A stretch of DNA of 64,000 bases from Flavihumibacter fluminis (lineage in GTDB: Bacteria; Bacteroidota; Bacteroidia; Chitinophagales; Chitinophagaceae), in assembly GCF_021491375.1 (NCBI RefSeq), contig NZ_JAKEVY010000004.1, positions 62,001 to 126,000 on the forward strand. Direction: 5' to 3'. Positions 1 to 64,000 of this stretch are shown in pieces (positions within the stretch are counted from its first letter, which is position 1; every line of letters starts with the position of its first letter). The notes below the pieces were generated by a model that saw nothing but the letters and a program-made list of their open reading frames with translations, had not been told where the DNA came from and searched no databases. The translations under genes and the position numbers were made by a program.

Positions 1-3000
1 TGGAACAATTGGTGAATAATTTATCAGGCGGGCAGTATAAATTAACCGCCACCAGTTTCCGGTTTAACCTCTTTAAATTCCAGATCAATGCAAGAAATCT
101 CCATGTAGCGCCTACTATTGATAATGACGACAACAGTCTGTTTGAATTCAAAGCCGATTCGGTTTCGATACAGATTAACAATCCCATCCAACTTTTACTG
201 TTTAAGCGGCTGGCGGTAAACAAACTGATATTAAAAGCTCCCTACCTGGAATTAAAAAGGGCTTCGAAGGACAGCACCAGGAACCGATCACTACGACCCC
301 TGCATGTTGAAATTGCAGCTGTCCAGGATGTGTTTTTTAATGTCTTGTCCTCCCTGGAAGTACAGCAGTTCAGGATGAGCGACGGCAGTGTTTCCATTTA
401 TCCGGAAACCAGCATTCACCAGCGACGTTTTTTTCTGAATCATATTTACCTGGCACTGGATGATCTGCACCTGCTGAGAAAAATCAAACAATGGGATAAT
501 ACCAACCGGGTAGCGGTAGATTTTCGATTGTTGAAACCGACCATTGAATATCCGGATTCTACACTGCAGGTGGTACTTGATAAACTGGTCTGGCAATCCA
601 AAACAAGACGATTTGAGCTAAGCGGACTTGATTTTCATAAACGAATGGAAGACTATAAAGAAAAATCAGGTTTTCGGTTGGAAAATATTGAACTGGATTC
701 TTTAAACTGGAACAAATTATTGACAGAAGGAAGAATTGAACTTGGATTATTGAAAGCGGCAAAGGGATATTTTACCAGTAATAATATTCGGTTCCGCAAG
801 GCCAGGAATAAAGATTCAGTACGCATAGAAAACAGTTTCATGGATGTAATGGGGGCAATTAAAATAAAAACCGTCCAGATTGACAGCATTCAATTTAAGG
901 GCAGCACTATTACCCGAAGGGGTAATGAGAGTCTTGAAATATTGGGTGATAATTTTTATGTTTCCAATCTGGTGGTTGACAATTCCTTACCAAATAAAAT
1001 CGAGCTGGATGATCTTGAATTTGCAGTACGCGGCTTCCTCGAATCAGACAGCAACAAGACCTTTCAGACCGGGTTTGACGGCATGCGCATCAAAAAGAAT
1101 CAGTTAACCCTTCAAAATTATTTTCTCCGCGCGTCTAACCGAAACAAAACAGCCAATACCAGTATTTCCACCAGTCAATTGATTTTGAACAACCTCTCTA
1201 TTCCCGCTTTGCTGAGCGGTCAGTTAAAAGCAGATGAGCTGGATCTGATCAGTCCCAATGTAAGACTCCAACTGGCAGGTAAGACTGCTGGCAAAAAACT
1301 AAACCCATTGCGCGAAATTCAACGAACCATTCGCCGCAAACTCCAGATTGAAACCATCCGTGTGTTTGATGCCGACCTTCAGATATCTGCAAGGGGAGCC
1401 AAAAAACCGCTGGTCAGCTCAACCTCTTTTTCTGCCATCATCTCAAGTAACAGTGTATTAAGGGCAGGTACGCTCGAGGAATTATTTGATGGCAAGAACC
1501 GGTTGGAAATGCCTCAACTGGCACTTCGTCTTAAGAATTTCAATGTAGATTTAACAAATGCAGTTTACGAAGACAATGACCTTCGTGCCAGCCAGGCTAT
1601 TGGCAACACCAGTGAAAACAAAATCCGTTTTGAGCTTCGTAATATTCATGTACAGGATATCAACGCTGCCGGTATCATTGAGGGGAAGGATACCAACTGG
1701 GTGCGATTGATTGAATTGGGAACTGGCAAGGTATTCCTAGGTCATCTATCAGGGAAAAATAATTCCTCCTCAAAAACGAAAATTCCCCAGGAAATGATCC
1801 GGAATATAAGAACCGGTAAAATTGAGCTTGTACTTGACCAACCCGGACTATCCATAAATACTTCCATTGATAGCATTGCAGTTGATAGTCTACGGTATCA
1901 GAACCAGCAATGGACCTGGTTTCATTATTACCTGACGGGACAAAAACTGAAACTAAATCAGGATAAGCTGGCCCTCAGTATTGGACCTTATCTGATTTCA
2001 TCTGATCAAACCAACCTGCAGGAAGTTCAAATTCAAGCGAAAGGAAATCGGTTTGATTTAGCAGGCCAGATACCAGGAGTGCAGTTATCAGGAAGTCCCG
2101 CATCGCTGAAGGATCCATTAGCCAGCATAAAAAAAGCAGTACTAACCTGTCCCGATATAAAACTGGTACTTAAGGAAGTAACCGAATTTGAGGAAACTGC
2201 GGCCACGGCTAACCGTTATACTAAACTGCCTGCTCTTGAATTAAAAGATCCGGCGCTGAATATCTCAAGAGAATCAGAAGGCAGAACCATTGAACTCTTT
2301 AGCAATAGAGGCGGAAATATCCAAACAGATGTCATAAACATTAATGAAGGTCGCGTCTCAACAGCCCTTGTAGACCTCTCCCTGAATAAGATTATTGCAA
2401 TGCCGGAAAAGACCAACCTGCGCATTGGCAACTTTCAACTACGTGCGAGCGATTTTCACCTGGACAAAAACCTCCAGACAACAATCCAGAAGATTTCACT
2501 AAAGGAAGGAAACATTGATCACCAAACCGACAACTATCACTTGCGGATAAATGACATTATATTCCTGACCAAAGAACCGATTCTTTTCTCCAGCAAAAAA
2601 GAAGAGCTCCGCAAATTCCTGGAAAACATACCCAATATTAACCTGGAAGCGAAGGAAGTCTTCTACCAGAAAAAGGATCGTAAATGGGAAGTCTATAAAA
2701 CGATTTTGGATGCTGACAAAAAAATCATCGGGTTCGACAGCATACGATTCAGCAGCCTGATCAGCAAAGACAGTTTTCTTGCCAGATCACCCTACCAGAC
2801 AGATTTTATTGAATTCAATGCCGGAAAAGGTAGAATACTTGGACTGGATCGTGACCTTAAAGAAACCGATACCGTATGGATGGCGAATCGCATCGAACTG
2901 GACCATTTTAATATGGAAGTGGAGCGCGATAAAAGAAGGCCGGAGGATACTGTCAGCTATCGCACCATGTTACCCGGACTCATCAAAAAAATTCCGCTGA

Positions 3001-3671
3001 AGCTTGAAATCGGTTCCGCATTGTTAACGAAATCCCGCATTCAGTATAGTGAAACCAGTGGTAAAACAGGAAAGCGGGGAACGGTCTGGTTCAATGATCT
3101 CAACCTGGTAGCGGGACCAATTAAAAATTTCGAATTGCAACCAACTGATTCCTTACGGATTACTGCCACCACTCTTTTTATGGACAGCGGTAACCTTCGT
3201 TTTGGATTTCAACAGGCATATCTCGACAGTCTGTATGGGTTCTATTTATTGGCAAGAATGGGAAAGATGGAATTAAATGCATTGTCCCCTTTACTTATGC
3301 CCTTGTTCAATCTGCATATTAAACAGGGTCGCGCAGATAGCGTCTGGCTTCGGGTTAAAGGCAATGATTATTTTGCCTATGGCCATATGGAACTGGATTA
3401 TCGCAAGCTTAAGTTTGAACTCTATGACGAGAAAGGTAGAAAAAAGAAATTCACCAGCTTCCTGGCGAACCTGTTGATAAAAAACAGGAATGGTAAAAAA
3501 GGGCTGGTCTACCAGGAGCGGGTTCAGAACAAATCCACTTTCAATTACTGGGGTAAGATTGCATTAAGCGGATTAATGACCAACCTGGGTGTAAAGTCCA
3601 ACAGAAAATACCTTCGTAACTATAAAAAAGAAGCAAAGCGATTGGAGATTCCAATTGAATTGCTTGATTAA
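1..3671 (+). CDS. Very large AsmA/TamB-like envelope protein (5' end cut by window)
   Basis: The frame is already open at base 3 and runs to TAA at 3669-3671, so the start lies left of the window; about 1,222 codons are visible. I see no catalytic motif. The sequence is a long succession of short beta-strand-like segments with recurring Asp-Ser-Ile/Leu turns (DSIQFKG, DSLRYQ, DSIRFSS), the texture of AsmA/DUF748/TamB-type proteins, which form long periplasmic grooves linked to lipid transport or outer-membrane homeostasis. The N-terminal membrane anchor expected for that family would be in the missing part. The downstream permease starts only 4 bp after the stop, so the two may share a transcript. 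The family call is by texture only; an unrelated large beta-rich protein is possible. Confidence 0.5.
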   Translation, partial: EQLVNNLSGGQYKLTATSFRFNLFKFQINARNLHVAPTIDNDDNSLFEFKADSVSIQINNPIQLLLFKRLAVNKLILKAPYLELKRASKDSTRNRSLRPLHVEIAAVQDVFFNVLSSLEVQQFRMSDGSVSIYPETSIHQRRFFLNHIYLALDDLHLLRKIKQWDNTNRVAVDFRLLKPTIEYPDSTLQVVLDKLVWQSKTRRFELSGLDFHKRMEDYKEKSGFRLENIELDSLNWNKLLTEGRIELGLLKAAKGYFTSNNIRFRKARNKDSVRIENSFMDVMGAIKIKTVQIDSIQFKGSTITRRGNESLEILGDNFYVSNLVVDNSLPNKIELDDLEFAVRGFLESDSNKTFQTGFDGMRIKKNQLTLQNYFLRASNRNKTANTSISTSQLILNNLSIPALLSGQLKADELDLISPNVRLQLAGKTAGKKLNPLREIQRTIRRKLQIETIRVFDADLQISARGAKKPLVSSTSFSAIISSNSVLRAGTLEELFDGKNRLEMPQLALRLKNFNVDLTNAVYEDNDLRASQAIGNTSENKIRFELRNIHVQDINAAGIIEGKDTNWVRLIELGTGKVFLGHLSGKNNSSSKTKIPQEMIRNIRTGKIELVLDQPGLSINTSIDSIAVDSLRYQNQQWTWFHYYLTGQKLKLNQDKLALSIGPYLISSDQTNLQEVQIQAKGNRFDLAGQIPGVQLSGSPASLKDPLASIKKAVLTCPDIKLVLKEVTEFEETAATANRYTKLPALELKDPALNISRESEGRTIELFSNRGGNIQTDVININEGRVSTALVDLSLNKIIAMPEKTNLRIGNFQLRASDFHLDKNLQTTIQKISLKEGNIDHQTDNYHLRINDIIFLTKEPILFSSKKEELRKFLENIPNINLEAKEVFYQKKDRKWEVYKTILDADKKIIGFDSIRFSSLISKDSFLARSPYQTDFIEFNAGKGRILGLDRDLKETDTVWMANRIELDHFNMEVERDKRRPEDTVSYRTMLPGLIKKIPLKLEIGSALLTKSRIQYSETSGKTGKRGTVWFNDLNLVAGPIKNFELQPTDSLRITATTLFMDSGNLRFGFQQAYLDSLYGFYLLARMGKMELNALSPLLMPLFNLHIKQGRADSVWLRVKGNDYFAYGHMELDYRKLKFELYDEKGRKKKFTSFLANLLIKNRNGKKGLVYQERVQNKSTFNYWGKIALSGLMTNLGVKSNRKYLRNYKKEAKRLEIPIELLD

Positions 3672-3675
3672 CCAT

Positions 3676-5028
3676 ATGAATTCTGCCATCTATTTATTTT
3701 TCATAATAGGCAGTGCGATTGCTTTCATCATTATTGCCTGTGCCCGTTTGAAATGGCATCCAATGCTGGTATTGCTGACTGCCGCCTTGTTTGTTGGAAT
3801 AGGTTGCGGTATTTCTCCCAAACAAACCATTGAAACCATTTTAAGCGGAGCAGGGTCCATTTTTGCAAGTATAGGATTCCTGATCATACTCGGTAGTTTC
3901 CTGGGGGAAGTGCTGGAAAGAAGTGGAGCCGCGGCCAGAATTGCCAGCGAGCTCATCAACAGTTCCCAACAAGCAAGGGTTCCTTATCTGACACATGCAT
4001 TGGGGTTACTCGTCGGGATCCCGGTTTTTTGTGATGCAGGATTCATTTTATTATCAAGGCTCATTCATTCCATGCAAATGGTAGAGGGCAGTTCGGTTGC
4101 TGCTCTGCAGTTATCCCTCGGTACCGGATTGTATGCATCGCATGTTTTGATACCCCCTACGCCGGGACCAATGGCTGCAACCGGCAACCTGGGTCTTCAG
4201 AACCAGCTTGGCTGGGTAATACTGCTCGGCCTTATAGTATTGATACCGGTTGCCATACTAACTAGTATGTTTATTCGAAAAATGGATAAACAGTTATTTG
4301 CAATAGATCCTCCGGCACGCAAAACCGATTCAGTAACAGAATCAAGCAAGGTGCAAGAACAAACACTCCTTTCCTCCCTTATTCCCCTTCTTTTACCCTT
4401 ACTGCTGATCACCACTGGTTCAGTGGCTCCTTTTTTCATCAGCAATGAAAAGCTGCAGCATGGTTTTCAATTAGTAGGACACCCGGTGCCGGCACTCGGA
4501 ATAAGTGCTTTGCTGGCGCTGGTTTTACTGGCCCGAAAGGATCGCAAAAACTGGGGGGAATGGTTTCAACAGGCCCTGGTAGCATCCGGTCCTATTATAT
4601 TTATTACCGCAGCTGGTGGCGCATTCGGAGCTGTATTAAAAGCTACGCCGATTCAGGATGTACTATCAGGATTCCTGCATACATCCGGTATACCCAACTG
4701 GGCCATTTACCCGGTTGCCTTTTTACTGGCTGCCCTATTGAAAACCGCACAGGGGTCATCCACTGCATCACTGATTATCACTTCGGCATTACTCTTCCCC
4801 GTCATGGGATCTTTTGATCTTAACACTCCGCAGCAGGCCCTGGTAGTGTTGGCAATCGGCGGTGGGGCGATGACGATAAGTCATGCCAACGACAGTTATT
4901 TTTGGGTAATCCATCAATATGGCAATATCCCTGTCAATAAACTATATCGAAGTTACACCTTGCTAACTGCAGCTATGGGAATCACTACCCTTCTTGGGGT
5001 ACTGGCTCTTTATGTTCTAACAGGATAA
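3676..5028 (+). CDS. GntP-family permease (gluconate/glycerate-type H+ symporter)
   Basis: Inner-membrane carrier of about 450 residues, the usual GntP length, made of some 12 hydrophobic segments. Family features include the N-terminal HPMLVLLTAALFVGIG stretch, the central PPTPGPMAATGNLG loop, LKTAQGSSTASLIITSA and the C-terminal GGGAMTISHANDSYFW segment. GntP proteins import gluconate or related small sugar acids with protons. The frame stays open upstream to a TTG at 3655, but the ATG at 3676 begins just before the first membrane segment and clears the upstream stop, so I chose it. The 3' end overlaps the convergent glycerate kinase gene by 44 bp. That neighbour makes glycerate a plausible substrate, but this is inference. 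Confidence 0.88.
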   Translation: MNSAIYLFFIIGSAIAFIIIACARLKWHPMLVLLTAALFVGIGCGISPKQTIETILSGAGSIFASIGFLIILGSFLGEVLERSGAAARIASELINSSQQARVPYLTHALGLLVGIPVFCDAGFILLSRLIHSMQMVEGSSVAALQLSLGTGLYASHVLIPPTPGPMAATGNLGLQNQLGWVILLGLIVLIPVAILTSMFIRKMDKQLFAIDPPARKTDSVTESSKVQEQTLLSSLIPLLLPLLLITTGSVAPFFISNEKLQHGFQLVGHPVPALGISALLALVLLARKDRKNWGEWFQQALVASGPIIFITAAGGAFGAVLKATPIQDVLSGFLHTSGIPNWAIYPVAFLLAALLKTAQGSSTASLIITSALLFPVMGSFDLNTPQQALVVLAIGGGAMTISHANDSYFWVIHQYGNIPVNKLYRSYTLLTAAMGITTLLGVLALYVLTG

Positions 5029-6361
5029 GCAGGATATCCATCACATTGGTTTGGGTGGGTCCTGTTTTCACCAGACCTCCTGCAGCAGAAAAAAACGTAT
5101 AGGCATCCTGGTTAGCCAGGAATGAATCAGGATTCAATTCAGCTTTTCTTACCTGCTCCAGCAAGGTTTCATCCAGCACTGCACCGGCAGCATCCGTTGG
5201 TCCATCGGTACCATCGGTTCCTCCACTCAGAAAAGCAAATGCATAGGATTTCAGCTGTTTGATAAGATCTTCATTGTTCAGGCATTCTACCAATAAGGCC
5301 AGCATCAGTTCCTGGTTTCTCCCACCCTTTCCTTTACCAGTTAAAGTCACGGTAGTTTCGCCACCCGCCAGAAAACAGCGGGCCGTATAATCGCCCTGTT
5401 TTTTGTATGCTTCCATTTGGGAGAGCGCCTGCCGAAGAAAATTAACACCTACTTCCCGCGCTTCTCCTTCAAGTGATGCATGAAATGTTATTGGTTCAAA
5501 TCCAAAGTCCAGTGATTTATCGGCACAAGCTTTTAAAGCAAGTAGATTGGTTGCCAGTAAATGATGCTGCACCCGATGAAAAAGCGGATCCCCAGGTTTG
5601 GGAGTTTCCCGAGAGGGATCTGTTTTCAGTCGGTTGATATAATCCTGTAAGCCTCGTGGCATCTTTTCGGTTATACCAAACCGGTAGAGCAATTGTTCCA
5701 CCTCTGAAATACTGCTGCTGTCAGGATAAAAAGGTCCACTGGCAATAACGGAAAGATCATCGCCGGGAACATCGCTCAGTACTCCCACTTCGATGGTGGC
5801 CCCACCTGCGAGCCTTGCGAGCTGACCTCCCTTCAGGGAAGAAAAATGTTTCCGAACAGCATTCATTTCAGCAATGGAAGCCCCGGATGCCAGCAGCGAC
5901 TGGTAAAATGACTGCAACTCTTCCTGGCTGCAACCTTCCGGCAGATCAGCCACCAGGGCACTGGTACCACCGCTGAGTAATACCAGCAAAAAATCCCTCG
6001 GATCCAAACTGCTAACCAGGTTTCGAACCGCTAGTCCCGCATCAAAGCTTTTCTGGTTGGGCACCGGATGCCCCGCTTCCAGTTGGGGCCATGCTAAACC
6101 AGGCAATGCATGCTCCTCCTTGGTCACCACCAGGGCCTGATCAACCCAATCACCCAGGATATTTTGTGCTTCAAAAGCCATCGCAGAAGCGGCTTTTCCC
6201 ATGGCCAGTACTACTAGGCTCCTTATCTCCTTCCGGGCAAACCATTGCCCTCCAACCCGAAATGCGGCATCTTTTTTCTCCAGAAAATCCGCCATGAACA
6301 CGGATGGAAGCACCGCCTCTACGCCGGCCTGGAATATGGTTTTGGCTGTAGCATTGTTCAT
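4985..6361 (-). CDS. Glycerate 2-kinase (GckA/TtuD type, DUF4147-MOFRL)
   Basis: Predicted cytosolic kinase making 2-phosphoglycerate from D-glycerate with ATP, feeding lower glycolysis. The 458-residue length fits class II glycerate kinases with an N-terminal DUF4147 domain and a C-terminal MOFRL domain. Visible family features are VVLAMGKAASAMA, the EAGHPVPNQKSFDAG segment, LVLLSGGTSALVADLP, LSDVPGDDLSVIASGP, and near the C-terminus GGETTVTLTGKGKGGRNQE and SGGTDGTDGPTDAAGA. It is convergent with the GntP permease with overlapping 3' ends and divergent from the FadN gene. No hydroxypyruvate reductase gene is next to it, so the source of glycerate is not shown here. Confidence 0.93.
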   Translation of the reverse strand: MNNATAKTIFQAGVEAVLPSVFMADFLEKKDAAFRVGGQWFARKEIRSLVVLAMGKAASAMAFEAQNILGDWVDQALVVTKEEHALPGLAWPQLEAGHPVPNQKSFDAGLAVRNLVSSLDPRDFLLVLLSGGTSALVADLPEGCSQEELQSFYQSLLASGASIAEMNAVRKHFSSLKGGQLARLAGGATIEVGVLSDVPGDDLSVIASGPFYPDSSSISEVEQLLYRFGITEKMPRGLQDYINRLKTDPSRETPKPGDPLFHRVQHHLLATNLLALKACADKSLDFGFEPITFHASLEGEAREVGVNFLRQALSQMEAYKKQGDYTARCFLAGGETTVTLTGKGKGGRNQELMLALLVECLNNEDLIKQLKSYAFAFLSGGTDGTDGPTDAAGAVLDETLLEQVRKAELNPDSFLANQDAYTFFSAAGGLVKTGPTQTNVMDILLILLEHKEPVPQEG

Positions 6362-6432
6362 ATCGCCAAGATAGGACTTAAATAAAACGAACGACTGTTA
6401 TTGAATTTCCAATAAATCATTAACTTCGACTC

Positions 6433-6456
6433 AATTAGTTGTTTAACTAACTAATT
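6433..6456. promoter_or_regulatory. Palindromic operator candidate upstream of the FadN gene
   Basis: Perfect 8-bp inverted repeat AATTAGTT (6433-6440) and AACTAATT (6449-6456) around an 8-bp spacer that itself contains GTTTAAC. It lies 33-56 bp before the FadN start codon, in the 127-bp gap shared with the divergent glycerate kinase gene. The size and symmetry suit a TetR-type fatty-acid repressor, but no regulator gene is adjacent, so the binding protein is unknown. Confidence 0.5.
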
Positions 6457-6488
6457 TTCTATCGGAATACGAAACATCAACTTGTTAT

Positions 6489-8867
6489 ATGAAAAGAACG
6501 ATCAGAAAAGTGGCGGTACTGGGCAGTGGAGTCATGGGCTCCCGGATTGCCTGTCATTTCGCGGGAGTAGGTATTGAAGTGCTGTTAATGGATATGGTAC
6601 CAAAAGATGCCCAGGAATCCCAGGACAAAGCAGCCCGCAACAAACTGGTCAACGATGCGCTGCAGGCAGCTCTGAAATCCAACCCCTCTCCGGTTTACAG
6701 TAAAGAGGTCGTAAAGAGGATTCGTACTGGTAATTTCACTGATAACATGAAGGAGATATCGGGAGTGGACTGGATCATCGAAGTGGTAGTGGAGCGATTG
6801 GATATTAAACAACAGATTTTCGAACAGGTAGAGCAGTATCGTAAACCCGGCACACTCGTTAGCTCCAATACCTCAGGCATTCCGATACATATGATGGCTG
6901 CGGGCAGATCGGAGGATTTTCAACAGTATTTCTGCGGTACGCATTTCTTCAATCCGCCGCGGTACCTGCGGTTGCTGGAAATTATTCCAACACCACAAAC
7001 CAAACCGGAAGTGGTGGATTTCCTGATGCAGTTTGGCAGTTTACAATTAGGAAAAACAACCGTTCTCTGCAAGGATACACCGGCTTTTATCGCTAACAGG
7101 ATTGGCGTATATGGCATCATGGCGATATTTGGACTGGTAGATAAACTGGGACTCACCATTGATGAAGTAGATGCACTGACCGGACCAGTAATCGGTCGCC
7201 CTAAATCAGCCACTTTCCGCACGGCTGATGTGGTAGGCATTGACACCCTGGTGAAAGTGGCTAAAGGGGTGGCGGATAATTGTCCGGCTGATGAACAGCG
7301 GGCCGTTTTCACTATTCCGGCCTGGCTGGAAAAAATGGTCGCCAATAATTGGCTGGGGGATAAAACCGGACAGGGATTCTTCAAAAAAACCAAGGGAGCA
7401 GGCGGGGAAAAAGAAATTCTGACCCTCAATCTTTCCACTCTGGAATACGGTCCAAGGCAGAAGCCAAAATTTGCCGGACTGGAAGCAGCCAAACCGGTTG
7501 AAGACCTCGCAACCCGTTTGAAAATGCTGGTTCAGGCTACTGATAAATCAGGAGAGTTTTATCGTCATTTTCATTATGGACTGTTTTCGTATATAAGTCA
7601 CCGTATTCCTGAAATCTCTGATGAGCTCTACCGCATTGATGATGCCATGATGGCTGGTTTTGGCTGGGAAATCGGAGCATTTGAAAGCTGGGATGTACTT
7701 GGGGTAGGCAAGACCGTTAGTAAGATGAAGGAAGCGGGTTATTCGGTAGCTCCCTGGGTAGAAGAAATGCTGGCAGCCGGGCATACTAACTTTTACAAAG
7801 TGGAAAACGGCAAACGTTTTTATTACGATATCGCAACAAAAGCCTGCCAGCCGATACCGGGTGGAGAAGCTTTTATTGTGATGAAGAATTTTGAAGGGCA
7901 AACCGTCTGGAAAAATGCTGCCTGCAGAGCGTATCACCTGGGTGATGATGTAATCGGACTGGAATGGTCCACCAAAATGAACAGCATTGGTGGTGAAGTG
8001 CTGGAAGCCATCCAAAAGTCGATCGGGCTTGCGGAGGAAAAATACAGGGGACTGGTAATCGCCAATGAAGGTGCGAATTTCAGTGCAGGTGCCAATGTGG
8101 GCATGATCTTTATGCTGGCCATTGAACAGGAATACGATGAACTGGACATGGCCATCCGTCAATTCCAGCAAACCATGATGAGAGCGCGGTACTCTTCTGT
8201 ACCAGTAGTAGTTGCGCCACATGGACTCACACTGGGGGGAGGGTGCGAACTGAATTTACATGCAGATAAAATCTGTGCTGCCGCTGAAACCTATATCGGA
8301 CTGGTTGAATTGGGTGTAGGATTGATTCCCGGTGGTGGAGGCAGCAAGGAATTTGCATTACGCGCAGCAGATGAAATGCATGAAGACGAGCCCGAAACCA
8401 TCACCCTGAAAAATCGCTTTTTGTCAGTTGCAACTGCAAAAGTGGCTACCTCTGCGCAGGAAGGAATGGAGATGGGCATACTGCGGAAAGGAAGAGATGA
8501 GATCGTGCTGAACCAGGGCCGCCGAATCAGTGAAGCGAAGCGTTCAGTACTTGAACTATACGATAGCGGATATATCACACCGATACCAAGAACTGATATT
8601 AAAGTATTGGGCAGATCCGGCTTGGGAACTTTGTTAACCGGCATCAATGGAATGCTGCGTGCCAATTATGCAACCGAACACGATGCGCTCGTGGCACGCA
8701 AACTGGCCTATGTTATGTGCGGAGGTGATCTCAGTGAACCCACCCTGGTTTCTGAACAGTATTTGCTGGACCTGGAGCGGGAGGCATTTCTGTCGCTCTG
8801 CGGAGAAAGAAAAACACTGGAAAGAATTCAAGCTGTTTTAAAATCGGGCAAACCGATTCGCAATTAA
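6489..8867 (+). CDS. fadN: FadN-type 3-hydroxyacyl-CoA dehydrogenase / enoyl-CoA hydratase
   Basis: Bifunctional beta-oxidation enzyme of 792 residues that hydrates enoyl-CoA and oxidises the 3-hydroxyacyl-CoA with NAD+. The dehydrogenase domain is N-terminal: the Rossmann motif GSGVMGSRIACHFAG is near residue 12 and CGTHFFNPPRYLRLLEIIP near 150. The hydratase/isomerase domain is C-terminal, with ANFSAGANVGMIF, GLTLGGGCELNLHADK and GLVELGVGLIPGGGG, so both hydratase glutamates are kept. This domain order is that of Bacillus FadN and the reverse of FadB/FadJ. FadN genes usually sit with a thiolase and an acyl-CoA dehydrogenase; neither follows here, because a strong terminator closes the unit 44 bp after the stop. 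A palindrome upstream is a likely control site. Confidence 0.93.
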   Translation: MKRTIRKVAVLGSGVMGSRIACHFAGVGIEVLLMDMVPKDAQESQDKAARNKLVNDALQAALKSNPSPVYSKEVVKRIRTGNFTDNMKEISGVDWIIEVVVERLDIKQQIFEQVEQYRKPGTLVSSNTSGIPIHMMAAGRSEDFQQYFCGTHFFNPPRYLRLLEIIPTPQTKPEVVDFLMQFGSLQLGKTTVLCKDTPAFIANRIGVYGIMAIFGLVDKLGLTIDEVDALTGPVIGRPKSATFRTADVVGIDTLVKVAKGVADNCPADEQRAVFTIPAWLEKMVANNWLGDKTGQGFFKKTKGAGGEKEILTLNLSTLEYGPRQKPKFAGLEAAKPVEDLATRLKMLVQATDKSGEFYRHFHYGLFSYISHRIPEISDELYRIDDAMMAGFGWEIGAFESWDVLGVGKTVSKMKEAGYSVAPWVEEMLAAGHTNFYKVENGKRFYYDIATKACQPIPGGEAFIVMKNFEGQTVWKNAACRAYHLGDDVIGLEWSTKMNSIGGEVLEAIQKSIGLAEEKYRGLVIANEGANFSAGANVGMIFMLAIEQEYDELDMAIRQFQQTMMRARYSSVPVVVAPHGLTLGGGCELNLHADKICAAAETYIGLVELGVGLIPGGGGSKEFALRAADEMHEDEPETITLKNRFLSVATAKVATSAQEGMEMGILRKGRDEIVLNQGRRISEAKRSVLELYDSGYITPIPRTDIKVLGRSGLGTLLTGINGMLRANYATEHDALVARKLAYVMCGGDLSEPTLVSEQYLLDLEREAFLSLCGERKTLERIQAVLKSGKPIRN

Positions 8868-8910
8868 TAAAGGATGCTACCAGCAGCCATTTTGTAACAC
8901 ACATAGGAAT

Positions 8911-8935
8911 GCCGGCCTTCGGGCCGGCTTTTTTT
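8911..8935 (+). terminator. Rho-independent terminator after the FadN gene
   Basis: A 7-bp GC stem, GCCGGCC (8911-8917) pairing with GGCCGGC (8922-8928), closes a TTCG tetraloop and is followed directly by seven T residues. It ends transcription of the FadN gene before the ABC transporter genes. Confidence 0.93.
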
Positions 8936-8995
8936 GCCGGTCCTACAATAGTTTTCTGATCCTGCACCGCTTAGCTTATCTTGTTAAAAAAACTA

Positions 8996-9889
8996 ATGGA
9001 TGTATTGACATTGGATTCCATCCATAAATCTTACGGTCCCATCCAGGCATTGAAGGGAGTCAGCCTTTCTGTTCCCAGGGGTACGGTATTTGGGATCCTT
9101 GGTCCGAATGGAAGCGGTAAGACAACCCTGCTAAGTATTATACTGGATGTATTGTCTGCAGACAAGGGACAATATACCTGGTTTGATCAACCTGGCTCCA
9201 AATACCAGCGCAGGCAAATCGGCTCTTTGCTGGAAACGCCCAACTTCTATCATTATCTATCTGCGGTAAATAATTTAAAAATCACGCAAAGCATTAGCGG
9301 GCGGGGATCTCTTGCTGAAATTGAAGACGTATTAAGAAAGGTGAATTTATACGAGCGAAAAAACAGCAAGTTCAGCACATTCAGTCTGGGTATGAAACAG
9401 CGTTTGGCGATAGCTGCCGCATTACTGGGCAACCCGCCGGTACTGGTGTTGGATGAACCCACCAACGGACTGGATCCGGTTGGTATTGCTGAGATTCGAT
9501 CACTCATCAAGCAACTAAGTGAAAATGGCACTACGATCATACTCGCCAGTCATCTGCTGGATGAAGTGGAAAAAGTATGTACCCATGTAGCCATTTTGAA
9601 AACAGGCACATTAATCACACAGGGAACAGTGGATGAAGTGCTGGCAGATGAAGATGTGCTTGAATTGGGAGTAGAAGATCAGGTTGCGGCAAAAGCAGCA
9701 CTGTATGGATTGGAAGGAATTGCAGCGATTGAAGAAGCAGGAAATTTATTGCTGGTGAAAGGGCCCAAAGGCAGCCTGGACCCTGCAGCGATCAACGCAC
9801 ATTGCCATGCTTCAGGAATTCGGATCAATCATTTAGCAATGCGTAAAAAACGATTGGAAGCCCGCTTCTTTGAATTAACCAGTAACTAA
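8996..9889 (+). CDS. ABC-2 type exporter, ATP-binding subunit
   Basis: Soluble ATPase of about 297 residues that powers the membrane subunit encoded next. It shows a complete ABC domain: Walker A GPNGSGKTT, signature FSLGMKQRLAIA, Walker B VLVLDEPTNGLDP, and the switch histidine in ILASHLLDEVEKVC. The C-terminal 80 residues are the variable tail common in DrrA/CcmA-like export ATPases. A TTG at 8981 extends the frame by five codons, but the ATG at 8996 (MDVLTLDSIHKSYG) starts at the usual place, so it is preferred. The permease gene follows after 6 bp. The substrate cannot be read from sequence; lipids, antibiotics or gliding-related cargo are all possible. Confidence 0.93.
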   Translation: MDVLTLDSIHKSYGPIQALKGVSLSVPRGTVFGILGPNGSGKTTLLSIILDVLSADKGQYTWFDQPGSKYQRRQIGSLLETPNFYHYLSAVNNLKITQSISGRGSLAEIEDVLRKVNLYERKNSKFSTFSLGMKQRLAIAAALLGNPPVLVLDEPTNGLDPVGIAEIRSLIKQLSENGTTIILASHLLDEVEKVCTHVAILKTGTLITQGTVDEVLADEDVLELGVEDQVAAKAALYGLEGIAAIEEAGNLLLVKGPKGSLDPAAINAHCHASGIRINHLAMRKKRLEARFFELTSN

Positions 9890-9895
9890 CACATT

Positions 9896-10714
9896 ATGTA
9901 TTCTCTATTCCGGACAGAGTGGTTAAAACTGAACAGGTATCCAGCTTTCTGGCTGTTGCTGGGAATCTGTATGATTACCTATCCAGGCATTAACCTGATC
10001 GTATTAAATATTTATCACGAAGTAACGCAGAAGGAATCCACAACAGGACAGATAGTAACCATGCTGCTGGGAAACCCATTCTCTTTTCCGGAAGTATGGA
10101 AAACAAGCGCCTATCTCTCTTCCATTTTTGTATTTATTCCCGCGGTACTGGTGATTATGCTGATCACTAATGAATACAATTATAAAACATCCCGGCAGAA
10201 TATAATTGATGGCTGGAGCCGAAGTGATTTCATGCTGGCAAAAGCTATTGATGTATTGCTTATTACTCTGATTGTTACTATCATGTATGCAGTGGTAGCC
10301 TTTTTCATGGGCATGCAGAATACTACCGGAGAGGAATATGCGATTTTTGACCAGATCTATTATATCGCTTTATTTTCACTTCATACGTTTTCCCAATTAT
10401 CCATCGCTTTTTTGGTAGGTCTGCTTGTAAGGAAAGCCTTTCTGGCCATGGCGATATTTCTGTTTTATGCCCTGATTGCAGAACCGATTGCGGTGAACCT
10501 GTTGAAGTATAAATTCAAATTGGAAATCGGACGTTTTTTTCCGCTGGAGATTGCAGATCGCATGCTACCACAACCAGCTTTTATGAGCAGGCTGGACGAA
10601 GCCAAGTACCAGGCTGCACTTGACGCAGTATCAACTCATGTATGGTTAACAGTTGCACTGGTGGCATTAACCTGGGTCGTAAACTATCGCCTGTACCTGA
10701 AGCGGGATTTATAA
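9896..10714 (+). CDS. ABC-2 type exporter, membrane subunit
   Basis: Integral membrane protein of 272 residues with about six hydrophobic segments. The first follows MYSLFRTEWLKLNRYPAFWL, the typical N-terminus of ABC-2 permeases, in which an amphipathic 'EWLKL' helix precedes the first membrane span. The YNYKTSRQNIIDGWSRSDF stretch resembles the coupling-helix region that contacts the ATPase. It lies 6 bp downstream of the ATP-binding subunit, so the two form one exporter. No periplasmic or outer-membrane partner is adjacent and the substrate is unknown. Confidence 0.88.
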   Translation: MYSLFRTEWLKLNRYPAFWLLLGICMITYPGINLIVLNIYHEVTQKESTTGQIVTMLLGNPFSFPEVWKTSAYLSSIFVFIPAVLVIMLITNEYNYKTSRQNIIDGWSRSDFMLAKAIDVLLITLIVTIMYAVVAFFMGMQNTTGEEYAIFDQIYYIALFSLHTFSQLSIAFLVGLLVRKAFLAMAIFLFYALIAEPIAVNLLKYKFKLEIGRFFPLEIADRMLPQPAFMSRLDEAKYQAALDAVSTHVWLTVALVALTWVVNYRLYLKRDL

Positions 10715-10774
10715 TTAACCGGCAGGCTTGCATCTTTGGATTCTCCATACTATTTTGTACAATCAAAATAACGT

Positions 10775-11239
10775 ATGGAAAATGCCCCCTACACTGCTGA
10801 TATACTCGAAGAGTTCCATGAAACTTCCCAATTTGAAGCAGCTTCAATAGGCCAGCGGTTTGCAAACCTGTTGCTCGATTATGCGGGATTTTATGCCTCG
10901 GTATTTGCATTTGGTTTTTTGATTGCTGTCATTTTTGATGCAGCCGGCGAACCCTTTTTATGGCAGGAGGAAGATGTTAATCCACTTATAGACAGAATCT
11001 TTACCATGCTGGTTTATGTAGTCTATTATACCTTGTTTGAATACTTTTCCAGGGGTCGTTCTTTAGGTAAACTGGTAACCCGAACCAGGGTAGTACACGT
11101 GGATGGGGCCGAATTGACCTTTAAACATTACCTGTTGCGGAGTTTAACCCGACTGGTGCCCTTTGATGCGTTTGCCGCTCTTAACGGTTATCCATTTCAT
11201 GACAGATGGACAAAAACCAAAGTTGTGCAATTGAGGTGA
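10775..11239 (+). CDS. RDD family membrane protein
   Basis: Small inner-membrane protein of 154 residues. The RDD family name residues are partly kept: the conserved Arg and first Asp occur in GQRFANLLLDYAGFY near residue 28. Two or three hydrophobic segments follow (AFGFLIAVIF and MLVYVVYYTLFEYF), then the family hallmark RSLGKLVTRTRVVHVDG. RDD proteins are poorly characterised; some act in ion exchange or envelope stress. The gene follows the ABC exporter by 60 bp on the same strand and could be co-transcribed or have its own promoter. A CATCTTTG box (one mismatch to TAnnTTTG) lies about 40 bp before the ATG. Confidence 0.82.
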   Translation: MENAPYTADILEEFHETSQFEAASIGQRFANLLLDYAGFYASVFAFGFLIAVIFDAAGEPFLWQEEDVNPLIDRIFTMLVYVVYYTLFEYFSRGRSLGKLVTRTRVVHVDGAELTFKHYLLRSLTRLVPFDAFAALNGYPFHDRWTKTKVVQLR

Positions 11240-11247
11240 TCAATTAT

Positions 11248-12174
11248 TTATTTTACCAGTCCATGCAATGCAGCTTCTATTGTCGGGAAGGCAAACTGGA
11301 AGCCTGCTTTCCGGATTTTGTCAGCACTTACTGTGGTGCTCTTCAGGACTTCAATACTCATTTCACCCAAACCGATTTTCAGGAAAACACCAGGAACATG
11401 GATGGGAATAAATGTATTTCCACGCATTTGTTTCGCAAGCTCCAGCACCAGTTCCTTATTTGATACGGGATATGGTGTTACTGCATTATAGGCACCCTGC
11501 CACTGCTCATTTTGCATTGCTTCCAGGTACATCCGAACCATGTCCTGGATATGGAGCCAGCTGATCATCTGTTTGCCATTACTTAAAATGGCGGCAATTC
11601 CAAACTTAATGGGTTTCATGAATTCGGCGAGTGCACCGCCCTGCGTTGCCAGGACAATTCCGGTACGAAGGTATACAACACGTTTACCCATGGCCGTTAG
11701 TGGAGCCAGCGATTGTTCCCATGCTTCGCAGGTGGATCCCAGGAAATCATCGTGTGCAGGGGCCATTTCCTCAAATGGTTTTGGATTGGGAACCTGGGGA
11801 TCCGGTCCATACCATCCGATTGCCGAGGCAGATACTACAACGGAAATTTCATTTGGGATAGTGGAAAGTGCTTTACATAATAGTTCTCCCCCCTGCACCC
11901 GGCTATCGCGGATTTCTTTTTTCCGTTTTTCAGACCAACGCTTGTCGGCCACACCAGCACCCGCCAGATGCAAAATCGCATGCCCACTTCGAATAGCAGC
12001 TTCATCGATGGTTCCCTTAGCAGGGTCCCACGCAGCGTAAGTGCAATTTCCAGTTGCTTTGTATTGTGCAGGATTACGGGTAAAAATAATCACCCGATGC
12101 CCCGCCTCCAATAAAGCAGTTGTAAGGGCCCTGCCAATCATGCCAGTACCCCCTGTTATAAGTATTGTTTTCAT
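11248..12174 (-). CDS. TIGR01777 family NAD(P)-binding epimerase-like protein
   Basis: A 308-residue short-chain dehydrogenase/reductase of the YfcH/SDR39U1 (TIGR01777) group. The Rossmann start ILITGGTGMIGRALTTAL is at residues 4-21, followed by AILHLAGAGVADKRWSEKRKK and VVSASAIGWYGP; the last carries the SDR-type serine and tyrosine region. The C-terminal 50 residues, from LELAKQMRGNTFIPIHVP to GFQFAFPTIEAAL, match the DUF1731 tail of this family. The biochemical substrate is unknown; homologues have been linked to division or heterocyst phenotypes. It lies on the same strand downstream of ftsZ but behind a strong terminator and a purine-rich repeat tract, so it is probably a separate unit. 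Confidence 0.9.
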   Translation of the reverse strand: MKTILITGGTGMIGRALTTALLEAGHRVIIFTRNPAQYKATGNCTYAAWDPAKGTIDEAAIRSGHAILHLAGAGVADKRWSEKRKKEIRDSRVQGGELLCKALSTIPNEISVVVSASAIGWYGPDPQVPNPKPFEEMAPAHDDFLGSTCEAWEQSLAPLTAMGKRVVYLRTGIVLATQGGALAEFMKPIKFGIAAILSNGKQMISWLHIQDMVRMYLEAMQNEQWQGAYNAVTPYPVSNKELVLELAKQMRGNTFIPIHVPGVFLKIGLGEMSIEVLKSTTVSADKIRKAGFQFAFPTIEAALHGLVK

Positions 12175-12186
12175 TTTCCCTTTATT

Positions 12187-12262
12187 TCTTCTTCCATTCC
12201 TCCATCTTCCATTCCTCCGTCTTCCCTTCCTCCGTCTCCCTTGTCTCCTCTTCCCTTCCCCC
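12187..12262 (-). repeat. Purine-rich (minus strand) tandem repeat tract before the TIGR01777 gene
   Basis: An almost pure pyrimidine tract on the plus strand, purine-rich in the minus-strand RNA. It contains three 15-bp units at 12191-12205, 12206-12220 and 12221-12235 (CTTCCATTCCTCCAT and two variants), then degenerate copies. It shares the 13-mer CTTCCATTCCTCC with a similar tract at 23252-23312, which suggests a dispersed repeat type. It occupies the leader of the TIGR01777 gene. Confidence 0.75.
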
Positions 12263-12266
12263 TAGT

Positions 12267-12294
12267 AAAAGGCCCCTCGCAAAAACGAAGGGCC
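12267..12294 (-). terminator. Rho-independent terminator of the dcw cluster (after ftsZ)
   Basis: Read on the minus strand, GGCCCTTCG pairs with CGAGGGGCC (9 bp, one G-U) around a TTTTTG loop and is followed by four T residues. It lies 64 bp after the ftsZ stop. A second, weaker hairpin (AAGCCGGA with TCCGGCTT, 12341-12369) overlaps the ftsZ stop codon and may help. Together they should end the long dcw transcript. Confidence 0.78.
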
Positions 12295-12357
12295 GACTAT
12301 CCTTTTCGGATAAACAACTAAAAACAAAAATCGTTGGCAAAAGCCGGAACAATCGGA

Positions 12358-14319
12358 TTAATCCGGCTTTTTACCATCCAGAAAAGTATTGATCGTACTG
12401 ATCTGGGTATTATTATGCTCATCTGTTTTTACCGTGTAATTGCTGTAAAAATTTTCAGCCGGTGAAACAGTGTTGTAGAGTTCAAGGTTGCGGCGGATAT
12501 AAGCCGGCACAGTGTCAAACTCATTGTTCGGGTCCGCTGCATTGATGTTAAAAGACAGATTACGTAATTTCTGAATTCTTTCTGCTGCTTTCCTTTTTTG
12601 TTCCTCCACTTCGTCCAGCATCGCCGGCTCCTCAGCAGAGGGGATAAAAGAAGATTGAGTTGATGGTGCCAACGGCTGCTCCGCCGCAGGTTGTTCATCT
12701 TTTATCACCAGTTGCATATCGAAAGAAGTTGCGTCATCTTTCTGTGGCGTTGCCGGCAACTGCTGACGGATGGGTTCGTTCACAGGAGAACTGTCTTCTT
12801 GGCGAGAACTGGGTTCAGGCCCTTGTACCGGTTCGGCATAAATATTGGATGGCTTGGCCAAGTATCCCCCTGATGCTGCAGACACCGGAGAATTATTTTC
12901 CGAAAGATCGAATTGAATTTTAGCTTCGGGTACGGATGAGTGTGAGCCCGACGAAACTAAGGTTTGATTATCTTTTTCTTCGGTAGAATTATCCACAGTA
13001 ATTGTACGATCGTCATCCTCCGTAAAAGAAATAACCGGACTCGTAGTTTCACGAACAGAAGGCTCTTCCATCAGTCTTGGCTGCATTCTATCCTCTACTT
13101 GTGACGCAGACGTTGATGCTGATGCTGACGTTGGCGCTGGTACTGGTGTTTCTGCCGGACGCAATACGGAAATTGCAGGCTTCACGGCCGGTGTTGCAGC
13201 AGCAGGCGCAGTTTGTACTGCAGCACTGGGAACCGGATTATAATAGGCTTTATCTTCTGTTCCAAATGGCAGCACCGACTGATCCAGGGTCATCACAATC
13301 TTTTCATCTTTCTTCACTTCGGGCTGCTTCGCTGCACGTTTGTTGAAGGGATCCTTGTATTCAAATCCGGTTGCGATCAACGTAATACCAATCTCATTTC
13401 CAAGGGAGGCATCATATCCCAACCCGAGAATAACATCGGTATCCTCACCGGCCTGGCTCAGCAGATGATTTTGAATAATATCCACTTCATCCATGGTGAA
13501 TTCATGTTCCCCTTCTGCAGAATTGATATTGATAAGGATCCAGCGTGCTCCGCGGATATCGTTATCATTCAGAAGCGGTGAATTCAATGCCTCTTCAATA
13601 GCACGCTGTGCCCGATTTTCACCGGATGCAGTTGCATTACCCAGAATGGCAACGCCTCCATTCCGCATTACAGTGCATACATCCGCAAAATCGACATTGA
13701 TCTGACCCGTGCTGCTGATCACATCCGTGATACATTTTGCAGCCGTAGCCAACACATTATCCGCTTTGGCGAATGCCTCTTTCATTTTGAGGTTGCCATA
13801 CTGGTGCCGCAATTTATCATTACTGATCACCAGCAGGGTATCCACATGATCCTTCAGTTGCTGAATGCCATCTTCGGCCTGCAACTGGCGCTTTCTTCCT
13901 TCATAGGAAAATGGCGTCGTCACGATGCCAACTGTCAGTACACCGAGGTCCTTACAGATTTTGGCAATGATCGGCGCTCCCCCGGTTCCGGTTCCACCAC
14001 CCATACCAGCAGTAATGAAAGCCATTTTGGTATTTACTTCAAGGATGCGCTTAATTTCTTCCAGGCTCTCTTCAGTTGCCTGTTTACCAATCATTGGATT
14101 CGCACCGGCACCAAGCCCCTGTGTCAGGTGTGGACCGAGTTGTATTTTATTAGGCACCTGGCTTTGTGCAATGGCCTGAGCGTCTGTATTACAAATAATG
14201 AAATTCACCCCGTCAATACTTTGACTGAACATGTGGTTCACAGCATTGCTGCCTCCGCCTCCTACACCAATCACCTTAATGATGGATGATTTTTCCTTCG
14301 GTAAATCAAAGTGTATCAT
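12358..14319 (-). CDS. ftsZ: Cell division protein FtsZ with an extended C-terminal linker
   Basis: Tubulin-like GTPase that forms the cytokinetic Z-ring. The GTP-binding loop GVGGGGSNAVNHM is at residues 18-30 and the tubulin signature GGGTGTG at 107-113; the T7 loop reads NVDFADV. At 653 residues it is far longer than the usual 350-400. After the globular core (about residue 330) comes a low-complexity linker of roughly 270 residues rich in Pro, Ala, Ser and Glu. A C-terminal peptide of the FtsA-binding type, VPAYIRRNLEL, begins near residue 604 but is followed by about 40 more residues ending NTFLDGKKPD. The gene is the last of the dcw cluster, 42 bp after ftsA, and is followed by a terminator. 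Confidence 0.97.
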   Translation of the reverse strand: MIHFDLPKEKSSIIKVIGVGGGGSNAVNHMFSQSIDGVNFIICNTDAQAIAQSQVPNKIQLGPHLTQGLGAGANPMIGKQATEESLEEIKRILEVNTKMAFITAGMGGGTGTGGAPIIAKICKDLGVLTVGIVTTPFSYEGRKRQLQAEDGIQQLKDHVDTLLVISNDKLRHQYGNLKMKEAFAKADNVLATAAKCITDVISSTGQINVDFADVCTVMRNGGVAILGNATASGENRAQRAIEEALNSPLLNDNDIRGARWILININSAEGEHEFTMDEVDIIQNHLLSQAGEDTDVILGLGYDASLGNEIGITLIATGFEYKDPFNKRAAKQPEVKKDEKIVMTLDQSVLPFGTEDKAYYNPVPSAAVQTAPAAATPAVKPAISVLRPAETPVPAPTSASASTSASQVEDRMQPRLMEEPSVRETTSPVISFTEDDDRTITVDNSTEEKDNQTLVSSGSHSSVPEAKIQFDLSENNSPVSAASGGYLAKPSNIYAEPVQGPEPSSRQEDSSPVNEPIRQQLPATPQKDDATSFDMQLVIKDEQPAAEQPLAPSTQSSFIPSAEEPAMLDEVEEQKRKAAERIQKLRNLSFNINAADPNNEFDTVPAYIRRNLELYNTVSPAENFYSNYTVKTDEHNNTQISTINTFLDGKKPD

Positions 14320-14361
14320 ATCACGTTTTTGTTTTAGAATAGTTGGGTTAGTATGTGATCC

Positions 14362-15756
14362 TTAAAAATTCTTATCCTCTTCTTCCTTGAACAGGTCGAT
14401 CAGGTTGTCTTTGAATTTGCTCCAAAAGCCATTGATGCCGGCCAGCTTCCGTGTTCTGGCCGTTACTTCAACAGGTTCTTCTTTAACATCAGCTGCTACT
14501 GAATCCTGTACAGGTGCTTCCTGGATTTCCTTTTTGAGCTCTTTCGGAATTTCCACCATCTTAAACTGCTTGGTGAAGAGTTTCCGGTTACGCTCATAAT
14601 CGTCATACCCTTTCAGGATCAGACCGATACAGGTAGCATACATGGGCTTGGTCAACTCATCGGTATGATTCGAAGCCAGGTGCTCATTCGGATAACCTAT
14701 TCGTGCATTCAAGCCCGTTACATATTCTGTCAGTTGGATCAGGTGTTTAAGCTGAGAGCCACCTCCCGTTAATACGATGCCACCGTTGAGCATCCGGCTG
14801 TCCATGCCAACCTGCTTCAAATGATAGGTTACAAAATCCAGGATCTCACTCATTCTTGCCTGGATAATGTTGGCAAGGTTCTTTACACTGATTTCCTTAG
14901 GTGGTAACCCACGCATACCCGGAATTGTAATGAAAGCATTCGCTTTTGCTTCATTGGACAAAGCCGACCCAAACTGAACTTTCATTTGCTCTGCCTGGGT
15001 TTTCAATACACCCAAACCGGTTTTAATATCATTGGTAATATTCTCTCCGCCAAAGGGGATAACAGCCGTATGCTTTAGGATGCCTTCATAAAATACAGCC
15101 AGATCAGTTGTACCACCTCCAATATCCACGATGGCCACGCCGGCTTCAATATCTTCCTGCCCCATTACTGCCGCAGCAGAAGCCAGGGGCTGAAGTACCA
15201 AATCCTTAGTTTGTAATCCACTTTTTTCAACAGCGCGGTTGATGTTGCGGATGGCATTTTTATCACCGGTGATGATATGAAAATTGGCACCCACTTTCAC
15301 ACCGCCATACCCGATGGGGTTGGGAATATTCTGAAAATTATCAACCGTAAACTCCTGCGGTATCACATCAATGATCTGATCACCCGCGGGGATATAGGTT
15401 TTATACTGATCTGCAATCAGCTGATCAATTTCGCGCTGAGAAATTTCCTCTTCATTAGACTGACGTACAATATCTCCTCTGGTCTGTAAACTCTTGATAT
15501 GGTGACCGGCAATCCCTACATATACCTCCTTGATCTGTAAATCAGGATTGGAGGCGATGCAATTTTCCAGTGCAACTGCAATTGCCTTGATGGTTTCGTC
15601 AATATTCAGTACCTGTCCGTGCTTGACTCCATTACTATTCGCACGACCGAATCCCAAAATCTCCAGTTTGCCAAACTCATTTTTGCGACCCGCAATGGCA
15701 GCAATCTTGGTTGTACCAATATCGAGCCCTACAATAATGGGTTGTTCGTTGTTCAT
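14362..15756 (-). CDS. ftsA: Cell division protein FtsA
   Basis: Actin-like ATPase of 464 residues that anchors FtsZ filaments to the membrane and recruits later division proteins. The phosphate-1 loop IIVGLDIGTTKIAAIAGR is at residues 7-24, the phosphate-2 region is GVAIVDIGGGTTDLAVF, and the adenosine motif GGIVLTGGGSQLKHL lies near residue 330. The tail GFWSKFKDNLIDLFKE has the amphipathic pattern of the FtsA membrane-targeting helix. A charged insert of about 50 residues (rich in Glu, Lys and Val) separates the ATPase core from this helix. ftsQ ends 1 bp upstream, so translation is likely coupled. Confidence 0.96.
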   Translation of the reverse strand: MNNEQPIIVGLDIGTTKIAAIAGRKNEFGKLEILGFGRANSNGVKHGQVLNIDETIKAIAVALENCIASNPDLQIKEVYVGIAGHHIKSLQTRGDIVRQSNEEEISQREIDQLIADQYKTYIPAGDQIIDVIPQEFTVDNFQNIPNPIGYGGVKVGANFHIITGDKNAIRNINRAVEKSGLQTKDLVLQPLASAAAVMGQEDIEAGVAIVDIGGGTTDLAVFYEGILKHTAVIPFGGENITNDIKTGLGVLKTQAEQMKVQFGSALSNEAKANAFITIPGMRGLPPKEISVKNLANIIQARMSEILDFVTYHLKQVGMDSRMLNGGIVLTGGGSQLKHLIQLTEYVTGLNARIGYPNEHLASNHTDELTKPMYATCIGLILKGYDDYERNRKLFTKQFKMVEIPKELKKEIQEAPVQDSVAADVKEEPVEVTARTRKLAGINGFWSKFKDNLIDLFKEEEDKNF

Positions 15757-15757
15757 T

Positions 15758-16690
15758 CTATCTTGTTTTTAGTTGTTTTAAAGCAGTTGTCACAGGGGCT
15801 GGACCGGATAAAAGACGGGATTCGGAGGATACTGGATTACTAACCTGTAAAGGTGCTATTGTGAGCTTGTACGGAACTATATTTTTATCCACGGGTGTGG
15901 ATATTCCTGCTGCCCTTGTTGCTACAACCTGCCCTGCAAAACCAAGATCAATCGTAGCATAATAATTCATGCCTGTTTTGATCAGCACTTTCTCGTAAAA
16001 CAGTTTGAGTCGCGAGAACTTTTTTGCCGCCTCACTGCCATTGCCAAACAGGATCCGGTGATTTCCCACCAAGGGTATCAGTTCAATTTGTTTTTCTGGC
16101 GTATACACCACCTGTTCGATTTGTGCATCCCAGAAAGGATCCTTATTCAACACTTCCACAATGCCCAATACCCTTGCTATCAGGGAACTGTCGCCAGACC
16201 TTCTTTTCAATAGTTTCTCAGGCAGTCCTGTCACTACCGGTAATTTCACCGGAGCTTTTCCATATACGATGGGCAGATACACACCGGCTGTATCCATGTA
16301 CCAGGAGGCCCCATTGGCTGTAAATACGCGAACAACCGGCGTCCGTTCCTTAACCATTATCTCCAGTTCCCGATCCGCATTAAAGTAGAGCTCTGCATCT
16401 CTTACCCAAACATTTTTACGAATGCGGTTTTCCAAACCACGGAGATCTATTGACTGCATTGATTTGCCGGCAAACGATCGGGTTGTTTTGGCACCAATTA
16501 TGGAAAGAATATCTCCACGATCCACAAAACTGGTTTCACCAGATCCTTCAATAGTTACTTTAATTACTGAACAATTGGCATCGTTGGTCCGGTTGATTGC
16601 TGCGATCAGCACTACGAGCAGGGTTGCTCCCACCAGCATCCAGCTGAGGGCCACCAACACTTTTCGTATACTGATTTTTTTACCCGGCAT
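15758..16690 (-). CDS. ftsQ: Cell division protein FtsQ (DivIB)
   Basis: Single-pass inner-membrane division protein of 310 residues. It has a short basic cytoplasmic start (MPGKKISIRKV), one hydrophobic span at about residues 10-30 and a periplasmic region starting with a POTRA-like segment (IKVTIEGSGETSFVDRGDIL). FtsQ links early Z-ring proteins to the FtsL/FtsB and FtsW/FtsI synthase complex. The identity rests on topology, the POTRA region, and position between murC and ftsA. Its start overlaps the murC stop by 11 bp. No DivIC/FtsB gene is seen in this window. Confidence 0.9.
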   Translation of the reverse strand: MPGKKISIRKVLVALSWMLVGATLLVVLIAAINRTNDANCSVIKVTIEGSGETSFVDRGDILSIIGAKTTRSFAGKSMQSIDLRGLENRIRKNVWVRDAELYFNADRELEIMVKERTPVVRVFTANGASWYMDTAGVYLPIVYGKAPVKLPVVTGLPEKLLKRRSGDSSLIARVLGIVEVLNKDPFWDAQIEQVVYTPEKQIELIPLVGNHRILFGNGSEAAKKFSRLKLFYEKVLIKTGMNYYATIDLGFAGQVVATRAAGISTPVDKNIVPYKLTIAPLQVSNPVSSESRLLSGPAPVTTALKQLKTR

Positions 16691-18065
16691 GGTCTTCTGT
16701 TAATTTTGCAATCGGCAGAACCAGTGCATCGATGTCTCCGGCTCCGGCCGTTATCAATAAATGCAACTGATCTTTATTATTCAATATTGTTTCTTTAATA
16801 TGATTCAGTAAAGCTGCTTTCTCAATCAGTTGAACTTTTCCCGCTTGCATCTGATTTGCGATCAATGCACTCTCCACTCCTTCCATTGGCAATTCTCTTG
16901 CCGGATAAATCGGCAATAGCAACACCTTGTCAGCCTGGTTGAGTGCCTTAGCAAAACCCGATGACAAATCATGGGTTCTTGAATACAGATGCGGTTGAAA
17001 AATTACAGTGCAGACACGATCCGGAAACAAGGCTTTCGCTCCATTGATCAACGCATTCAATTCTTCCGGATGGTGTGCATAATCATCTACAAAGACCATG
17101 CGAGAACTTTTCACTACATACTCAAATCTTCTTTTCACACCTTTAAATGCCGCAATTGCTTCTTTTATTTTTTCCGGACTTATTCCCAACTGCTGCGCAA
17201 TGGCGATCGCCACCAAAGCATTCTCCACATTATGCAACCCGCCCATATGCAGTGCTACATCATTCAGTTCGATATCCGGCAGTTTCACAGAAAAGCTGTA
17301 GCTGCCATCCTGCATACGGATATCTTTCGCATAGATATCGGCATTGGTATTATCCAGGCTATACGTAAAATGCTTACCGGCCTTTAGCTCCGAGGATCTT
17401 GGCAATCCGTATTTGCTGAATAATAGTCCCTGCGGTTTCAGTTTTTGAGAAAACTCAATGAACGCGTCCTGCAGGTTTTTTTCAGTTCCATAAATATCCA
17501 GGTGATCCGGGTCCATGGAACTGATCACGGCAATATCCGGATGCAGGCGTAAAAAACTGCGATCGTATTCATCGGCTTCAATCACTGCTACATTTCGTGG
17601 ATCGCTCCAGAAATTGGTCTGGTAATTCACACTGATACCCCCGAGAAAAGCATTACAGCCATAACCTGTATGTCGCAATACATGAGCTGTCATCGTAGTA
17701 GTGGTGGTTTTACCATGTGTTCCACCAATACAGATATTGAACGAACTGTTACTGATGATGCCCAATACTTCGCTCCGTTTCAGTACAGGCACTTCCTGCT
17801 GCTGGTAATAGAGCAGTTCGGCGTGTTGTTTCGGCACAGCAGGGGTATAAACCACGAGATCCGGGCGCTGTGGAATCAGTGTCAGATTTTCTTCAAAATG
17901 AATCGCTATACCCTCCGCTTCCAGTTGTTGCGTAAGAGGCGTAGGCGTTTTATCGTATCCGCTAACGGTTTTCCCAAGCGCATTGAAATAACGCGCAAGT
18001 GCACTCATTCCGATACCGCCGATACCGATAAAATAAACGGATTGTATGTCTTTAACGGATAGCAA
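16680..18065 (-). CDS. murC: UDP-N-acetylmuramate--L-alanine ligase MurC
   Basis: Cytosolic ligase adding L-Ala to UDP-MurNAc with ATP, the first step in building the peptidoglycan stem peptide. It has 461 residues, the family length. The UDP-binding Rossmann motif YFIGIGGIGMSALARYF is at residues 11-27, the Mur ligase ATP loop CIGGTHGKTTTTTMTAHVL near residue 110, and VFVDDYAHHPEE, the MurC-specific DDYAHHPxE motif, near residue 325. The gene lies 2 bp from murG and overlaps ftsQ by 11 bp within the dcw operon. Confidence 0.97.
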   Translation of the reverse strand: MLSVKDIQSVYFIGIGGIGMSALARYFNALGKTVSGYDKTPTPLTQQLEAEGIAIHFEENLTLIPQRPDLVVYTPAVPKQHAELLYYQQQEVPVLKRSEVLGIISNSSFNICIGGTHGKTTTTTMTAHVLRHTGYGCNAFLGGISVNYQTNFWSDPRNVAVIEADEYDRSFLRLHPDIAVISSMDPDHLDIYGTEKNLQDAFIEFSQKLKPQGLLFSKYGLPRSSELKAGKHFTYSLDNTNADIYAKDIRMQDGSYSFSVKLPDIELNDVALHMGGLHNVENALVAIAIAQQLGISPEKIKEAIAAFKGVKRRFEYVVKSSRMVFVDDYAHHPEELNALINGAKALFPDRVCTVIFQPHLYSRTHDLSSGFAKALNQADKVLLLPIYPARELPMEGVESALIANQMQAGKVQLIEKAALLNHIKETILNNKDQLHLLITAGAGDIDALVLPIAKLTEDHAG

Positions 18066-18067
18066 GT

Positions 18068-19150
18068 TTATTGTAATAAATGTTTTGCAATTAATTCATC
18101 AGCATCCCGGATTGCCAGGAGGGCCAGTTTTTTAGTCATGGATTCCCGTTTTGCGGGATCTTCCATTAACCGGATAGCTGTAGCCACCAACTGTTTAGCA
18201 GCCTCTCCATCCCTTACCATAATCCCCGCTTCCTCCTTTACCAGGTAACCGGCATTCACGGTTTGGTGATCTTCTGCTGCAAAGGGATAAGGAACCAATA
18301 CAGCCGGTTTATGTACTACACAGATTTCAGCAATACTCATTGCTCCGGCTCTGGAGATCAACGCATCCGCCGCAGCATAAGCATACTCCATCTCTTTGAT
18401 AAAATCATTCACCCAGATTCCTTTTCGGTTAGCCGTTGCCGTTTTAGCCGTCTCCGCAAAAGGTTTACCCGTTTGCCAGATCAGCTGAATACCTGCCGCC
18501 TGTAAAGCATCCAGTCCGGCCGCGATGGCTTCATTGATACTTTTGGCACCCAGGCTGCCACCTACCGAAAGCAGGATCGGGCGCTCCGGATCCAATCCAA
18601 AAAATCGGGCCGCATCCGTTTTTGATAATTGGCAGTTCACAATGTTGGAACGTACCGGATTTCCACTCACCACGATTTTATCTGCCGGAAAAAATTTCTC
18701 CATCCCGGGTGTAGCAACAAATACAGTCCTTGCATTCTTGCCAAGCAACTGATTGGTTTTACCGGCAAAGGAATTGGCCTCATGCAAATAGGTTGGAATC
18801 CCTTGTTGCTGTGCATATTTCAATACAGGGAAACTGGAATATCCTCCTACACCAAATACCAGGTCGGGTTGAAAGCGATTAAATATGCCACGTACCTGGA
18901 AAAAACTTTTGATCAGTTTAAAGGGCAGCGAAATATTTTTCCAGAGTGCCGTACGATTGAATCCAGCAATATCAAGCCCTTCTATCTGGTAACCGGCCTG
19001 CGGCACTTTTTCCATTTCCATCTTTCCTTTGGCGCCAACGAACAGAATTTCGGTGGAGGGCGCCAGTTTTTTTATAGCATTGGCCACTGCCACTGCCGGA
19101 AATATGTGCCCACCGGTTCCTCCTCCTGCTATGATAATCCGCTTAGGCAT
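18068..19150 (-). CDS. murG: MurG, lipid II-forming GlcNAc transferase
   Basis: Peripheral inner-membrane glycosyltransferase of 360 residues that adds GlcNAc from UDP-GlcNAc to lipid I, making lipid II. The N-terminal glycine-rich loop IAGGGTGGHIFPAVAVANAI is at residues 7-26. GVGGYSSFPVLKYA, HEANSFAGKTNQ and SVGGSLGAKSINEA follow, and the C-terminal nucleotide-sugar site contains SRAGAMSIAEICVVHKPAVLV. The start overlaps the ftsW stop by 8 bp, which implies coupled translation. Confidence 0.97.
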   Translation of the reverse strand: MPKRIIIAGGGTGGHIFPAVAVANAIKKLAPSTEILFVGAKGKMEMEKVPQAGYQIEGLDIAGFNRTALWKNISLPFKLIKSFFQVRGIFNRFQPDLVFGVGGYSSFPVLKYAQQQGIPTYLHEANSFAGKTNQLLGKNARTVFVATPGMEKFFPADKIVVSGNPVRSNIVNCQLSKTDAARFFGLDPERPILLSVGGSLGAKSINEAIAAGLDALQAAGIQLIWQTGKPFAETAKTATANRKGIWVNDFIKEMEYAYAAADALISRAGAMSIAEICVVHKPAVLVPYPFAAEDHQTVNAGYLVKEEAGIMVRDGEAAKQLVATAIRLMEDPAKRESMTKKLALLAIRDADELIAKHLLQ

Positions 19151-20393
19151 GGGCTACCTCCTTTTCGTCATGCGTTTCTTCCTCTTCTTCTTCCTCCTCT
19201 TTACCTTCCAATTGATTTTTCTCTACAAACCTGGATACACTCAGAATAATTCCGATCGCCGTACAGGTAAATAAAAAGCTGCTTCCTCCCATACTTACCA
19301 ATGGGAGTGTTACTCCGGTTACCGGAAACAGGTTCACATTTACTGCCATATTGGTCATGGCCTGTATGACGAGCGTAAAACTCAATGCCAATGCAAGGAA
19401 AGCACCAAAGGCAAACGGACATTTCCGGAACAGTTGAATACTCCGGAATAAAAACACGAGGTATACAAACAACACAAATGCTCCTCCCGCAATTCCATAT
19501 TCTTCTATGATGATCGCATAAATGAAATCAGAATACGGGTGTGGCAAAAAGTTGCGTTGTTCACTATTGCCCGGGCCCAACCCCATCCAGCCCCCTTTCG
19601 CAATCGCTATTTTTGCCTGGTTAACCTGGTAATTATCCTCATCATTTTTCAGATCACTGCCATACATAAAGGTTTCCACCCGGTTCACCCAGGTAGCGAC
19701 CCTTGCCGTTAGCTTATTGCGATTTTCCACCTTAGGCGCTACACCGTTTCCTTCTTTATGCTGCCATACTGCCATCAGAATCAGGATCACTACCGGAACC
19801 ATGGCAATCAGTCCGGTATAAAACAGGTGTTGCATACTGGCTCTCCCAATGAAAAGCAGGAGCATACTGGTAGCGCCAACCAGCAAAGCCGTGGATAAGT
19901 TGGCCGGAGCAATAAATACACATACAAGGCCAACAGGTATGATCAGCGGCAGAAAACCTTTTTTAAAATCCTTGATCACTTCCTGCTTTTTACTCAGCAT
20001 CCGGCTCAGATACATGAACAATACCAGCTTTGCCAGGTCGGATGTTTGAAAGGTCAGATTGATAATAGGGAGTTTGATCCAGCGACTTCCTTCATTCAGC
20101 CGAACTCCAAAAAACAGGGTATAGATCAAGAGCGGAATAACCAGCCAGAACAACACTTTCGACACACGGGAATAAATGGTATAATTTACCTGGTGGAAAA
20201 AATAAATCAGCACCAGTCCCACACCGATAAACACCACCTGCTTGAACAGATAGATTTCGGTATTCCCTTTATACATTTTATAGGCCAATGAACCAGTGGA
20301 ACTATATATCACCAGCAACGACATCAGTGCCAGGAGCACTACCAGTGCCCAGATCACTTTATCGCCTTTGGTTTTATTTAAGAGTTGGTTCAT
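19143..20393 (-). CDS. ftsW: FtsW, SEDS-family septal glycan polymerase
   Basis: Polytopic membrane protein of 416 residues with about ten spans that polymerises lipid II at the septum together with the cognate penicillin-binding protein. SEDS features include GVRLNEGSRWIKLP, FQTSDLAKLVLFMYLSRML, and LGPGNSEQRNFLPHPYSDF with the conserved E-(x)n-F pocket, then EEYGIAGG and GVTLPLVSMGGSSF. The cytoplasmic C-terminus is very acidic (GKEEEEEEEETHDEKE). Position inside the dcw cluster between murD and murG supports FtsW rather than RodA. Confidence 0.95.
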   Translation of the reverse strand: MNQLLNKTKGDKVIWALVVLLALMSLLVIYSSTGSLAYKMYKGNTEIYLFKQVVFIGVGLVLIYFFHQVNYTIYSRVSKVLFWLVIPLLIYTLFFGVRLNEGSRWIKLPIINLTFQTSDLAKLVLFMYLSRMLSKKQEVIKDFKKGFLPLIIPVGLVCVFIAPANLSTALLVGATSMLLLFIGRASMQHLFYTGLIAMVPVVILILMAVWQHKEGNGVAPKVENRNKLTARVATWVNRVETFMYGSDLKNDEDNYQVNQAKIAIAKGGWMGLGPGNSEQRNFLPHPYSDFIYAIIIEEYGIAGGAFVLFVYLVFLFRSIQLFRKCPFAFGAFLALALSFTLVIQAMTNMAVNVNLFPVTGVTLPLVSMGGSSFLFTCTAIGIILSVSRFVEKNQLEGKEEEEEEEETHDEKEVAHA

Positions 20394-20402
20394 TCTTCGT
20401 TT

Positions 20403-21755
20403 TTAGAGCGCTAATACAGCTTCTTTAAACTGCTTACCGCGGTCTTCGTAATTTTTAAACAGGTCAAAGCTGGCACAAGCCGGACTCAACAATACCACAT
20501 CGCCCTTGTTCGATAGCTGGAAAGCGGAATGCACGGCTTCTGCTGCACTTCCCGTATTCACCATAACCGGTACATGGTTCTGAAAAGCCTCCTGGATTTT
20601 TCGGTTGTCCACACCCATGCATACAATCGCTTTTACTTTTTCTTTCACCAGGTCCAGTAACAGAGAATAATCATTCCCCTTGTCCACTCCACCCAAAATC
20701 AGGATGACCGGTTTGTTCATACTTTCCAGTGCATACCAGGTACTGTTCACATTGGTCGCCTTACTATCATTGACGAATTCCACTCCACGTACCGTGGCTA
20801 CGGTTTCCATCCGATGTTCCAGCGCTTCAAACGACTGAATGGCTTCCCTGATCTTATCCTTGCGCAATCCGATTACAGACGCGGCCAACCCTGCTGCCAT
20901 AGTATTGTATTGATTGTGTTTGCCTTTGAGCGCGAAATCGTAAATGCTCATCTGGAATTTTTCATCTTTTGTCGCGATGTTCATTTCCTGGTCTTTGATA
21001 AAGGCGCCCTGCAGTAATTCTTTTCTCATACTAATAGGTAATGGGTTAGATAGTAGTTGGAATTCATTTATATGTTGCATCGTTACCTCATCATCCTCAC
21101 AGTAGATGAAATAATCGGATGGTCCCTGGTTCATGGTAATCCGGAATTTGCTCCGGATATAATTGATAAACTGATAGTCGTACCGGTCTAAATGGTCTTC
21201 GGTAATATTTGTCAGAACTGCCACATGTGGCCTGAATTCTTTTATATCATCCAGTTGAAAACTGCTCACCTCCGCCACATACCAGGGCTTTGGATCCAGT
21301 GCAACCTGCCTGGCAAAGCTGTAACCAATATTTCCAACCAGTGCACAATCCAATCCCGCATGTTTACAGATATGATAAGTCAATGCTGTAGTAGTCGTTT
21401 TCCCATTGCTTCCAGTAATAGCAATCACTTTACTGTCTCCAATGAATCGCCAGGCCCATTCAATTTCACTCACCAGTTCAATACCTTTCTCGCGAATCTT
21501 TTTTACAAGGGAATTTTTTTCAGGAATACCCGGACTCTTAATCACAATATCAGCCGTGAGTATGCGTTCTTCACTATGATGCCCTTCTTCCCATTCAATA
21601 TCAAATTGCTTCAGTTCTTCGAGATGAGGGGGCTGCAATTTTCCGGCATCACTCACAAGGCAGGTGAAACCCATTCTTTTAGCAAGAATGGCAGCACCTA
21701 CACCGCTTTCACCGGCACCCAATATGACTACAAACTGATTCATTCGCTGATTCAT
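20403..21755 (-). CDS. murD: UDP-N-acetylmuramoylalanine--D-glutamate ligase MurD
   Basis: Cytosolic ATP-dependent ligase adding D-Glu to UDP-MurNAc-L-Ala. FVVILGAGESGVGAAILAK at the N-terminus is the UDP-binding fold, AITGSNGKTTTTALTYHIC the ATP loop, and FVNDSKATNVNSTWYALES the C-terminal substrate region. The open frame extends to 21797, but homologues begin just before the VVILGAGESG motif, so I use the ATG at 21755; the ATG at 21743 (MNQFVV) is equally possible. No Shine-Dalgarno-like sequence decides between them. About 450 residues, the usual length. Confidence 0.95.
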   Translation of the reverse strand: MNQRMNQFVVILGAGESGVGAAILAKRMGFTCLVSDAGKLQPPHLEELKQFDIEWEEGHHSEERILTADIVIKSPGIPEKNSLVKKIREKGIELVSEIEWAWRFIGDSKVIAITGSNGKTTTTALTYHICKHAGLDCALVGNIGYSFARQVALDPKPWYVAEVSSFQLDDIKEFRPHVAVLTNITEDHLDRYDYQFINYIRSKFRITMNQGPSDYFIYCEDDEVTMQHINEFQLLSNPLPISMRKELLQGAFIKDQEMNIATKDEKFQMSIYDFALKGKHNQYNTMAAGLAASVIGLRKDKIREAIQSFEALEHRMETVATVRGVEFVNDSKATNVNSTWYALESMNKPVILILGGVDKGNDYSLLLDLVKEKVKAIVCMGVDNRKIQEAFQNHVPVMVNTGSAAEAVHSAFQLSNKGDVVLLSPACASFDLFKNYEDRGKQFKEAVLAL

Positions 21756-21844
21756 GCTACCCACAATTCGGGGGCTTTTCATAAACATAGGATTCACTGC
21801 ACCACAATATCAATTTCTCAGGCAGGTGGTTTTTCGCTACTCTC

Positions 21845-23119
21845 CTAGCGGATTTTCAAGGTTACAATCGAGAAAATCACGCAAAATATAGTTACGATCC
21901 AAAACCGTGTTACGATCTTGCTTTCGTGATAACCAAGCTTTTGATAATGGTGATGAAGCGGACTCATTAAAAAGATTCGTCGCCCTTCACCGTATTTCTT
22001 TTTGGTGTATTTGAAATAACTCACCTGTAACATTACACTCAGATTCTCCACCAGAAACACACCGCAAAAGATGGGAATAAGTAATTCTTTTCTCACTATA
22101 ATAGCCAGCGCTGCGATTATTCCTCCCAATGTTAAACTTCCGGTATCTCCCATAAATACCTGAGCGGGATACGCATTGTACCAAAGAAATCCAACACAGG
22201 CCCCCGTCATCGCGCCAATAAAAATCGATAGTTCACCAAGATTTGGGATATACATGATATTCAGGTAATCGGCCAACAAAAGATTACCACTCGCGTAGGC
22301 AAATACGCCTAAACAAACACCAATTATCGCACTGACACCCGTTGCCAATCCATCGATTCCATCGGTGATATTTGCACCGTTAGAAACGGCTGTTACTATA
22401 AAAATTACAATTAGTACGTATAGTACAGAGGTGAATCCTCGTACTGCTTCCGGAAGTAATTTGGCATAATTGAATTCATGTCCGGCTACAAACGGAATAG
22501 TTGTAATGGGTTCATTTGCTTCTACAAAATACCGTTCCGTATTCTGCTGCTTCACTACTTTCACATTTTCATTCGAACCCGGCACACCTTTATACTCTCT
22601 CCATACCTTGGTATTGTCGTTGAATAAAAGTGTGAGTCCGATAATCAACCCCAATCCTACCTGTCCCAATATTTTGAACCAGCCAGCCAATCCATCCTTA
22701 TCCCCTTTTTTATAGGCCACGCCCTGTTTCTGTGCGATTCTTTTGGCACGCAGTTTCAGGTAATCGTCCACAAATCCGATAATACCCAACCAGATGGTTG
22801 AAAATATCATTAATCGCACATAGGCTTTATTCAGATCAGCGAGCAAGAGGGTAGGCAGAAGTATTGCCAGGATGATGATGAGTCCTCCCATTGTTGGCGT
22901 TCCCTTCTTTTGCTCTTCCCCTGCTAATCCAAGATCCCTGACAGATTCACCCACCTGTTTATTCCGCAAAAAATTAATCAGCTTTTTCCCAAATACCGTA
23001 GTGATGACGAGTGATAAAATCACAGCCAGTAACACCCGGGAAGTGATAAACTGCAAGAGCGCACTTCCCGGGATTCGGATGTCCATTTCCTTTAACCAAT
23101 CAATTAAGTGGTACAGCAT
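21845..23119 (-). CDS. mraY: MraY, phospho-N-acetylmuramoyl-pentapeptide transferase
   Basis: Ten-span membrane enzyme that transfers phospho-MurNAc-pentapeptide to undecaprenyl phosphate, forming lipid I. It has 424 residues, longer than the roughly 360 of E. coli because of an extra loop, a form common in Bacteroidota. Family signatures: [15 protein letters not shown] near residue 72, [14 protein letters not shown] with the catalytic Asp pair, [19 protein letters not shown], and [20 protein letters not shown] 193-bp gap with a purine-rich repeat tract separates it from murE, the widest gap inside the cluster, so an internal promoter is possible. Confidence 0.97.
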
Positions 23120-23251
23120 GATGGTTTTTGTTACTGGTTGTCAACCGGTGTCCAGCCGGTGACTGTGATTGAATGTAACCGTCCTAAGAATTTGGAAGTA
23201 TGAATTGGGAAATATGAATTGCCCTTTTCAAACTCAAAATATCTTTATAAA

Positions 23252-23312
23252 GTCTCCTTTGTCTCCTTTGTCTCCTTTGTTCCCTCTTCCATTCCTCCCT
23301 CTTCCTTTCCTC
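23252..23312 (-). repeat. Purine-rich (minus strand) repeat tract between murE and mraY
   Basis: Three perfect 9-bp units GTCTCCTTT at 23252-23260, 23261-23269 and 23270-23278 run into a pyrimidine tract that continues to the murE stop codon. In the minus-strand transcript it is purine-rich. The 13-mer CTTCCATTCCTCC (23286-23298) recurs in the tract at 12187-12262, also directly downstream of a dcw gene. Confidence 0.75.
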
Positions 23313-24779
23313 CTATCTTCCCAACTCCCTTATTACCCTTTCCATCTCCTCTTTATCATTAAAGTGATGTTTCACTCCTTTTATTTCCTGGTAATGCTCG
23401 TGTCCTTTACCTGCCACCAGTATGATATCACCTGGCATCGCCAGGCTAAATGCTGTTCTTATTGCTTGTCTCCGATCGGCGATTGAAATATATTTTCGCC
23501 TTGCTGCCGAGTTCAAATCCGCTTCCATATCACGTAGAATCGCTTCGGGATCTTCTGACCTCGGATTGTCGGAAGTGAAAATCGCTTTATCGCTGAACTC
23601 ACAGGCCACCTGCCCCATAATCGGACGTTTGGTTTTATCCCGATCACCTCCGCAACCCACTACCGTAATCACTTTCTCCTCTCCCTGCTTCAGCTGCTTA
23701 ATCGTTTTCAGCACATTCAGCAATGCATCCGGTGTGTGTGCATAGTCCACAATGCCAATGATCTTATCAACTGGTGACACCTGGTAATCAAATCTTCCTT
23801 CCGCTCCGGATAATTTGCTTAAGCATTCCAGCACCTCCTGCTTATCTTCTCCCAGGTTAACTGCAGCACCATACACAGCCAGCAGATTGTACGCATTAAA
23901 CTCTCCAATCAACCTGAAATGAACTTCCTGATCATTGATCGTCATCAGCAAACCTGTCAGTCCATTCTCCAGTATCTTGCCTTTGAATTCAGCCATCGAA
24001 CGCAAACTGTAGTACTGCTTGCTGGCAACGGTGTTTTGCAGCATTACCATTCCACGTTTGTCATCCAGGTTGCTGATCGCAAAAGCCGAAGCAGGCAACT
24101 CATCAAAGAACTTTTTCTTCACCCTGATATATTCATCAAAGGTTTTATGATAATCCAGGTGATCATGCGTGATATTGGTGAACATGCCGCCAGCGAATTC
24201 CAATCCTGCAATTCGGTTTTGATGAATAGCATGAGAGCTCACTTCCATGAATGCATACCGGCAACCTTTATCTACCATCCGCTTCAGCAAAGCCTGCAGC
24301 TGGATAGCATCCGGCGTAGTATGGGTTGCTTCGATCACTTCTCCGGCGATTACATTATTCACCGTACTGATCAATCCGCAATCATATCCCAATGATGTAA
24401 AGAGCTTGTACAAGAGGGTCGCAACCGTTGTTTTTCCATTGGTACCGGTTACACCCACCAGTTTTAACTTACTGGATGGCTGCCCGTAAAAATTGGAGGC
24501 CATCACACCTGCTGCTACTGAACTATCCGCCACCTGTACATACACCACTCCTTCTTTCAGTTCAGCCGGCAGCACTTCCGCAATTACCGAACCCGCACCT
24601 GCTGCAACCGCTTTTTCAATGAACTGGTGACCATCCGCCTGTACTCCCTTAATGGCAATAAAACAGGAACCGGATACTATTTTTCTCGAATCAATCTGCA
24701 GATCCTTTGGCTCCGTAAGCAGGTTTCCTTGCACCGAGCGGATCGAAACCCCGTATAATATATCCTGCAAACTGGTCAT
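23313..24779 (-). CDS. murE: UDP-MurNAc-tripeptide synthetase MurE (meso-DAP type)
   Basis: Cytosolic ligase adding the third stem-peptide residue. VGVTGTNGKTTVATLLYKLF is the ATP loop (near residue 107), and TSDNPRSEDPEAI contains the DNPR motif that marks enzymes using meso-diaminopimelate rather than lysine, so the cell wall should be of the meso-DAP type. The start is the ATG at 24779, which shares one base with the stop of the upstream penicillin-binding protein (TGATG); a TTG one codon earlier is less likely. About 488 residues, the normal length. The tail reads RVIRELGR and runs into the repeat tract. Confidence 0.97.
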   Translation of the reverse strand: MTSLQDILYGVSIRSVQGNLLTEPKDLQIDSRKIVSGSCFIAIKGVQADGHQFIEKAVAAGAGSVIAEVLPAELKEGVVYVQVADSSVAAGVMASNFYGQPSSKLKLVGVTGTNGKTTVATLLYKLFTSLGYDCGLISTVNNVIAGEVIEATHTTPDAIQLQALLKRMVDKGCRYAFMEVSSHAIHQNRIAGLEFAGGMFTNITHDHLDYHKTFDEYIRVKKKFFDELPASAFAISNLDDKRGMVMLQNTVASKQYYSLRSMAEFKGKILENGLTGLLMTINDQEVHFRLIGEFNAYNLLAVYGAAVNLGEDKQEVLECLSKLSGAEGRFDYQVSPVDKIIGIVDYAHTPDALLNVLKTIKQLKQGEEKVITVVGCGGDRDKTKRPIMGQVACEFSDKAIFTSDNPRSEDPEAILRDMEADLNSAARRKYISIADRRQAIRTAFSLAMPGDIILVAGKGHEHYQEIKGVKHHFNDKEEMERVIRELGR

Positions 24780-26890
24780 CAATTCAATTCAATCGTAATC
24801 GTTTGTTTTGGTTGAATCATACTTCCCGGAGCCAGCGACTGGCTGATCACTTTTCCTTTGCCTTTAACCTGCACTTTCAGTTTTCGTTCTTCCAGCAGGA
24901 AGAGCGCATCTCTTAATCCCATTCCCTTCAGATCCGGCATTTGTCCTGAGCTTTTTGCATCCAATGCTTTTACAACCGAGCGATAATTTTCATCCGCTTC
25001 GAGCACTGCCCAATCCGTTTGAGCAGCACTGTCTTTGTACGGCAAGCTCAGCGTTTGCATAACCGTCTTCATTTTTTCATTTGCTCCGGCATAACGAAAC
25101 TTACTGCTGTCGGGCTTCGGCAAAGACACTGTCTGAACAGGTATCTGCTGTGCCTCCAATGCAAAGAGCTTATCGGCAATTTCCCGGAATACCGGTCCGG
25201 CTACCGTTCCGCCGTAATATTTTGCAGCAAAGGGTTTGTTCTTAATCACCACAATGCAACTGTATCTTGGGTTGTCCGCCGGAAAATACCCGGCAAAAGA
25301 CGACTGATAAATATGATCTGCGTATCCTCTGCTTCCGTTCGCTACCAGGGCCGTTCCTGTTTTCCCGGCGATACTGTAATACGGAGTAGACAGTGATTTT
25401 GCAGTACCATTCAACACAACACCTTCCAGGCTCGTCTTCAATTGCTTCAGTGTTGTTTCCTTGCAAATCGATTCCACCATCACTTCGGGCTCCCTGTTCC
25501 AGATCGTTCTGCCATCCTGCTGCACTTCCTGTACCAGGTAGGGCCGCATCATCTTACCATTATTTGCCACTGCGTTGTACAACATCAGGGTTTGCAGCGG
25601 GCTCACCAGCACTTCATATCCAAACGACATCCAGGGCAGCGAAGTAGCACTCCAGGTTTTGGATTTCGGAGTTTTGATGATGGGCTGTGTTTCACCAACC
25701 AGATCAATCCCCGAAACTTCGTGTAAGCGTAACCGTTTCAAATGACCGATGAACTTCTCCGGGTTACCGTTATAATGCTGCATCACCATTTTTGCCATTC
25801 CCACATTACTGCTCAACTCAAAAGCCTGCTGCAGCGATACATTGGTCCGTTTGTGACGTTCACTGTCGTACACCGTTCTCCGGTTTACCTGCCATACGCC
25901 ATTTTCCAGGTTTACCTGTGATCCGAGATTCGCTTTCCCGTCTTCCAGTACCGCCAGCATGGTTGCCAGTTTGAACGTGGAACCGGGTTCAGAAGCACGG
26001 ATCGCATAGTTCAGATCCTCCCAGTATTCACCTTCTCCTCTTTTTCCCAGGTTGGCAATCGCTTTGATTTTTCCGGTGGCTACTTCCATCACAATGCAGG
26101 TTCCGTTTACCGCTTCATTCTCGATCATCATTTTGAGCAAGGCCTGTTGAGCGATGTCCTGGATATTCACATCCAGCGTGGTGATCAGATCTTTTCCATT
26201 TTCCGGCTCCACTTCATACCCTTCCACCGGAACTGCTACACCTCCTGCGATGAAACGAACCAGCCTTTTTCCTGTTTCTCCTTTAAGCAGACTGTCATAG
26301 GTTCTTTCGAGACCAACATTCTGCGCATTCTCCCTTGCCAGTCCGATCGTTCTGTTCGCGAGCATACCAAAGGGATTCAGTCGTCTGCTTTTTACCTCTG
26401 CAATAAATCCGCTTTTGTTTCTGCCCAGCCGTACCAGTGGAAATTCCCGCAGTTGTTTGTACTGCTCGAAATCGATATTTTTCTTCAGCAGAAAATAGCG
26501 ATCTTTTTTCCGGTAGCCGGCTTGCAGCAGTTTTTTGTAACCATCCGCAGATTTATCCTGAAAAAGACCAGCCAGCGAATAACTGAGCGAATCGAGATGT
26601 TCACGAAACCGTTTTCCGTTTTTATCTCTCAATCCTTCGGCACCGAAATCAATATAAATATTGAAATAGGGTATCGAAGTACTCAGCATACTGCCGTCTT
26701 CACTGTAGATGGTACCACGGTCCGCATCCAGATTTATGATCTTGGTATGCAAGCTGTCGCTTTTGCTTCTCCAGTAGGCGCCTTCAGCCTGTTGTATGTA
26801 AAGAGCTTTCCCAATCACCAGAAATGCAAACACTACCATACCGATAAAACACAGGTACACTCTCCACAGTATGTCGCGTTTTACTTCCAC
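24779..26890 (-). CDS. ftsI: Division penicillin-binding protein (FtsI/PBP3-type transpeptidase with PASTA domain)
   Basis: Septal D,D-transpeptidase of 703 residues that crosslinks glycan strands made by FtsW. One membrane span lies at about residues 10-30, then the dimerisation/pedestal region. Catalytic motifs are the serine of STFK at 304-307, SSN at 363-365 and KTG at 513-515. The last 60 residues, QMPDLKGMGLRDALFLLEE onward, form one PASTA domain, as in SpoVD/PBP2x-type proteins. The N-terminus (VKRDILWRVYLCFIGMVV) is the usual Bacteroidota form. ftsL ends 29 bp upstream and murE overlaps the stop codon. Confidence 0.96.
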   Translation of the reverse strand: MEVKRDILWRVYLCFIGMVVFAFLVIGKALYIQQAEGAYWRSKSDSLHTKIINLDADRGTIYSEDGSMLSTSIPYFNIYIDFGAEGLRDKNGKRFREHLDSLSYSLAGLFQDKSADGYKKLLQAGYRKKDRYFLLKKNIDFEQYKQLREFPLVRLGRNKSGFIAEVKSRRLNPFGMLANRTIGLARENAQNVGLERTYDSLLKGETGKRLVRFIAGGVAVPVEGYEVEPENGKDLITTLDVNIQDIAQQALLKMMIENEAVNGTCIVMEVATGKIKAIANLGKRGEGEYWEDLNYAIRASEPGSTFKLATMLAVLEDGKANLGSQVNLENGVWQVNRRTVYDSERHKRTNVSLQQAFELSSNVGMAKMVMQHYNGNPEKFIGHLKRLRLHEVSGIDLVGETQPIIKTPKSKTWSATSLPWMSFGYEVLVSPLQTLMLYNAVANNGKMMRPYLVQEVQQDGRTIWNREPEVMVESICKETTLKQLKTSLEGVVLNGTAKSLSTPYYSIAGKTGTALVANGSRGYADHIYQSSFAGYFPADNPRYSCIVVIKNKPFAAKYYGGTVAGPVFREIADKLFALEAQQIPVQTVSLPKPDSSKFRYAGANEKMKTVMQTLSLPYKDSAAQTDWAVLEADENYRSVVKALDAKSSGQMPDLKGMGLRDALFLLEERKLKVQVKGKGKVISQSLAPGSMIQPKQTITIELN

Positions 26891-26919
26891 AGCGCCGGTC
26901 GATTAGGTTTCTGTTTTTA

Positions 26920-27237
26920 TTACTGTCCGGCATCTTTTTTAATGACCACCGGAGGCGTTGTTAATTCCATTAATCCAAGTGGAGCTACCGCCTTCGCAAC
27001 CTCCGTTTGTTTGCTGCGAAACATCACTTCACTTTTTATCGTTTTATATTCAAACTGCAGTTCCTTTAACTCCTTATTGGTTCTGCTGATGGATTTGATA
27101 ATCTTATCAGAATAGTGTCCGTTGTAGATATACACCACGGCCAGTGCACTCAGGAAAAGAAAAAAAGGCAGGTTTTGCACTACCGCCTGGTAGTTGATCC
27201 GGAATCTTTTTTCTTTTTTGTCGTTTTGTTTTTTCAT
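26920..27237 (-). CDS. ftsL: FtsL-like division protein
   Basis: Small bitopic protein of 105 residues: a basic cytoplasmic start (MKKQNDKKEKRFRINYQ), one hydrophobic span at about residues 24-41 (LPFFLFLSALAVVYIYNG), then a heptad-like coiled-coil region (KIIKSISRTNKELKELQFEY). This is the FtsL layout; FtsL pairs with FtsB/DivIC and FtsQ to activate septal synthesis. Sequence identity in this family is low, so the call depends on topology and on position between rsmH and the division penicillin-binding protein, where ftsL lies in the dcw clusters of many phyla. Confidence 0.88.
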   Translation of the reverse strand: MKKQNDKKEKRFRINYQAVVQNLPFFLFLSALAVVYIYNGHYSDKIIKSISRTNKELKELQFEYKTIKSEVMFRSKQTEVAKAVAPLGLMELTTPPVVIKKDAGQ

Positions 27238-27296
27238 ACGACTGGCTGGTTGATCAATAGGACATTAACATTTCACTACTACGATATAGACCGTCT

Positions 27297-28205
27297 TTAT
27301 ATTCGTTCTGCCACCCTGAGTTTTGCACTCCGGGAGCGGCTGTTTCTTTTTTGTTCTTCCATTGTTGGTACAATGGGCTTTTTCGTTATCACTTTCAGCA
27401 GACTCACCTGTTTTTTGTTTTCAAAGGGATGATCTTCCTCCGGTTCAAAACTTCCCTGTTTGAAAAACTGTTTCACCAGTCGATCTTCCAGGGAATGAAA
27501 GGTGATGATTGCCGCTCTTCCTCCCTGCACCAATACTTCAGGCAATTGCTCCAGTAATTGTTTCAGCGCCCCCATCTCATCATTCACCTCAATCCGCAGC
27601 GCCTGGAAAACCTGCGCGAGGTATTTATTCGGATTGCCTTTCACCACACCCTGAATGGCAGCTTTGAACTGCTGAATGGTTTGCATCGGCATCGTAGCCC
27701 TGAGGGTTACAATGGTTTTTGCTAGCGTTCTGGCATTCGTTACTTCTCCGTACTGCTCAAATAATTTATGCAGTTGCTGTTCGGAGTAGGTTTGTAAAAG
27801 CTGTGCGGCAGTTCGTTCAGAACGGGCATCCATGCGCATGTCCAGGTCAGCATCAAAGCGAATGGAAAAACCGCGCTCCGCTTCATCAAACTGGTGACTG
27901 CTCACTCCCAGATCTGCCAGCACCCCATTCACACTGTTTATCTTATGCAACCGAAGGAAGCGTTGCAGGTGCCGGAAATTATGCGGTACAAACAAGACCC
28001 TCGGATCATCCGGCAGATTCTGTGCGGCATCTGCATCCTGGTCAAAGGCCACTAACCGCCCATCCGGACCCAGCTTATCGAGTATGGCCCTGGAATGCCC
28101 GCCTCCACCGAAGGTGCAATCCACATAGGTGCCAGCCGGATCAATCTGCAGGGCCTCCAGGCATTCGGCAAGCAGTACCGGTATATGGTAAGCTTCCTCC
28201 TGCAT
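27297..28205 (-). CDS. rsmH: RsmH (MraW), 16S rRNA N4-methyltransferase (C1402)
   Basis: SAM-dependent enzyme methylating N4 of C1402 in the ribosomal P site. The SAM motif TYVDCTFGGGGHSRAILDKLG occurs early in the protein, followed by ADLGVSSHQFDEAERGFSIR and DMRMDARS, all typical of MraW. The frame stays open to an ATG at 28232 that would overlap mraZ by 26 bp, but the ATG at 28205, one base after the mraZ stop, starts right before the conserved AYHIPVLLAECLEAL, so I prefer it (302 residues). Confidence 0.96.
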   Translation of the reverse strand: MQEEAYHIPVLLAECLEALQIDPAGTYVDCTFGGGGHSRAILDKLGPDGRLVAFDQDADAAQNLPDDPRVLFVPHNFRHLQRFLRLHKINSVNGVLADLGVSSHQFDEAERGFSIRFDADLDMRMDARSERTAAQLLQTYSEQQLHKLFEQYGEVTNARTLAKTIVTLRATMPMQTIQQFKAAIQGVVKGNPNKYLAQVFQALRIEVNDEMGALKQLLEQLPEVLVQGGRAAIITFHSLEDRLVKQFFKQGSFEPEEDHPFENKKQVSLLKVITKKPIVPTMEEQKRNSRSRSAKLRVAERI

Positions 28206-28206
28206 A

Positions 28207-28668
28207 TCAAACCCCGTTTCCGTTTCCGCCACCCATCACCTGTTGTGCCAGGCTGCTGAAACTGTCAGCTGAAAACGATTCAAAGAACTTCTTATAGGTT
28301 GCACTGTCCCAAATCTCAATTTTGTCGACCGCCGACACCAGTACGATGTCTTTGGATAGCCCAGCATATTCTTTCAGATTGGGAGGCAATAGCAACCTTC
28401 CGGCTGTATCGGGCTCCACCTCTGTGGCCCCGTTCATGAAAAACCTTCTGAATTCCCGTACTTTGGGGTCAAAATCATTCAGCTTGCTGATCTGCGCATA
28501 TATCGGTTCCCAGCTTGCCTGGGGATATAAGGTGAGGCATTTTTCAAACCCACGGTTGATGACGAATGGCATCGCGTTCTCCGGCAGTTGCTTTTTCAGC
28601 CCGGCCGGGAGGAGGAAGCGCCCTTTGGCGTCCAGCGTTGCTTCGTATTCGCCCAGAAAACCTTTCAT
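28207..28668 (-). CDS. mraZ: MraZ, transcriptional regulator of the dcw cluster
   Basis: DNA-binding protein of 153 residues with two SpoVT-AbrB-like domains. The two copies of the family motif are DAKGRFLLPAGLKKQL (residues 13-28) and DTAGRLLLPPNLKEYA. MraZ forms rings that bind short direct repeats upstream of its own gene and usually represses the dcw operon. It is the first gene of the cluster here. Its leader contains three GTG repeats at 10-bp spacing, which fit such an operator. Confidence 0.96.
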   Translation of the reverse strand: MKGFLGEYEATLDAKGRFLLPAGLKKQLPENAMPFVINRGFEKCLTLYPQASWEPIYAQISKLNDFDPKVREFRRFFMNGATEVEPDTAGRLLLPPNLKEYAGLSKDIVLVSAVDKIEIWDSATYKKFFESFSADSFSSLAQQVMGGGNGNGV

Positions 28669-28702
28669 TTATCGATATATGCCCTGATTTTGACATTTAT
28701 TA

Positions 28703-28726
28703 CCACAAAATAACACTTTTTCCCAC
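28703..28726 (-). promoter_or_regulatory. Candidate MraZ operator: three 10-bp-phased GTG repeats
   Basis: On the minus strand AAGTGG, AAGTGT and TTGTGG occur with their GTG cores at plus-strand 28724-28726, 28714-28716 and 28704-28706, exactly 10 bp apart, 36-58 bp before the mraZ ATG. E. coli MraZ boxes are TGGGN repeats with a 10-bp period, and mycoplasma boxes are AAAGTGT/G repeats; both patterns are approached here. The site assignment is inference from pattern and position. Confidence 0.65.
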
Positions 28727-28754
28727 TTACGGGAGAAATTTTGGATGCTTTATT

Positions 28755-28763
28755 TTATCCACA
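28755..28763 (+). promoter_or_regulatory. Perfect DnaA box (TTATCCACA)
   Basis: Exact match to the consensus DnaA 9-mer TTATCCACA on the plus strand, about 90 bp upstream of the mraZ start, between the MraZ-like repeats and the second group of DnaA-box-like sites. Confidence 0.6.
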
Positions 28764-28811
28764 TGGGAGATTTACGTCAAACCCTTAGTAGATCTACGTT
28801 TCCGCCGAAAA

Positions 28812-28864
28812 TGTGGGTAAACCCGTGAGAAGGCTGTGAATTGAATGTGAATAGCTGTGGATAA
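28812..28864 (-). promoter_or_regulatory. Helically phased DnaA-box-like array upstream of queA and mraZ
   Basis: Five same-orientation sites with GTG cores at 28813, 28825, 28836, 28847 and 28857, spaced 10-12 bp. The outermost, 28856-28864, is a perfect TTATCCACA on the minus strand. 28812-28820 (TTACCCACA) and 28846-28854 (CTATTCACA) each have one mismatch to TTATNCACA; the other two are weaker. Such phased arrays are typical of cooperative DnaA binding. Confidence 0.55.
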
Positions 28865-28902
28865 GCTGAATATTCGACTTATTTGTTGAAATTTGCGCCC
28901 TC

Positions 28903-30138
28903 ATGGCTACTGCAGAAAACCCCCGTTCCATTCGAATTGAAGCTTTCCGGTATCATCTGCCTGAGGAGCGGATCGCCCTGTATCCACTCGCAGAAAGAGA
29001 TGCCTCGAAACTCCTGGTATACCAGGCTGGCAATATATCAGCATATACCTACCGGGAACTACCGGAACTGATCCCATCCGGCTATACCCTGGTATTCAAC
29101 AACACCAAGGTGGTACAAGCCCGCCTCGCCTTCCGTAAACCTACAGGAGGAGCACTAGAGTTGTTCTGCCTGGAGCCGGATAAAAGGTACCCCGATATTA
29201 CCACCGCGATGTTGCAGAAAGGAGATGTGTTTTGGGTTTGCCTGGTTGGAGGAGCAGCCAAATGGAAAGATGGACAGGTATTGGAACTGGAATCGGAATC
29301 CGGCCTGAAACTGGAAGCCAGGCTCGCTGAAAAACGATCCGGTGAATACCTGATCCGGTTCACCTGGAACCAACCCACGCTAAGTTTTGCAGAAGTATTA
29401 CACCTCGCCGGAAAAGTTCCAATTCCTCCTTATATCAAAAGAGCAGCTGACAGCACCGACGAACAACGGTATCAAACCGTGTACGCAGAAGCAGAAGGAT
29501 CTGTAGCTGCGCCTACGGCAGGTCTTCATTTTACCCAATCACTTCTGAATCACCTAACGGAAAAGAACATACGTAAAGAAATGGTCACCCTGCATGTTGG
29601 CGCCGGAACCTTTCAACCGGTAAAATCCGATACCATGCAGGGGCATGATATGCATGCCGAGTACATTGATGTTAGCCGGGATTCTATTAAAAACCTTCAG
29701 CAACAGGCTGATCACCTGATAGCAGTTGGAACTACTTCGCTAAGAACACTGGAAACCCTCTATTGGATGGGAGTAAAAGCGCATTACCTGCCCCAGGCTT
29801 CCATCGGAGAACTCAGTATCAACCAGTGGGAAGTGTATGATGAATGGATGCACAAGTCGTTGCCTGCAACAGTAGCATTACAATCCTTACTAACCTGGAT
29901 GGATAACCGCCAATTGGATTGCCTTATCTGTAAAACACAGATTCTCATCACACCCGGTTATACCATGCGTATGATCAGGGGACTGATCACAAATTTTCAC
30001 CAGCCTCAATCTACTTTGCTATTGCTGATTGCTGCTGTTGTTGGAGAGGATTGGAAAAAAATCTATCAATACGCGCTTGATCATGAATTCCGTTTCCTGA
30101 GTTATGGTGACGGCTCCCTGCTCTGGTGCAAACAATAA
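28903..30138 (+). CDS. queA: QueA, SAM:tRNA ribosyltransferase-isomerase
   Basis: Cytosolic enzyme of queuosine biosynthesis: it transfers and isomerises the ribosyl group of SAM onto preQ1 in tRNA, giving epoxyqueuosine. Family features: FRYHLPEERIALYPLAERDASKLL near residue 15, the LVFNNTKVVQARL segment, EGSVAAPTAGLHFT, LHVGAGTFQPVK and the C-terminal RMIRGLITNFHQPQSTLLLLI. At 411 residues it is longer than E. coli QueA (356), as is usual in Bacteroidota. A near-consensus -7 box (GAAATTTG, 28888-28895) ends 7 bp before the ATG. The gene is divergent from mraZ and meets the histidine kinase gene end to end with no gap. Confidence 0.95.
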   Translation: MATAENPRSIRIEAFRYHLPEERIALYPLAERDASKLLVYQAGNISAYTYRELPELIPSGYTLVFNNTKVVQARLAFRKPTGGALELFCLEPDKRYPDITTAMLQKGDVFWVCLVGGAAKWKDGQVLELESESGLKLEARLAEKRSGEYLIRFTWNQPTLSFAEVLHLAGKVPIPPYIKRAADSTDEQRYQTVYAEAEGSVAAPTAGLHFTQSLLNHLTEKNIRKEMVTLHVGAGTFQPVKSDTMQGHDMHAEYIDVSRDSIKNLQQQADHLIAVGTTSLRTLETLYWMGVKAHYLPQASIGELSINQWEVYDEWMHKSLPATVALQSLLTWMDNRQLDCLICKTQILITPGYTMRMIRGLITNFHQPQSTLLLLIAAVVGEDWKKIYQYALDHEFRFLSYGDGSLLWCKQ

Positions 30139-31485
30139 TCAGGATTCTTTACTGTAGGGCATTTCAATGGTGAAAGCGGTTCCTTTCCCAATAGTACTAT
30201 CTACTTTTATTTTTCCCTGGTGTGCATCCACAATGGTTTTCACATAACTGAGTCCGAGTCCAAATCCTTTTACATTGTGCAGATTACCGGTATGAACACG
30301 GTAGAATTTTTCGAAAATCCGCTTCACACTTTCCTTGCTCATTCCAATGCCATTATCCTCAATTCGAATCACAATACCCCTTGCATTGGAGCTGGTGTAG
30401 AGTTTTAACACCAGGTTGTCTTTGGAGTATTTTACGGCATTGTCAACCAGGTTATTGATCAGGTTAGTGAAATGAACTTCATCGGCCATGATCAGATCAT
30501 TCTTCGCATTCAGGTGCAGATCCGCATAACCATTCTTGTGCTGCAACTGCAGATCAAAATTCTCCAATACCTGCTCAATTACTGCATGCACATGCACCGG
30601 CTTTTTATTCAGATTGATTTCCTGGCGGTCCATAAGAGCCGCCTGCAGAATGGTTTCCACCTGTTTGTTCATCCTTTTGTTTTCTTCCTTGATGATGCCG
30701 GTGAAATATTGCATCTTCTCTTTATCGTTGGAAACTTTTTCTGTTCGTAAAGCGTCTACCGCCAGTGAGATCGTGGCGAGTGGTGTTTTGAATTCATGCG
30801 TCATGTTGTTGATGAAATCGTTCTTGATTTCACTGAGTTTTTTCTGACGCAACAAGGCACTTACCGTAACATAAAAGGCAGCCAGTAGAATTAATGTAAA
30901 CAGGATGGCACCACTCAGCATCCAGCGCAACTCCTTAAACACAATATTCTTCACATTGGGCACCACCACTACCATCGCTTCTTCCGGAACCAGTCCTTCC
31001 ATATTACTGCCACCCGGAACCAGTAAGGGATAAATAAACCGACGGTTTCGCACGGTATCTTCAAATACTTTGTCGAAACCCGGCGAGCGAAGTTCATCGT
31101 AGGTAAGAAAACCCGCATCAGATGTGATCAGGAATTCAAAGCGGGTATTTTTCAAACCAAATGCGTTGAAATTTTTTCTCAATTTTTCCTGCACTTCGAA
31201 GGGAGTGAATTTTTCGGAAATAGTTGAGGGCTTCATCAGTTCCATCATTAACTGATCGGAAGGCCAGCTCAGATTGGGACGCAGCCGGCGATTTTTCAGC
31301 GATGGCAGGGTGCCTTTCTGGGCCATCAGCTCCTCTCCCGTTTGTCCCATTGCTTTGACAATATTATCAGCCAGCTGTTCTTCCTTTACCACCAGCATAC
31401 TCCGAAACCAGGATATCTGGATGACAATGATGCCAACCAGGGAAAGAGCCACCAGTAAAATGATCAAAGGAAAAATTCGCTTCAT
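30139..31485 (-). CDS. Orphan sensor histidine kinase
   Basis: Membrane sensor kinase of 448 residues. One span is at residues 5-24 and a second at about 188-209, enclosing a roughly 160-residue periplasmic sensor region without a motif I recognise. The HisKA phospho-acceptor is His230 in FINNMTHEFKTPLATISL; the ATPase domain has the N-box NLINNLVDNAVKYSK, G1 IEDNGIGM, F-box IFEKFYRVH and G2 GFGLGLSYVK. No HAMP domain is obvious between span 2 and HisKA. No response-regulator gene is adjacent, although Bacteroidota kinases of this type often have one. A consensus -7 box sits 5 bp before the ATG. Confidence 0.93.
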   Translation of the reverse strand: MKRIFPLIILLVALSLVGIIVIQISWFRSMLVVKEEQLADNIVKAMGQTGEELMAQKGTLPSLKNRRLRPNLSWPSDQLMMELMKPSTISEKFTPFEVQEKLRKNFNAFGLKNTRFEFLITSDAGFLTYDELRSPGFDKVFEDTVRNRRFIYPLLVPGGSNMEGLVPEEAMVVVVPNVKNIVFKELRWMLSGAILFTLILLAAFYVTVSALLRQKKLSEIKNDFINNMTHEFKTPLATISLAVDALRTEKVSNDKEKMQYFTGIIKEENKRMNKQVETILQAALMDRQEINLNKKPVHVHAVIEQVLENFDLQLQHKNGYADLHLNAKNDLIMADEVHFTNLINNLVDNAVKYSKDNLVLKLYTSSNARGIVIRIEDNGIGMSKESVKRIFEKFYRVHTGNLHNVKGFGLGLSYVKTIVDAHQGKIKVDSTIGKGTAFTIEMPYSKES

Positions 31486-31490
31486 TCCGG

Positions 31491-31498
31491 CAAAAATA
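31491..31498 (-). promoter_or_regulatory. -7 promoter box of the histidine kinase gene
   Basis: TATTTTTG on the minus strand, a full match to the Bacteroidota -7 consensus TAnnTTTG, ending 5 bp before the start codon. A transcript from it would start at or next to the ATG. No clear -33 TTG element is seen. Confidence 0.5.
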
Positions 31499-31615
31499 GC
31501 GTTGGTTAATGATTTGGCCTATCTGCCCCTGCATTCCCGCTGTGAATTAACAGTTGTTTATAGGCGATCCTGAACAAATATTGTTCTATTTCCCAATATT
31601 CCATAAATTAACTGT

Positions 31616-32173
31616 ATGACACAAATCTTACCTGCTGCAGGAACCCTTTTAATTGCGGATCCTTTTCTGAAGGACCCTAATTTCATGCGTACGGTGGTTT
31701 TCCTTTGTGAACACCAGGAAGAGGGCAGTTTCGGGTTTGTTTTAAACCGTTTGTATGATTTCACGCTGGATCAGTTGATGGCCAGTGCGGAGGGCATGCC
31801 CTTACCTGTTTATTACGGCGGACCAGTACAGGTTGATACCATCCATTTTTTGCATCAATATCCGGATCTGATTCCCGGAGGTTTTGAAGTAGCGGAGGGT
31901 ATTTATTGGGGAGGAGATTTCGAAACTGCCGTACAACTTTTACGCGATAACGAAATAACACCCCGGGGTATCCGCTTTTTTATTGGATATTCCGGCTGGT
32001 CCGAAGGACAATTACTAAATGAGCTGAAAGAGAAGTCCTGGATCACCTCCAAAGGCAACCAGCGACTTGTTTTTGAGATAGATCAGAATGCCATCTGGAA
32101 AGAAGCCCTGAAAGACCTGGGAGGAGAATACGAGCAGCTGATCAATTATCCCATCGATCCGCAACTTAACTAA
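31616..32173 (+). CDS. YqgE/AlgH family protein
   Basis: Cytosolic protein of 185 residues of the UPF0301/DUF179 family. The pattern is GTLLIADPFLKDPNFMRTVVFLCEH at the N-terminus, then GSFGFVLNR, YYGGPVQVDTIHFLHQ and FFIGYSGWSEGQLLNELKEKSW, all diagnostic. AlgH affects alginate regulation in Pseudomonas, but the molecular function of the family is not established. The gene stands alone between the divergent histidine kinase and the convergent DUF4139 gene, with a terminator right after its stop. Confidence 0.93.
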   Translation: MTQILPAAGTLLIADPFLKDPNFMRTVVFLCEHQEEGSFGFVLNRLYDFTLDQLMASAEGMPLPVYYGGPVQVDTIHFLHQYPDLIPGGFEVAEGIYWGGDFETAVQLLRDNEITPRGIRFFIGYSGWSEGQLLNELKEKSWITSKGNQRLVFEIDQNAIWKEALKDLGGEYEQLINYPIDPQLN

Positions 32174-32175
32174 AC

Positions 32176-32210
32176 AAAAAACCGGCACTTCATAGGAAGT
32201 CCGGTTTTTT
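32176..32210. terminator. Bidirectional Rho-independent terminator after the YqgE gene
   Basis: ACCGG and ACTT (32181-32190, one bulged C) pair with AAGT and CCGGT (32197-32205), with six A residues before and six T residues after. It can stop the YqgE transcript on the plus strand and the convergent DUF4139 transcript on the minus strand. Confidence 0.88.
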
Positions 32211-32369
32211 GTTCCACTTACTACCCCTCCAGCCAATTTCCTTCTCACGTATTCACTCTTCGTCTATGGCTGGTTCCCGGAGTGAAAGTACAAAGGGAAC
32301 GAATCACCTGCCAGCGTGATAAAACGGTTTATTCAAACGTGTTTGAACGGTTTTAGTATACCTACGAAA

Positions 32370-34241
32370 TCAATCCAGTTGCAGACGTTTTTCTTTTGGA
32401 TATTTTACCGTGAACCGAATTGTTTTCTTTTGTTCTGTTCCCGGTGCTAACGTAAGGTTCCAGCTTACCAGTCCGGTTTCACTGTTCAACCGGCCGCCAT
32501 CATGTCCATCCCGCTCCACTTCAATCTCCTTCATGGTGGAAATCGGATATTGATCCTCCAGTAAAATAGTAATAGGTTGTTTTTTGTTGTTGCGCACACT
32601 CAGTTCAAATTGTTTGCTTTCCGATTTGTTTCCGCCCATGAATCGTTTCGAGCTGAAATCCTTTACCAGCGTGCGTTTCACTATCACATTCGCGTCCCGG
32701 CCGAGTGACAGATACAGCGTATCTTCTGCCAGTGCGGGATCTATAAAACTCTTGCCCAGGAATGTGCCTTCAAAAAACAGGTTTGCTTCACCGGCCATCA
32801 ACTCCAGTTCCTGCCAATTCGTGAGCCGGGCTGTCAGATAGGCTGCCTCCTCCAGTTTAGGTGCGGCATAATATTCATATACCGCCGGAAGCGAAGATTT
32901 CTTTACATCAATGGTATTTACTTTACCATCATTGAGGATGGTATAAATTTCTTTGATCTCGTATTTGGTGGTGGTGGGTTGGTAGGTGGTGGTTACTTCC
33001 AGAGGCTTGGGTGACATTTCCCTTTTACTCCTTTGAACACCTGCAACGCTTCCTTCCAGGGCATCGCTTGTGCCACCATATCCCATCACGACCACTTCTT
33101 CCAATGCATTCGCCGAGTAGGCTAATGGAATACTTAAGAAACCACCTGTGAAAATCATTTCCCTTCCCTGGAAACCGACACTACTAACCACCAGGGTTGC
33201 TCCTCTGGGAACAGCATTCAAGGAAAAATAACCGTTCGCATCGGTTAGCGTACCAGCTGCCGTTCCTTTGACCATCACGCTTGCTCCGGCAATCGGCATT
33301 CCCTTGTCTTCCACCACCCTGCCCTGCGCAGCAGTTCCATTCAGCACATTTCGAAACTGTCCGGAACTCATTCCAGGAGTCATATACCTCAAATACCAGG
33401 GCTCCAGCTGTGGCTTCTCATTATTCTGGGACGGATTTCCACTTGACAAAGCCAGCTTAATATCCTTCCACACTTCTCCGCTCGACTGGTACACATTCGC
33501 CACAAACTGAATGTCAAGTGGAGCACTGATATCTTTCACGGAAATCGAATAGGATGGATGCCATCCCGCTTTATTTACCAGGTAAGTTGCCGACAACGGC
33601 ACCAGCCCTGCACGGCGGCATTCGACAACTGCATAAATTTCATTTACCGCCAGATTTCGTACACTGTTCATCTCATTGGCCTGGTTCCGCAAAGACTGTT
33701 TGTCCTTTTCCAGTTTCACCTGGCTTTTTTCAATTTCCAGTTGCTTGTTATACAACTCTTCCAACCGCTCTCGTTGGAAATCCAGGGCGGCTTTCAGATC
33801 AGCCGGCTTAACAGCAACTGTTCCTGATTTTAATTCCTGGTTTCTCACCAGCATGGCTTCTTCCTGCTTCAATACTTCAAGCATTTTGCGCTGGCGCGAT
33901 TGCTTTTCTTCTATGCCATTAATCTGGTCCTGCAATTGCTTTACTTCCTCACGGATCTTTTCTTCCTGTAAAAAATTCTTTCGAACACCCACTGAAAGAA
34001 TGGTAAGGTCTCCTTCCAGTTTTACCTGCACACTGGGCGATTCAATATCTGTAGAGATTCCCTGTAATACCAGTTCTGATTTACCAAGTGGTACTGCAAC
34101 CGTTCCGGTTCTTTTAATCTCCGCTCCTTTCAGAAAGACTGTTACGGATTCAATTTTAGTGTCCGCAGTTATCCGTTTCGGTTGTGTATAACTGTTGAAG
34201 CCCAAAAGGATAAGGAAAGGCAAAAGCAGGTGTTTCTTCAT
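32370..34241 (-). CDS. DUF4139 (MuiA-like) exported protein with inserted carboxypeptidase-regulatory domain
   Basis: Predicted exported protein of 623 residues. It begins with a signal peptide (MKKHLLLPFLILLGFNSYTQ), the DUF4140-type N-terminus (IESVTVFLKGAEIKRTGTV) and a long coiled coil at about residues 90-200, then the first part of DUF4139. At about 306-375 a complete CarboxypepD_reg-like fold is inserted (GRVVEDKGMPIAGASVMVKG, TDANGYFSL), followed by EEVVVMGYGG, which resembles the TonB box of SusC-type receptors. DUF4139 resumes and ends with PGTEQKKTIRFTVKYP. The frame is open to 34286, but the ATG at 34241 is the start of the signal peptide. Relatives of the MuiA group affect mucoidy; the function here is unknown. 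Confidence 0.85.
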   Translation of the reverse strand: MKKHLLLPFLILLGFNSYTQPKRITADTKIESVTVFLKGAEIKRTGTVAVPLGKSELVLQGISTDIESPSVQVKLEGDLTILSVGVRKNFLQEEKIREEVKQLQDQINGIEEKQSRQRKMLEVLKQEEAMLVRNQELKSGTVAVKPADLKAALDFQRERLEELYNKQLEIEKSQVKLEKDKQSLRNQANEMNSVRNLAVNEIYAVVECRRAGLVPLSATYLVNKAGWHPSYSISVKDISAPLDIQFVANVYQSSGEVWKDIKLALSSGNPSQNNEKPQLEPWYLRYMTPGMSSGQFRNVLNGTAAQGRVVEDKGMPIAGASVMVKGTAAGTLTDANGYFSLNAVPRGATLVVSSVGFQGREMIFTGGFLSIPLAYSANALEEVVVMGYGGTSDALEGSVAGVQRSKREMSPKPLEVTTTYQPTTTKYEIKEIYTILNDGKVNTIDVKKSSLPAVYEYYAAPKLEEAAYLTARLTNWQELELMAGEANLFFEGTFLGKSFIDPALAEDTLYLSLGRDANVIVKRTLVKDFSSKRFMGGNKSESKQFELSVRNNKKQPITILLEDQYPISTMKEIEVERDGHDGGRLNSETGLVSWNLTLAPGTEQKKTIRFTVKYPKEKRLQLD

Positions 34242-34296
34242 ACGGCCTTTTCTTACAAGAGCAAAAAAATGAAAATATAGCTGCAACCAGTAACCG

Positions 34297-34329
34297 AAAA
34301 AAAATCCCGCAGCTGTTAACTGCGGGATT
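34297..34329 (-). terminator. Rho-independent terminator after atpC
   Basis: On the minus strand a perfect 10-bp stem (AATCCCGCAG at 34303-34312 with CTGCGGGATT at 34320-34329) closes a 7-nt loop and is followed by eight T residues. It lies 25 bp after the atpC stop and ends the atpD-atpC transcript. Confidence 0.95.
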
Positions 34330-34353
34330 AGTTATTCCAAAAGACACTTGGTG

Positions 34354-34617
34354 TTAATCATTCATAGGTATGGCCCCTTCCACTAAAACGGTCACCTTGT
34401 TCTGAAAAACTTCCACAAAGCCACCCTGGATGGAATACTGCTCGGTATCAGATTGCTGCTTGTCTTTCAACACTTTCAGCTTACCCGCCTTGAGCGCACT
34501 TACCATGGGTGCGTGTTTTTCGAGAACCTCAAACAGTCCGTCCACACCAGGCAACTGTACTCCGTACACATCACCTGAATAGAGCTTGCGTTCTGGGGTC
34601 AATATTTCTAAGTTCAT
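34354..34617 (-). CDS. atpC: ATP synthase epsilon subunit (short form)
   Basis: F1 epsilon subunit of the F-type ATP synthase, in the central stalk. Only the N-terminal beta-sandwich domain is present: 87 residues, from MNLEILTPERKLYSGDVYGVQ through VDGLFEVLEKHAPMVSALKAG to VLVEGAIPMND. The C-terminal helical domain that inhibits ATP hydrolysis in E. coli (139 residues in total) is absent, as is usual in Bacteroidota. It follows atpD by 34 bp in a two-gene operon with its own terminator; the other ATP synthase genes must lie elsewhere. Confidence 0.94.
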   Translation of the reverse strand: MNLEILTPERKLYSGDVYGVQLPGVDGLFEVLEKHAPMVSALKAGKLKVLKDKQQSDTEQYSIQGGFVEVFQNKVTVLVEGAIPMND

Positions 34618-34651
34618 ACGTTCGTTTCAATGATTCGGAACAATTCCTGTC

Positions 34652-36220
<1,569 letters not shown>

Positions 36221-36283
36221 TCATTTCCAAAAGGAATTTGAAGGATTCCTACCTTTACCTCAAACCATTGACTTATTCCTTTT

Positions 36284-37909
36284 ATGAATCGGCGCCAAAG
36301 ATACCTTTCCAGCCCGTGCTGGCCCTGCTTTTTTTTGATTTCAATCATTTTTTTAAGCCTACTTCCTGCCTGCCAGGAGCCCTCGGCCAATGGTCAGTCT
36401 CCCGCTGTCCGCGATACGGCCATCACCGGACAGAATGCCTTCTCCACCCTGTTTTTCGATAGCGCATCCCTGGAAAAATTCCTGGACGAACGCTCCATGC
36501 CCGATACAGCCCGGCAACTGGTCCGTAATTTTTACATCCAACGAAATTATCAGTTTGCCTGGTTCGACAGTACGGGTGTAGCAGAGCAGGCCCTCCATTT
36601 CTGGAACCTGCAGGCGAATTACCTGGAATACAGCAGGGATAGCTCCATTTATAATGCCTACCTGCAAGCCTGGGCAGATTCGGTTCAGGCCAATGGAATG
36701 GCAGCCGTGCCCGATTCAGCCCGTCAGCGGGTTGAATGGCAACTCACATTGCAGTTTTTCCGATATGCGGCCAAGGCCTATATGGGCGACCAGCGGCTGA
36801 ATGCCCGTGACCTGAGCTGGTTTATTCCCCGCAAACGGGTGGATATACTATCCATGCTCGATACCCTGGTTAAAGAAAAAGGAAAGGATATCAACCGCTA
36901 TGAACCAGTGAACCGCCAATATGCCCTGCTGCGCGATCAACTTAAAAAGTATTATGAAATCCAGCGGCTCAGTTCCTGGACCCAACTCGATTTAACTGCC
37001 AAAAAACTGGTTAAGGGAGACACCGGAAAAGCCATCATCCAGTTGAAAAACAAACTTTCTCTATTGGGCGATTTACCAGTTGCAGACTCCGGAAATATTT
37101 TCGACGAAAGCCTCGAACTGGCTGTAAAAAGGTTCCAGTCGCGATATGGACTCAAAGAAGATGGCGTAATCGGCGGCAGTACACTACGCGAGTTGAGCCA
37201 GCCCCTTGATTACCGCATCCGGCAAATCCTGGTTAATATGGAACGAATCCGTTGGGTTCCACAGGAACCAACGTCGGATTATATCCTGGTTAATATTCCT
37301 GAATTCAAGCTGCATGTTTATGAAAATGGCGAGTATGCACACAACATGAATGTTGTTGTCGGCACCGCCACCAATAACACGGTAATCTTTACCGGTAATC
37401 TGAAATACGTGGTATTCAGTCCCTATTGGAATGTGCCACCGGGCATTCTAAAAAAAGAAGTGCTGCCTGCTATCGCCAAAGATCCCTCCTACCTCAGGCG
37501 GAATAATATGGAACAATACGGAAACGGGCAGGTTCGCCAAAAACCTGGTCCGCAGAACTCACTGGGACTGGTAAAATTCCTTTTCCCAAACAATTTCAGT
37601 ATTTACCTGCATGACACACCCAGCAAAAACCTATTTAAGCAGGATAAGCGTGCTTTCAGTCATGGCTGTATCAGGATATCAGAACCAGTATGGATGGCAA
37701 CCTGGTTACTACGATCAGACAGTACCTGGACGGATGTTGCAATAGCCAAAGCGATGAATGCCGGGAAGGAAAGATTTGTGACCTTAAAAAAAGAAGTACC
37801 TGTTTTTATTGGATACTTCACGGCATGGGTTGATCGGGAAGGCCGGCTTAACTTCCGTGACGATATCTATGGCCACGATAAAAAAATGATGGGCAAGATG
37901 TTTAGGTAG
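36284..37909 (+). CDS. L,D-transpeptidase lipoprotein (YcbB/LdtD-like)
   Basis: Cell-wall crosslinking enzyme of 541 residues. The N-terminus has a long hydrophobic stretch ending in LPAC (Cys30), a likely lipoprotein box. A helical scaffold region is followed by a peptidoglycan-binding repeat (LKNKLSLLGDLP...FQSRYGLKEDGVIGG) and a YkuD catalytic domain beginning near LVNIPEFKLHVYENGEY, with the catalytic motif SHGCIRI (His460, Cys462). This layout matches the YcbB type, which makes 3-3 crosslinks between meso-DAP residues; that agrees with the meso-DAP motif in MurE. A TACCTTTA -7-like box lies about 26 bp before the ATG. Confidence 0.93.
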   Translation: MNRRQRYLSSPCWPCFFLISIIFLSLLPACQEPSANGQSPAVRDTAITGQNAFSTLFFDSASLEKFLDERSMPDTARQLVRNFYIQRNYQFAWFDSTGVAEQALHFWNLQANYLEYSRDSSIYNAYLQAWADSVQANGMAAVPDSARQRVEWQLTLQFFRYAAKAYMGDQRLNARDLSWFIPRKRVDILSMLDTLVKEKGKDINRYEPVNRQYALLRDQLKKYYEIQRLSSWTQLDLTAKKLVKGDTGKAIIQLKNKLSLLGDLPVADSGNIFDESLELAVKRFQSRYGLKEDGVIGGSTLRELSQPLDYRIRQILVNMERIRWVPQEPTSDYILVNIPEFKLHVYENGEYAHNMNVVVGTATNNTVIFTGNLKYVVFSPYWNVPPGILKKEVLPAIAKDPSYLRRNNMEQYGNGQVRQKPGPQNSLGLVKFLFPNNFSIYLHDTPSKNLFKQDKRAFSHGCIRISEPVWMATWLLRSDSTWTDVAIAKAMNAGKERFVTLKKEVPVFIGYFTAWVDREGRLNFRDDIYGHDKKMMGKMFR

Positions 37910-38294
37910 TCCGTTTTTTACGAGTAAGTAGTTTTAGCAATACAGGTGCTAAGGCAACCAGCCCAGATTTGGCCAGCCCCATTCCCGCCTTACCAGCAAC
38001 AGCCGCCGTCGCTTTTTTAGTCAGAAAAGAGCCTAGCAAGGCAGTTCCTGCCGTTACTGCTACACCGGTGAGCGCTCCCTGCCAGCCAATCCCTCCTCCG
38101 GGCTTACTGGAAAATAGCCGACTTGTACCTGCTTTAAACGCTTCGGTAGGAAGGGCTTTTACCTGCTCCCGTAAAACACGTTCCTGGTGCCGGACAGTAG
38201 CCCTCAACTCACGGGTATGCGCAATGAGTTCAGCAAGATTGCTGATATGAGAATAATCTTTATGGTGTGCCCGGTTCTCTTTCATCGTCTTCAT
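37902..38294 (-). CDS. Small protein of unknown function (third gene of YtxH operon)
   Basis: I do not recognise this 130-residue protein. The N-terminal half is charged and helical with His-rich MKENRAHHKDYSHISNLAE; the C-terminal half is rich in Ala and Gly with one or two weak hydrophobic stretches (GVAVTAGTALLGSFL and KSGLVALAPVLLKLL) and a basic tail RKKRTT. It overlaps the holin-X-like gene by 4 bp and the convergent L,D-transpeptidase by 8 bp. Membership in the YtxH/holin-X operon suggests an envelope or stress role. Confidence 0.75.
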   Translation of the reverse strand: MKTMKENRAHHKDYSHISNLAELIAHTRELRATVRHQERVLREQVKALPTEAFKAGTSRLFSSKPGGGIGWQGALTGVAVTAGTALLGSFLTKKATAAVAGKAGMGLAKSGLVALAPVLLKLLTRKKRTT

Positions 38295-38647
38295 TTTTTT
38301 TTCTCTAAGAAAAGTCGGATAAGTTTATTGATCAGGAAAGGACCGATGTAGTTTTTACGGAAAACCAGCACCAGCACCAGCAGGAGCATGTAAATCCCGG
38401 TAACAATACTGAAGCCATAAAATAAACTGCCGGTTAGCTCCGCAAAATAATACCCGGCCATCAGGCTGATGAATAAAAGCACAAAAAAAGCAAGACCAGC
38501 AACTACAAGCATAATCAGTGCCAGCGAGGTTAAACGGGCCGCTTTTTCTGTAGCCTCCAGTTTAACCAGCCAGATTCGGTTATTGATATAGTCCTGGAAC
38601 TCGTTTTCCAGCTTTTCGAAATACCCGGGTTCCTGTGCTTCGCTCAT
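38291..38647 (-). CDS. Phage holin family / holin-X-like membrane protein
   Basis: Protein of 118 residues with an N-terminal amphipathic region (YFEKLENEFQDYINNRIWLVKLEATEKAARL), two membrane spans (LALIMLVVAGLAFFVLLFIS and LFYGFSIVTGIYMLLLVLVLVF) and a basic tail. This is the layout of DUF1469/holin-X proteins, which despite the name are chromosomal and not tied to phages. It sits between the YtxH gene and the unknown 130-residue gene, overlapping the latter by 4 bp. The function is not established; it may act in the envelope stress response. Confidence 0.8.
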   Translation of the reverse strand: MSEAQEPGYFEKLENEFQDYINNRIWLVKLEATEKAARLTSLALIMLVVAGLAFFVLLFISLMAGYYFAELTGSLFYGFSIVTGIYMLLLVLVLVFRKNYIGPFLINKLIRLFLEKKK

Positions 38648-38657
38648 AATATATCAT

Positions 38658-38906
38658 TCAGGAGGTGAAGGAATCAGTTCGCGATTGTAAATCGCTTGCC
38701 CATTGTTTACCTTTTTCCAGCGCTTCATTCAATTCCGCTTCTATCTTTCCGGCTGCTGCTTTTACTTCATCACCGGCTTCCGCCGCTGCTGTTTTGATTT
38801 CTTCCACGATTTCCTTTCCCTTATCACTTGTCAGCAAGTAAGCAAGGGCAGCACCGGCAGCGGCGCCTAGCAATAATCCGGCTATAAATTTTGACTGGTC
38901 ACTCAT
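38658..38906 (-). CDS. YtxH domain protein
   Basis: Protein of 82 residues: a short hydrophobic glycine/alanine-rich N-terminal span (FIAGLLLGAAAGAALAYLLTSDKGKEI) and a charged helical tail rich in Ala, Glu and Lys, the typical YtxH pattern. Members in Bacillus are general stress proteins; the molecular role is unknown. It is the first gene of the minus-strand trio and is divergent from the AI-2E family permease across 66 bp. Confidence 0.85.
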   Translation of the reverse strand: MSDQSKFIAGLLLGAAAGAALAYLLTSDKGKEIVEEIKTAAAEAGDEVKAAAGKIEAELNEALEKGKQWASDLQSRTDSFTS

Positions 38907-38972
38907 GGCATACTATTTTATAGAACTAACTTGTTTAAAATTACAACTTCCGAACGGACAAATACACCCAAC

Positions 38973-40055
38973 ATGGAAATAAGGCAGGACCACAAAATCA
39001 ACCGGTATTTTTTTCTGGCTATCATTATTGTGTTTGGCCTGATGCTCCTGTATAGCCTGATCCAGTTTTTTACCGCCTTTCTTGGAGCAGTCATGTTTTA
39101 TGTTTTGAGCAAGCCCATTGTTGAATACCTGGTCAAGAAAAAAGGCTGGGGCAAATCCATTACCGCCGTATTCATTATCCTGATGACCCTGATCATCATC
39201 ATGGGGCCTATGACTCTTTTTATCACGATGGTATATAAAAAAATCGGAGGCTTTCTCGAAAATCCGGATCTTATTTTTCAAACCCTCAAAAAATTTGATA
39301 CACAGGTTTCCAAACAAATCGGCATACAGTTGTTATCCCCTTCCAATATGGAGAAAATCCAGACCAATGCCACCAATCTCATGACGGCTGTGCTGAACAA
39401 CAGTTTGAATTTTTTCAGCACCATTACCATGATGTACTTTTTCCTGTACTTCATGATCATGAATGTAAACCGGATGGAAGCAGCCATCATTTTTTACCTG
39501 CCTTTTCCCCGTCAGAAAATAGAACTCTTTGGACGTGAACTGGTGGCACAAACCTTCAGCAACTCCGTGGGCATACCAATGATCGCCATAGCGCAGGGCC
39601 TAACCGGCTACGCAGCCTACAAGGTGATTCACCTGCCGGAGGCCGGTTTTTGGGCCATCATTACAGGCTTTGCCTCCATTATTCCCATTGTAGGTTGTGC
39701 CATAGTGTGGATTCCGGCAGCCATTTACCTGATGGCTACCGGTCATATCGGACAGGGGTTTTTCCTGATCGGCTGGGGAGCCATTATCATGGGCAGTGTG
39801 GACAATGTGGTACGTTTCCTGCTGGCCAAACGCATGGCAGATACCCATCCAATCGTAACTGTTTTAGGAGTAATAATGGGATTAAAATTCTTTCAGTTAC
39901 CCGGACTCATTTTTGGTCCGCTCCTGATTTCCTATTTCCTCATATTGTTAAAAATTTATTATTGGGAGTACCAGCAAACCACACCGGTGTTAAAAAGAAA
40001 GAAAAATAGGCCTGTTCGTTTTAACTTGCCGTTTTTAGGCAAGGATCATAAATGA
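38973..40055 (+). CDS. AI-2E family transporter (PerM-like)
   Basis: Polytopic membrane protein of 360 residues with about eight spans in the PerM/AI-2E exporter pattern: two N-terminal spans, a soluble region (residues 85-150), then the C-terminal bundle with GVIMGLKFFQLPGLIFGPLLISYF. Family members export autoinducer-2 or act as Na+/H+ antiporters; the substrate here is unknown. A TTG at 38931 opens the frame earlier, but the ATG at 38973 (MEIRQDHKINRYFF) begins just before the first span and is preferred. The stop overlaps the next start (ATGA at 40052-40055), so the downstream GNAT-like gene is coupled. Confidence 0.88.
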   Translation: MEIRQDHKINRYFFLAIIIVFGLMLLYSLIQFFTAFLGAVMFYVLSKPIVEYLVKKKGWGKSITAVFIILMTLIIIMGPMTLFITMVYKKIGGFLENPDLIFQTLKKFDTQVSKQIGIQLLSPSNMEKIQTNATNLMTAVLNNSLNFFSTITMMYFFLYFMIMNVNRMEAAIIFYLPFPRQKIELFGRELVAQTFSNSVGIPMIAIAQGLTGYAAYKVIHLPEAGFWAIITGFASIIPIVGCAIVWIPAAIYLMATGHIGQGFFLIGWGAIIMGSVDNVVRFLLAKRMADTHPIVTVLGVIMGLKFFQLPGLIFGPLLISYFLILLKIYYWEYQQTTPVLKRKKNRPVRFNLPFLGKDHK

Positions 40056-41233
40056 ATAGCATGAAAATAGTACCGGTAGACGATCCAGCACAAGCAAAAG
40101 CATTCCTGCAGGTACACCTACAGGTCAATCAGCAGAATCCAGATTTTGTACAGCCCCTGAACCAGGATGTGGAGGCTGTGTTCAATCCGGAAAAGAATAA
40201 ATTATTTCGCCAGGGTCAGGCCCGGAGATGGCTGCTTCAATTGGAGAATGGAAAATTTGCTGGCAGAATTGCTGCCTTTATCAATCCAAAGTATAAATCG
40301 AAAGGTGATACGGGCCCGATAGGCGGATTTGGATTTTTCGATTGCATTAATAACCAGGAAGCTGCCAACCTCCTGTTTAATACAGCAGCAGGCTGGCTGA
40401 GAGAGAATGGCATGGTTGCTATGGACGGCCCCATCAATTTCGGGGAACGTGACAAATTCTGGGGAATGCTGGCAGAAGGTTTTCAACCTCCTCCCTATGG
40501 CATGAACTTTAACCCGCCTTATTATAAAACCCTGTTCGAAAACTACGGATTTCAGGTTTTTTACAACCAACTCTGTTTTCGTATGGACGTAGCCGGTAGT
40601 GCCACACAGTTGCAGCCTAAATTTTATGAGGCACATCGGAAATTTGCTGCAGATCCGGCTTTTCAGGCAAGGATGGTCGAGAAAAATAACCTGGAAAAAT
40701 ATGCAGTTGATTTCTGCAAAATTTACAATGAGGCCTGGGCTAAACATGAAGGCAACAAAGAAATGCCGGAGCGGCAGGCCATTGCATTATTCCGAAGTAT
40801 GCAGGCAATTATGGATGAGAAAATAGCCTGGATGACGTATCACAATAATGAACCGGTTGCCATGTGGATCAATATCCCGGACCTGAACCAGATTTTTCGC
40901 TTTTTCAAAGGCGAATTGAACTGGTTGAATAAACTCCGGTTGATCTACCATTTAAAAACCGGAACCTGTAACCGCTTTATTGGAATCATATACGGAATCG
41001 TGCCTGCTTTCCAGGGAACCGGTATCGATTATTACATGATTGTTGAAGCAGAAAAAGTAATCAAGAAACAAGGGCGTTATAAAGAACTGGAATTGTTATG
41101 GCAGGGCGATTTCAACCAGAAAATGCTGAACATCTCCCGAAATCTGGGCGCTACTGAAAGCAGGCGACTGATCACCTGGCGTTATATGCTGGATCCCAAA
41201 CATCCCTTTCAACGTCATCCATTTTTAAACTAA
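40052..41233 (+). CDS. GNAT-like acyltransferase-fold protein, copy 1
   Basis: Protein of 393 residues, paralogous to the next gene. It belongs to a Bacteroidota group of GNAT-fold proteins of about 390 residues whose members begin with VxxxxQxxxFLxxxxxxxxxNPxFVxPL and carry the phrases GRIAAFxNxKYxxKGD, GFGFFDC, MDGPINFGERDKFWG and MNFNPPYY, all visible here. The C-terminal part (IVPAFQGTGIDYYMIVEAEKV) looks like the acetyl-CoA-binding motif A of GNAT enzymes (Q/RxxGxG/A). The substrate is unknown. It starts inside the stop codon of the AI-2E permease gene and is 24 bp from its paralogue. Confidence 0.82.
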   Translation: MNSMKIVPVDDPAQAKAFLQVHLQVNQQNPDFVQPLNQDVEAVFNPEKNKLFRQGQARRWLLQLENGKFAGRIAAFINPKYKSKGDTGPIGGFGFFDCINNQEAANLLFNTAAGWLRENGMVAMDGPINFGERDKFWGMLAEGFQPPPYGMNFNPPYYKTLFENYGFQVFYNQLCFRMDVAGSATQLQPKFYEAHRKFAADPAFQARMVEKNNLEKYAVDFCKIYNEAWAKHEGNKEMPERQAIALFRSMQAIMDEKIAWMTYHNNEPVAMWINIPDLNQIFRFFKGELNWLNKLRLIYHLKTGTCNRFIGIIYGIVPAFQGTGIDYYMIVEAEKVIKKQGRYKELELLWQGDFNQKMLNISRNLGATESRRLITWRYMLDPKHPFQRHPFLN

Positions 41234-41257
41234 CCCAAACCATCCCGGAACCGACCG

Positions 41258-42421
41258 ATGAAGATCGAAATAGTTCAATCCGCCACTCAGATTAAAGAAT
41301 TCCTGCAATTGCCTGTTCGTATCTATGCTGGGCATCCGAACTGGATCCGCCCCCTGGACAAGGATATTGAAGCTGTTTTTGACCAGCAAAAAAACAAGGC
41401 ATTCCGAAATGGACAAATCATTCGATGGATCCTGTACAACGATCAACGGCAAACCATTGGAAGAATAGCAGCTTTTTACAATAAAAAATACCGTAACAAA
41501 GGGGATGAGATTCCGGTTGGCGGGGTTGGCTTTTTTGAGTGCATCCATCAGCAGGAGGCTGCGAACCTGCTTTTTGATACGGCTCGCAACTGGCTGATGG
41601 AACAGGGCGTGGAAGCCATGGACGGACCGATCAATTTTGGAGAACGGGATAAATGGTGGGGACTGGTTACACAAGGCTACCAGCCACCGCTGTATTGCAT
41701 GAATTTTAACCCGCCGTATTACATTGAACTTTTCGAACAGTACGGTTTTCAACCTTTTTATAACCAGATCTGCTTTGGCATGCATCCCCACGAACCTTTG
41801 CAGGCCAAGTTCTACGAACGTCATGCTAAACTGGAAGTTGATCCCAATTTCACAGCAAGGCACATACGAAAATCAAATCTGAAAAAATACGCTGAGGATT
41901 TTTGCACGGTATACAATAAAGCCTGGGCGGGGCATGCGGGCAACAAACAATTGAGTCCGGGTCAATGCCTTCGGTTATTCGAACAGATGAAACCGGTAAT
42001 GGATGAAAAAATTGTCTGGTTTGCGTACTACAAGGAAGATCCCATAGCCATTTTTATCAACCTGCCGGATCTCAACCAATGGTTCAAATACCTGAACGGA
42101 AAGTTTAATCTGCTGGCAAAGCTGAAATTTTTATGGATAAAGGCGACCAAGCCCAACCGGCGTTTTGTTGGACTGGTATTTGGCGTGGTACCGGAATACC
42201 AGGGCAAGGGAGTGGACAGCTTTATCATTGTTGAATCAGCTAAGGTGATCCAGCATAAACTGCCTTACGATGAGTATGAGATGCAATGGATCGGCGATTT
42301 TAACCCCAAAATGATCGCGGTTGCAGAAAATCTCACGGACGAAAGAAGTCGAATCCTTACCACCTACCGCTATTTGTTCGACCGCACCAAACCTTTCCAG
42401 CGCCATCCACTCATCGGGTAA
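41258..42421 (+). CDS. GNAT-like acyltransferase-fold protein, copy 2
   Basis: Protein of 387 residues and tandem paralogue of the preceding gene. The two share the order and wording of every conserved block: GRIAAFYNKKYRNKGDE, GGVGFFECIHQQEAANLLFD, MDGPINFGERDKWWG, MNFNPPYYIELFEQYGFQ, and VVPEYQGKGVDSFIIVES as the putative acetyl-CoA loop. Copy 2 keeps a better match to the QxxGxG motif (QGKGVD). Tandem duplication is the simplest origin; retention of both suggests different substrates or a heterodimer. Confidence 0.82.
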   Translation: MKIEIVQSATQIKEFLQLPVRIYAGHPNWIRPLDKDIEAVFDQQKNKAFRNGQIIRWILYNDQRQTIGRIAAFYNKKYRNKGDEIPVGGVGFFECIHQQEAANLLFDTARNWLMEQGVEAMDGPINFGERDKWWGLVTQGYQPPLYCMNFNPPYYIELFEQYGFQPFYNQICFGMHPHEPLQAKFYERHAKLEVDPNFTARHIRKSNLKKYAEDFCTVYNKAWAGHAGNKQLSPGQCLRLFEQMKPVMDEKIVWFAYYKEDPIAIFINLPDLNQWFKYLNGKFNLLAKLKFLWIKATKPNRRFVGLVFGVVPEYQGKGVDSFIIVESAKVIQHKLPYDEYEMQWIGDFNPKMIAVAENLTDERSRILTTYRYLFDRTKPFQRHPLIG

Positions 42422-42469
42422 AGGTGGGGTAACCGAAGGGTGGGGGGAATTCTGTAATTTAGCCGCCGT

Positions 42470-44245
42470 ATGGAGCAGTTTATAGTATCAGCGAGAAAGT
42501 ATCGTCCCCAGAACTTTTCAACAGTCGTGGGACAGGCACATATCACCACCACCCTGAAAAATGCGATCCGTAACCAACAACTGGCACATGCCTTCCTGTT
42601 TTGCGGTCCGAGAGGGGTTGGCAAAACCACTTGTGCCAGGATCCTGGCCAAGACCATCAACTGTGAACATCCCACCCCGGATGGTGAAGCATGCAACTCC
42701 TGCCAGTCCTGCGTATCTTTTAATGAAGGCAGCTCACTGAATATTCATGAACTCGATGCCGCCAGCAACAACTCGGTGGATGATATCCGCTCCCTGGTGG
42801 AGCAGGTTCGCTTTGCTCCACAGGCAGGGAAATACAAAGTCTATATCGTAGATGAGGTGCACATGCTCAGTACCAGCGCCTTCAATGCGTTTCTGAAGAC
42901 CCTGGAAGAACCTCCTCCCTATGCCATCTTCATTCTGGCGACCACTGAAAAACACAAGATACTGCCAACCATTCTCTCCCGTTGTCAGATTTTCGACTTC
43001 AAACGGATCACTACACAGGATACAGTGGATCACCTGGCAGAGATTTGCCAGAAAGAGGAGATCAAGGCAGAATTACCGGCCCTGCAGGTAATCGCGCAAA
43101 AGAGTGAAGGCTGTATGCGGGATTCACTCAGCATACTGGATAAAATTGTCAGCTTCACCAATGGTGAGTTAACTTATAAAAACACCCTGGAGCACCTGAA
43201 CATACTGGATGCAGATTATTATTTCAAATTGATGGACTGCATGTTGAAGCAGGATCTTTCAGGAGCTTTACTATTGTTTGAAGATATCAACCGCAAAGGA
43301 TTTGAGGGCGACCTCGTGCTAAATGGCTTTGCGGAATTTATCCGCAACCTGCTGCTCAGTAAGGATGAAAAGGTAGCCAGCCTGGTTGAAGTGGTGGAAA
43401 GTTTCAGGCAGCGTTATCAGGAAATGTCGGCAACCTGCAGTACGGGTTATCTTGTCAGCGCCTTAAACATACTGGCAGAAGCAGAAATCAATTTTAAATC
43501 AGCACGCAACAAAAGACTGCATGTTGAATTGGCGCTCATCAAACTTTGTTATCTGCAACAGGCCCTAAGTGTGGTGGCAGATTCCGATAAAAAAAAACAA
43601 ACGGACCTGAGGCCACTTAATTTTCGGGTAATCCAGCCAGTTAGAGTAGCTGATGCCGTCTCATCCAATCCGGTTCAGACCGTGCAACAGGCTCCCATTC
43701 AGGCGCCTCCGGTTCAGCCAGTAACCAAAGTTGCATCAGGTCCAAAATTGATCATCGAAGATCAACTGATTGCGGAGAAAAAAACAGCTACCGGCAAACT
43801 TGGATCCTTGCAGAAGCTAAGACAGCAGGTCAGCTCAACCACCCAAAACAGCAAGGAACGATCTGTCATTTTTATAACGACAGAATTGTTACAGGCCGCC
43901 TGGCAGGAATTTATTGAACAACTGAAAGTCAACCGCAATCCTGCTGTTCAGAGTTTTGAACTGGCAGAGCTAAGGGTAGTGAATGAGGAGCAGTTTACAG
44001 TGGTAACCCCCAATAATCTCCAGCAAAAATTCATTGACGGAGAACGGATTGCACTGACTGATTATCTGCAACAGCGATTCCACAACCGCCGCCTTTCCTA
44101 CCAGGTAGTGGTAGAACAGCGGGAGGACCTGAGCATTAAAATTGAAGCTCCGCTCAATTCAAGGGAACGGTTCCAGCAACTGGCTGAGCAGTTTCCGTTG
44201 ATAAAGGACCTGAAAGACCGGCTGAAGCTGGAGTTGGACTACTAA
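42470..44245 (+). CDS. dnaX: DNA polymerase III subunit gamma/tau
   Basis: Clamp-loader ATPase of 591 residues. Walker A is GPRGVGKT (46-53), the zinc-binding cysteines are Cys65, Cys75, Cys78 and Cys81, Walker B is VDEVHML, and the SRC motif is in TILSRCQIFDF. The three AAA+ domains end near residue 365. The C-terminal tau-specific part (linker rich in Pro, Gln and Val, then a folded end) should contact the polymerase. A run of nine A residues at codons 374-376 lies exactly at the junction and could produce a shorter gamma form. A TAATTTAG -7-like box ends 7 bp before the ATG. The 3' end overlaps the convergent protease gene by 92 bp. Confidence 0.96.
   Translation: MEQFIVSARKYRPQNFSTVVGQAHITTTLKNAIRNQQLAHAFLFCGPRGVGKTTCARILAKTINCEHPTPDGEACNSCQSCVSFNEGSSLNIHELDAASNNSVDDIRSLVEQVRFAPQAGKYKVYIVDEVHMLSTSAFNAFLKTLEEPPPYAIFILATTEKHKILPTILSRCQIFDFKRITTQDTVDHLAEICQKEEIKAELPALQVIAQKSEGCMRDSLSILDKIVSFTNGELTYKNTLEHLNILDADYYFKLMDCMLKQDLSGALLLFEDINRKGFEGDLVLNGFAEFIRNLLLSKDEKVASLVEVVESFRQRYQEMSATCSTGYLVSALNILAEAEINFKSARNKRLHVELALIKLCYLQQALSVVADSDKKKQTDLRPLNFRVIQPVRVADAVSSNPVQTVQQAPIQAPPVQPVTKVASGPKLIIEDQLIAEKKTATGKLGSLQKLRQQVSSTTQNSKERSVIFITTELLQAAWQEFIEQLKVNRNPAVQSFELAELRVVNEEQFTVVTPNNLQQKFIDGERIALTDYLQQRFHNRRLSYQVVVEQREDLSIKIEAPLNSRERFQQLAEQFPLIKDLKDRLKLELDY
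43589..43620 (+). other. Candidate slippery site for a short DnaX (gamma) product
   Basis: Nine consecutive A residues (43589-43597) form codons AAA AAA AAA in frame. Slipping back one base, or inserting one A, leads to TAA at 43618-43620 after seven codons; slipping forward one base, or losing one A, leads to TGA at 43608-43610 after three. Both alternatives truncate the protein at about 380 residues, just after AAA+ domain III. Confidence 0.6.
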
Positions 44246-46238
44246 GCAAGTCCAATTGCAGTACCAGCAGCTTTTTGAATTGCTCAAAAACTGATTCCTG
44301 TTTTAAGTCAGCTGTTGACCGGTACAATTCAATCAGAGTGTTGAATTCCGATTCAAAAAACTGGTTGTTCGCGAAGTAGACAAAATTGGCGTTGAGGTAG
44401 TTTTGAACCTTTTGACTCAATTCCGGTTTGTCTGTATATAATCCATCTTCCATAAAGGCTTTCAGGTATTGTTTAAATGCAGGCTCACGATTGGTCGTAT
44501 GCTCCACCATCATGGAAGTAATCAGTTCAATAGTGATACTTTCTCCCTTAAAAATCGGCTCCAGCAATTGAAACATATAGGACGCATCTTTTTCAAAATT
44601 TGAAAATTGATCCCTGACCGATAAGAATGTAGTATATGAGTTGACTAATTCCTCCTCCCGCTGAATTTCCTTTGCTTTTTGAAGCGCGATTCTTGCCATT
44701 TGCAAATCAAAATCAACCAGAGCAGCTTTCCACTCCTCCCGATCAGCTTCAATCTTTGCCTTTATTTGAGCAGCATCAGCTTCCTGATATTTCGCTCCTT
44801 CAAAATCAAAACTGGTAATCTCCACTTGCTTGTCCAGAATGGCCTGTAACAACTGAATATCCTGCTCTGCAGCAATAATCCTGCGATAGATAGTTGCCTG
44901 ATCAGCAGCGCAAAGTTCTTCCCAATTCTTTTTTTCCGGCGGAGCCGCCAGTATTACTTCCATCGTCAGTTCACTGAAAGGGCGGCCATCATAACATCCG
45001 GCATATGCTGCAGGTAAAGAATAGTGTTCCTGTTCAAAATCATAGCGCCTGCTGAATTCGGATAAATCAATATAACTGGTATTCGTTGTATCGACTCCAC
45101 CATTCCTGTATACCAGGGAAGTCATGGATTCCTGTACAGATTCTGGTTGTTGAAGTAAATCCCAGGCAACACCTGTATCTGCAGATTTATCCCTGTTCAG
45201 GGCCTGAAGAGCTTTGACCCGTTCCTCCATCGGAGGATGGGAAGCCCATTGGTCCTTGCAGTTGATACGATTGAAAGATGTTGTCCAGTTTCCCGTTGCA
45301 TTCTGGCGATTTAGCAGGTACTGCTGTGCGGTATAAAAATTTCGAGCAATCTGCTGGTCTTTCAGCCAGCCATCACACCTGTTCAGTACCCATTGGTAGG
45401 AGGCATCTCCTAATTCGAGTTTGGTAAGTGCTGTAATCAGATTATTGGCTCCGGCCACCTCCGCTGCAACCGCATCTGCATGAAACTCCATTTCCCTGGA
45501 AAGGCCCATGTAGGATTTATTAACCTGGGCATACATTTTCTTCTGAATGGATTGAATACCCTTCACAATGCTTACCGTTATCTGCGCAAAAACCGCGAAC
45601 GTGCTGCTCACGCTGGCCCAGGCATTCAGGGCTTTTCCAAATCCTTCATTATCATAGAGCATGTTATAAATCACTTTGTTCACCTGGTAAACATAACTTC
45701 CCAGTTTCATGGAACTTTGGGAAAAGTGTCCGAATTCATGTGCCAGCACTGCTTTCAGTTCTCCCTTGTTCAGCGTATTGATGAGTCCCAATCCGATAAC
45801 CAGGTTTTTCCGAACCGGAAAAAACATGCTCCAGAATCCTGAATCATAAAACACACTGGCATTCACATCGGGTGACAGGTATACATGTTTGGGGAATGGC
45901 GCACCAATTTCGGTAGCCAGACCGCGGATTGTTTCAAAAAGTTCGGGTTGTTCTCCCTCCATAATCCGGATATAACCGGACCTGTCCTGCCTGTTTACGT
46001 GAAAGAGGAATTTCAGCAGGAAAAAAAGTACCATCAAGCCAAGTCCGATGATACCCACCCCTACCAGCAGGATGAAAAAATTGGGGATCGCCATCATCAG
46101 CGCAAGTCCTCCCAGAACGCAGGCCGTTGCCAATGCTGCGCCGGCTAGGACCAAAACTAAATAGGTTAGGATAAAAAAGAGGATCTGTACAACGACCTGC
46201 CGGGCAGACCGCTGGAAATCAGGATGAGGTTTAAGCAT
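44154..46238 (-). CDS. M48 family membrane metalloprotease
   Basis: Protein of 694 residues. Two or three N-terminal spans (residues 17-78) precede an M48 peptidase domain with the zinc motif HEFGH at 167-171 in LKAVLAHEFGHFSQSSM, then EMEFHADAVAAEVAG, where the glutamate is the third zinc ligand. The remaining 350 residues are helical and charged without a known domain. The frame extends upstream to 46544, but that part overlaps ubiE in antisense and has low-quality composition; MLKPHPDFQRSARQ at 46238 is the natural start. The last 30 codons run antisense into the 3' end of dnaX. Confidence 0.9.
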   Translation of the reverse strand: MLKPHPDFQRSARQVVVQILFFILTYLVLVLAGAALATACVLGGLALMMAIPNFFILLVGVGIIGLGLMVLFFLLKFLFHVNRQDRSGYIRIMEGEQPELFETIRGLATEIGAPFPKHVYLSPDVNASVFYDSGFWSMFFPVRKNLVIGLGLINTLNKGELKAVLAHEFGHFSQSSMKLGSYVYQVNKVIYNMLYDNEGFGKALNAWASVSSTFAVFAQITVSIVKGIQSIQKKMYAQVNKSYMGLSREMEFHADAVAAEVAGANNLITALTKLELGDASYQWVLNRCDGWLKDQQIARNFYTAQQYLLNRQNATGNWTTSFNRINCKDQWASHPPMEERVKALQALNRDKSADTGVAWDLLQQPESVQESMTSLVYRNGGVDTTNTSYIDLSEFSRRYDFEQEHYSLPAAYAGCYDGRPFSELTMEVILAAPPEKKNWEELCAADQATIYRRIIAAEQDIQLLQAILDKQVEITSFDFEGAKYQEADAAQIKAKIEADREEWKAALVDFDLQMARIALQKAKEIQREEELVNSYTTFLSVRDQFSNFEKDASYMFQLLEPIFKGESITIELITSMMVEHTTNREPAFKQYLKAFMEDGLYTDKPELSQKVQNYLNANFVYFANNQFFESEFNTLIELYRSTADLKQESVFEQFKKLLVLQLDLLSSPTPASAGLSGPLSTETAQPVAGTVPLN

Positions 46239-46319
46239 GCGGGGTACTTTGTTTAAGCGAATAAGATAAAAATAGTTTCCGGAATTTAAAACACCTGTCG
46301 GCTTCGCATCAAAACCAGT

Positions 46320-46327
46320 TACCTTTG
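46320..46327 (+). promoter_or_regulatory. -7 promoter box of ubiE
   Basis: TACCTTTG, a full match to TAnnTTTG, ending 5 bp before the ubiE ATG. A transcript starting 5-7 nt downstream would be leaderless or nearly so. No clear -33 element is seen. Confidence 0.5.
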
Positions 46328-46332
46328 CGCCA

Positions 46333-47088
46333 ATGAATAGTCCTCTTCCACACGATACCATTGTGCCCTTTGGCGATGAGAATAAAAGTAAAAAAGAGCA
46401 GGTTGCGGAAATGTTCGACCAGATCGCTTTTCGGTATGATTTCCTGAACCGGTTTCTCAGTGGAGGCATTGATGTACGGTGGAGAAAAAAGGCCATCCGG
46501 GAATTGCAATCTATCCAGCCCAAAACAGTACTGGATGTAGCCACGGGAACGGCAGATGTGGCCTTGATGACCTACAAATATCTGCAGCCAGATCATATTA
46601 CAGGTATTGATATATCCAATGGCATGCTGGATATCGGTCGCCAAAAAATAGCCCGGCTGGGACTGGAAAAAATCATTACCCTGCAGCAGGCAGACAGTGA
46701 GGCGCTTCCGTTTTCTGATAATCAGTTTGATGCCATTACCGTAGCATTCGGAGTTCGGAATTTTCAAAACCTGCACAAGGGCCTGGCTGAAATGCTGAGG
46801 GTGTTAAAACCCGGGGGCAAACTGGTGGTGCTGGAGTTTTCCAAACCGAAAACAGTTGGATTCAAATCCCTGTACAAGTTTTACATGAACCTGGTAACAC
46901 CAGGTATCGGCAAACTGATCGCAAAAAATAAATCTGCCTACCAATACCTCAACGATTCCGTGCAGGCTTTCCCGGAGGGGGATGATTTTCTGAAAATTTT
47001 AAGCGCAACCGGATTTGAAGCTACTTACCGTAAACCGCTGACAATGGGCATCAGCACGATTTATGCAGGTACTAAAGCAATGTTATAA
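46333..47088 (+). CDS. ubiE: Demethylmenaquinone methyltransferase
   Basis: SAM-dependent C-methyltransferase (UbiE/MenG) completing menaquinone, the usual respiratory quinone of the phylum. It has 251 residues. Characteristic segments are VAEMFDQIAFRYDFLNRFLSGG, the SAM motif VLDVATGTADVAL, GIDISNGMLDIGRQK, and DAITVAFGVRNFQNLHKGLAEM, a strong UbiE signature. The pairing with porT right downstream is widespread in Bacteroidota and supports both calls. The start is fixed by the -7 box 5 bp upstream and by the M48 gene on the other strand. Confidence 0.95.
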   Translation: MNSPLPHDTIVPFGDENKSKKEQVAEMFDQIAFRYDFLNRFLSGGIDVRWRKKAIRELQSIQPKTVLDVATGTADVALMTYKYLQPDHITGIDISNGMLDIGRQKIARLGLEKIITLQQADSEALPFSDNQFDAITVAFGVRNFQNLHKGLAEMLRVLKPGGKLVVLEFSKPKTVGFKSLYKFYMNLVTPGIGKLIAKNKSAYQYLNDSVQAFPEGDDFLKILSATGFEATYRKPLTMGISTIYAGTKAML

Positions 47089-47173
47089 TCAGCTCAGCCG
47101 ACAATAGAACCAATTTTTGGCCGTTTATTTGATTATTGAAGCCAAACACCAGCCTATAGTTCGATTTTTACGT

Positions 47174-47935
47174 ATGTATGCAGTTATGAAGGTTAGCCCG
47201 TTCAGGATGCCGGGTGTTTGTTTTTCCCTATTATTCAGTTTGATGCTGCTGTTTCAGGCAACAGAAGGGCATGCCCAATTGCGAAATACCATTAACCTGC
47301 CCGACAATGACGACAAGTGGTATCATATTGGGATTGTGATCATGGGAACTTCCAACCGGTTCCAGTTTAATCAGCATCCCCGTTTTCTCCAGTACGACAG
47401 TGTGATGGTCAGTAACCCGAACAACAGTTTCGGTTTCGGGATCGGTGGCATGCATACCTTTCGGATCAATCACCGATTCGAAGCGAGGGTGGTTTTCCCA
47501 CAGTTATTGTTTGTGAACAAATCGATCAACTATAACCTGAAATATCCCAATTCCAATAATGACGAGGCGCCGGTGATGAACCAGCAGGTTGAATCCATTC
47601 TCCTGGGGGTTCCTATCCAGTTAAAACTCAAATCCGACCGAATTGGCAATTTTCGGGTATACATGATGGGAGGTGTGAAATTTGAAACGGATCTTACATC
47701 CAAAGCCAATAGTCGGAACGCGGAAAATTTTGTGAAACTGAAAAAAGCCGATATGGGTATTGAAGCCGGTATCGGGTTTAATTTCTATAACAAAATGTTC
47801 ATTTTTTCACCGGAGATCAAAATCAGTAATGGAATCAGTAATGTGCATGCACGTGACCCGGATCTGAAATTCTCGAATGTGATTGACCGCATCCAGAGCC
47901 GCCAGATTGTATTTTCATTAATCTTCGAAGGCTGA
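47174..47935 (+). CDS. porT: PorT-family outer-membrane beta-barrel protein (type IX secretion)
   Basis: Predicted outer-membrane protein of about 250 residues. A signal peptide ends at EGHAQ; the mature part opens with LRNTINLPDNDDKWYHIGI and consists of alternating beta-strands (GFGIGGMHTFRINHRFEARVV, MGIEAGIGFNFYNKMFIFSPE) ending in a C-terminal aromatic strand. PorT is required for the type IX secretion system and gliding in several Bacteroidota; position directly after ubiE is the common arrangement. The frame is open from 47117, but only the Met at 47174 or 47186 gives a proper signal peptide. Confidence 0.85.
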   Translation: MYAVMKVSPFRMPGVCFSLLFSLMLLFQATEGHAQLRNTINLPDNDDKWYHIGIVIMGTSNRFQFNQHPRFLQYDSVMVSNPNNSFGFGIGGMHTFRINHRFEARVVFPQLLFVNKSINYNLKYPNSNNDEAPVMNQQVESILLGVPIQLKLKSDRIGNFRVYMMGGVKFETDLTSKANSRNAENFVKLKKADMGIEAGIGFNFYNKMFIFSPEIKISNGISNVHARDPDLKFSNVIDRIQSRQIVFSLIFEG

Positions 47936-48027
47936 TATCCGCAGATTTTTTTTACTGCCTTAAATACTTTAAATTACTGGTACAAAAATTTTACTGGTAT
48001 AGCAGGTATCTCCCATCAAGCCATTTC

Positions 48028-48804
48028 ATGCTTTTCCCAATTTCTGACGATAACAGCGACCGGCATATTACCCCTTTCATAACCTGGGGCTTGATCGCGC
48101 TGAACATTTTTGTCTTTGTATTCTTACAGGGATTGGGATCCAATATCGGATTTACCTATGCGTTCTCTACCGTACCGGCAGAGATACTTACCAATAACGA
48201 TCTCATAACGGAAGGCAAATTGATACGGGATATGGCAAGTGGTCAAACTTTCCAGGTGCCCGGCCTGCAGCCAACTCCCATTCCGGTTTACCTGACTTTG
48301 ATCACCTCCATGTTCATGCACGGCGGTATTGCGCATATTGCAGGAAATATGCTGTATCTCTGGATCTTTGGAGATAACTTGGAAAATCGGCTGGGCCATG
48401 GCCGTTACCTGCTCTTTTACCTGTTAACCGGAATTATCGCTTCGCTGTCGCATGTATTATTCACCCAGTTTGCCGGTGCTGACCCGATGATTCCAAGCCT
48501 GGGTGCATCCGGTGCAATTTCGGGCGTTATGGGCGGCTATTTACTCCTGTATCCAAACAGAAGGGTAAATGCACTGGTTGGCTGGTTCATCATCGCCATT
48601 CCATCTTGGATTGCATTGGGCATGTGGATCGGTCTGCAGTTAGTGAGTGGCTTCGGCAGTTTATCCGGCCAGTCAGATGGGGTGGCTTATGCCGCACATA
48701 TCGGAGGATTCGCAGCCGGATTTTTACTGATCAAATTCTTCGACCGGGGTAAACCCGTGCCACCAAAGCAAACCCAACAGCAGTGGATTTACCGCAGAAG
48801 ATAA
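48028..48804 (+). CDS. Rhomboid family intramembrane serine protease
   Basis: Polytopic protease of 258 residues that cleaves membrane-embedded substrates. The catalytic serine is Ser161 in GASGAISGVMGG; the catalytic histidine is His224 in YAAHIGGFAAG; the HxxxN segment on the second span reads HIAGNMLYLWIFGDNLE with Asn107. Six spans can be traced. A long periplasmic loop (residues 50-85) lies between the first two. The substrate is unknown. It follows porT by 92 bp on the same strand and meets the lipoprotein gene end to end. Confidence 0.93.
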   Translation: MLFPISDDNSDRHITPFITWGLIALNIFVFVFLQGLGSNIGFTYAFSTVPAEILTNNDLITEGKLIRDMASGQTFQVPGLQPTPIPVYLTLITSMFMHGGIAHIAGNMLYLWIFGDNLENRLGHGRYLLFYLLTGIIASLSHVLFTQFAGADPMIPSLGASGAISGVMGGYLLLYPNRRVNALVGWFIIAIPSWIALGMWIGLQLVSGFGSLSGQSDGVAYAAHIGGFAAGFLLIKFFDRGKPVPPKQTQQQWIYRRR

Positions 48805-48812
48805 ATGGCGGT

Positions 48813-49952
48813 TTAAAAACTCACCCCACTGTTGATCCTGCTTAATAACTGCTGATAAGTAGCCCTTATCAACTGATCCGCGATTTGTTCCCGCGTAGGA
48901 GGATAATCATTCCATCGATTGTTCAGCAACGCAATATCAGCAGGTTCCAGGGCCCTTCGATCTCCGGTAAACCGGGCACGCTCCTGTGTCCAGTTGATTC
49001 GTTCAGGAAAACGATCGTATAAACTATTCTGGTTGCTGAGGCGGTCATAAATCCGGCATTCCAGTGTGGCATAACTGGTCATATACTGTCGTTCCACAAA
49101 AACAGTAGCCCTGACAGTGGTATATACCGGCTGAGGAGGTTTGGATTTGGTTTCACCTGTTTTGATGTTTTTCACTCTTTCATATTGCCGGCGTTCTGCA
49201 TGCACCCGGTCTACGAAAAGTTCTACAAAATCCAGGTCCACAATTTTATCGGGCACCAATTGTTGTGCTCTTAATTCCCACTCTGTAAAAAAACGCACAT
49301 TTCGAAACGCGCGGGCATTCAGATCCCTGACCATCTGCTGCTGCAACCAGTCGTTTTGAAATCCCCAATAACCAAATCCATAACGGTTATAATTAACCGG
49401 ATTAACCAATACCCGGGTAAGTGCTCTTTCTGCTGCCAGTTGAAGTTGCTGGTTAACATCTTTGTAACCAGGCCAGGCTTTGTTTGCTTTCTCAAAAAAA
49501 TCATAGGCCTGCTGTGCCTGCTGACGGGTATTGTATCCCATATATGCACGTCCCGCCTGGTAGTATTGTTCGGCCGCCTGCTGGCGTGCCAGCTGCTCCT
49601 GTGGCCGGGGATCCGGCAAGCCAGGAAATTGTTTGACCACCTGCGGAATAGCCTGGATCTGCTCATACATTTGTCCCACTACCTGCCATTCCCTTACCTG
49701 CTGCATATACTGATCACCGGCCTGGCTGCCCGCATAAGGCTGCGCCATCCTGGCTCTTTTCTGAAAAGCGGCTTCATAAGCATCCGATAACAAACGGATA
49801 CTTGCTTTGTCTGTGGGTTCTTTTTTGACCTGTGTGATAAGATCAAGTACCGCGCGATCTTCTTCTGTATAGTATTTGTTTAACCGGCCCGAACCACCAC
49901 AACCCAATACCAGAAAGGCTAGTATTGCATATAGAATCCGCCAACATTTCAT
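48813..49952 (-). CDS. Lipoprotein of unknown function
   Basis: I do not recognise the family. The protein of about 379 residues starts MKCWRILYAILAFLVLGCGG, a lipoprotein signal with the lipidated cysteine at residue 17, and is then helical and rich in Gln, Ala and Arg with a TPR-like stretch (QAAEQYYQAGRAYMGYNTRQQAQQ split by a turn). The C-terminal half has regularly spaced Arg/Tyr-rich strands (TTVRATVFVERQYMTSYATLE). An in-frame ATG at 49976 is possible, but the shorter start gives the better signal peptide. It is divergent from the GpgS-like gene. Confidence 0.75.
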   Translation of the reverse strand: MKCWRILYAILAFLVLGCGGSGRLNKYYTEEDRAVLDLITQVKKEPTDKASIRLLSDAYEAAFQKRARMAQPYAGSQAGDQYMQQVREWQVVGQMYEQIQAIPQVVKQFPGLPDPRPQEQLARQQAAEQYYQAGRAYMGYNTRQQAQQAYDFFEKANKAWPGYKDVNQQLQLAAERALTRVLVNPVNYNRYGFGYWGFQNDWLQQQMVRDLNARAFRNVRFFTEWELRAQQLVPDKIVDLDFVELFVDRVHAERRQYERVKNIKTGETKSKPPQPVYTTVRATVFVERQYMTSYATLECRIYDRLSNQNSLYDRFPERINWTQERARFTGDRRALEPADIALLNNRWNDYPPTREQIADQLIRATYQQLLSRINSGVSF

Positions 49953-50121
49953 ATACTCTTTTTTTATGCTATACAAATTACGACATATCAGTCATCCCAA
50001 ATCAAACTCCGGTTTCTGGCATGAAAATTCGATTAAAACCGGGCGCCTTATTGATTAAGGGGGATGAATCGCTAGTATTGGCGATAACTTTATAAACCGG
50101 AAGAATCAAAAAACCTTTGCT

Positions 50122-51585
50122 ATGGTCTCTGTTGTAATACCCGTTTTGAATGAAGGAGCAACGATTCGGAAAGTGATTAAAACCATTCGTAAAACAAGCC
50201 TTCCGCATGAGATCATTGTTGTTGATGACAATTCTACAGACAATACGATAGCAGAAGCGTTGAAGGAATCGGTTCGGATAGTTACCAGCAGCCAGCGTGG
50301 CAAGGGACTTTCCATGCGAGAAGGACTGCTGGCTTCTAAATATGATACCATCCTTTACCTGGATGGAGACATTACCACCTACCCACCCAATATTGTGGAC
50401 CTGTTGGCTGCTCCGATCCTGGAAGGGAGGGCTGATTTTGTAAAATCCTGTTTCACACGGCAAGCCGGACGGGTAACACAATTGGTAGCAAAACCTTTAT
50501 TGAGTATTTTATTCCCCGAACTGAGTCATCTTGATCAGCCCCTGAGTGGCATGATCGCAGCCAAAAAAGAATTGCTGTTGCAAGTTGGTTTTGAAAAGGA
50601 TTACGGTGTTGACATCGGCTTACTGATTGATGTACATAAACTTGGTGCGCGTATTGAAGAAGTGAATATCGGCCGGGTGCAGAATGCTATGCAAAGCCTG
50701 GAGCAGTTGGGAAAAATGTCAAAACAGGTATCCAGAACCATTTTGCAAAAAGCCAGTGCAGAGGGCCTGCAAAGCCTGGCAACTATTGGAGAGATCAATA
50801 TCATTAGCCGTCAACTGGAAAACTCTGTATTGGAATCAGTTGATCAGATTGATAAAATGGTGCTGCTGGAAATGGATGGTGTAGTGCTTGACGGACGTTA
50901 TCTTGCTGCAGTATCCCAACAGTTAGGCCTAACCGAAGAATTGCTGCCTATTGTTTCGAGTGCTTCACCAGCCCATGAAAAGCTACAATCAATTGCCGCT
51001 CAGTTCAAAGGAGTAAGCATGCCCGAACTGCTCGAAATCGCAGATGATATACCCCTTGTTAAAGGCATTACACAAGTAATTTCGGAATTAAAGAAAAAAG
51101 GATACAAGATCGGCCTGGTCTCAGAACTTTTTACCTGTGTTGCAAGTCATATAAAAAACAAACTCGGGATAGATTTTGTTTTGAGCAATGAGTTATTACT
51201 GCAAGACGGCATTATTACAGGGGAACTGGAAATTGCTCCGTTTTTCCTTGATGGGGAGCAGTATGGTAAAGAACATTTATTTGCGCATATCCACGACCGT
51301 TATCAGCTCCCCGCTGCTAATATCATTTATGTGAGCGCCAGTCGACGCGATCATCCTTGTTTACAAAAAGCCGGCATTGGATACTTTTTTCAATCGGAAG
51401 ATCTGACTGATCTGCTGGAATTGATTCCGGGACTTAAAAACCAGTCTTCCTGGCAAGGATTACCCAATCCGTCCAGGCCTGCAACCCTCGTTTTACCGGG
51501 CCTTTTTGCTGCAGCGCTGGGATTTCTGGTGTATTCCAGTTGGAGCTGGGCAAGAAAAAACCCGCCGGTGACAGCGGGTTGTTAA
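50122..51585 (+). CDS. GpgS-like glycosyltransferase fused to a degenerate SerB-like HAD domain
   Basis: Protein of 487 residues in three parts. Residues 1-225 are a GT-A glycosyltransferase resembling glucosyl-3-phosphoglycerate synthase (GT81): VSVVIPVLNEGATI, the DGD metal motif at 81-83, GRVTQLVAKPLLSILFPEL, LDQPLSG and YGVDIGLLID. Residues 245-425 are a SerB-type HAD fold: VKGITQVISELKKKGYKIGL and LSNELLLQDGIITGEL. Its active site is eroded: the nucleophile Asp is Glu250 in LLEMDGVV, and the GD of motif IV is replaced in YVSASRRD; Ser334 and Lys383 remain. Residues 453-472 form a membrane span. Family knowledge suggests glucosylglycerate-type synthesis; the dead HAD part may be regulatory. 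Confidence 0.75.
   Translation: MVSVVIPVLNEGATIRKVIKTIRKTSLPHEIIVVDDNSTDNTIAEALKESVRIVTSSQRGKGLSMREGLLASKYDTILYLDGDITTYPPNIVDLLAAPILEGRADFVKSCFTRQAGRVTQLVAKPLLSILFPELSHLDQPLSGMIAAKKELLLQVGFEKDYGVDIGLLIDVHKLGARIEEVNIGRVQNAMQSLEQLGKMSKQVSRTILQKASAEGLQSLATIGEINIISRQLENSVLESVDQIDKMVLLEMDGVVLDGRYLAAVSQQLGLTEELLPIVSSASPAHEKLQSIAAQFKGVSMPELLEIADDIPLVKGITQVISELKKKGYKIGLVSELFTCVASHIKNKLGIDFVLSNELLLQDGIITGELEIAPFFLDGEQYGKEHLFAHIHDRYQLPAANIIYVSASRRDHPCLQKAGIGYFFQSEDLTDLLELIPGLKNQSSWQGLPNPSRPATLVLPGLFAAALGFLVYSSWSWARKNPPVTAGC
51555..51580 (-). terminator. Terminator of the PDH E2 gene, inside the 3' end of the GpgS-like gene
   Basis: On the minus strand AACCCGC pairs with GCGGGTT (7 bp, 51559-51565 and 51574-51580) around an 8-nt loop and is followed by six T residues. 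It lies 23 bp after the E2 stop codon and within the last codons of the convergent GpgS-like gene. Confidence 0.85.
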
Positions 51586-51602
51586 TATCTGGTGCTGATT
51601 TA

Positions 51603-53261
51603 TCAGATCAACATTCGGAGTGGTTCTTCCAGCAGTCCTTTAACAGTTAGCAGGAAGGCTGATCCTGATGCTCCGTCCACAACCCGGTGGTCGCAACTCA
51701 AGGTTACTTTCATTACGTTCCCGGGCACCACTGCTCCGTTTTTCACAACCGGAACCTGCTGAATCGCACCAACGGCGAGAATACAGCTATCCGGCGGATT
51801 GATGATTGCGGTAAATTCATCAATTCCAAACATACCCAGGTTACTGATGGTAAACGTACTTCCTTCCCAATCGGAGGGCTGTAATTTTTTAGCCTTGGCT
51901 TTACCGGCAAAGTCTTTCACTTCCGTAGCGATCTGAGAAAGGCCCTTAGTATCGGCATTACGTACTACTGGCACCAGCAGTCCTTCGTCAACAGCCACAG
52001 CCACACCAATATTTATATGATGATTGGTACGAATGGTATCTCCCAGCCAGCTGCTGTTTACCACCGGGTGCTGTTTGAGAGCAATAGCCACTGCTTTCAG
52101 TACCATATCGTTGAAGGAAATTTTAACAGGAGCGAGTTCATTGAGTTGAGCACGGCTCGCAACTGCCTTATCCATATCGATGGACATGGTTAGGTAAAAA
52201 TGCGGAGCTGTGAACTTGCTTTCAGCCAGGCGGCGCGCAATTACTTTACGCATCTGGGAAACAGGGCGATCCTCGAAGCTAACCAGGCCGGTTCCACCAC
52301 TTGTAGTGGTAGTTGCCGGTTGTACCGGAGTGCTCGCTGCAGGTGCAGCAGCTGTGGCAGCAGCGGCCGGTGCTGCTTTACCAGGTTGGAAACTTTCAAT
52401 ATCTGATTTTACAATTCTTCCGCCATCTCCGGATCCCTGAACCTGCTGCAGGTTGATGCCTTTTTCAGCAGCCAGTTTACGGGCCAGCGGAGATGCTTTT
52501 AATCTTCCATTACTGGTTGACTCCTGTGTAGCAGTAGCCGCTTCGGTTGAACCTGATGCTGAACCCTGCTCAACAGCTGGAGATGCTGAACCAGCAGCTA
52601 CTGGTCCGCCATTGGCTGCAGCTTTAATTGCATCCAGGTCAACGGAACCAGGCTCTCCAATAACACAAAGCAGGGTATTCACTGGAACCTTATCGCCCTT
52701 CTGCGCACCAATATATAAAAGTGTACCGTTCTTATAACTTTCCAATTCCATGGTAGCCTTATCGGTTTCCACCTCGGCCAGCAAATCACCTTTGCTTACC
52801 TTATCACCCACTTTCTTATGCCAGTCTGCAATTACCCCTTCGGTCATGGTATCACTCAAACGGGGCATCAGGATTACTTCTTCAATTTTTGAGAGATCAA
52901 CGCCGGCGGTTGCAGGCGCAGCGGGTGCAGCGGTTTCTTTGGAAGCAGGTGCTGCTGCCTCCGTTTTTGCAGCAGGAGCGGCGGCGCTTCCCCCTGATTT
53001 AACCAGATCCGCAATATTTTCACCAGGTTCTCCGATGATTGCCAGCAGATCATTTACCTGCAGCTTTCCTCCTGGTTCAATTCCAATATGTAATAAGGTC
53101 CCATCTTTATAACTTTCCAGGTCCATAGTAGCCTTATCGGTTTCTACTTCCGCCAGTAGTTCCCCTTTCTTCACAGCATCTCCTACCTTTTTGTGCCAGG
53201 CTGCGATAACGCCTTCGGTCATGGTATCGCTCAAACGGGGCATCAATATCACTTCTGCCAT
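51603..53261 (-). CDS. pdhC: Pyruvate dehydrogenase E2 (dihydrolipoamide acetyltransferase)
   Basis: Core acetyltransferase of the pyruvate dehydrogenase complex, 552 residues. Two lipoyl domains carry the lipoylated lysines Lys43 and Lys168 within ETDKATM; linkers are rich in Ala and Pro; the E3-binding domain is ASPLARKLAAEKGINLQQV (near residue 253); the catalytic domain ends with SCDHRVVDGASG containing the HxxxDG active-site motif. Two lipoyl domains and the opening MAEVILMPRLSDTMTEG fit a pyruvate rather than 2-oxoglutarate enzyme. The E1 and E3 genes are not adjacent. A terminator follows inside the convergent neighbour. Confidence 0.93.
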   Translation of the reverse strand: MAEVILMPRLSDTMTEGVIAAWHKKVGDAVKKGELLAEVETDKATMDLESYKDGTLLHIGIEPGGKLQVNDLLAIIGEPGENIADLVKSGGSAAAPAAKTEAAAPASKETAAPAAPATAGVDLSKIEEVILMPRLSDTMTEGVIADWHKKVGDKVSKGDLLAEVETDKATMELESYKNGTLLYIGAQKGDKVPVNTLLCVIGEPGSVDLDAIKAAANGGPVAAGSASPAVEQGSASGSTEAATATQESTSNGRLKASPLARKLAAEKGINLQQVQGSGDGGRIVKSDIESFQPGKAAPAAAATAAAPAASTPVQPATTTTSGGTGLVSFEDRPVSQMRKVIARRLAESKFTAPHFYLTMSIDMDKAVASRAQLNELAPVKISFNDMVLKAVAIALKQHPVVNSSWLGDTIRTNHHINIGVAVAVDEGLLVPVVRNADTKGLSQIATEVKDFAGKAKAKKLQPSDWEGSTFTISNLGMFGIDEFTAIINPPDSCILAVGAIQQVPVVKNGAVVPGNVMKVTLSCDHRVVDGASGSAFLLTVKGLLEEPLRMLI

Positions 53262-53334
53262 CTGAATGAAATATTTAGTTTTCGTTTGCTTATGAGAGGC
53301 CGAAATTAAGGAAAAAGACGGAAGTCCGACTCCC

Positions 53335-53342
53335 TATCTTTG
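53335..53342 (+). promoter_or_regulatory. -7 promoter box of engB
   Basis: TATCTTTG, a full match to TAnnTTTG, ending only 4 bp before the engB ATG, so the predicted transcript would begin at or inside the start codon. Confidence 0.5.
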
Positions 53343-53346
53343 CGGC

Positions 53347-53985
53347 ATGCACATCCAACAAGCGGTTTACCTGATCAGCAGTCCCGAAGTGGAAAAATGC
53401 CCGGCTCCCGACCGGCCCGAATACGCATTTATAGGCCGGTCCAACGTGGGAAAATCTTCCCTTATAAATATGATCTGCCGGAACCAGAAACTGGCCAAAA
53501 CTTCCGGTTCTCCGGGAAAAACCCAGCTGATCAACCATTTCAACATTATTTCGAGTTCAACGGAAGGATCAAAAGATACCACCCGCTGGTACCTGGTTGA
53601 TTTGCCCGGTTACGGATTTGCCAAAGTTTCCCAGAATCAGCGCCGGCAATGGGAGAAAATGATCGAAAATTACCTGCGTAAAAGAGAAAACCTGGGAATG
53701 GTCTTCGTACTTATTGATAGTCGCCACAGTCCCCAGGCTATTGACCTGCAATTTGTCAACCAGTTGGGGGAATGGGAAGTACCCTTTACGCTGATTTTTA
53801 CCAAATCGGACAAAGAAATTCAACGGGTAGTTTCAAAAAATATACGCGATTTCCTGGATGCTATGCGGGAAACCTGGCAGTTTTTACCGGCTCATGTAGT
53901 TACAAGTGCTGTTAAAGGAACAGGCAGAAAACAAATTCTGGATATGATTGCTGAATCGAACAGCAGCTTTGGAGAGAGGAGATAA
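53347..53985 (+). CDS. engB: EngB/YsxC (YihA) ribosome-assembly GTPase
   Basis: GTPase of 212 residues needed for late assembly of the large ribosomal subunit. G1 is GRSNVGKSS, G3 is DLPGYG, and G4 is TKSDK; SGSPGKTQLINHF between them is the switch I region specific to this family. The C-terminal TSAVKGTGRKQILDMI is G5 and the final helix. The start is fixed by the -7 box immediately upstream. It faces the YkuK-like gene tail to tail. Confidence 0.96.
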   Translation: MHIQQAVYLISSPEVEKCPAPDRPEYAFIGRSNVGKSSLINMICRNQKLAKTSGSPGKTQLINHFNIISSSTEGSKDTTRWYLVDLPGYGFAKVSQNQRRQWEKMIENYLRKRENLGMVFVLIDSRHSPQAIDLQFVNQLGEWEVPFTLIFTKSDKEIQRVVSKNIRDFLDAMRETWQFLPAHVVTSAVKGTGRKQILDMIAESNSSFGERR

Positions 53986-54039
53986 TGCCCTTAGCAGTGT
54001 GCAGACACCACTTTCAACAGGGTAAATGAGCAGGGCCAA

Positions 54040-54513
54040 TCAGTTCACTACTTTATTTGCGCAGCTGCTGCTGGCAAATGCTTCCGGCTTGGCTTTGAAG
54101 GCAAAGCCCATCCCCAGAATATACCCCATGGCTTCTTTCAGCGCATCGTTGCTTTTGAAATGCGGGTTCGTGTTGATATCGGCATGCACTTCCATATCAA
54201 CATTGTAATCAGTGAACAATCCACAAAGTTCATAGGCAATTTCGATACTGCGGGCCACTTCTACCAGCATTCGTTCTTTAATCGAATACTTCTGGCGGGT
54301 TTTTTCATTTTGGATGAACATGAATCCACCATGACCTTCCCGTAAAAAAACAATTACGGTGGCAAATTCAGTTTCGGATCCTTTTACCTGGGAATCAGTG
54401 CCAATGCAAACCTTAAGCCGATAGCCTTGTTCGGTTTCTCTCCGGATGGCTCTTTCTACAGCTTCACGAATCGGAAGATCGATCGTGTCGCCGTTAAATT
54501 TTCTCCATAACAT
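54040..54513 (-). CDS. YkuK family RNase H-like protein (DUF458)
   Basis: Protein of about 157 residues of the YkuK/DUF458 family, predicted to adopt an RNase H-like fold. Visible: LKVCIGTDSQVKG near residue 35, holding the first acidic residue, ATVIVFLREGHGG, RMLVEVARSIEIAYEL, VDMEVHADINTNPHFKSND, and GMGFAFKAKPEAFASSSCAN, all typical. The biochemical function is unproven. The frame starts at 54531, but homologues begin near LWRKFNG, so the ATG at 54513 is used. It lies 73 bp after the CoA-binding gene on the same strand. Confidence 0.88.
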   Translation of the reverse strand: MLWRKFNGDTIDLPIREAVERAIRRETEQGYRLKVCIGTDSQVKGSETEFATVIVFLREGHGGFMFIQNEKTRQKYSIKERMLVEVARSIEIAYELCGLFTDYNVDMEVHADINTNPHFKSNDALKEAMGYILGMGFAFKAKPEAFASSSCANKVVN

Positions 54514-54586
54514 ATAAATGGGTTTACCCAATTTACCAAAAAACCCTTTTATGTATACAGTTTGTTTGTGTTATGTAAAAATTAAC

Positions 54587-54955
54587 TCAGTACTGACCAG
54601 TGCTTAGTAAAACAAGGGTGCAGGCCTCCTGCGGATAGATCTGGTTTTCCCTTGCAAGTCGCGCCAGCTCAGGATTTTCTGCTCCTAGATTGAAGATGAT
54701 ACGCTTAGGCTTCAGTGATAGAATATAAGGAATGTATTCCGCCTGGTTTTCTTTGGACAGGTAGAGTGTTACGGTATCAATTTCTTCCAGCTCTGGAAGG
54801 TTGGTTTGGATGGGAATTTCATTTACCATACCTGGCCGGCGGCCAATGGCCACTACCGGATGATGGTGGTTAACCAAACTCTGTATGGCAAGGTAACTGT
54901 ACCGGGATGGATTTTCAGAAGCGCCCAGCACCAGTGTTTTCTTAGGATCCGACAT
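54587..54955 (-). CDS. CoA-binding domain protein (YccU-like)
   Basis: Stand-alone CoA-binding Rossmann domain of 122 residues, as in succinyl-CoA synthetase alpha N-termini. TLVLGASENPSRYSYLAIQSL near residue 8 is the dinucleotide-like loop; VAIGRRPGMVNEIPI, DTVTLYLSKENQAEYI and RIIFNLGAENPELA follow. The role is unknown; YccU-type proteins may be CoA sensors. It starts 6 bp after the GbsR/MarR regulator stop and is almost surely co-transcribed with it. Confidence 0.9.
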   Translation of the reverse strand: MSDPKKTLVLGASENPSRYSYLAIQSLVNHHHPVVAIGRRPGMVNEIPIQTNLPELEEIDTVTLYLSKENQAEYIPYILSLKPKRIIFNLGAENPELARLARENQIYPQEACTLVLLSTGQY

Positions 54956-54961
54956 GGTTTG

Positions 54962-55468
54962 TTATTTTATCAGTTTGATCAGGTTACCCCAGAACCAGCT
55001 CTCGTCCGCTTTAACCAGGGAGTCCAATGATTTATCTGCCTGGCCCACAAATTTCTGAATGTTTTCAATTGTATCCGTGAATGCTTTTGCTTCCCGGTTT
55101 TTCTTATCCCCTTCAACTGCCTGTAACTGCTGCAGCACTTTTAAAAGCGGTTCCAATTCCCGTTTTTTTCGCTCCTTTACAATCTGCCGGAAGACTTTCC
55201 AGATATCCTTTTCTGCCAGAAAAAACTCCTTACGCTCGCCAGGAATAATCACCCGGTCCACCAGTCCCCAGTCAATCAGTTCCCGGATATTCATGTTCGC
55301 ACTGCCCCTGCTGATACTTAGCTCTTCCATCAGATCATCCTGGCTTATGGGATCCGGTGTTACCAGGAGCAGCGCATGGATCTGGGCCATGGTTTTATTT
55401 ATGCCCCATTGCGTGGCAAGAGAACCCCAGGTCTGAATAAATTGCGCTTTTGCTGCTTCCAGTTTCAT
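54962..55468 (-). CDS. GbsR/MarR family transcriptional regulator
   Basis: Cytosolic winged-helix DNA-binding protein of 168 residues. The HTH core reads QDDLMEELSISRGSANMNIRELIDWGLV (residues 40-67, as two adjacent stretches), in the GbsR arrangement where a helical N-terminus precedes the HTH and a long charged C-terminal helix pair (residues 95-150) mediates dimerisation. Its promoter contains a 12-bp-arm palindrome, consistent with autoregulation. It lies 52 bp downstream of, and on the same strand as, the type III PKS operon, which makes it a candidate controller of that operon. Confidence 0.9.
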   Translation of the reverse strand: MKLEAAKAQFIQTWGSLATQWGINKTMAQIHALLLVTPDPISQDDLMEELSISRGSANMNIRELIDWGLVDRVIIPGERKEFFLAEKDIWKVFRQIVKERKKRELEPLLKVLQQLQAVEGDKKNREAKAFTDTIENIQKFVGQADKSLDSLVKADESWFWGNLIKLIK

Positions 55469-55491
55469 ACGGCAATTTACCGAATCCTTCT

Positions 55492-55517
55492 AATCTTTCA
55501 ATAGTTATTGAAAGATT
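55492..55517. promoter_or_regulatory. Perfect palindrome, operator candidate of the GbsR/MarR regulator
   Basis: AATCTTTCAATA (55492-55503) and its exact reverse complement TATTGAAAGATT (55506-55517) flank a 2-bp centre. It is 24 bp before the regulator ATG and 4 bp after the stop of the DUF5723 gene. It is too AT-rich and lacks a T tail on either side, so an operator is more likely than a terminator. Confidence 0.7.
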
Positions 55518-55520
55518 TAA

Positions 55521-56987
55521 CTAATAGGGAGGGCAATCCAGGCCCCGGTCCTTTTTTTCACCGGTTACGCGTTTACCCGGACGGATATTTATGGTGATAT
55601 ACCCCCCTCCATTTGCCATGGATGTTTTTCCAAATACATTACCCAGGTTATGCACCCCCAGTAGCAGGGGACCTACCTTTACAGCAGCTCCTACCCAAAA
55701 CTGGTTCTGCGCATTATAGAGTAAAGGCAGATAAGCACCCAACCTACGGGTTTCCCAACGGGGTGTCAACCGTATTGCATTCATATTTCTGACAAAGAGC
55801 CGTTGATCGCCCAACAGATTGATAACATTAATACTCAATTCAGCATTCACATAAAAGGCACTGCTAATAAACCGATCCACATTTAAAACCAGCCGGGTTG
55901 GAGCCCAGATCCGGAAATCTCCGGATAAGGTGCGCGCATCAAAAACCGCGTCTACCGAATCGGAAAATGCCTCCATATTGGCAACACCTTCCACAAAAGC
56001 CTGGTCGAGACGGTCTGCGTTTAAGCCGGTTACAGGAATTCTTCCGGTTCTGCTATTGTTACTATACCGGTAAAAAGCATACCCAAGGTCAAGAACAGAT
56101 GCACCAATTTTCCAGTCGTAATCATAATAGGTCTCCTCATCCTCCATAAACCCCGGATCACCTGCCGGCTTGATAAGGAGTTCCAGTCCGGCATCCAGCG
56201 ATAATCCCATACGCGTCGCCGTTAGTACTTCGCGAAGATTTCCCATGGTTGAACGATTGGAATTCCAGCGATCAATATTGGATGAATAACCATAGGCAAA
56301 CTGTCCCTCCCGAAGCGCATACTGAGGTTCCCCATTTACAATGGTACGTTCCCGATACATGCCATCCAATTGCATCCGACCACCTCCTATTCCCCGGTTA
56401 ACCTTCATCGTTAGTCCCGCATTGATACGAAAGCCCGGTTCATCAAATAAGGTTCTGCCAATTGCACCATATAACTCTATCCAATTGCTGGTGCGGATGC
56501 TGGCCTCCAGCGGGCTATTTCCCGGATTAAGCGCAAATAACTCATTTGCTGTTTCAATACTATCCACAAAATTGTATGACGAAGTACGGATATTGGCGAA
56601 GGATCTCAGGTTGGCACCAAACGCGACTACAGTCTTTTTCCCGAGTGCGATACGTGTATTAAGCAGGTTCAGATTCAGCTGTTCGTTACCCTTACGCGCA
56701 TATTCACCACCTGTAATAAAAAACTCAGAAGCTGTTGGAGAAGACAGAAGTGAATAATTCACCACTTTAATGACATTGGTCTGGTATTTCGCCTGTAAAC
56801 CTGCCAGCGTTACGTCCCAGGGATAAGGAATATTCACAATAGATGCCGGATTGTTATGCACACTAAGTGCACCTGCATAATTGGATCCACTGATAGCGTG
56901 ATAATCCTGAGCCGAAGCTTTGATAACACCTACAGCCAATGCAACCAATAGGATCGTACGCTTCATAGCTACGGATATCCTGCTCAT
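55521..56987 (-). CDS. DUF5723-type outer-membrane protein, last gene of the type III PKS operon
   Basis: Predicted outer-membrane beta-barrel of about 488 residues. A signal peptide (MKRTILLVALAVGVIKASAQ after a short leader) is followed by YHAISGSNYAGALSVHNNPASIVN, the N-terminal pattern of the DUF5723 barrels and similar to OmpP1/FadL-like start regions, then regular amphipathic strands. The ATG at 56987 overlaps the stop of the upstream oxidoreductase gene (ATGA), so translation is coupled; an ATG at 56966 would give a cleaner signal peptide. The operon context suggests handling of a lipid product at the outer membrane, which is inference. Confidence 0.78.
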   Translation of the reverse strand: MSRISVAMKRTILLVALAVGVIKASAQDYHAISGSNYAGALSVHNNPASIVNIPYPWDVTLAGLQAKYQTNVIKVVNYSLLSSPTASEFFITGGEYARKGNEQLNLNLLNTRIALGKKTVVAFGANLRSFANIRTSSYNFVDSIETANELFALNPGNSPLEASIRTSNWIELYGAIGRTLFDEPGFRINAGLTMKVNRGIGGGRMQLDGMYRERTIVNGEPQYALREGQFAYGYSSNIDRWNSNRSTMGNLREVLTATRMGLSLDAGLELLIKPAGDPGFMEDEETYYDYDWKIGASVLDLGYAFYRYSNNSRTGRIPVTGLNADRLDQAFVEGVANMEAFSDSVDAVFDARTLSGDFRIWAPTRLVLNVDRFISSAFYVNAELSINVINLLGDQRLFVRNMNAIRLTPRWETRRLGAYLPLLYNAQNQFWVGAAVKVGPLLLGVHNLGNVFGKTSMANGGGYITINIRPGKRVTGEKKDRGLDCPPY

Positions 56988-58126
56988 ACATAATTTTTTC
57001 CGTGAGTTTTTCCAATCAGCCACCTTGTGAGTCCCGGAAATTTGTTTCCTGCGAAAATAAGACCTTTTGATAACCAGGGGTCACCAAAAAAAGATTGGAT
57101 CATTCTGCCGGTACGTAACCTGGATGAAAAAGAACGCCGCCAGTTTTTTGTATAGAGGGTTTCCATTTCAGTTCTGGAACAGGTACCCTCCAGAAAAGGA
57201 AAGGCAGCCTGAACAGCCAGATAACTGGCATGTAAAGCCATACTCATACCGTTTCCACAAAGGGGGGTAATCAGGCCGGCAGCATCCCCCACCATCAGCA
57301 CATGATTTTCCACCTGCGATTTTGGTGCAAATGATACCTGGGCAATACTCAGTGGTTCCTGCCTTATTTTTTTTGCATCCCGAAATAGCTTGTCGAGATA
57401 GGGATTGACCGACAGGATTGTTTTTTCCATTTGTTCAATGGAATTATTACTCAGTCCCAGGTTATTGGCCGTTGTCAGATAACATAAACAATACTGAGCA
57501 TCTTCGATCCGGCTGATACCACAATAACCATCTTTAAAATTGTGAAGACTGATCAAATCTTCCGGATCATCCCATTCAATATGATATTTGATACCAATAA
57601 AATTATTGAGCTTTCCCGGCTTTTCGAGCGCGAAGGAACGATTCATTTTCAGGTCCAGGGAGGACCTTTTACCAAAACAACCTAGTACAAGCCTCGACTC
57701 CAGCAACAATCCGTTTATCTGCACTTCCATCCAGCCGTTCCTATACCGGATATCCTGCACTTTTACACCTTCCATTACGGTGGCTCCCGCCAGCTTGGCC
57801 TGACTTGCCAACAGGGCATCCAGCCGGTAGCGACTAATACCAAAACCTCCGGGGTCGAGGTCGGAAATCAGAGCAGTTCCATCCGGTGCAGTTACACGAA
57901 GGCGCCGGATTTCGGGCAATTGCAGAGAACTAATGGGTATTCCCAAACGCTCCAAAAGGGGCCGGCTTTCCTCACTGATATATTCTCCGCAAACCCGGTG
58001 AAAAGGGTAATAACTTTTTTCTATCAGAGCTACCCTATACCCTTTGTCTGCCAGCTGAATAGCAGCCGACAAACCGGCAAGGCCCCCTCCTGCTACAATT
58101 ACATCATACCGATTTGGATCCTGCAT
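56984..58126 (-). CDS. FAD-dependent oxidoreductase (geranylgeranyl reductase / aromatic hydroxylase type)
   Basis: Flavoprotein of 380 residues. The FAD Rossmann loop DVIVAGGGLAGLSAAIQLADKG is at the N-terminus, the second FAD motif VLMVGDAAGLITPLCGNGMSMAL in the middle; CGEYISEESRPLLERLG and GISRYRLDALLASQA are typical of the geranylgeranyl reductase/halogenase group. Such enzymes hydroxylate phenolic rings or reduce prenyl chains. In Streptomyces the flavoprotein SrsC oxidises methylated alkylresorcinols to quinones in a comparable operon. The frame opens at 58144; the ATG at 58126 lies just before the FAD motif. It overlaps the methyltransferase stop by 23 bp. Confidence 0.88.
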   Translation of the reverse strand: MQDPNRYDVIVAGGGLAGLSAAIQLADKGYRVALIEKSYYPFHRVCGEYISEESRPLLERLGIPISSLQLPEIRRLRVTAPDGTALISDLDPGGFGISRYRLDALLASQAKLAGATVMEGVKVQDIRYRNGWMEVQINGLLLESRLVLGCFGKRSSLDLKMNRSFALEKPGKLNNFIGIKYHIEWDDPEDLISLHNFKDGYCGISRIEDAQYCLCYLTTANNLGLSNNSIEQMEKTILSVNPYLDKLFRDAKKIRQEPLSIAQVSFAPKSQVENHVLMVGDAAGLITPLCGNGMSMALHASYLAVQAAFPFLEGTCSRTEMETLYTKNWRRSFSSRLRTGRMIQSFFGDPWLSKGLIFAGNKFPGLTRWLIGKTHGKNYV

Positions 58127-58814
58127 TACTGTTTTTTTTAACAATGATCAGCCACCTGAATGCCCAACGCCAATGGATTTCAACCTCCGTTATACCGGCC
58201 AATTGAAATAAATGCTGCCAGTCTTTTCGTTTAAACCCCCTTCTGACAGACAAGGGTGCATCATGACGAACCAGTCGCGATTGGGAAAATAATGAGGTAA
58301 GCAGGCGGATACTCCAATAGGCAATCGGATGCCGATGCAGATCATTGATAACAAAGCCGATTTGAGAGTTTTCGTACATCCATCTCAGTTGGCCTACCAG
58401 TTCTTCGTTGGTAAAATGATGGCAAAAAAGGGATGAAAAAATAATAGCGGGACGAACTGACGTATTCACCAGGCGGTAATCCGATTCCAGGTACTCTGCC
58501 TGTGGAAAAGCGTTTCGGGCATAGGTTATACAGGCCGGATTTATATCTACCCCCATGTATCGTACGCCCTCTTTTGGTAAGGCTTTTGAATCCTTTAAAG
58601 CTTTTAAATTATCACCGCCCCCACAACCGATTTCAAGGATCAGGTTATTGGCTACCGCTGTTTTCGGGACTAATTTTCGTATACCCTCCACCGTTATCTT
58701 GTGCCCGCCCAGCCACCGGTTGATAAAATCTAACTCCCGCATGTTGAGTTGTATTTCCTCAAAAGGAACAGTAAGGTCATCCAATAGTTCTTTCTGATTA
58801 ATACGTTCCTGCAT
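58104..58814 (-). CDS. Class I SAM-dependent methyltransferase of the type III PKS operon
   Basis: Methyltransferase of 236 residues: motif I LILEIGCGGGDNLKAL near residue 58, motif II MGVDINPACITYARNAFP, and the post-I region VRPAIIFSSLFCHHFT. It starts 1 bp after the polyketide synthase stop, so the two are made together; an O- or C-methylation of the polyketide ring is the natural inference, as for SrsB/BpsB in other bacteria. Which atom is methylated cannot be read from sequence. Confidence 0.88.
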   Translation of the reverse strand: MQERINQKELLDDLTVPFEEIQLNMRELDFINRWLGGHKITVEGIRKLVPKTAVANNLILEIGCGGGDNLKALKDSKALPKEGVRYMGVDINPACITYARNAFPQAEYLESDYRLVNTSVRPAIIFSSLFCHHFTNEELVGQLRWMYENSQIGFVINDLHRHPIAYWSIRLLTSLFSQSRLVRHDAPLSVRRGFKRKDWQHLFQLAGITEVEIHWRWAFRWLIIVKKNSNAGSKSV

Positions 58815-58815
58815 C

Positions 58816-59904
58816 TTACTGGTTTATTTCAAGCAGACAGGTTTCCATGGTAAGTCCCGGACCAAAAGCAGCCGCCAGTGATACCCCTTTTTTACCCGCT
58901 TCCACTAATCGTTTCAATACAAACAATACCGATGGAGAGGACATATTTCCGTAATCCCTTAATACTGATGCGGAAGCTTCCAATTTACTCTCTTCCAATT
59001 GCAATGATTTTTGAACAGCCTGTAAAATCCGTTTACCTCCTGGATGTACGCACCAATTCTGAACTTCGGTAAGCTTCGCCTTATATGCCTGCATGGCCCT
59101 TTCCAACAGCGGCTTGAAATCCGTAGATATCAATTCTGGGATATACCCGCTGAGTGTCATTAAAAAACCGGAAGACGATAATTCCCAGCTCATATCCCGT
59201 TTCCCTTTTGGCACAACTTCCGCATAAAAACCACGAATGGATGCAAGTGCTTTGCCCTGTTTTTCTGAACCCACTAATACAGCAGCTGAACCATCTCCAA
59301 AAAGAAGGGAAGCTGCAAGGTTATCCGGTGTGGGAATTTTCTGAAAATGCAGGGTACATAATTCCGTGCAAACAATCAGCACCTGGGCGGAAGGATCAGC
59401 CCGGCAGATGCTATCGGCCATTTTCAAGGCATGTAATGCCGCATAACAGCCCATGAAGTTAATGGAAGTCCGATGCAATTGCCTGGGCAGCTCCATCATT
59501 TCCATTACCTGCAGATCGAGGCCCGGCGCACTCATACCGGTACAACTCACCGTAATCAGGTGAGTGATACCGGTACTGCCGCCTGGCATGTGTTGTAAAC
59601 AATCACGTATGGCATCTACCGAAAGAGAAGCAGCATGTTTCTGATACCAGGACATCCGCAGTTCCAGGTTGGGGAAAGGTTCCAATGATTCTTCTGCCGG
59701 ATAAAACTTCCATTCCCGCATGGATTTGCTGTAGTCGGGAATACAGGAATAACGCTGCTGTATGCCACTTTGCTGGTATAAAAATTTCAGTTTTCTCGCT
59801 TCTGTAGCGTCCAATGCATACACCCGCTGCATAAAATTCAAAATCTCCGTTTGAGCATGCCGAAACGCAGGAAGGGATGTTCCGATGGATAATATTGCTG
59901 TCAA
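58816..59904 (-). CDS. Type III polyketide synthase
   Basis: Chalcone-synthase-fold enzyme of 362 residues that extends an acyl-CoA starter with malonyl-CoA and cyclises it to a pyrone or resorcinol. The full catalytic triad is present: Cys153 in NFMGCYAALHAL, His287 in WCVHPGGK, and Asn320 in RDYGNMSSPSVLFVL. The family-typical LLFGDGSAA and AAFGPGLTMET are also there. Bacterial members such as SrsA and ArsB use long fatty acyl starters to make membrane phenolic lipids. It is flanked at 1 bp on both sides by the prenyltransferase and methyltransferase genes. Confidence 0.94.
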   Translation of the reverse strand: MTAILSIGTSLPAFRHAQTEILNFMQRVYALDATEARKLKFLYQQSGIQQRYSCIPDYSKSMREWKFYPAEESLEPFPNLELRMSWYQKHAASLSVDAIRDCLQHMPGGSTGITHLITVSCTGMSAPGLDLQVMEMMELPRQLHRTSINFMGCYAALHALKMADSICRADPSAQVLIVCTELCTLHFQKIPTPDNLAASLLFGDGSAAVLVGSEKQGKALASIRGFYAEVVPKGKRDMSWELSSSGFLMTLSGYIPELISTDFKPLLERAMQAYKAKLTEVQNWCVHPGGKRILQAVQKSLQLEESKLEASASVLRDYGNMSSPSVLFVLKRLVEAGKKGVSLAAAFGPGLTMETCLLEINQ

Positions 59905-59905
59905 T

Positions 59906-60763
59906 TCATTTCCAGATTAATAGTGATCCAAACGCGGCTGTTGAACAAATGGCCGAAATAATATTCATTTTCATAAGATGCCGAAAATCAGCTTTAGCCG
60001 GATTTTTCCATACCTGAATCCCCCACCATAAGAAATATACGGATACCGGAAGAAAAAAGAGCAATAACAACAAAAACCTGTCCAGCTCCAGTTGCAATCC
60101 AAAATGAAGGCCCAGTACCAGGAAAGCCAGCATAAACAACAAACCAGAAAGCCGGAAAGTTCCCCGGATCCCCATTCGCATACTGATGGTTGTTACCCCA
60201 TCTATAGCATCCTGCCGGTGCTGATAAATTTGGGTAAGCGGATAGGCTCCTGCTAATAGGAGTGTACTGACCAACATCCCTGTAATGGGAACATTCAAGC
60301 TGAGCTTTGCATGTGAAGCATGATAACTTAGCCAGAATATAAGTCCACCCTGGCAGCTGATAACCACCAGGAACCCGAAAAAAGCGAATTTTTTCAGGCG
60401 GATCTTCCTGCTGCTGTAAGCTCTTGACGCAAGAATATAAAACGCTACAGCCATTGCAGCTGGATACGAAAGCAATAAACTCAAGCCAACAGCTATGAGA
60501 TCCATCACAAGGGTAATCGTCCACAGCTCGCGTTCAGGCGGAGGCGGATGCTCAAGTCCCCCGATTGGAGACTGATCTCTGTCCATATAACTGTTATACC
60601 CATTGCTGCTGGGGTAAACAAGAAAATGGAGGATAAAGAACAACAGCGCCGCTCTTATCCAATTGATATCAAGCGGTTGGCTGATTCCAAATAAATACAC
60701 CGGTAACAGAAAAAAGGAAAAGGGGAACCGGAGTAATTGTATGGTAGAAGATTTAATAATCAT
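59906..60763 (-). CDS. UbiA family prenyltransferase of the type III PKS operon
   Basis: Membrane protein of 285 residues with eight or nine spans. The first aspartate-rich motif is NSYMDRDQSPIGG near residue 57 and the second is RQDAIDGVTTISMRMG near residue 190, both in the places where UbiA/MenA enzymes bind the prenyl diphosphate through Mg2+. The first is NxxxDxD rather than the usual NDxxDxxxD. UbiA enzymes prenylate aromatic rings; within this operon the acceptor may be the type III PKS product. It overlaps the upstream Wzi-like gene by 11 bp. Confidence 0.85.
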   Translation of the reverse strand: MIIKSSTIQLLRFPFSFFLLPVYLFGISQPLDINWIRAALLFFILHFLVYPSSNGYNSYMDRDQSPIGGLEHPPPPERELWTITLVMDLIAVGLSLLLSYPAAMAVAFYILASRAYSSRKIRLKKFAFFGFLVVISCQGGLIFWLSYHASHAKLSLNVPITGMLVSTLLLAGAYPLTQIYQHRQDAIDGVTTISMRMGIRGTFRLSGLLFMLAFLVLGLHFGLQLELDRFLLLLLFFLPVSVYFLWWGIQVWKNPAKADFRHLMKMNIISAICSTAAFGSLLIWK

Positions 60764-62414
60764 ATTCCCGGCGGAACATATTCATACGCAGACCGAGACT
60801 GAATATAGTACTATTCCTGGTTAATCGGGCATCATCCGGAACATCGAGGTTCCGCAACATCAGGCTGGCATCAATGAATAGATTTTCTTTCAGTTCATAA
60901 CCTGCCCAGAGGGATGCATTTACACCGCTGGAGGCTCTGCCTTCACCAATATCCCATCCGTAATCAAAAGGCCTTGTAGTATACAGGCTCGCAGGCCGGC
61001 CCCCAAAATTAATGCCGGCTGAATCCAATCCCTGTTTCCAAACAATCAGCTTTCCCTGAAGCGTTAGTTTGGGGTGAGGTTGGTAACGGGCAATACCTAC
61101 CGCTTCTATGAAATTGGCACCTCGCGGATGCGCCAGGGGCTGATTGTAATGCATGTAATTCGCAACCGAATCACGGAAACTATACGTAAAAGGACGAACA
61201 ATATTCAATTCACCCTGGATATCCAGGTTCTTTATACCTGCCACATCAACATATTTCCCACCCAGTTGCAGGCCATATTTATTTCCCCACCAGCCATTGC
61301 CTCCCCGAACTTCACTCAGCTTGAATTCATCCAATAGGAGTTGTCCGTATAACTGTACCCGTTTGGCAATGTTGGCTTTGAAATCCATGCCCACATTGGC
61401 ATTATCCGGACTCCCGTTCTGCTGCTCGATGGAACGATAGAAGATGATAGGATTGAGATAACTGAAATCATACCGGTTCGGACGCCCAAATACTACCGCT
61501 TCAAAAAATCCGATATTCAGCCAGCGGGTTGCCTGCCAACTAAGGTGGTGCATGGTTACGTATTTTTTATCCAGCAGGTTATCGCCTCTTCGTATGTGCG
61601 AGGGGTTTAGTTCCATGAATAGATTCTGGTAATTCAGTTTCCAGATCCTTGTATTGATTTTCAGGAATAGATTACTATTCCCAAAGTCACTAAGGAACAT
61701 GCTTCGGTAACCATTACCGATAAAATTCCGGTCGTATCCAAATTGGATATTGATATAATCGGTTACATTAAAAAAGATGGAACCACGGGCATCGAAATAA
61801 TCGTAGGCGGTACTTTTAAAGGATTTATAATAACCGGCTCCTGGTACTGCCCGGTTTGCTGCGACAAAATCCTTCACAAAGGAAGGTGGTCTCTCCTGGT
61901 TATCAGTCACATAAAAGTCGAATCCAATCCGGTTGGCAATCATACCTCTGCCACGTGCTCCTTTTGTGTTCTGAAACAGTGATTCATCATTATCAGACTC
62001 TTTCATTACCGTGAACTGTACTACCGGATTAATGCTCAGAAAAAAATCTTTTACATCCACTAACGCAAAATCAGACGGGTACTGGTAAAAACTCTTCAGT
62101 ATCGGCTTTTTGCTCAGAAAGGCTGATTTGTCGCCACTCACCCACTCCAGGTTGTTCATCAGCGCACTCCTGCGGTTATGCGCATCTACCCGACTCAGTT
62201 CTTCTTCCGGAATAGTTTCCAGGAATTTTACCCAACCTTTACGATCGTAGGGTTTGATATGCTGAAGGGAGAGGGCACTATCACGGTACATGATTTCCAG
62301 CCGGTCCATCAGGGGCTGGTGTTTATACCCCTGGGGTAACAGTGTCGACTGGGAAAATCCCACAACCGGAAAACTTAAGCAGGCGGTGTAAAGCAGTCTT
62401 TTTATAACTTGCAT
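60753..62414 (-). CDS. Wzi-like outer-membrane protein, first gene of the type III PKS operon
   Basis: Outer-membrane beta-barrel candidate of 553 residues. A signal peptide ends at GFSQ; then YKHQPLMDRLEIMYRDSALSL and IKPYDRKGWVKFLE match the N-terminal pattern of Bacteroidota 'capsule assembly Wzi' proteins (plDRLeI...kPysRk). The rest is strands rich in Tyr, Phe and Asn, ending in an aromatic strand (FSLGLRMNMF). Wzi proteins bind capsule at the cell surface; in this operon it may instead handle the lipid product. It is divergent from pyrC with only 33 bp between start codons. Confidence 0.75.
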   Translation of the reverse strand: MQVIKRLLYTACLSFPVVGFSQSTLLPQGYKHQPLMDRLEIMYRDSALSLQHIKPYDRKGWVKFLETIPEEELSRVDAHNRRSALMNNLEWVSGDKSAFLSKKPILKSFYQYPSDFALVDVKDFFLSINPVVQFTVMKESDNDESLFQNTKGARGRGMIANRIGFDFYVTDNQERPPSFVKDFVAANRAVPGAGYYKSFKSTAYDYFDARGSIFFNVTDYINIQFGYDRNFIGNGYRSMFLSDFGNSNLFLKINTRIWKLNYQNLFMELNPSHIRRGDNLLDKKYVTMHHLSWQATRWLNIGFFEAVVFGRPNRYDFSYLNPIIFYRSIEQQNGSPDNANVGMDFKANIAKRVQLYGQLLLDEFKLSEVRGGNGWWGNKYGLQLGGKYVDVAGIKNLDIQGELNIVRPFTYSFRDSVANYMHYNQPLAHPRGANFIEAVGIARYQPHPKLTLQGKLIVWKQGLDSAGINFGGRPASLYTTRPFDYGWDIGEGRASSGVNASLWAGYELKENLFIDASLMLRNLDVPDDARLTRNSTIFSLGLRMNMFRREYDY

Positions 62415-62447
62415 TCAATGGTTTTTAAACAGGAATGAACATCTAAT

Positions 62448-63788
62448 ATGCAAAAATATCTCATAAAGAACGCGCAAATTGTCAACGAAGGAACGATTCG
62501 CACAGCGGACGTTTTGCTTTCGGGGGGACGGATTGAAAAAATCAACAGCCAAATCAGTGCCACAAATGGGGCTATCGAAATAAACGCAGAAGGAAAACAT
62601 TTATTACCCGGTGTAATTGACGACCAGGTACATTTCCGTGAACCGGGTCTCACACATAAAGCTACCATTTATACTGAATCAAAAGCTGCTGTAGCGGGTG
62701 GTGTAACCAGTTTCATGGAAATGCCTAATACACAGCCCCCGGTTTTTACGCAGGAATTACTGGAAGATAAATATGCGATCGGTGCTGCCAGTTCCCTGGC
62801 TAACTATTCCTTTTTTATGGGAACATCCAATGACAACCTGGACGAAGTGCTGCGTACCAATGAGAAGAAAGACAGGGTTTGCGGAGTAAAGATCTTCATG
62901 GGCTCCTCTACTGGGGGGTTGCTGGTAGATAACCCACTCTCACTCGAACATATATTCGAGGGTACTGAACTTTTGATTGCCACCCATTGTGAAGATGAAC
63001 GGATCATCCGCAAAAACCTCGAAGCTGCCAAAGCCAGTGGAAGAACCCTGACTGCGGCAGACCATCCTATTATCCGAAACGAAGAAGCCTGCTTTGAATC
63101 TTCTTTTTATGCTATACAACTGGCCAAGAAATTCAATACCCGGTTACATATTCTGCATATTTCAACGGAAAAGGAACTGACACTTTTCGGTAATATGTTA
63201 CCGTTAAAGGAAAAGCGCATTACCTCCGAAGTTTGTGTGCATCACCTTCATTTTACCAGTGAGGATTATGCGCAGCTGGATAACCAGATCAAATGTAATC
63301 CGGCCATCAAGGCACCAAACAACCGGACTGCCCTCTGGAAGGCACTGCTGGACGACCGGCTGGATATTATCGCAACCGATCATGCACCACATACCTGGGC
63401 CGAAAAACAGGAAGATTACCTCCATGCACATGCCGGACTTCCATTGGTTCAGCATTCACTACCCCTGATGCTGCATTATGTGAAAGAAGGGGCAATCCGG
63501 CTGGAAAAAGTAGTTGAGAAAATGAGCCATGCACCGTCAGAATGCTTCCAGATTCGCCAGCGGGGTTATATCCGGGAAGGTTATTATGCCGACCTTGTAC
63601 TGGTAGACCTGAACCAGCCGACCACGGTTTCCAAAGACAATATTTATTACAAGTGCGGATGGAGCCCGCTGGAAGGAACAACTTTCCCATCTTCGGTTAC
63701 TCACACTTTCGTGAATGGACACCTTGTTTATGGAAAAGAGGGGTTCGATGAATCACAAAAAGGAATGCGACTGGAATTTGATCGCTGA
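62448..63788 (+). CDS. pyrC: Dihydroorotase
   Basis: Pyrimidine biosynthesis enzyme cyclising carbamoyl-aspartate to dihydroorotate, 446 residues. Metal-binding HFREPG is at about residue 64 (VIDDQVHFREPGLTHK), the MEMPNTQPP motif near 94, the likely carboxylated lysine in VCGVKIFMGSSTGG near 146, and IATDHAPHTWAEK near 308 with the catalytic Asp. Length and motifs fit the class I enzyme. It starts 33 bp from the divergent Wzi-like gene and is followed after 29 bp by the MutS-like gene. Confidence 0.95.
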   Translation: MQKYLIKNAQIVNEGTIRTADVLLSGGRIEKINSQISATNGAIEINAEGKHLLPGVIDDQVHFREPGLTHKATIYTESKAAVAGGVTSFMEMPNTQPPVFTQELLEDKYAIGAASSLANYSFFMGTSNDNLDEVLRTNEKKDRVCGVKIFMGSSTGGLLVDNPLSLEHIFEGTELLIATHCEDERIIRKNLEAAKASGRTLTAADHPIIRNEEACFESSFYAIQLAKKFNTRLHILHISTEKELTLFGNMLPLKEKRITSEVCVHHLHFTSEDYAQLDNQIKCNPAIKAPNNRTALWKALLDDRLDIIATDHAPHTWAEKQEDYLHAHAGLPLVQHSLPLMLHYVKEGAIRLEKVVEKMSHAPSECFQIRQRGYIREGYYADLVLVDLNQPTTVSKDNIYYKCGWSPLEGTTFPSSVTHTFVNGHLVYGKEGFDESQKGMRLEFDR

Positions 63789-63817
63789 TTGTAGCGGATT
63801 AACTAAATTGTTAGCCC

Positions 63818-64000
63818 ATGGATATAGATAAAACCTCCCTGCTGGACCTTAATATATTCCACCCGGAAGAGGAATATTCTATTTTTCACCGGCTTAACTT
63901 CACCCGTACCGTAGAAGGAAAGGAATGGCTCCGCCTGCGTTTCCAGCAGCCATTTCATGATCTGAAATCAATTCTCCAAACGCAGCAAATTCTGCAGTTA
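63818..64000 (+). CDS. MutS-related protein, N-terminus only (cut by window)
   Basis: An ATG at 63818 opens a frame that stays open to the window end, giving 61 residues starting MDIDKTSLLDLNIF. It resembles the start of short Bacteroidota MutS-related ATPases (about 430-600 residues), which begin directly with the lever/core domain: SIFHRLNFTRTVEGKEWLR corresponds to the MutS stretch where DNA-mismatch proteins read 'LLdhTxTxxGxRLLR'. The ATPase domain that would prove it lies beyond the window. It follows pyrC by 29 bp, so the two may be co-transcribed. Confidence 0.55.
   Translation, partial: MDIDKTSLLDLNIFHPEEEYSIFHRLNFTRTVEGKEWLRLRFQQPFHDLKSILQTQQILQL

Follow-up and report, generated by a model that had tools for sequence, protein, structure and literature searches.

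A conserved UbiA and type III polyketide synthase gene set of Bacteroidota that probably makes a ring-headed membrane lipid

The srsABC operon of Streptomyces encodes a type III polyketide synthase (PKS), a methyltransferase (MT) and an oxidoreductase, and the tail of the srsABC and pkqABC products derives from the polyketide's own starter. In ubiquinone synthesis, a phenolic head is prenylated, methylated and flavin-hydroxylated by UbiA, UbiG and UbiH, and in the plant cannabinoid and daurichromenic-acid pathways a type III PKS ring receives an isoprenoid from a prenyltransferase. Excerpts of PMC10896814 and PMC9927152 associate alkylresorcinols and polyketide quinones with related PKS-MT-oxidoreductase operons. 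A literature search returned no described product for a set of UbiA, PKS, MT and flavoprotein genes; the darA/darB flexirubin genes (PMC9606717) and the work in PMC3098273, as far as their excerpts go, have no bearing on it. Here we describe a four-gene set of this kind, which is conserved in many Bacteroidota and probably makes a ring-headed membrane lipid with a fatty or isoprenoid tail.

The ORF list places six reading frames packed together on the minus strand at 55521-62414 of the window, the 64,000-nt stretch of DNA that was analysed (Table 1). A preliminary description had reported six minus-strand genes with gaps of 1 bp and overlaps of 4 to 23 bp, and the reading frames agree: the 'Wzi-like' and UbiA genes overlap by 11 bp, gaps of 1 bp separate UbiA from PKS and PKS from MT, the MT and flavoprotein (FMO) genes overlap by 23 bp when the FMO start is taken as the ATG at 58126, and the FMO and DUF5723 genes overlap by 4 bp (ATGA) with the DUF5723 start taken as the ATG at 56987. 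The FMO start in the ORF list, 58144, is an upstream TTG, and the ATG was adopted instead. Pfam matches uphold the PKS, UbiA, methyltransferase, flavoprotein and DUF5723 labels given in that description. The gene run is composed of two parts, a four-gene core (UbiA-PKS-MT-FMO, hereafter the cassette) and two neighbours. Composition gives no sign of foreign origin, since the core genes, with a GC content of 0.442-0.463, lie close to the window average of 0.457. A Bacteroidota promoter pattern matched once in the window, against 2.7 matches expected by chance, and not at the six-gene run; sigma-70-type sites in the promoter scan were at chance level (15 against 15.1), and scans of the whole window for tRNAs and for Rfam families at gathering scores gave no matches. 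Terminator-like sites numbered 13, with 8.9 expected (sd 3.1). A role for the MarR encoded downstream in controlling the cassette was considered and rejected, as the strict operator pattern, with 13 sites in 1.45 Mb of which 12 lie at marR, has no site before any annotated cassette gene.

Table 1. Features of the six-gene run, with positions in the window
Feature	Position	Strand	Basis
553-aa 'Wzi-like' protein, probably exported	60753..62414	-	family-wide gene beside dihydroorotase
UbiA-superfamily integral membrane protein, Gln-type subfamily, core gene	59906..60763	-	Pfam UbiA, motif counts, 4od4 match, co-occurrence
Type III polyketide synthase, core gene	58816..59904	-	Pfam Chal_sti_synt_N/C, residue counts, tree
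Class I SAM-dependent methyltransferase, core gene	58104..58814	-	Pfam Methyltransf_25
Probable ring hydroxylase (FAD-dependent oxidoreductase), core gene	56984..58126	-	Pfam FAD_binding_3, PDB profile matches
DUF5723 protein, from its family a probable outer-membrane barrel	55521..56987	-	Pfam DUF5723

The core genes co-occur across genomes. Among 147 Chitinophagaceae genomes, every UbiA match (65/65) has a type III PKS match no more than 146 bp away; two of the PKS matches are fragmentary. The core PKS is present in 67 of these genomes, one fragmented gene included. In a sample of 394 Bacteroidota genomes, with cut-offs set at gaps seen in the match lists (at least 325 bits for UbiA, E < 1e-89 for PKS), the 26 genomes that carry UbiA are the same 26 that carry the closest PKS class; the two genes are linked in 20 of them (8 in the same orientation, 12 opposed) and unlinked in 6. 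The PKS tree contains a clade of 74 rows (bootstrap 99, SH-aLRT 97), 73 of them from Bacteroidota, and the 71 rows whose genomes bear UbiA all fall in it; its exceptions are one genome without a UbiA match (G060) and one with only a weak UbiA fragment (G067). The PKS of Paludisphaera, the sole planctomycete placed, falls outside the Bacteroidota clade, and HidC is absent from the tree. These co-occurrences make UbiA a genuine partner of the PKS set, as had been proposed. A strong MT match occurs in 66 of the 67 core-PKS genomes of Chitinophagaceae and in only three more genomes of the family, all of which hold a divergent PKS. Within 4 kb of the PKS in UbiA-bearing genomes, MT is found at 67 and the flavoprotein at 63 of 71 loci, some of which are cut by contig ends. 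Plasmid-borne PKS operons, four in number, match the MT profile at 109-151 bits and the flavoprotein profile at 142, 92, 57 and 25 bits, the weakest being the Deinococcus operon; UbiA has no match in the plasmid collection to 1e-5.

The PKS keeps the Cys153-His287-Asn320 triad noted in the preliminary description in all 85 aligned sequences, with W240 in 83 and M249 in 79. According to excerpts of two studies on ArsB and ArsC, the position of a Trp decides between resorcinol and pyrone (PMC6274091, PMC5916927). W240 and the Met nine residues on match the spacing of G284 and M293 in ArsC, ArsB lying outside the alignment, and the srsABC and pkqABC enzymes likewise have a Trp at the ArsB W281 position. 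This resorcinol-type Trp agrees with the phenolic lipid or alkylquinone proposed earlier. We count against our preferred explanation that H186 and F187 are unlike the long-chain tunnel residues N208 and A209 of PKS18, so that the acyl starter may be long or short.

With moderate confidence, we favor a UbiA-extended relative of the srs, hid and pkq operons that makes a polyketide-headed lipid or quinone. The observations behind this reading are the gene content, the co-occurrence, the conserved catalytic residues and an altered UbiA motif. In the route that we infer from them, in all its chemical steps and in their order, the four-gene core would be the functional unit. The type III PKS would join an acyl starter to malonyl units and close the ring by aldol condensation to a resorcinol or resorcylic acid, onto which the membrane-bound UbiA would add an isoprenoid chain or, given its altered motif, an unusual donor. 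MT and the flavoprotein would then methylate and hydroxylate the ring, yielding a (hydro)quinone-like membrane lipid.

Two of these steps have competing readings. The UbiA protein belongs to its family by sequence (PF01040, 62.2 bits, cut-off 34.2; PDB profile match to 4od4), and canonical members carry the Asp motifs NDxxDxxxD and DxxxD. These motifs were sought in 64 sequences and not recovered in canonical form: residue 181, which aligns with the first motif-2 Asp of 4od4, is Gln in all 64, and position 65 is variable, so that the third acidic residue of motif 1 is not conserved. The genome has four further UbiA-family genes; in three of them both motif-2 positions are Asp, and in the fourth they are His and Glu. 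Prenyl transfer is therefore not assured. The homologue could instead use a changed donor or play a non-transferase role on a long-chain alkylresorcinol, with a simple methylated alkylresorcinol or an alkylquinone as the product, comparable to hierridin or polyketide quinone; PKS-MT-oxidoreductase triads without a nearby UbiA do exist elsewhere (see also PMC10896814). However, N57, D61, D63 and D185, which make up most of the positions aligned to the motifs of 4od4, are the same in 64/64 sequences, and selection thus seems to be maintaining an active site; we regard a UbiA that is no prenyltransferase as rather unlikely. For MT, the NCBIfam match is PRK06202, below its cut-off. For the flavoprotein, the best NCBIfam model is the geranylgeranyl reductase family TIGR02032, and UbiA proteins and geranylgeranyl reductases act jointly in chlorophyll and archaeal lipid synthesis, so the flavoprotein might reduce the isoprenoid chain added by UbiA at its double bonds and leave the ring unhydroxylated. 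The score of 104.6 bits is nevertheless under the cut-off of 158.8, flavin halogenases and a monooxygenase rank above the reductase 3oz2 in the PDB search, and related flavoproteins occur in PKS operons that lack a nearby UbiA (the Deinococcus match being the 25-bit one), all of which makes chain reduction a distinctly improbable role.

The preliminary description had further proposed that two barrels encoded in the run place in the outer membrane a phenolic lipid whose synthesis takes place in the inner one. All six genes do stand together at the 7 Flavihumibacter-group loci, and DUF5723 (PF18990, 67.7 bits, cut-off 26.8) is tightly coupled, directly after the flavoprotein, at 16 of 85 loci spanning seven genera, a pattern that shared position explains only in part. 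However, the 'Wzi-like' gene is matched in 141 of the 147 Chitinophagaceae genomes regardless of the cassette (65/67 with it, 76/80 without), which rules out its coupling as a conserved trait; among the 85 loci it adjoins the cassette only in Flavihumibacter, and in 8 of the 9 cassette-less stretches that showed it, it sits beside a dihydroorotase gene, as it does in this window. DUF5723 has strong matches in 55 of the 147 (29/67 with the cassette, 26/80 without), presence counts that lend its coupling no support (Fisher p = 0.23, not significant), and five genomes hold both genes in one block without the cassette. Co-occurrence with the PKS in relatives, on which the preliminary description had staked its model, thus fails for the 'Wzi-like' gene; for DUF5723, the coupling at 16 loci makes a lineage-level link with the cassette possible. 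The label 'Wzi-like' was itself unconfirmed: the protein, whose N terminus resembles a signal peptide by eye, gave no match to any Pfam family at E = 5 or below, nor to any NCBIfam model at 0.001 or below, and its 13-sequence profile found no Wzi in the PDB to E = 5, only one chance match (E = 0.51). Both genes are probably neighbours joined to the core by position, and placement of the product by two barrels is highly improbable. Of the earlier interpretation, the UbiA partnership and a PKS of the resorcinol type are supported and the outer-membrane placement is not. Operon packing by itself does not place a product in the outer membrane, tempting as that over-reading is.

Both the core PKS and its UbiA are present in 26 of the 394 sampled Bacteroidota genomes, and 67 of the 147 sampled Chitinophagaceae genomes have the core PKS, yet the literature search showed no product for the set. 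Since an unusual UbiA co-occurs exactly with the PKS, even when unlinked, a polyketide-headed membrane lipid or quinone is directly testable by LC-MS. More tentatively, and at less than even likelihood, the genes could form a Bacteroidota-wide pathway in which a Gln-type UbiA and its constant PKS partner yield a quinone or phenolic lipid with a polyketide head and an isoprenoid tail that has not been described before. The pathway would be a bacterial counterpart of cannabinoid and ubiquinone logic, and its product might act in the membrane as a redox carrier in addition to menaquinone.

Like the cassette, the cyanobacterial hidABC genes and a Planctomycetota MT-oxidoreductase-PKS operon combine a type III PKS, an MT and an oxidoreductase in one operon with an alkylresorcinol-type ring expected, whereas excerpts of the reports mention no UbiA for them; an exception is the cyanobacterium Raphidiopsis mediterranea, for whose hierridin-like cluster a prenyltransferase is reported, its family not being stated (PMC8086630, PMC10896814). 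The pkqABC genes of mycobacteria and Streptomyces share the PKS, MT and oxidoreductase, again with no UbiA mentioned in the excerpt (PMC9927152). By sequence, the MT and flavoprotein are related to those of the plasmid-borne PKS operons; the likeness to srs, hid and pkq is one of gene content and of the PKS Trp. The cannabinoid and daurichromenic-acid pathways share with the cassette a type III PKS and a prenyltransferase, and we know of no matching MT and flavoprotein operon for those plant enzymes. The ubiquinone head comes from chorismate, whereas that of the cassette would come from the PKS. What is new relative to the srs, hid and pkq operons is the UbiA gene added to the PKS-MT-flavoprotein set, and the cassette would thus follow their logic with one extra step comparable to those of ubiquinone or cannabinoid synthesis.

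The genes for a UbiA-superfamily protein, a type III PKS, a methyltransferase (MT) and a FAD flavoprotein (FMO) form the recurring unit among the 85 loci that we compared by profile. This set comprised the window, 5 named loci and 79 genome stretches (L053 was left out, being on the same contig as L004), and the profiles were built from the same 85 loci on which they were used. Within 4 kb of the PKS gene in the 71 loci from UbiA-bearing genomes, UbiA was detected in 64, MT in 67, FMO in 63 and all three in 57; some of the misses are contig ends, and at L075 (genome G057) the locus profile missed a UbiA gene that adjoins the PKS gene in a separate UbiA search. The order UbiA-PKS-MT-FMO in one direction is found in 48 of the 71, and an order with UbiA opposed and FMO upstream in 7. 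Two irregular places were also seen: contig G027:C43 carries a split cassette, with UbiA and PKS adjacent and ~329 kb between them and the MT match, and L150 holds a PKS fragment with UbiA beside it.

We argue co-occurrence in whole genomes from counts, because kinship among genomes inflates any p-value. The PKS query matched in 83 of 147 Chitinophagaceae genomes, 66 of them core by a cutoff (E < 1e-70) placed at a gap in the match list. UbiA matches were found in 65 family genomes, and each shares its contig with a PKS match, at a median distance of 15 bp and a maximum of 146 bp. This search gave no UbiA match in two genomes with a core PKS, G060 and G067, and in G032 UbiA adjoins a PKS fragment. 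Counting G032 with the 66 core-PKS genomes, 66 of 67 had a strong MT match (E of 2e-19 or better); outside the core such matches occurred in three genomes, all with a divergent PKS (G001, G006, and G098), and weak matches (1e-5 to 9e-4) in four other family genomes. In a sample of 394 Bacteroidota genomes, the 26 with the closest PKS class (E < 1e-89) are the same 26 that have UbiA at 325 bits or more, with the pair linked in 20 and unlinked in 6. The partnership of UbiA with the PKS proposed in the preliminary description is thus borne out, beyond what could have been known from one locus. Another family has a sister UbiA class (119 to 158 bits) in 34 genomes, each of which also carries a more distant type III PKS; among the matches listed, 45 genomes of this family have a PKS, and 11 of them lack the sister UbiA, one of these with a broken fragment. 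No PKS was found near UbiA in three stretches holding this class (L173, L174, and L175). Many other genomes of the phylum have UbiA matches no higher than 56 bits, which look like general UbiA background. Separately, in three loci of one genus with UbiA unlinked from the PKS (L168, L169, and L170), the gene just upstream of UbiA resembles a further methyltransferase by eye.

In the host genome (4.71 Mb, 41 contigs), six minus-strand genes lie between a dihydroorotase gene and a MarR-like gene; they overlap by 11, 23, and 4 bp at three junctions and are 1 bp apart at the other two. The tightly packed run described earlier is thereby confirmed. Pfam matches support the assignment of five of the genes (type III PKS, UbiA, class I methyltransferase, FAD oxidoreductase, and DUF5723).

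Features bounding the six-gene run, in window positions
Feature	Positions	Strand	Remark
Dihydroorotase gene	62448-63788	+	divergent; bounds the run on one side
Inverted repeat	55493-55516		ATCTTTCAAT-N4-ATTGAAAGAT, perfect; directly before the MarR-like gene
MarR-like gene	54962-55468	-	bounds the run on the other side

The pattern TTTCAAN6TTGAAA has 13 sites in 1.45 Mb of loci, 12 of them at most 69 bp upstream of marR, and 12 of 17 marR loci carry a site; the inverted repeat before marR is likely an autoregulatory operator.

The remaining gene, first in the run, had been labeled Wzi-like, and placement of the product at the outer membrane had been attributed to it and the DUF5723 gene. The label finds no support by sequence or profile: no model matched the protein in Pfam (to E = 5) or NCBIfam (to 0.001), and Wzi was not among the matches of its profile to structures. 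Wzi-like matches occur in 141 of 147 genomes, with the cassette (65 of 67) or without it (76 of 80). Strong DUF5723 matches (E of about 3e-55 or better; G117, with a partial match, not counted) show no significant association with the cassette, at 29 of the 67 genomes that have it and 26 of the 80 that lack it (Fisher p = 0.23). Of the 85 loci, 12 have the Wzi-like gene somewhere in their stretch; of the 71 from UbiA-bearing genomes, 9 have it no more than 4 kb away. Among 19 same-contig places checked, UbiA alone separates it from the PKS in G000, G008, and G105, one further ORF lies between in G009 and G106 (~2 kb), and the other 14 are at least 7.5 kb apart. Twenty further stretches were read for neighborhood. 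Five without the cassette (L134 to L138; L151 extends L134) hold a single block: genes for DUF5723, CoA-binding, RNase H-like and YihA-like proteins, then the Wzi-like gene next to dihydroorotase. L147 and L152 have the DUF5723 part of this block, L145, L146, and L153 the Wzi-like/dihydroorotase part, and in L141 the Wzi-like gene stands apart from dihydroorotase; DUF5723 has different surroundings in three stretches without the cassette (L139, L140, and L144) and four with it elsewhere in the genome (L142, L143, L148, and L149). The outer-membrane part of the earlier interpretation is thus probably a neighborhood effect. DUF5723 lies within 6 kb of the PKS in 14 of the 29 cassette genomes. 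It adjoins the unit in 16 of the 85 loci, from seven genera, starting -94 to +26 bp after the flavoprotein gene (most-upstream starts). This coupling speaks against a pure neighborhood effect, and DUF5723 may have a lineage-level role with the cassette.

The Cys-His-Asn triad reported for the PKS (Cys153, His287, and Asn320) is kept in 85 of 85 aligned sequences, W240 in 83 and M249 in 79. By eye, W240 pairs with PKS18 L266, a named tunnel position in PMC6274091, and the W240-M249 spacing equals that of ArsC G284/M293; for ArsB, PMC6274091 and PMC5916927 associate Trp at the position with resorcinols and Gly with pyrones. Among residues bearing on starter length, C183 corresponds to PKS18 C205, but H186 and F187 stand where PKS18 has N208 and A209. 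In UbiA, N57, D61, D63, and D185 are invariant in 64 of 64 sequences and position 65 is variable; in the alignment to structure 4od4, the first Asp of motif 2 has Gln181 as its counterpart, also in all 64. Gln is likewise present in three members of the sister class that were read. In the four other UbiA-family genes of the host genome, the motif-2 pair is Asp and Asp in three and His and Glu in one, heme-O-synthase-like by its look. A further divergent UbiA-like paralogue of this genome (L158) has an unrecognizable first motif and the motif-2 Asp pair.

A maximum-likelihood PKS tree of 89 rows (85 loci and four plasmid genes, with UbiA presence taken from separate searches) places 74 rows on one side of a branch with support 99/97: all 71 rows of UbiA-bearing genomes, G060, G067, and one Psychrobacter plasmid gene. 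An earlier quick tree gave the same grouping; five rows have long branches. The rows closest to the window PKS are Flavihumibacter records and one Flavipsychrobacter MAG (Chitinophagaceae). Psychrobacter urativorans plasmid 5 (L177) carries PKS, oxidoreductase, and MT genes side by side; UbiA was not found in the stretch shown, and a UbiA search of the plasmid collection gave no match. A gammaproteobacterial PKS in an otherwise Bacteroidota clade suggests horizontal transfer.

Related operons have been described in other phyla. Published work reports PKS-MT-oxidoreductase operons in 58 planctomycete strains, with alkylresorcinols from four of six planctomycete PKSs tested in C. glutamicum (PMC10896814), hierridin-like cyanobacterial clusters with the same three kinds of gene, one with a reported prenyltransferase (PMC8086630), and polyketide quinones, as electron carriers, attributed to mycobacterial and Streptomyces operons (PMC9927152). 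For type III PKS regions of Reichenbachiella, one table in PMC10752948 has no similar known cluster in 4 of 5 rows. Among the literature matches listed, a coverage that leaves out most subscription papers, no product is described for the Bacteroidota PKS-UbiA set. We file the cassette as a variant among PKS-MT-flavoprotein phenolic-lipid operons, with a phenolic lipid as its putative product. Its distinction lies in UbiA, a member of the core unit. Plasmids of Deinococcus, Psychrobacter, Paludisphaera, and Roseomonas carry the PKS-MT-oxidoreductase set without UbiA nearby (four of four stretches read, from 182 matched records).
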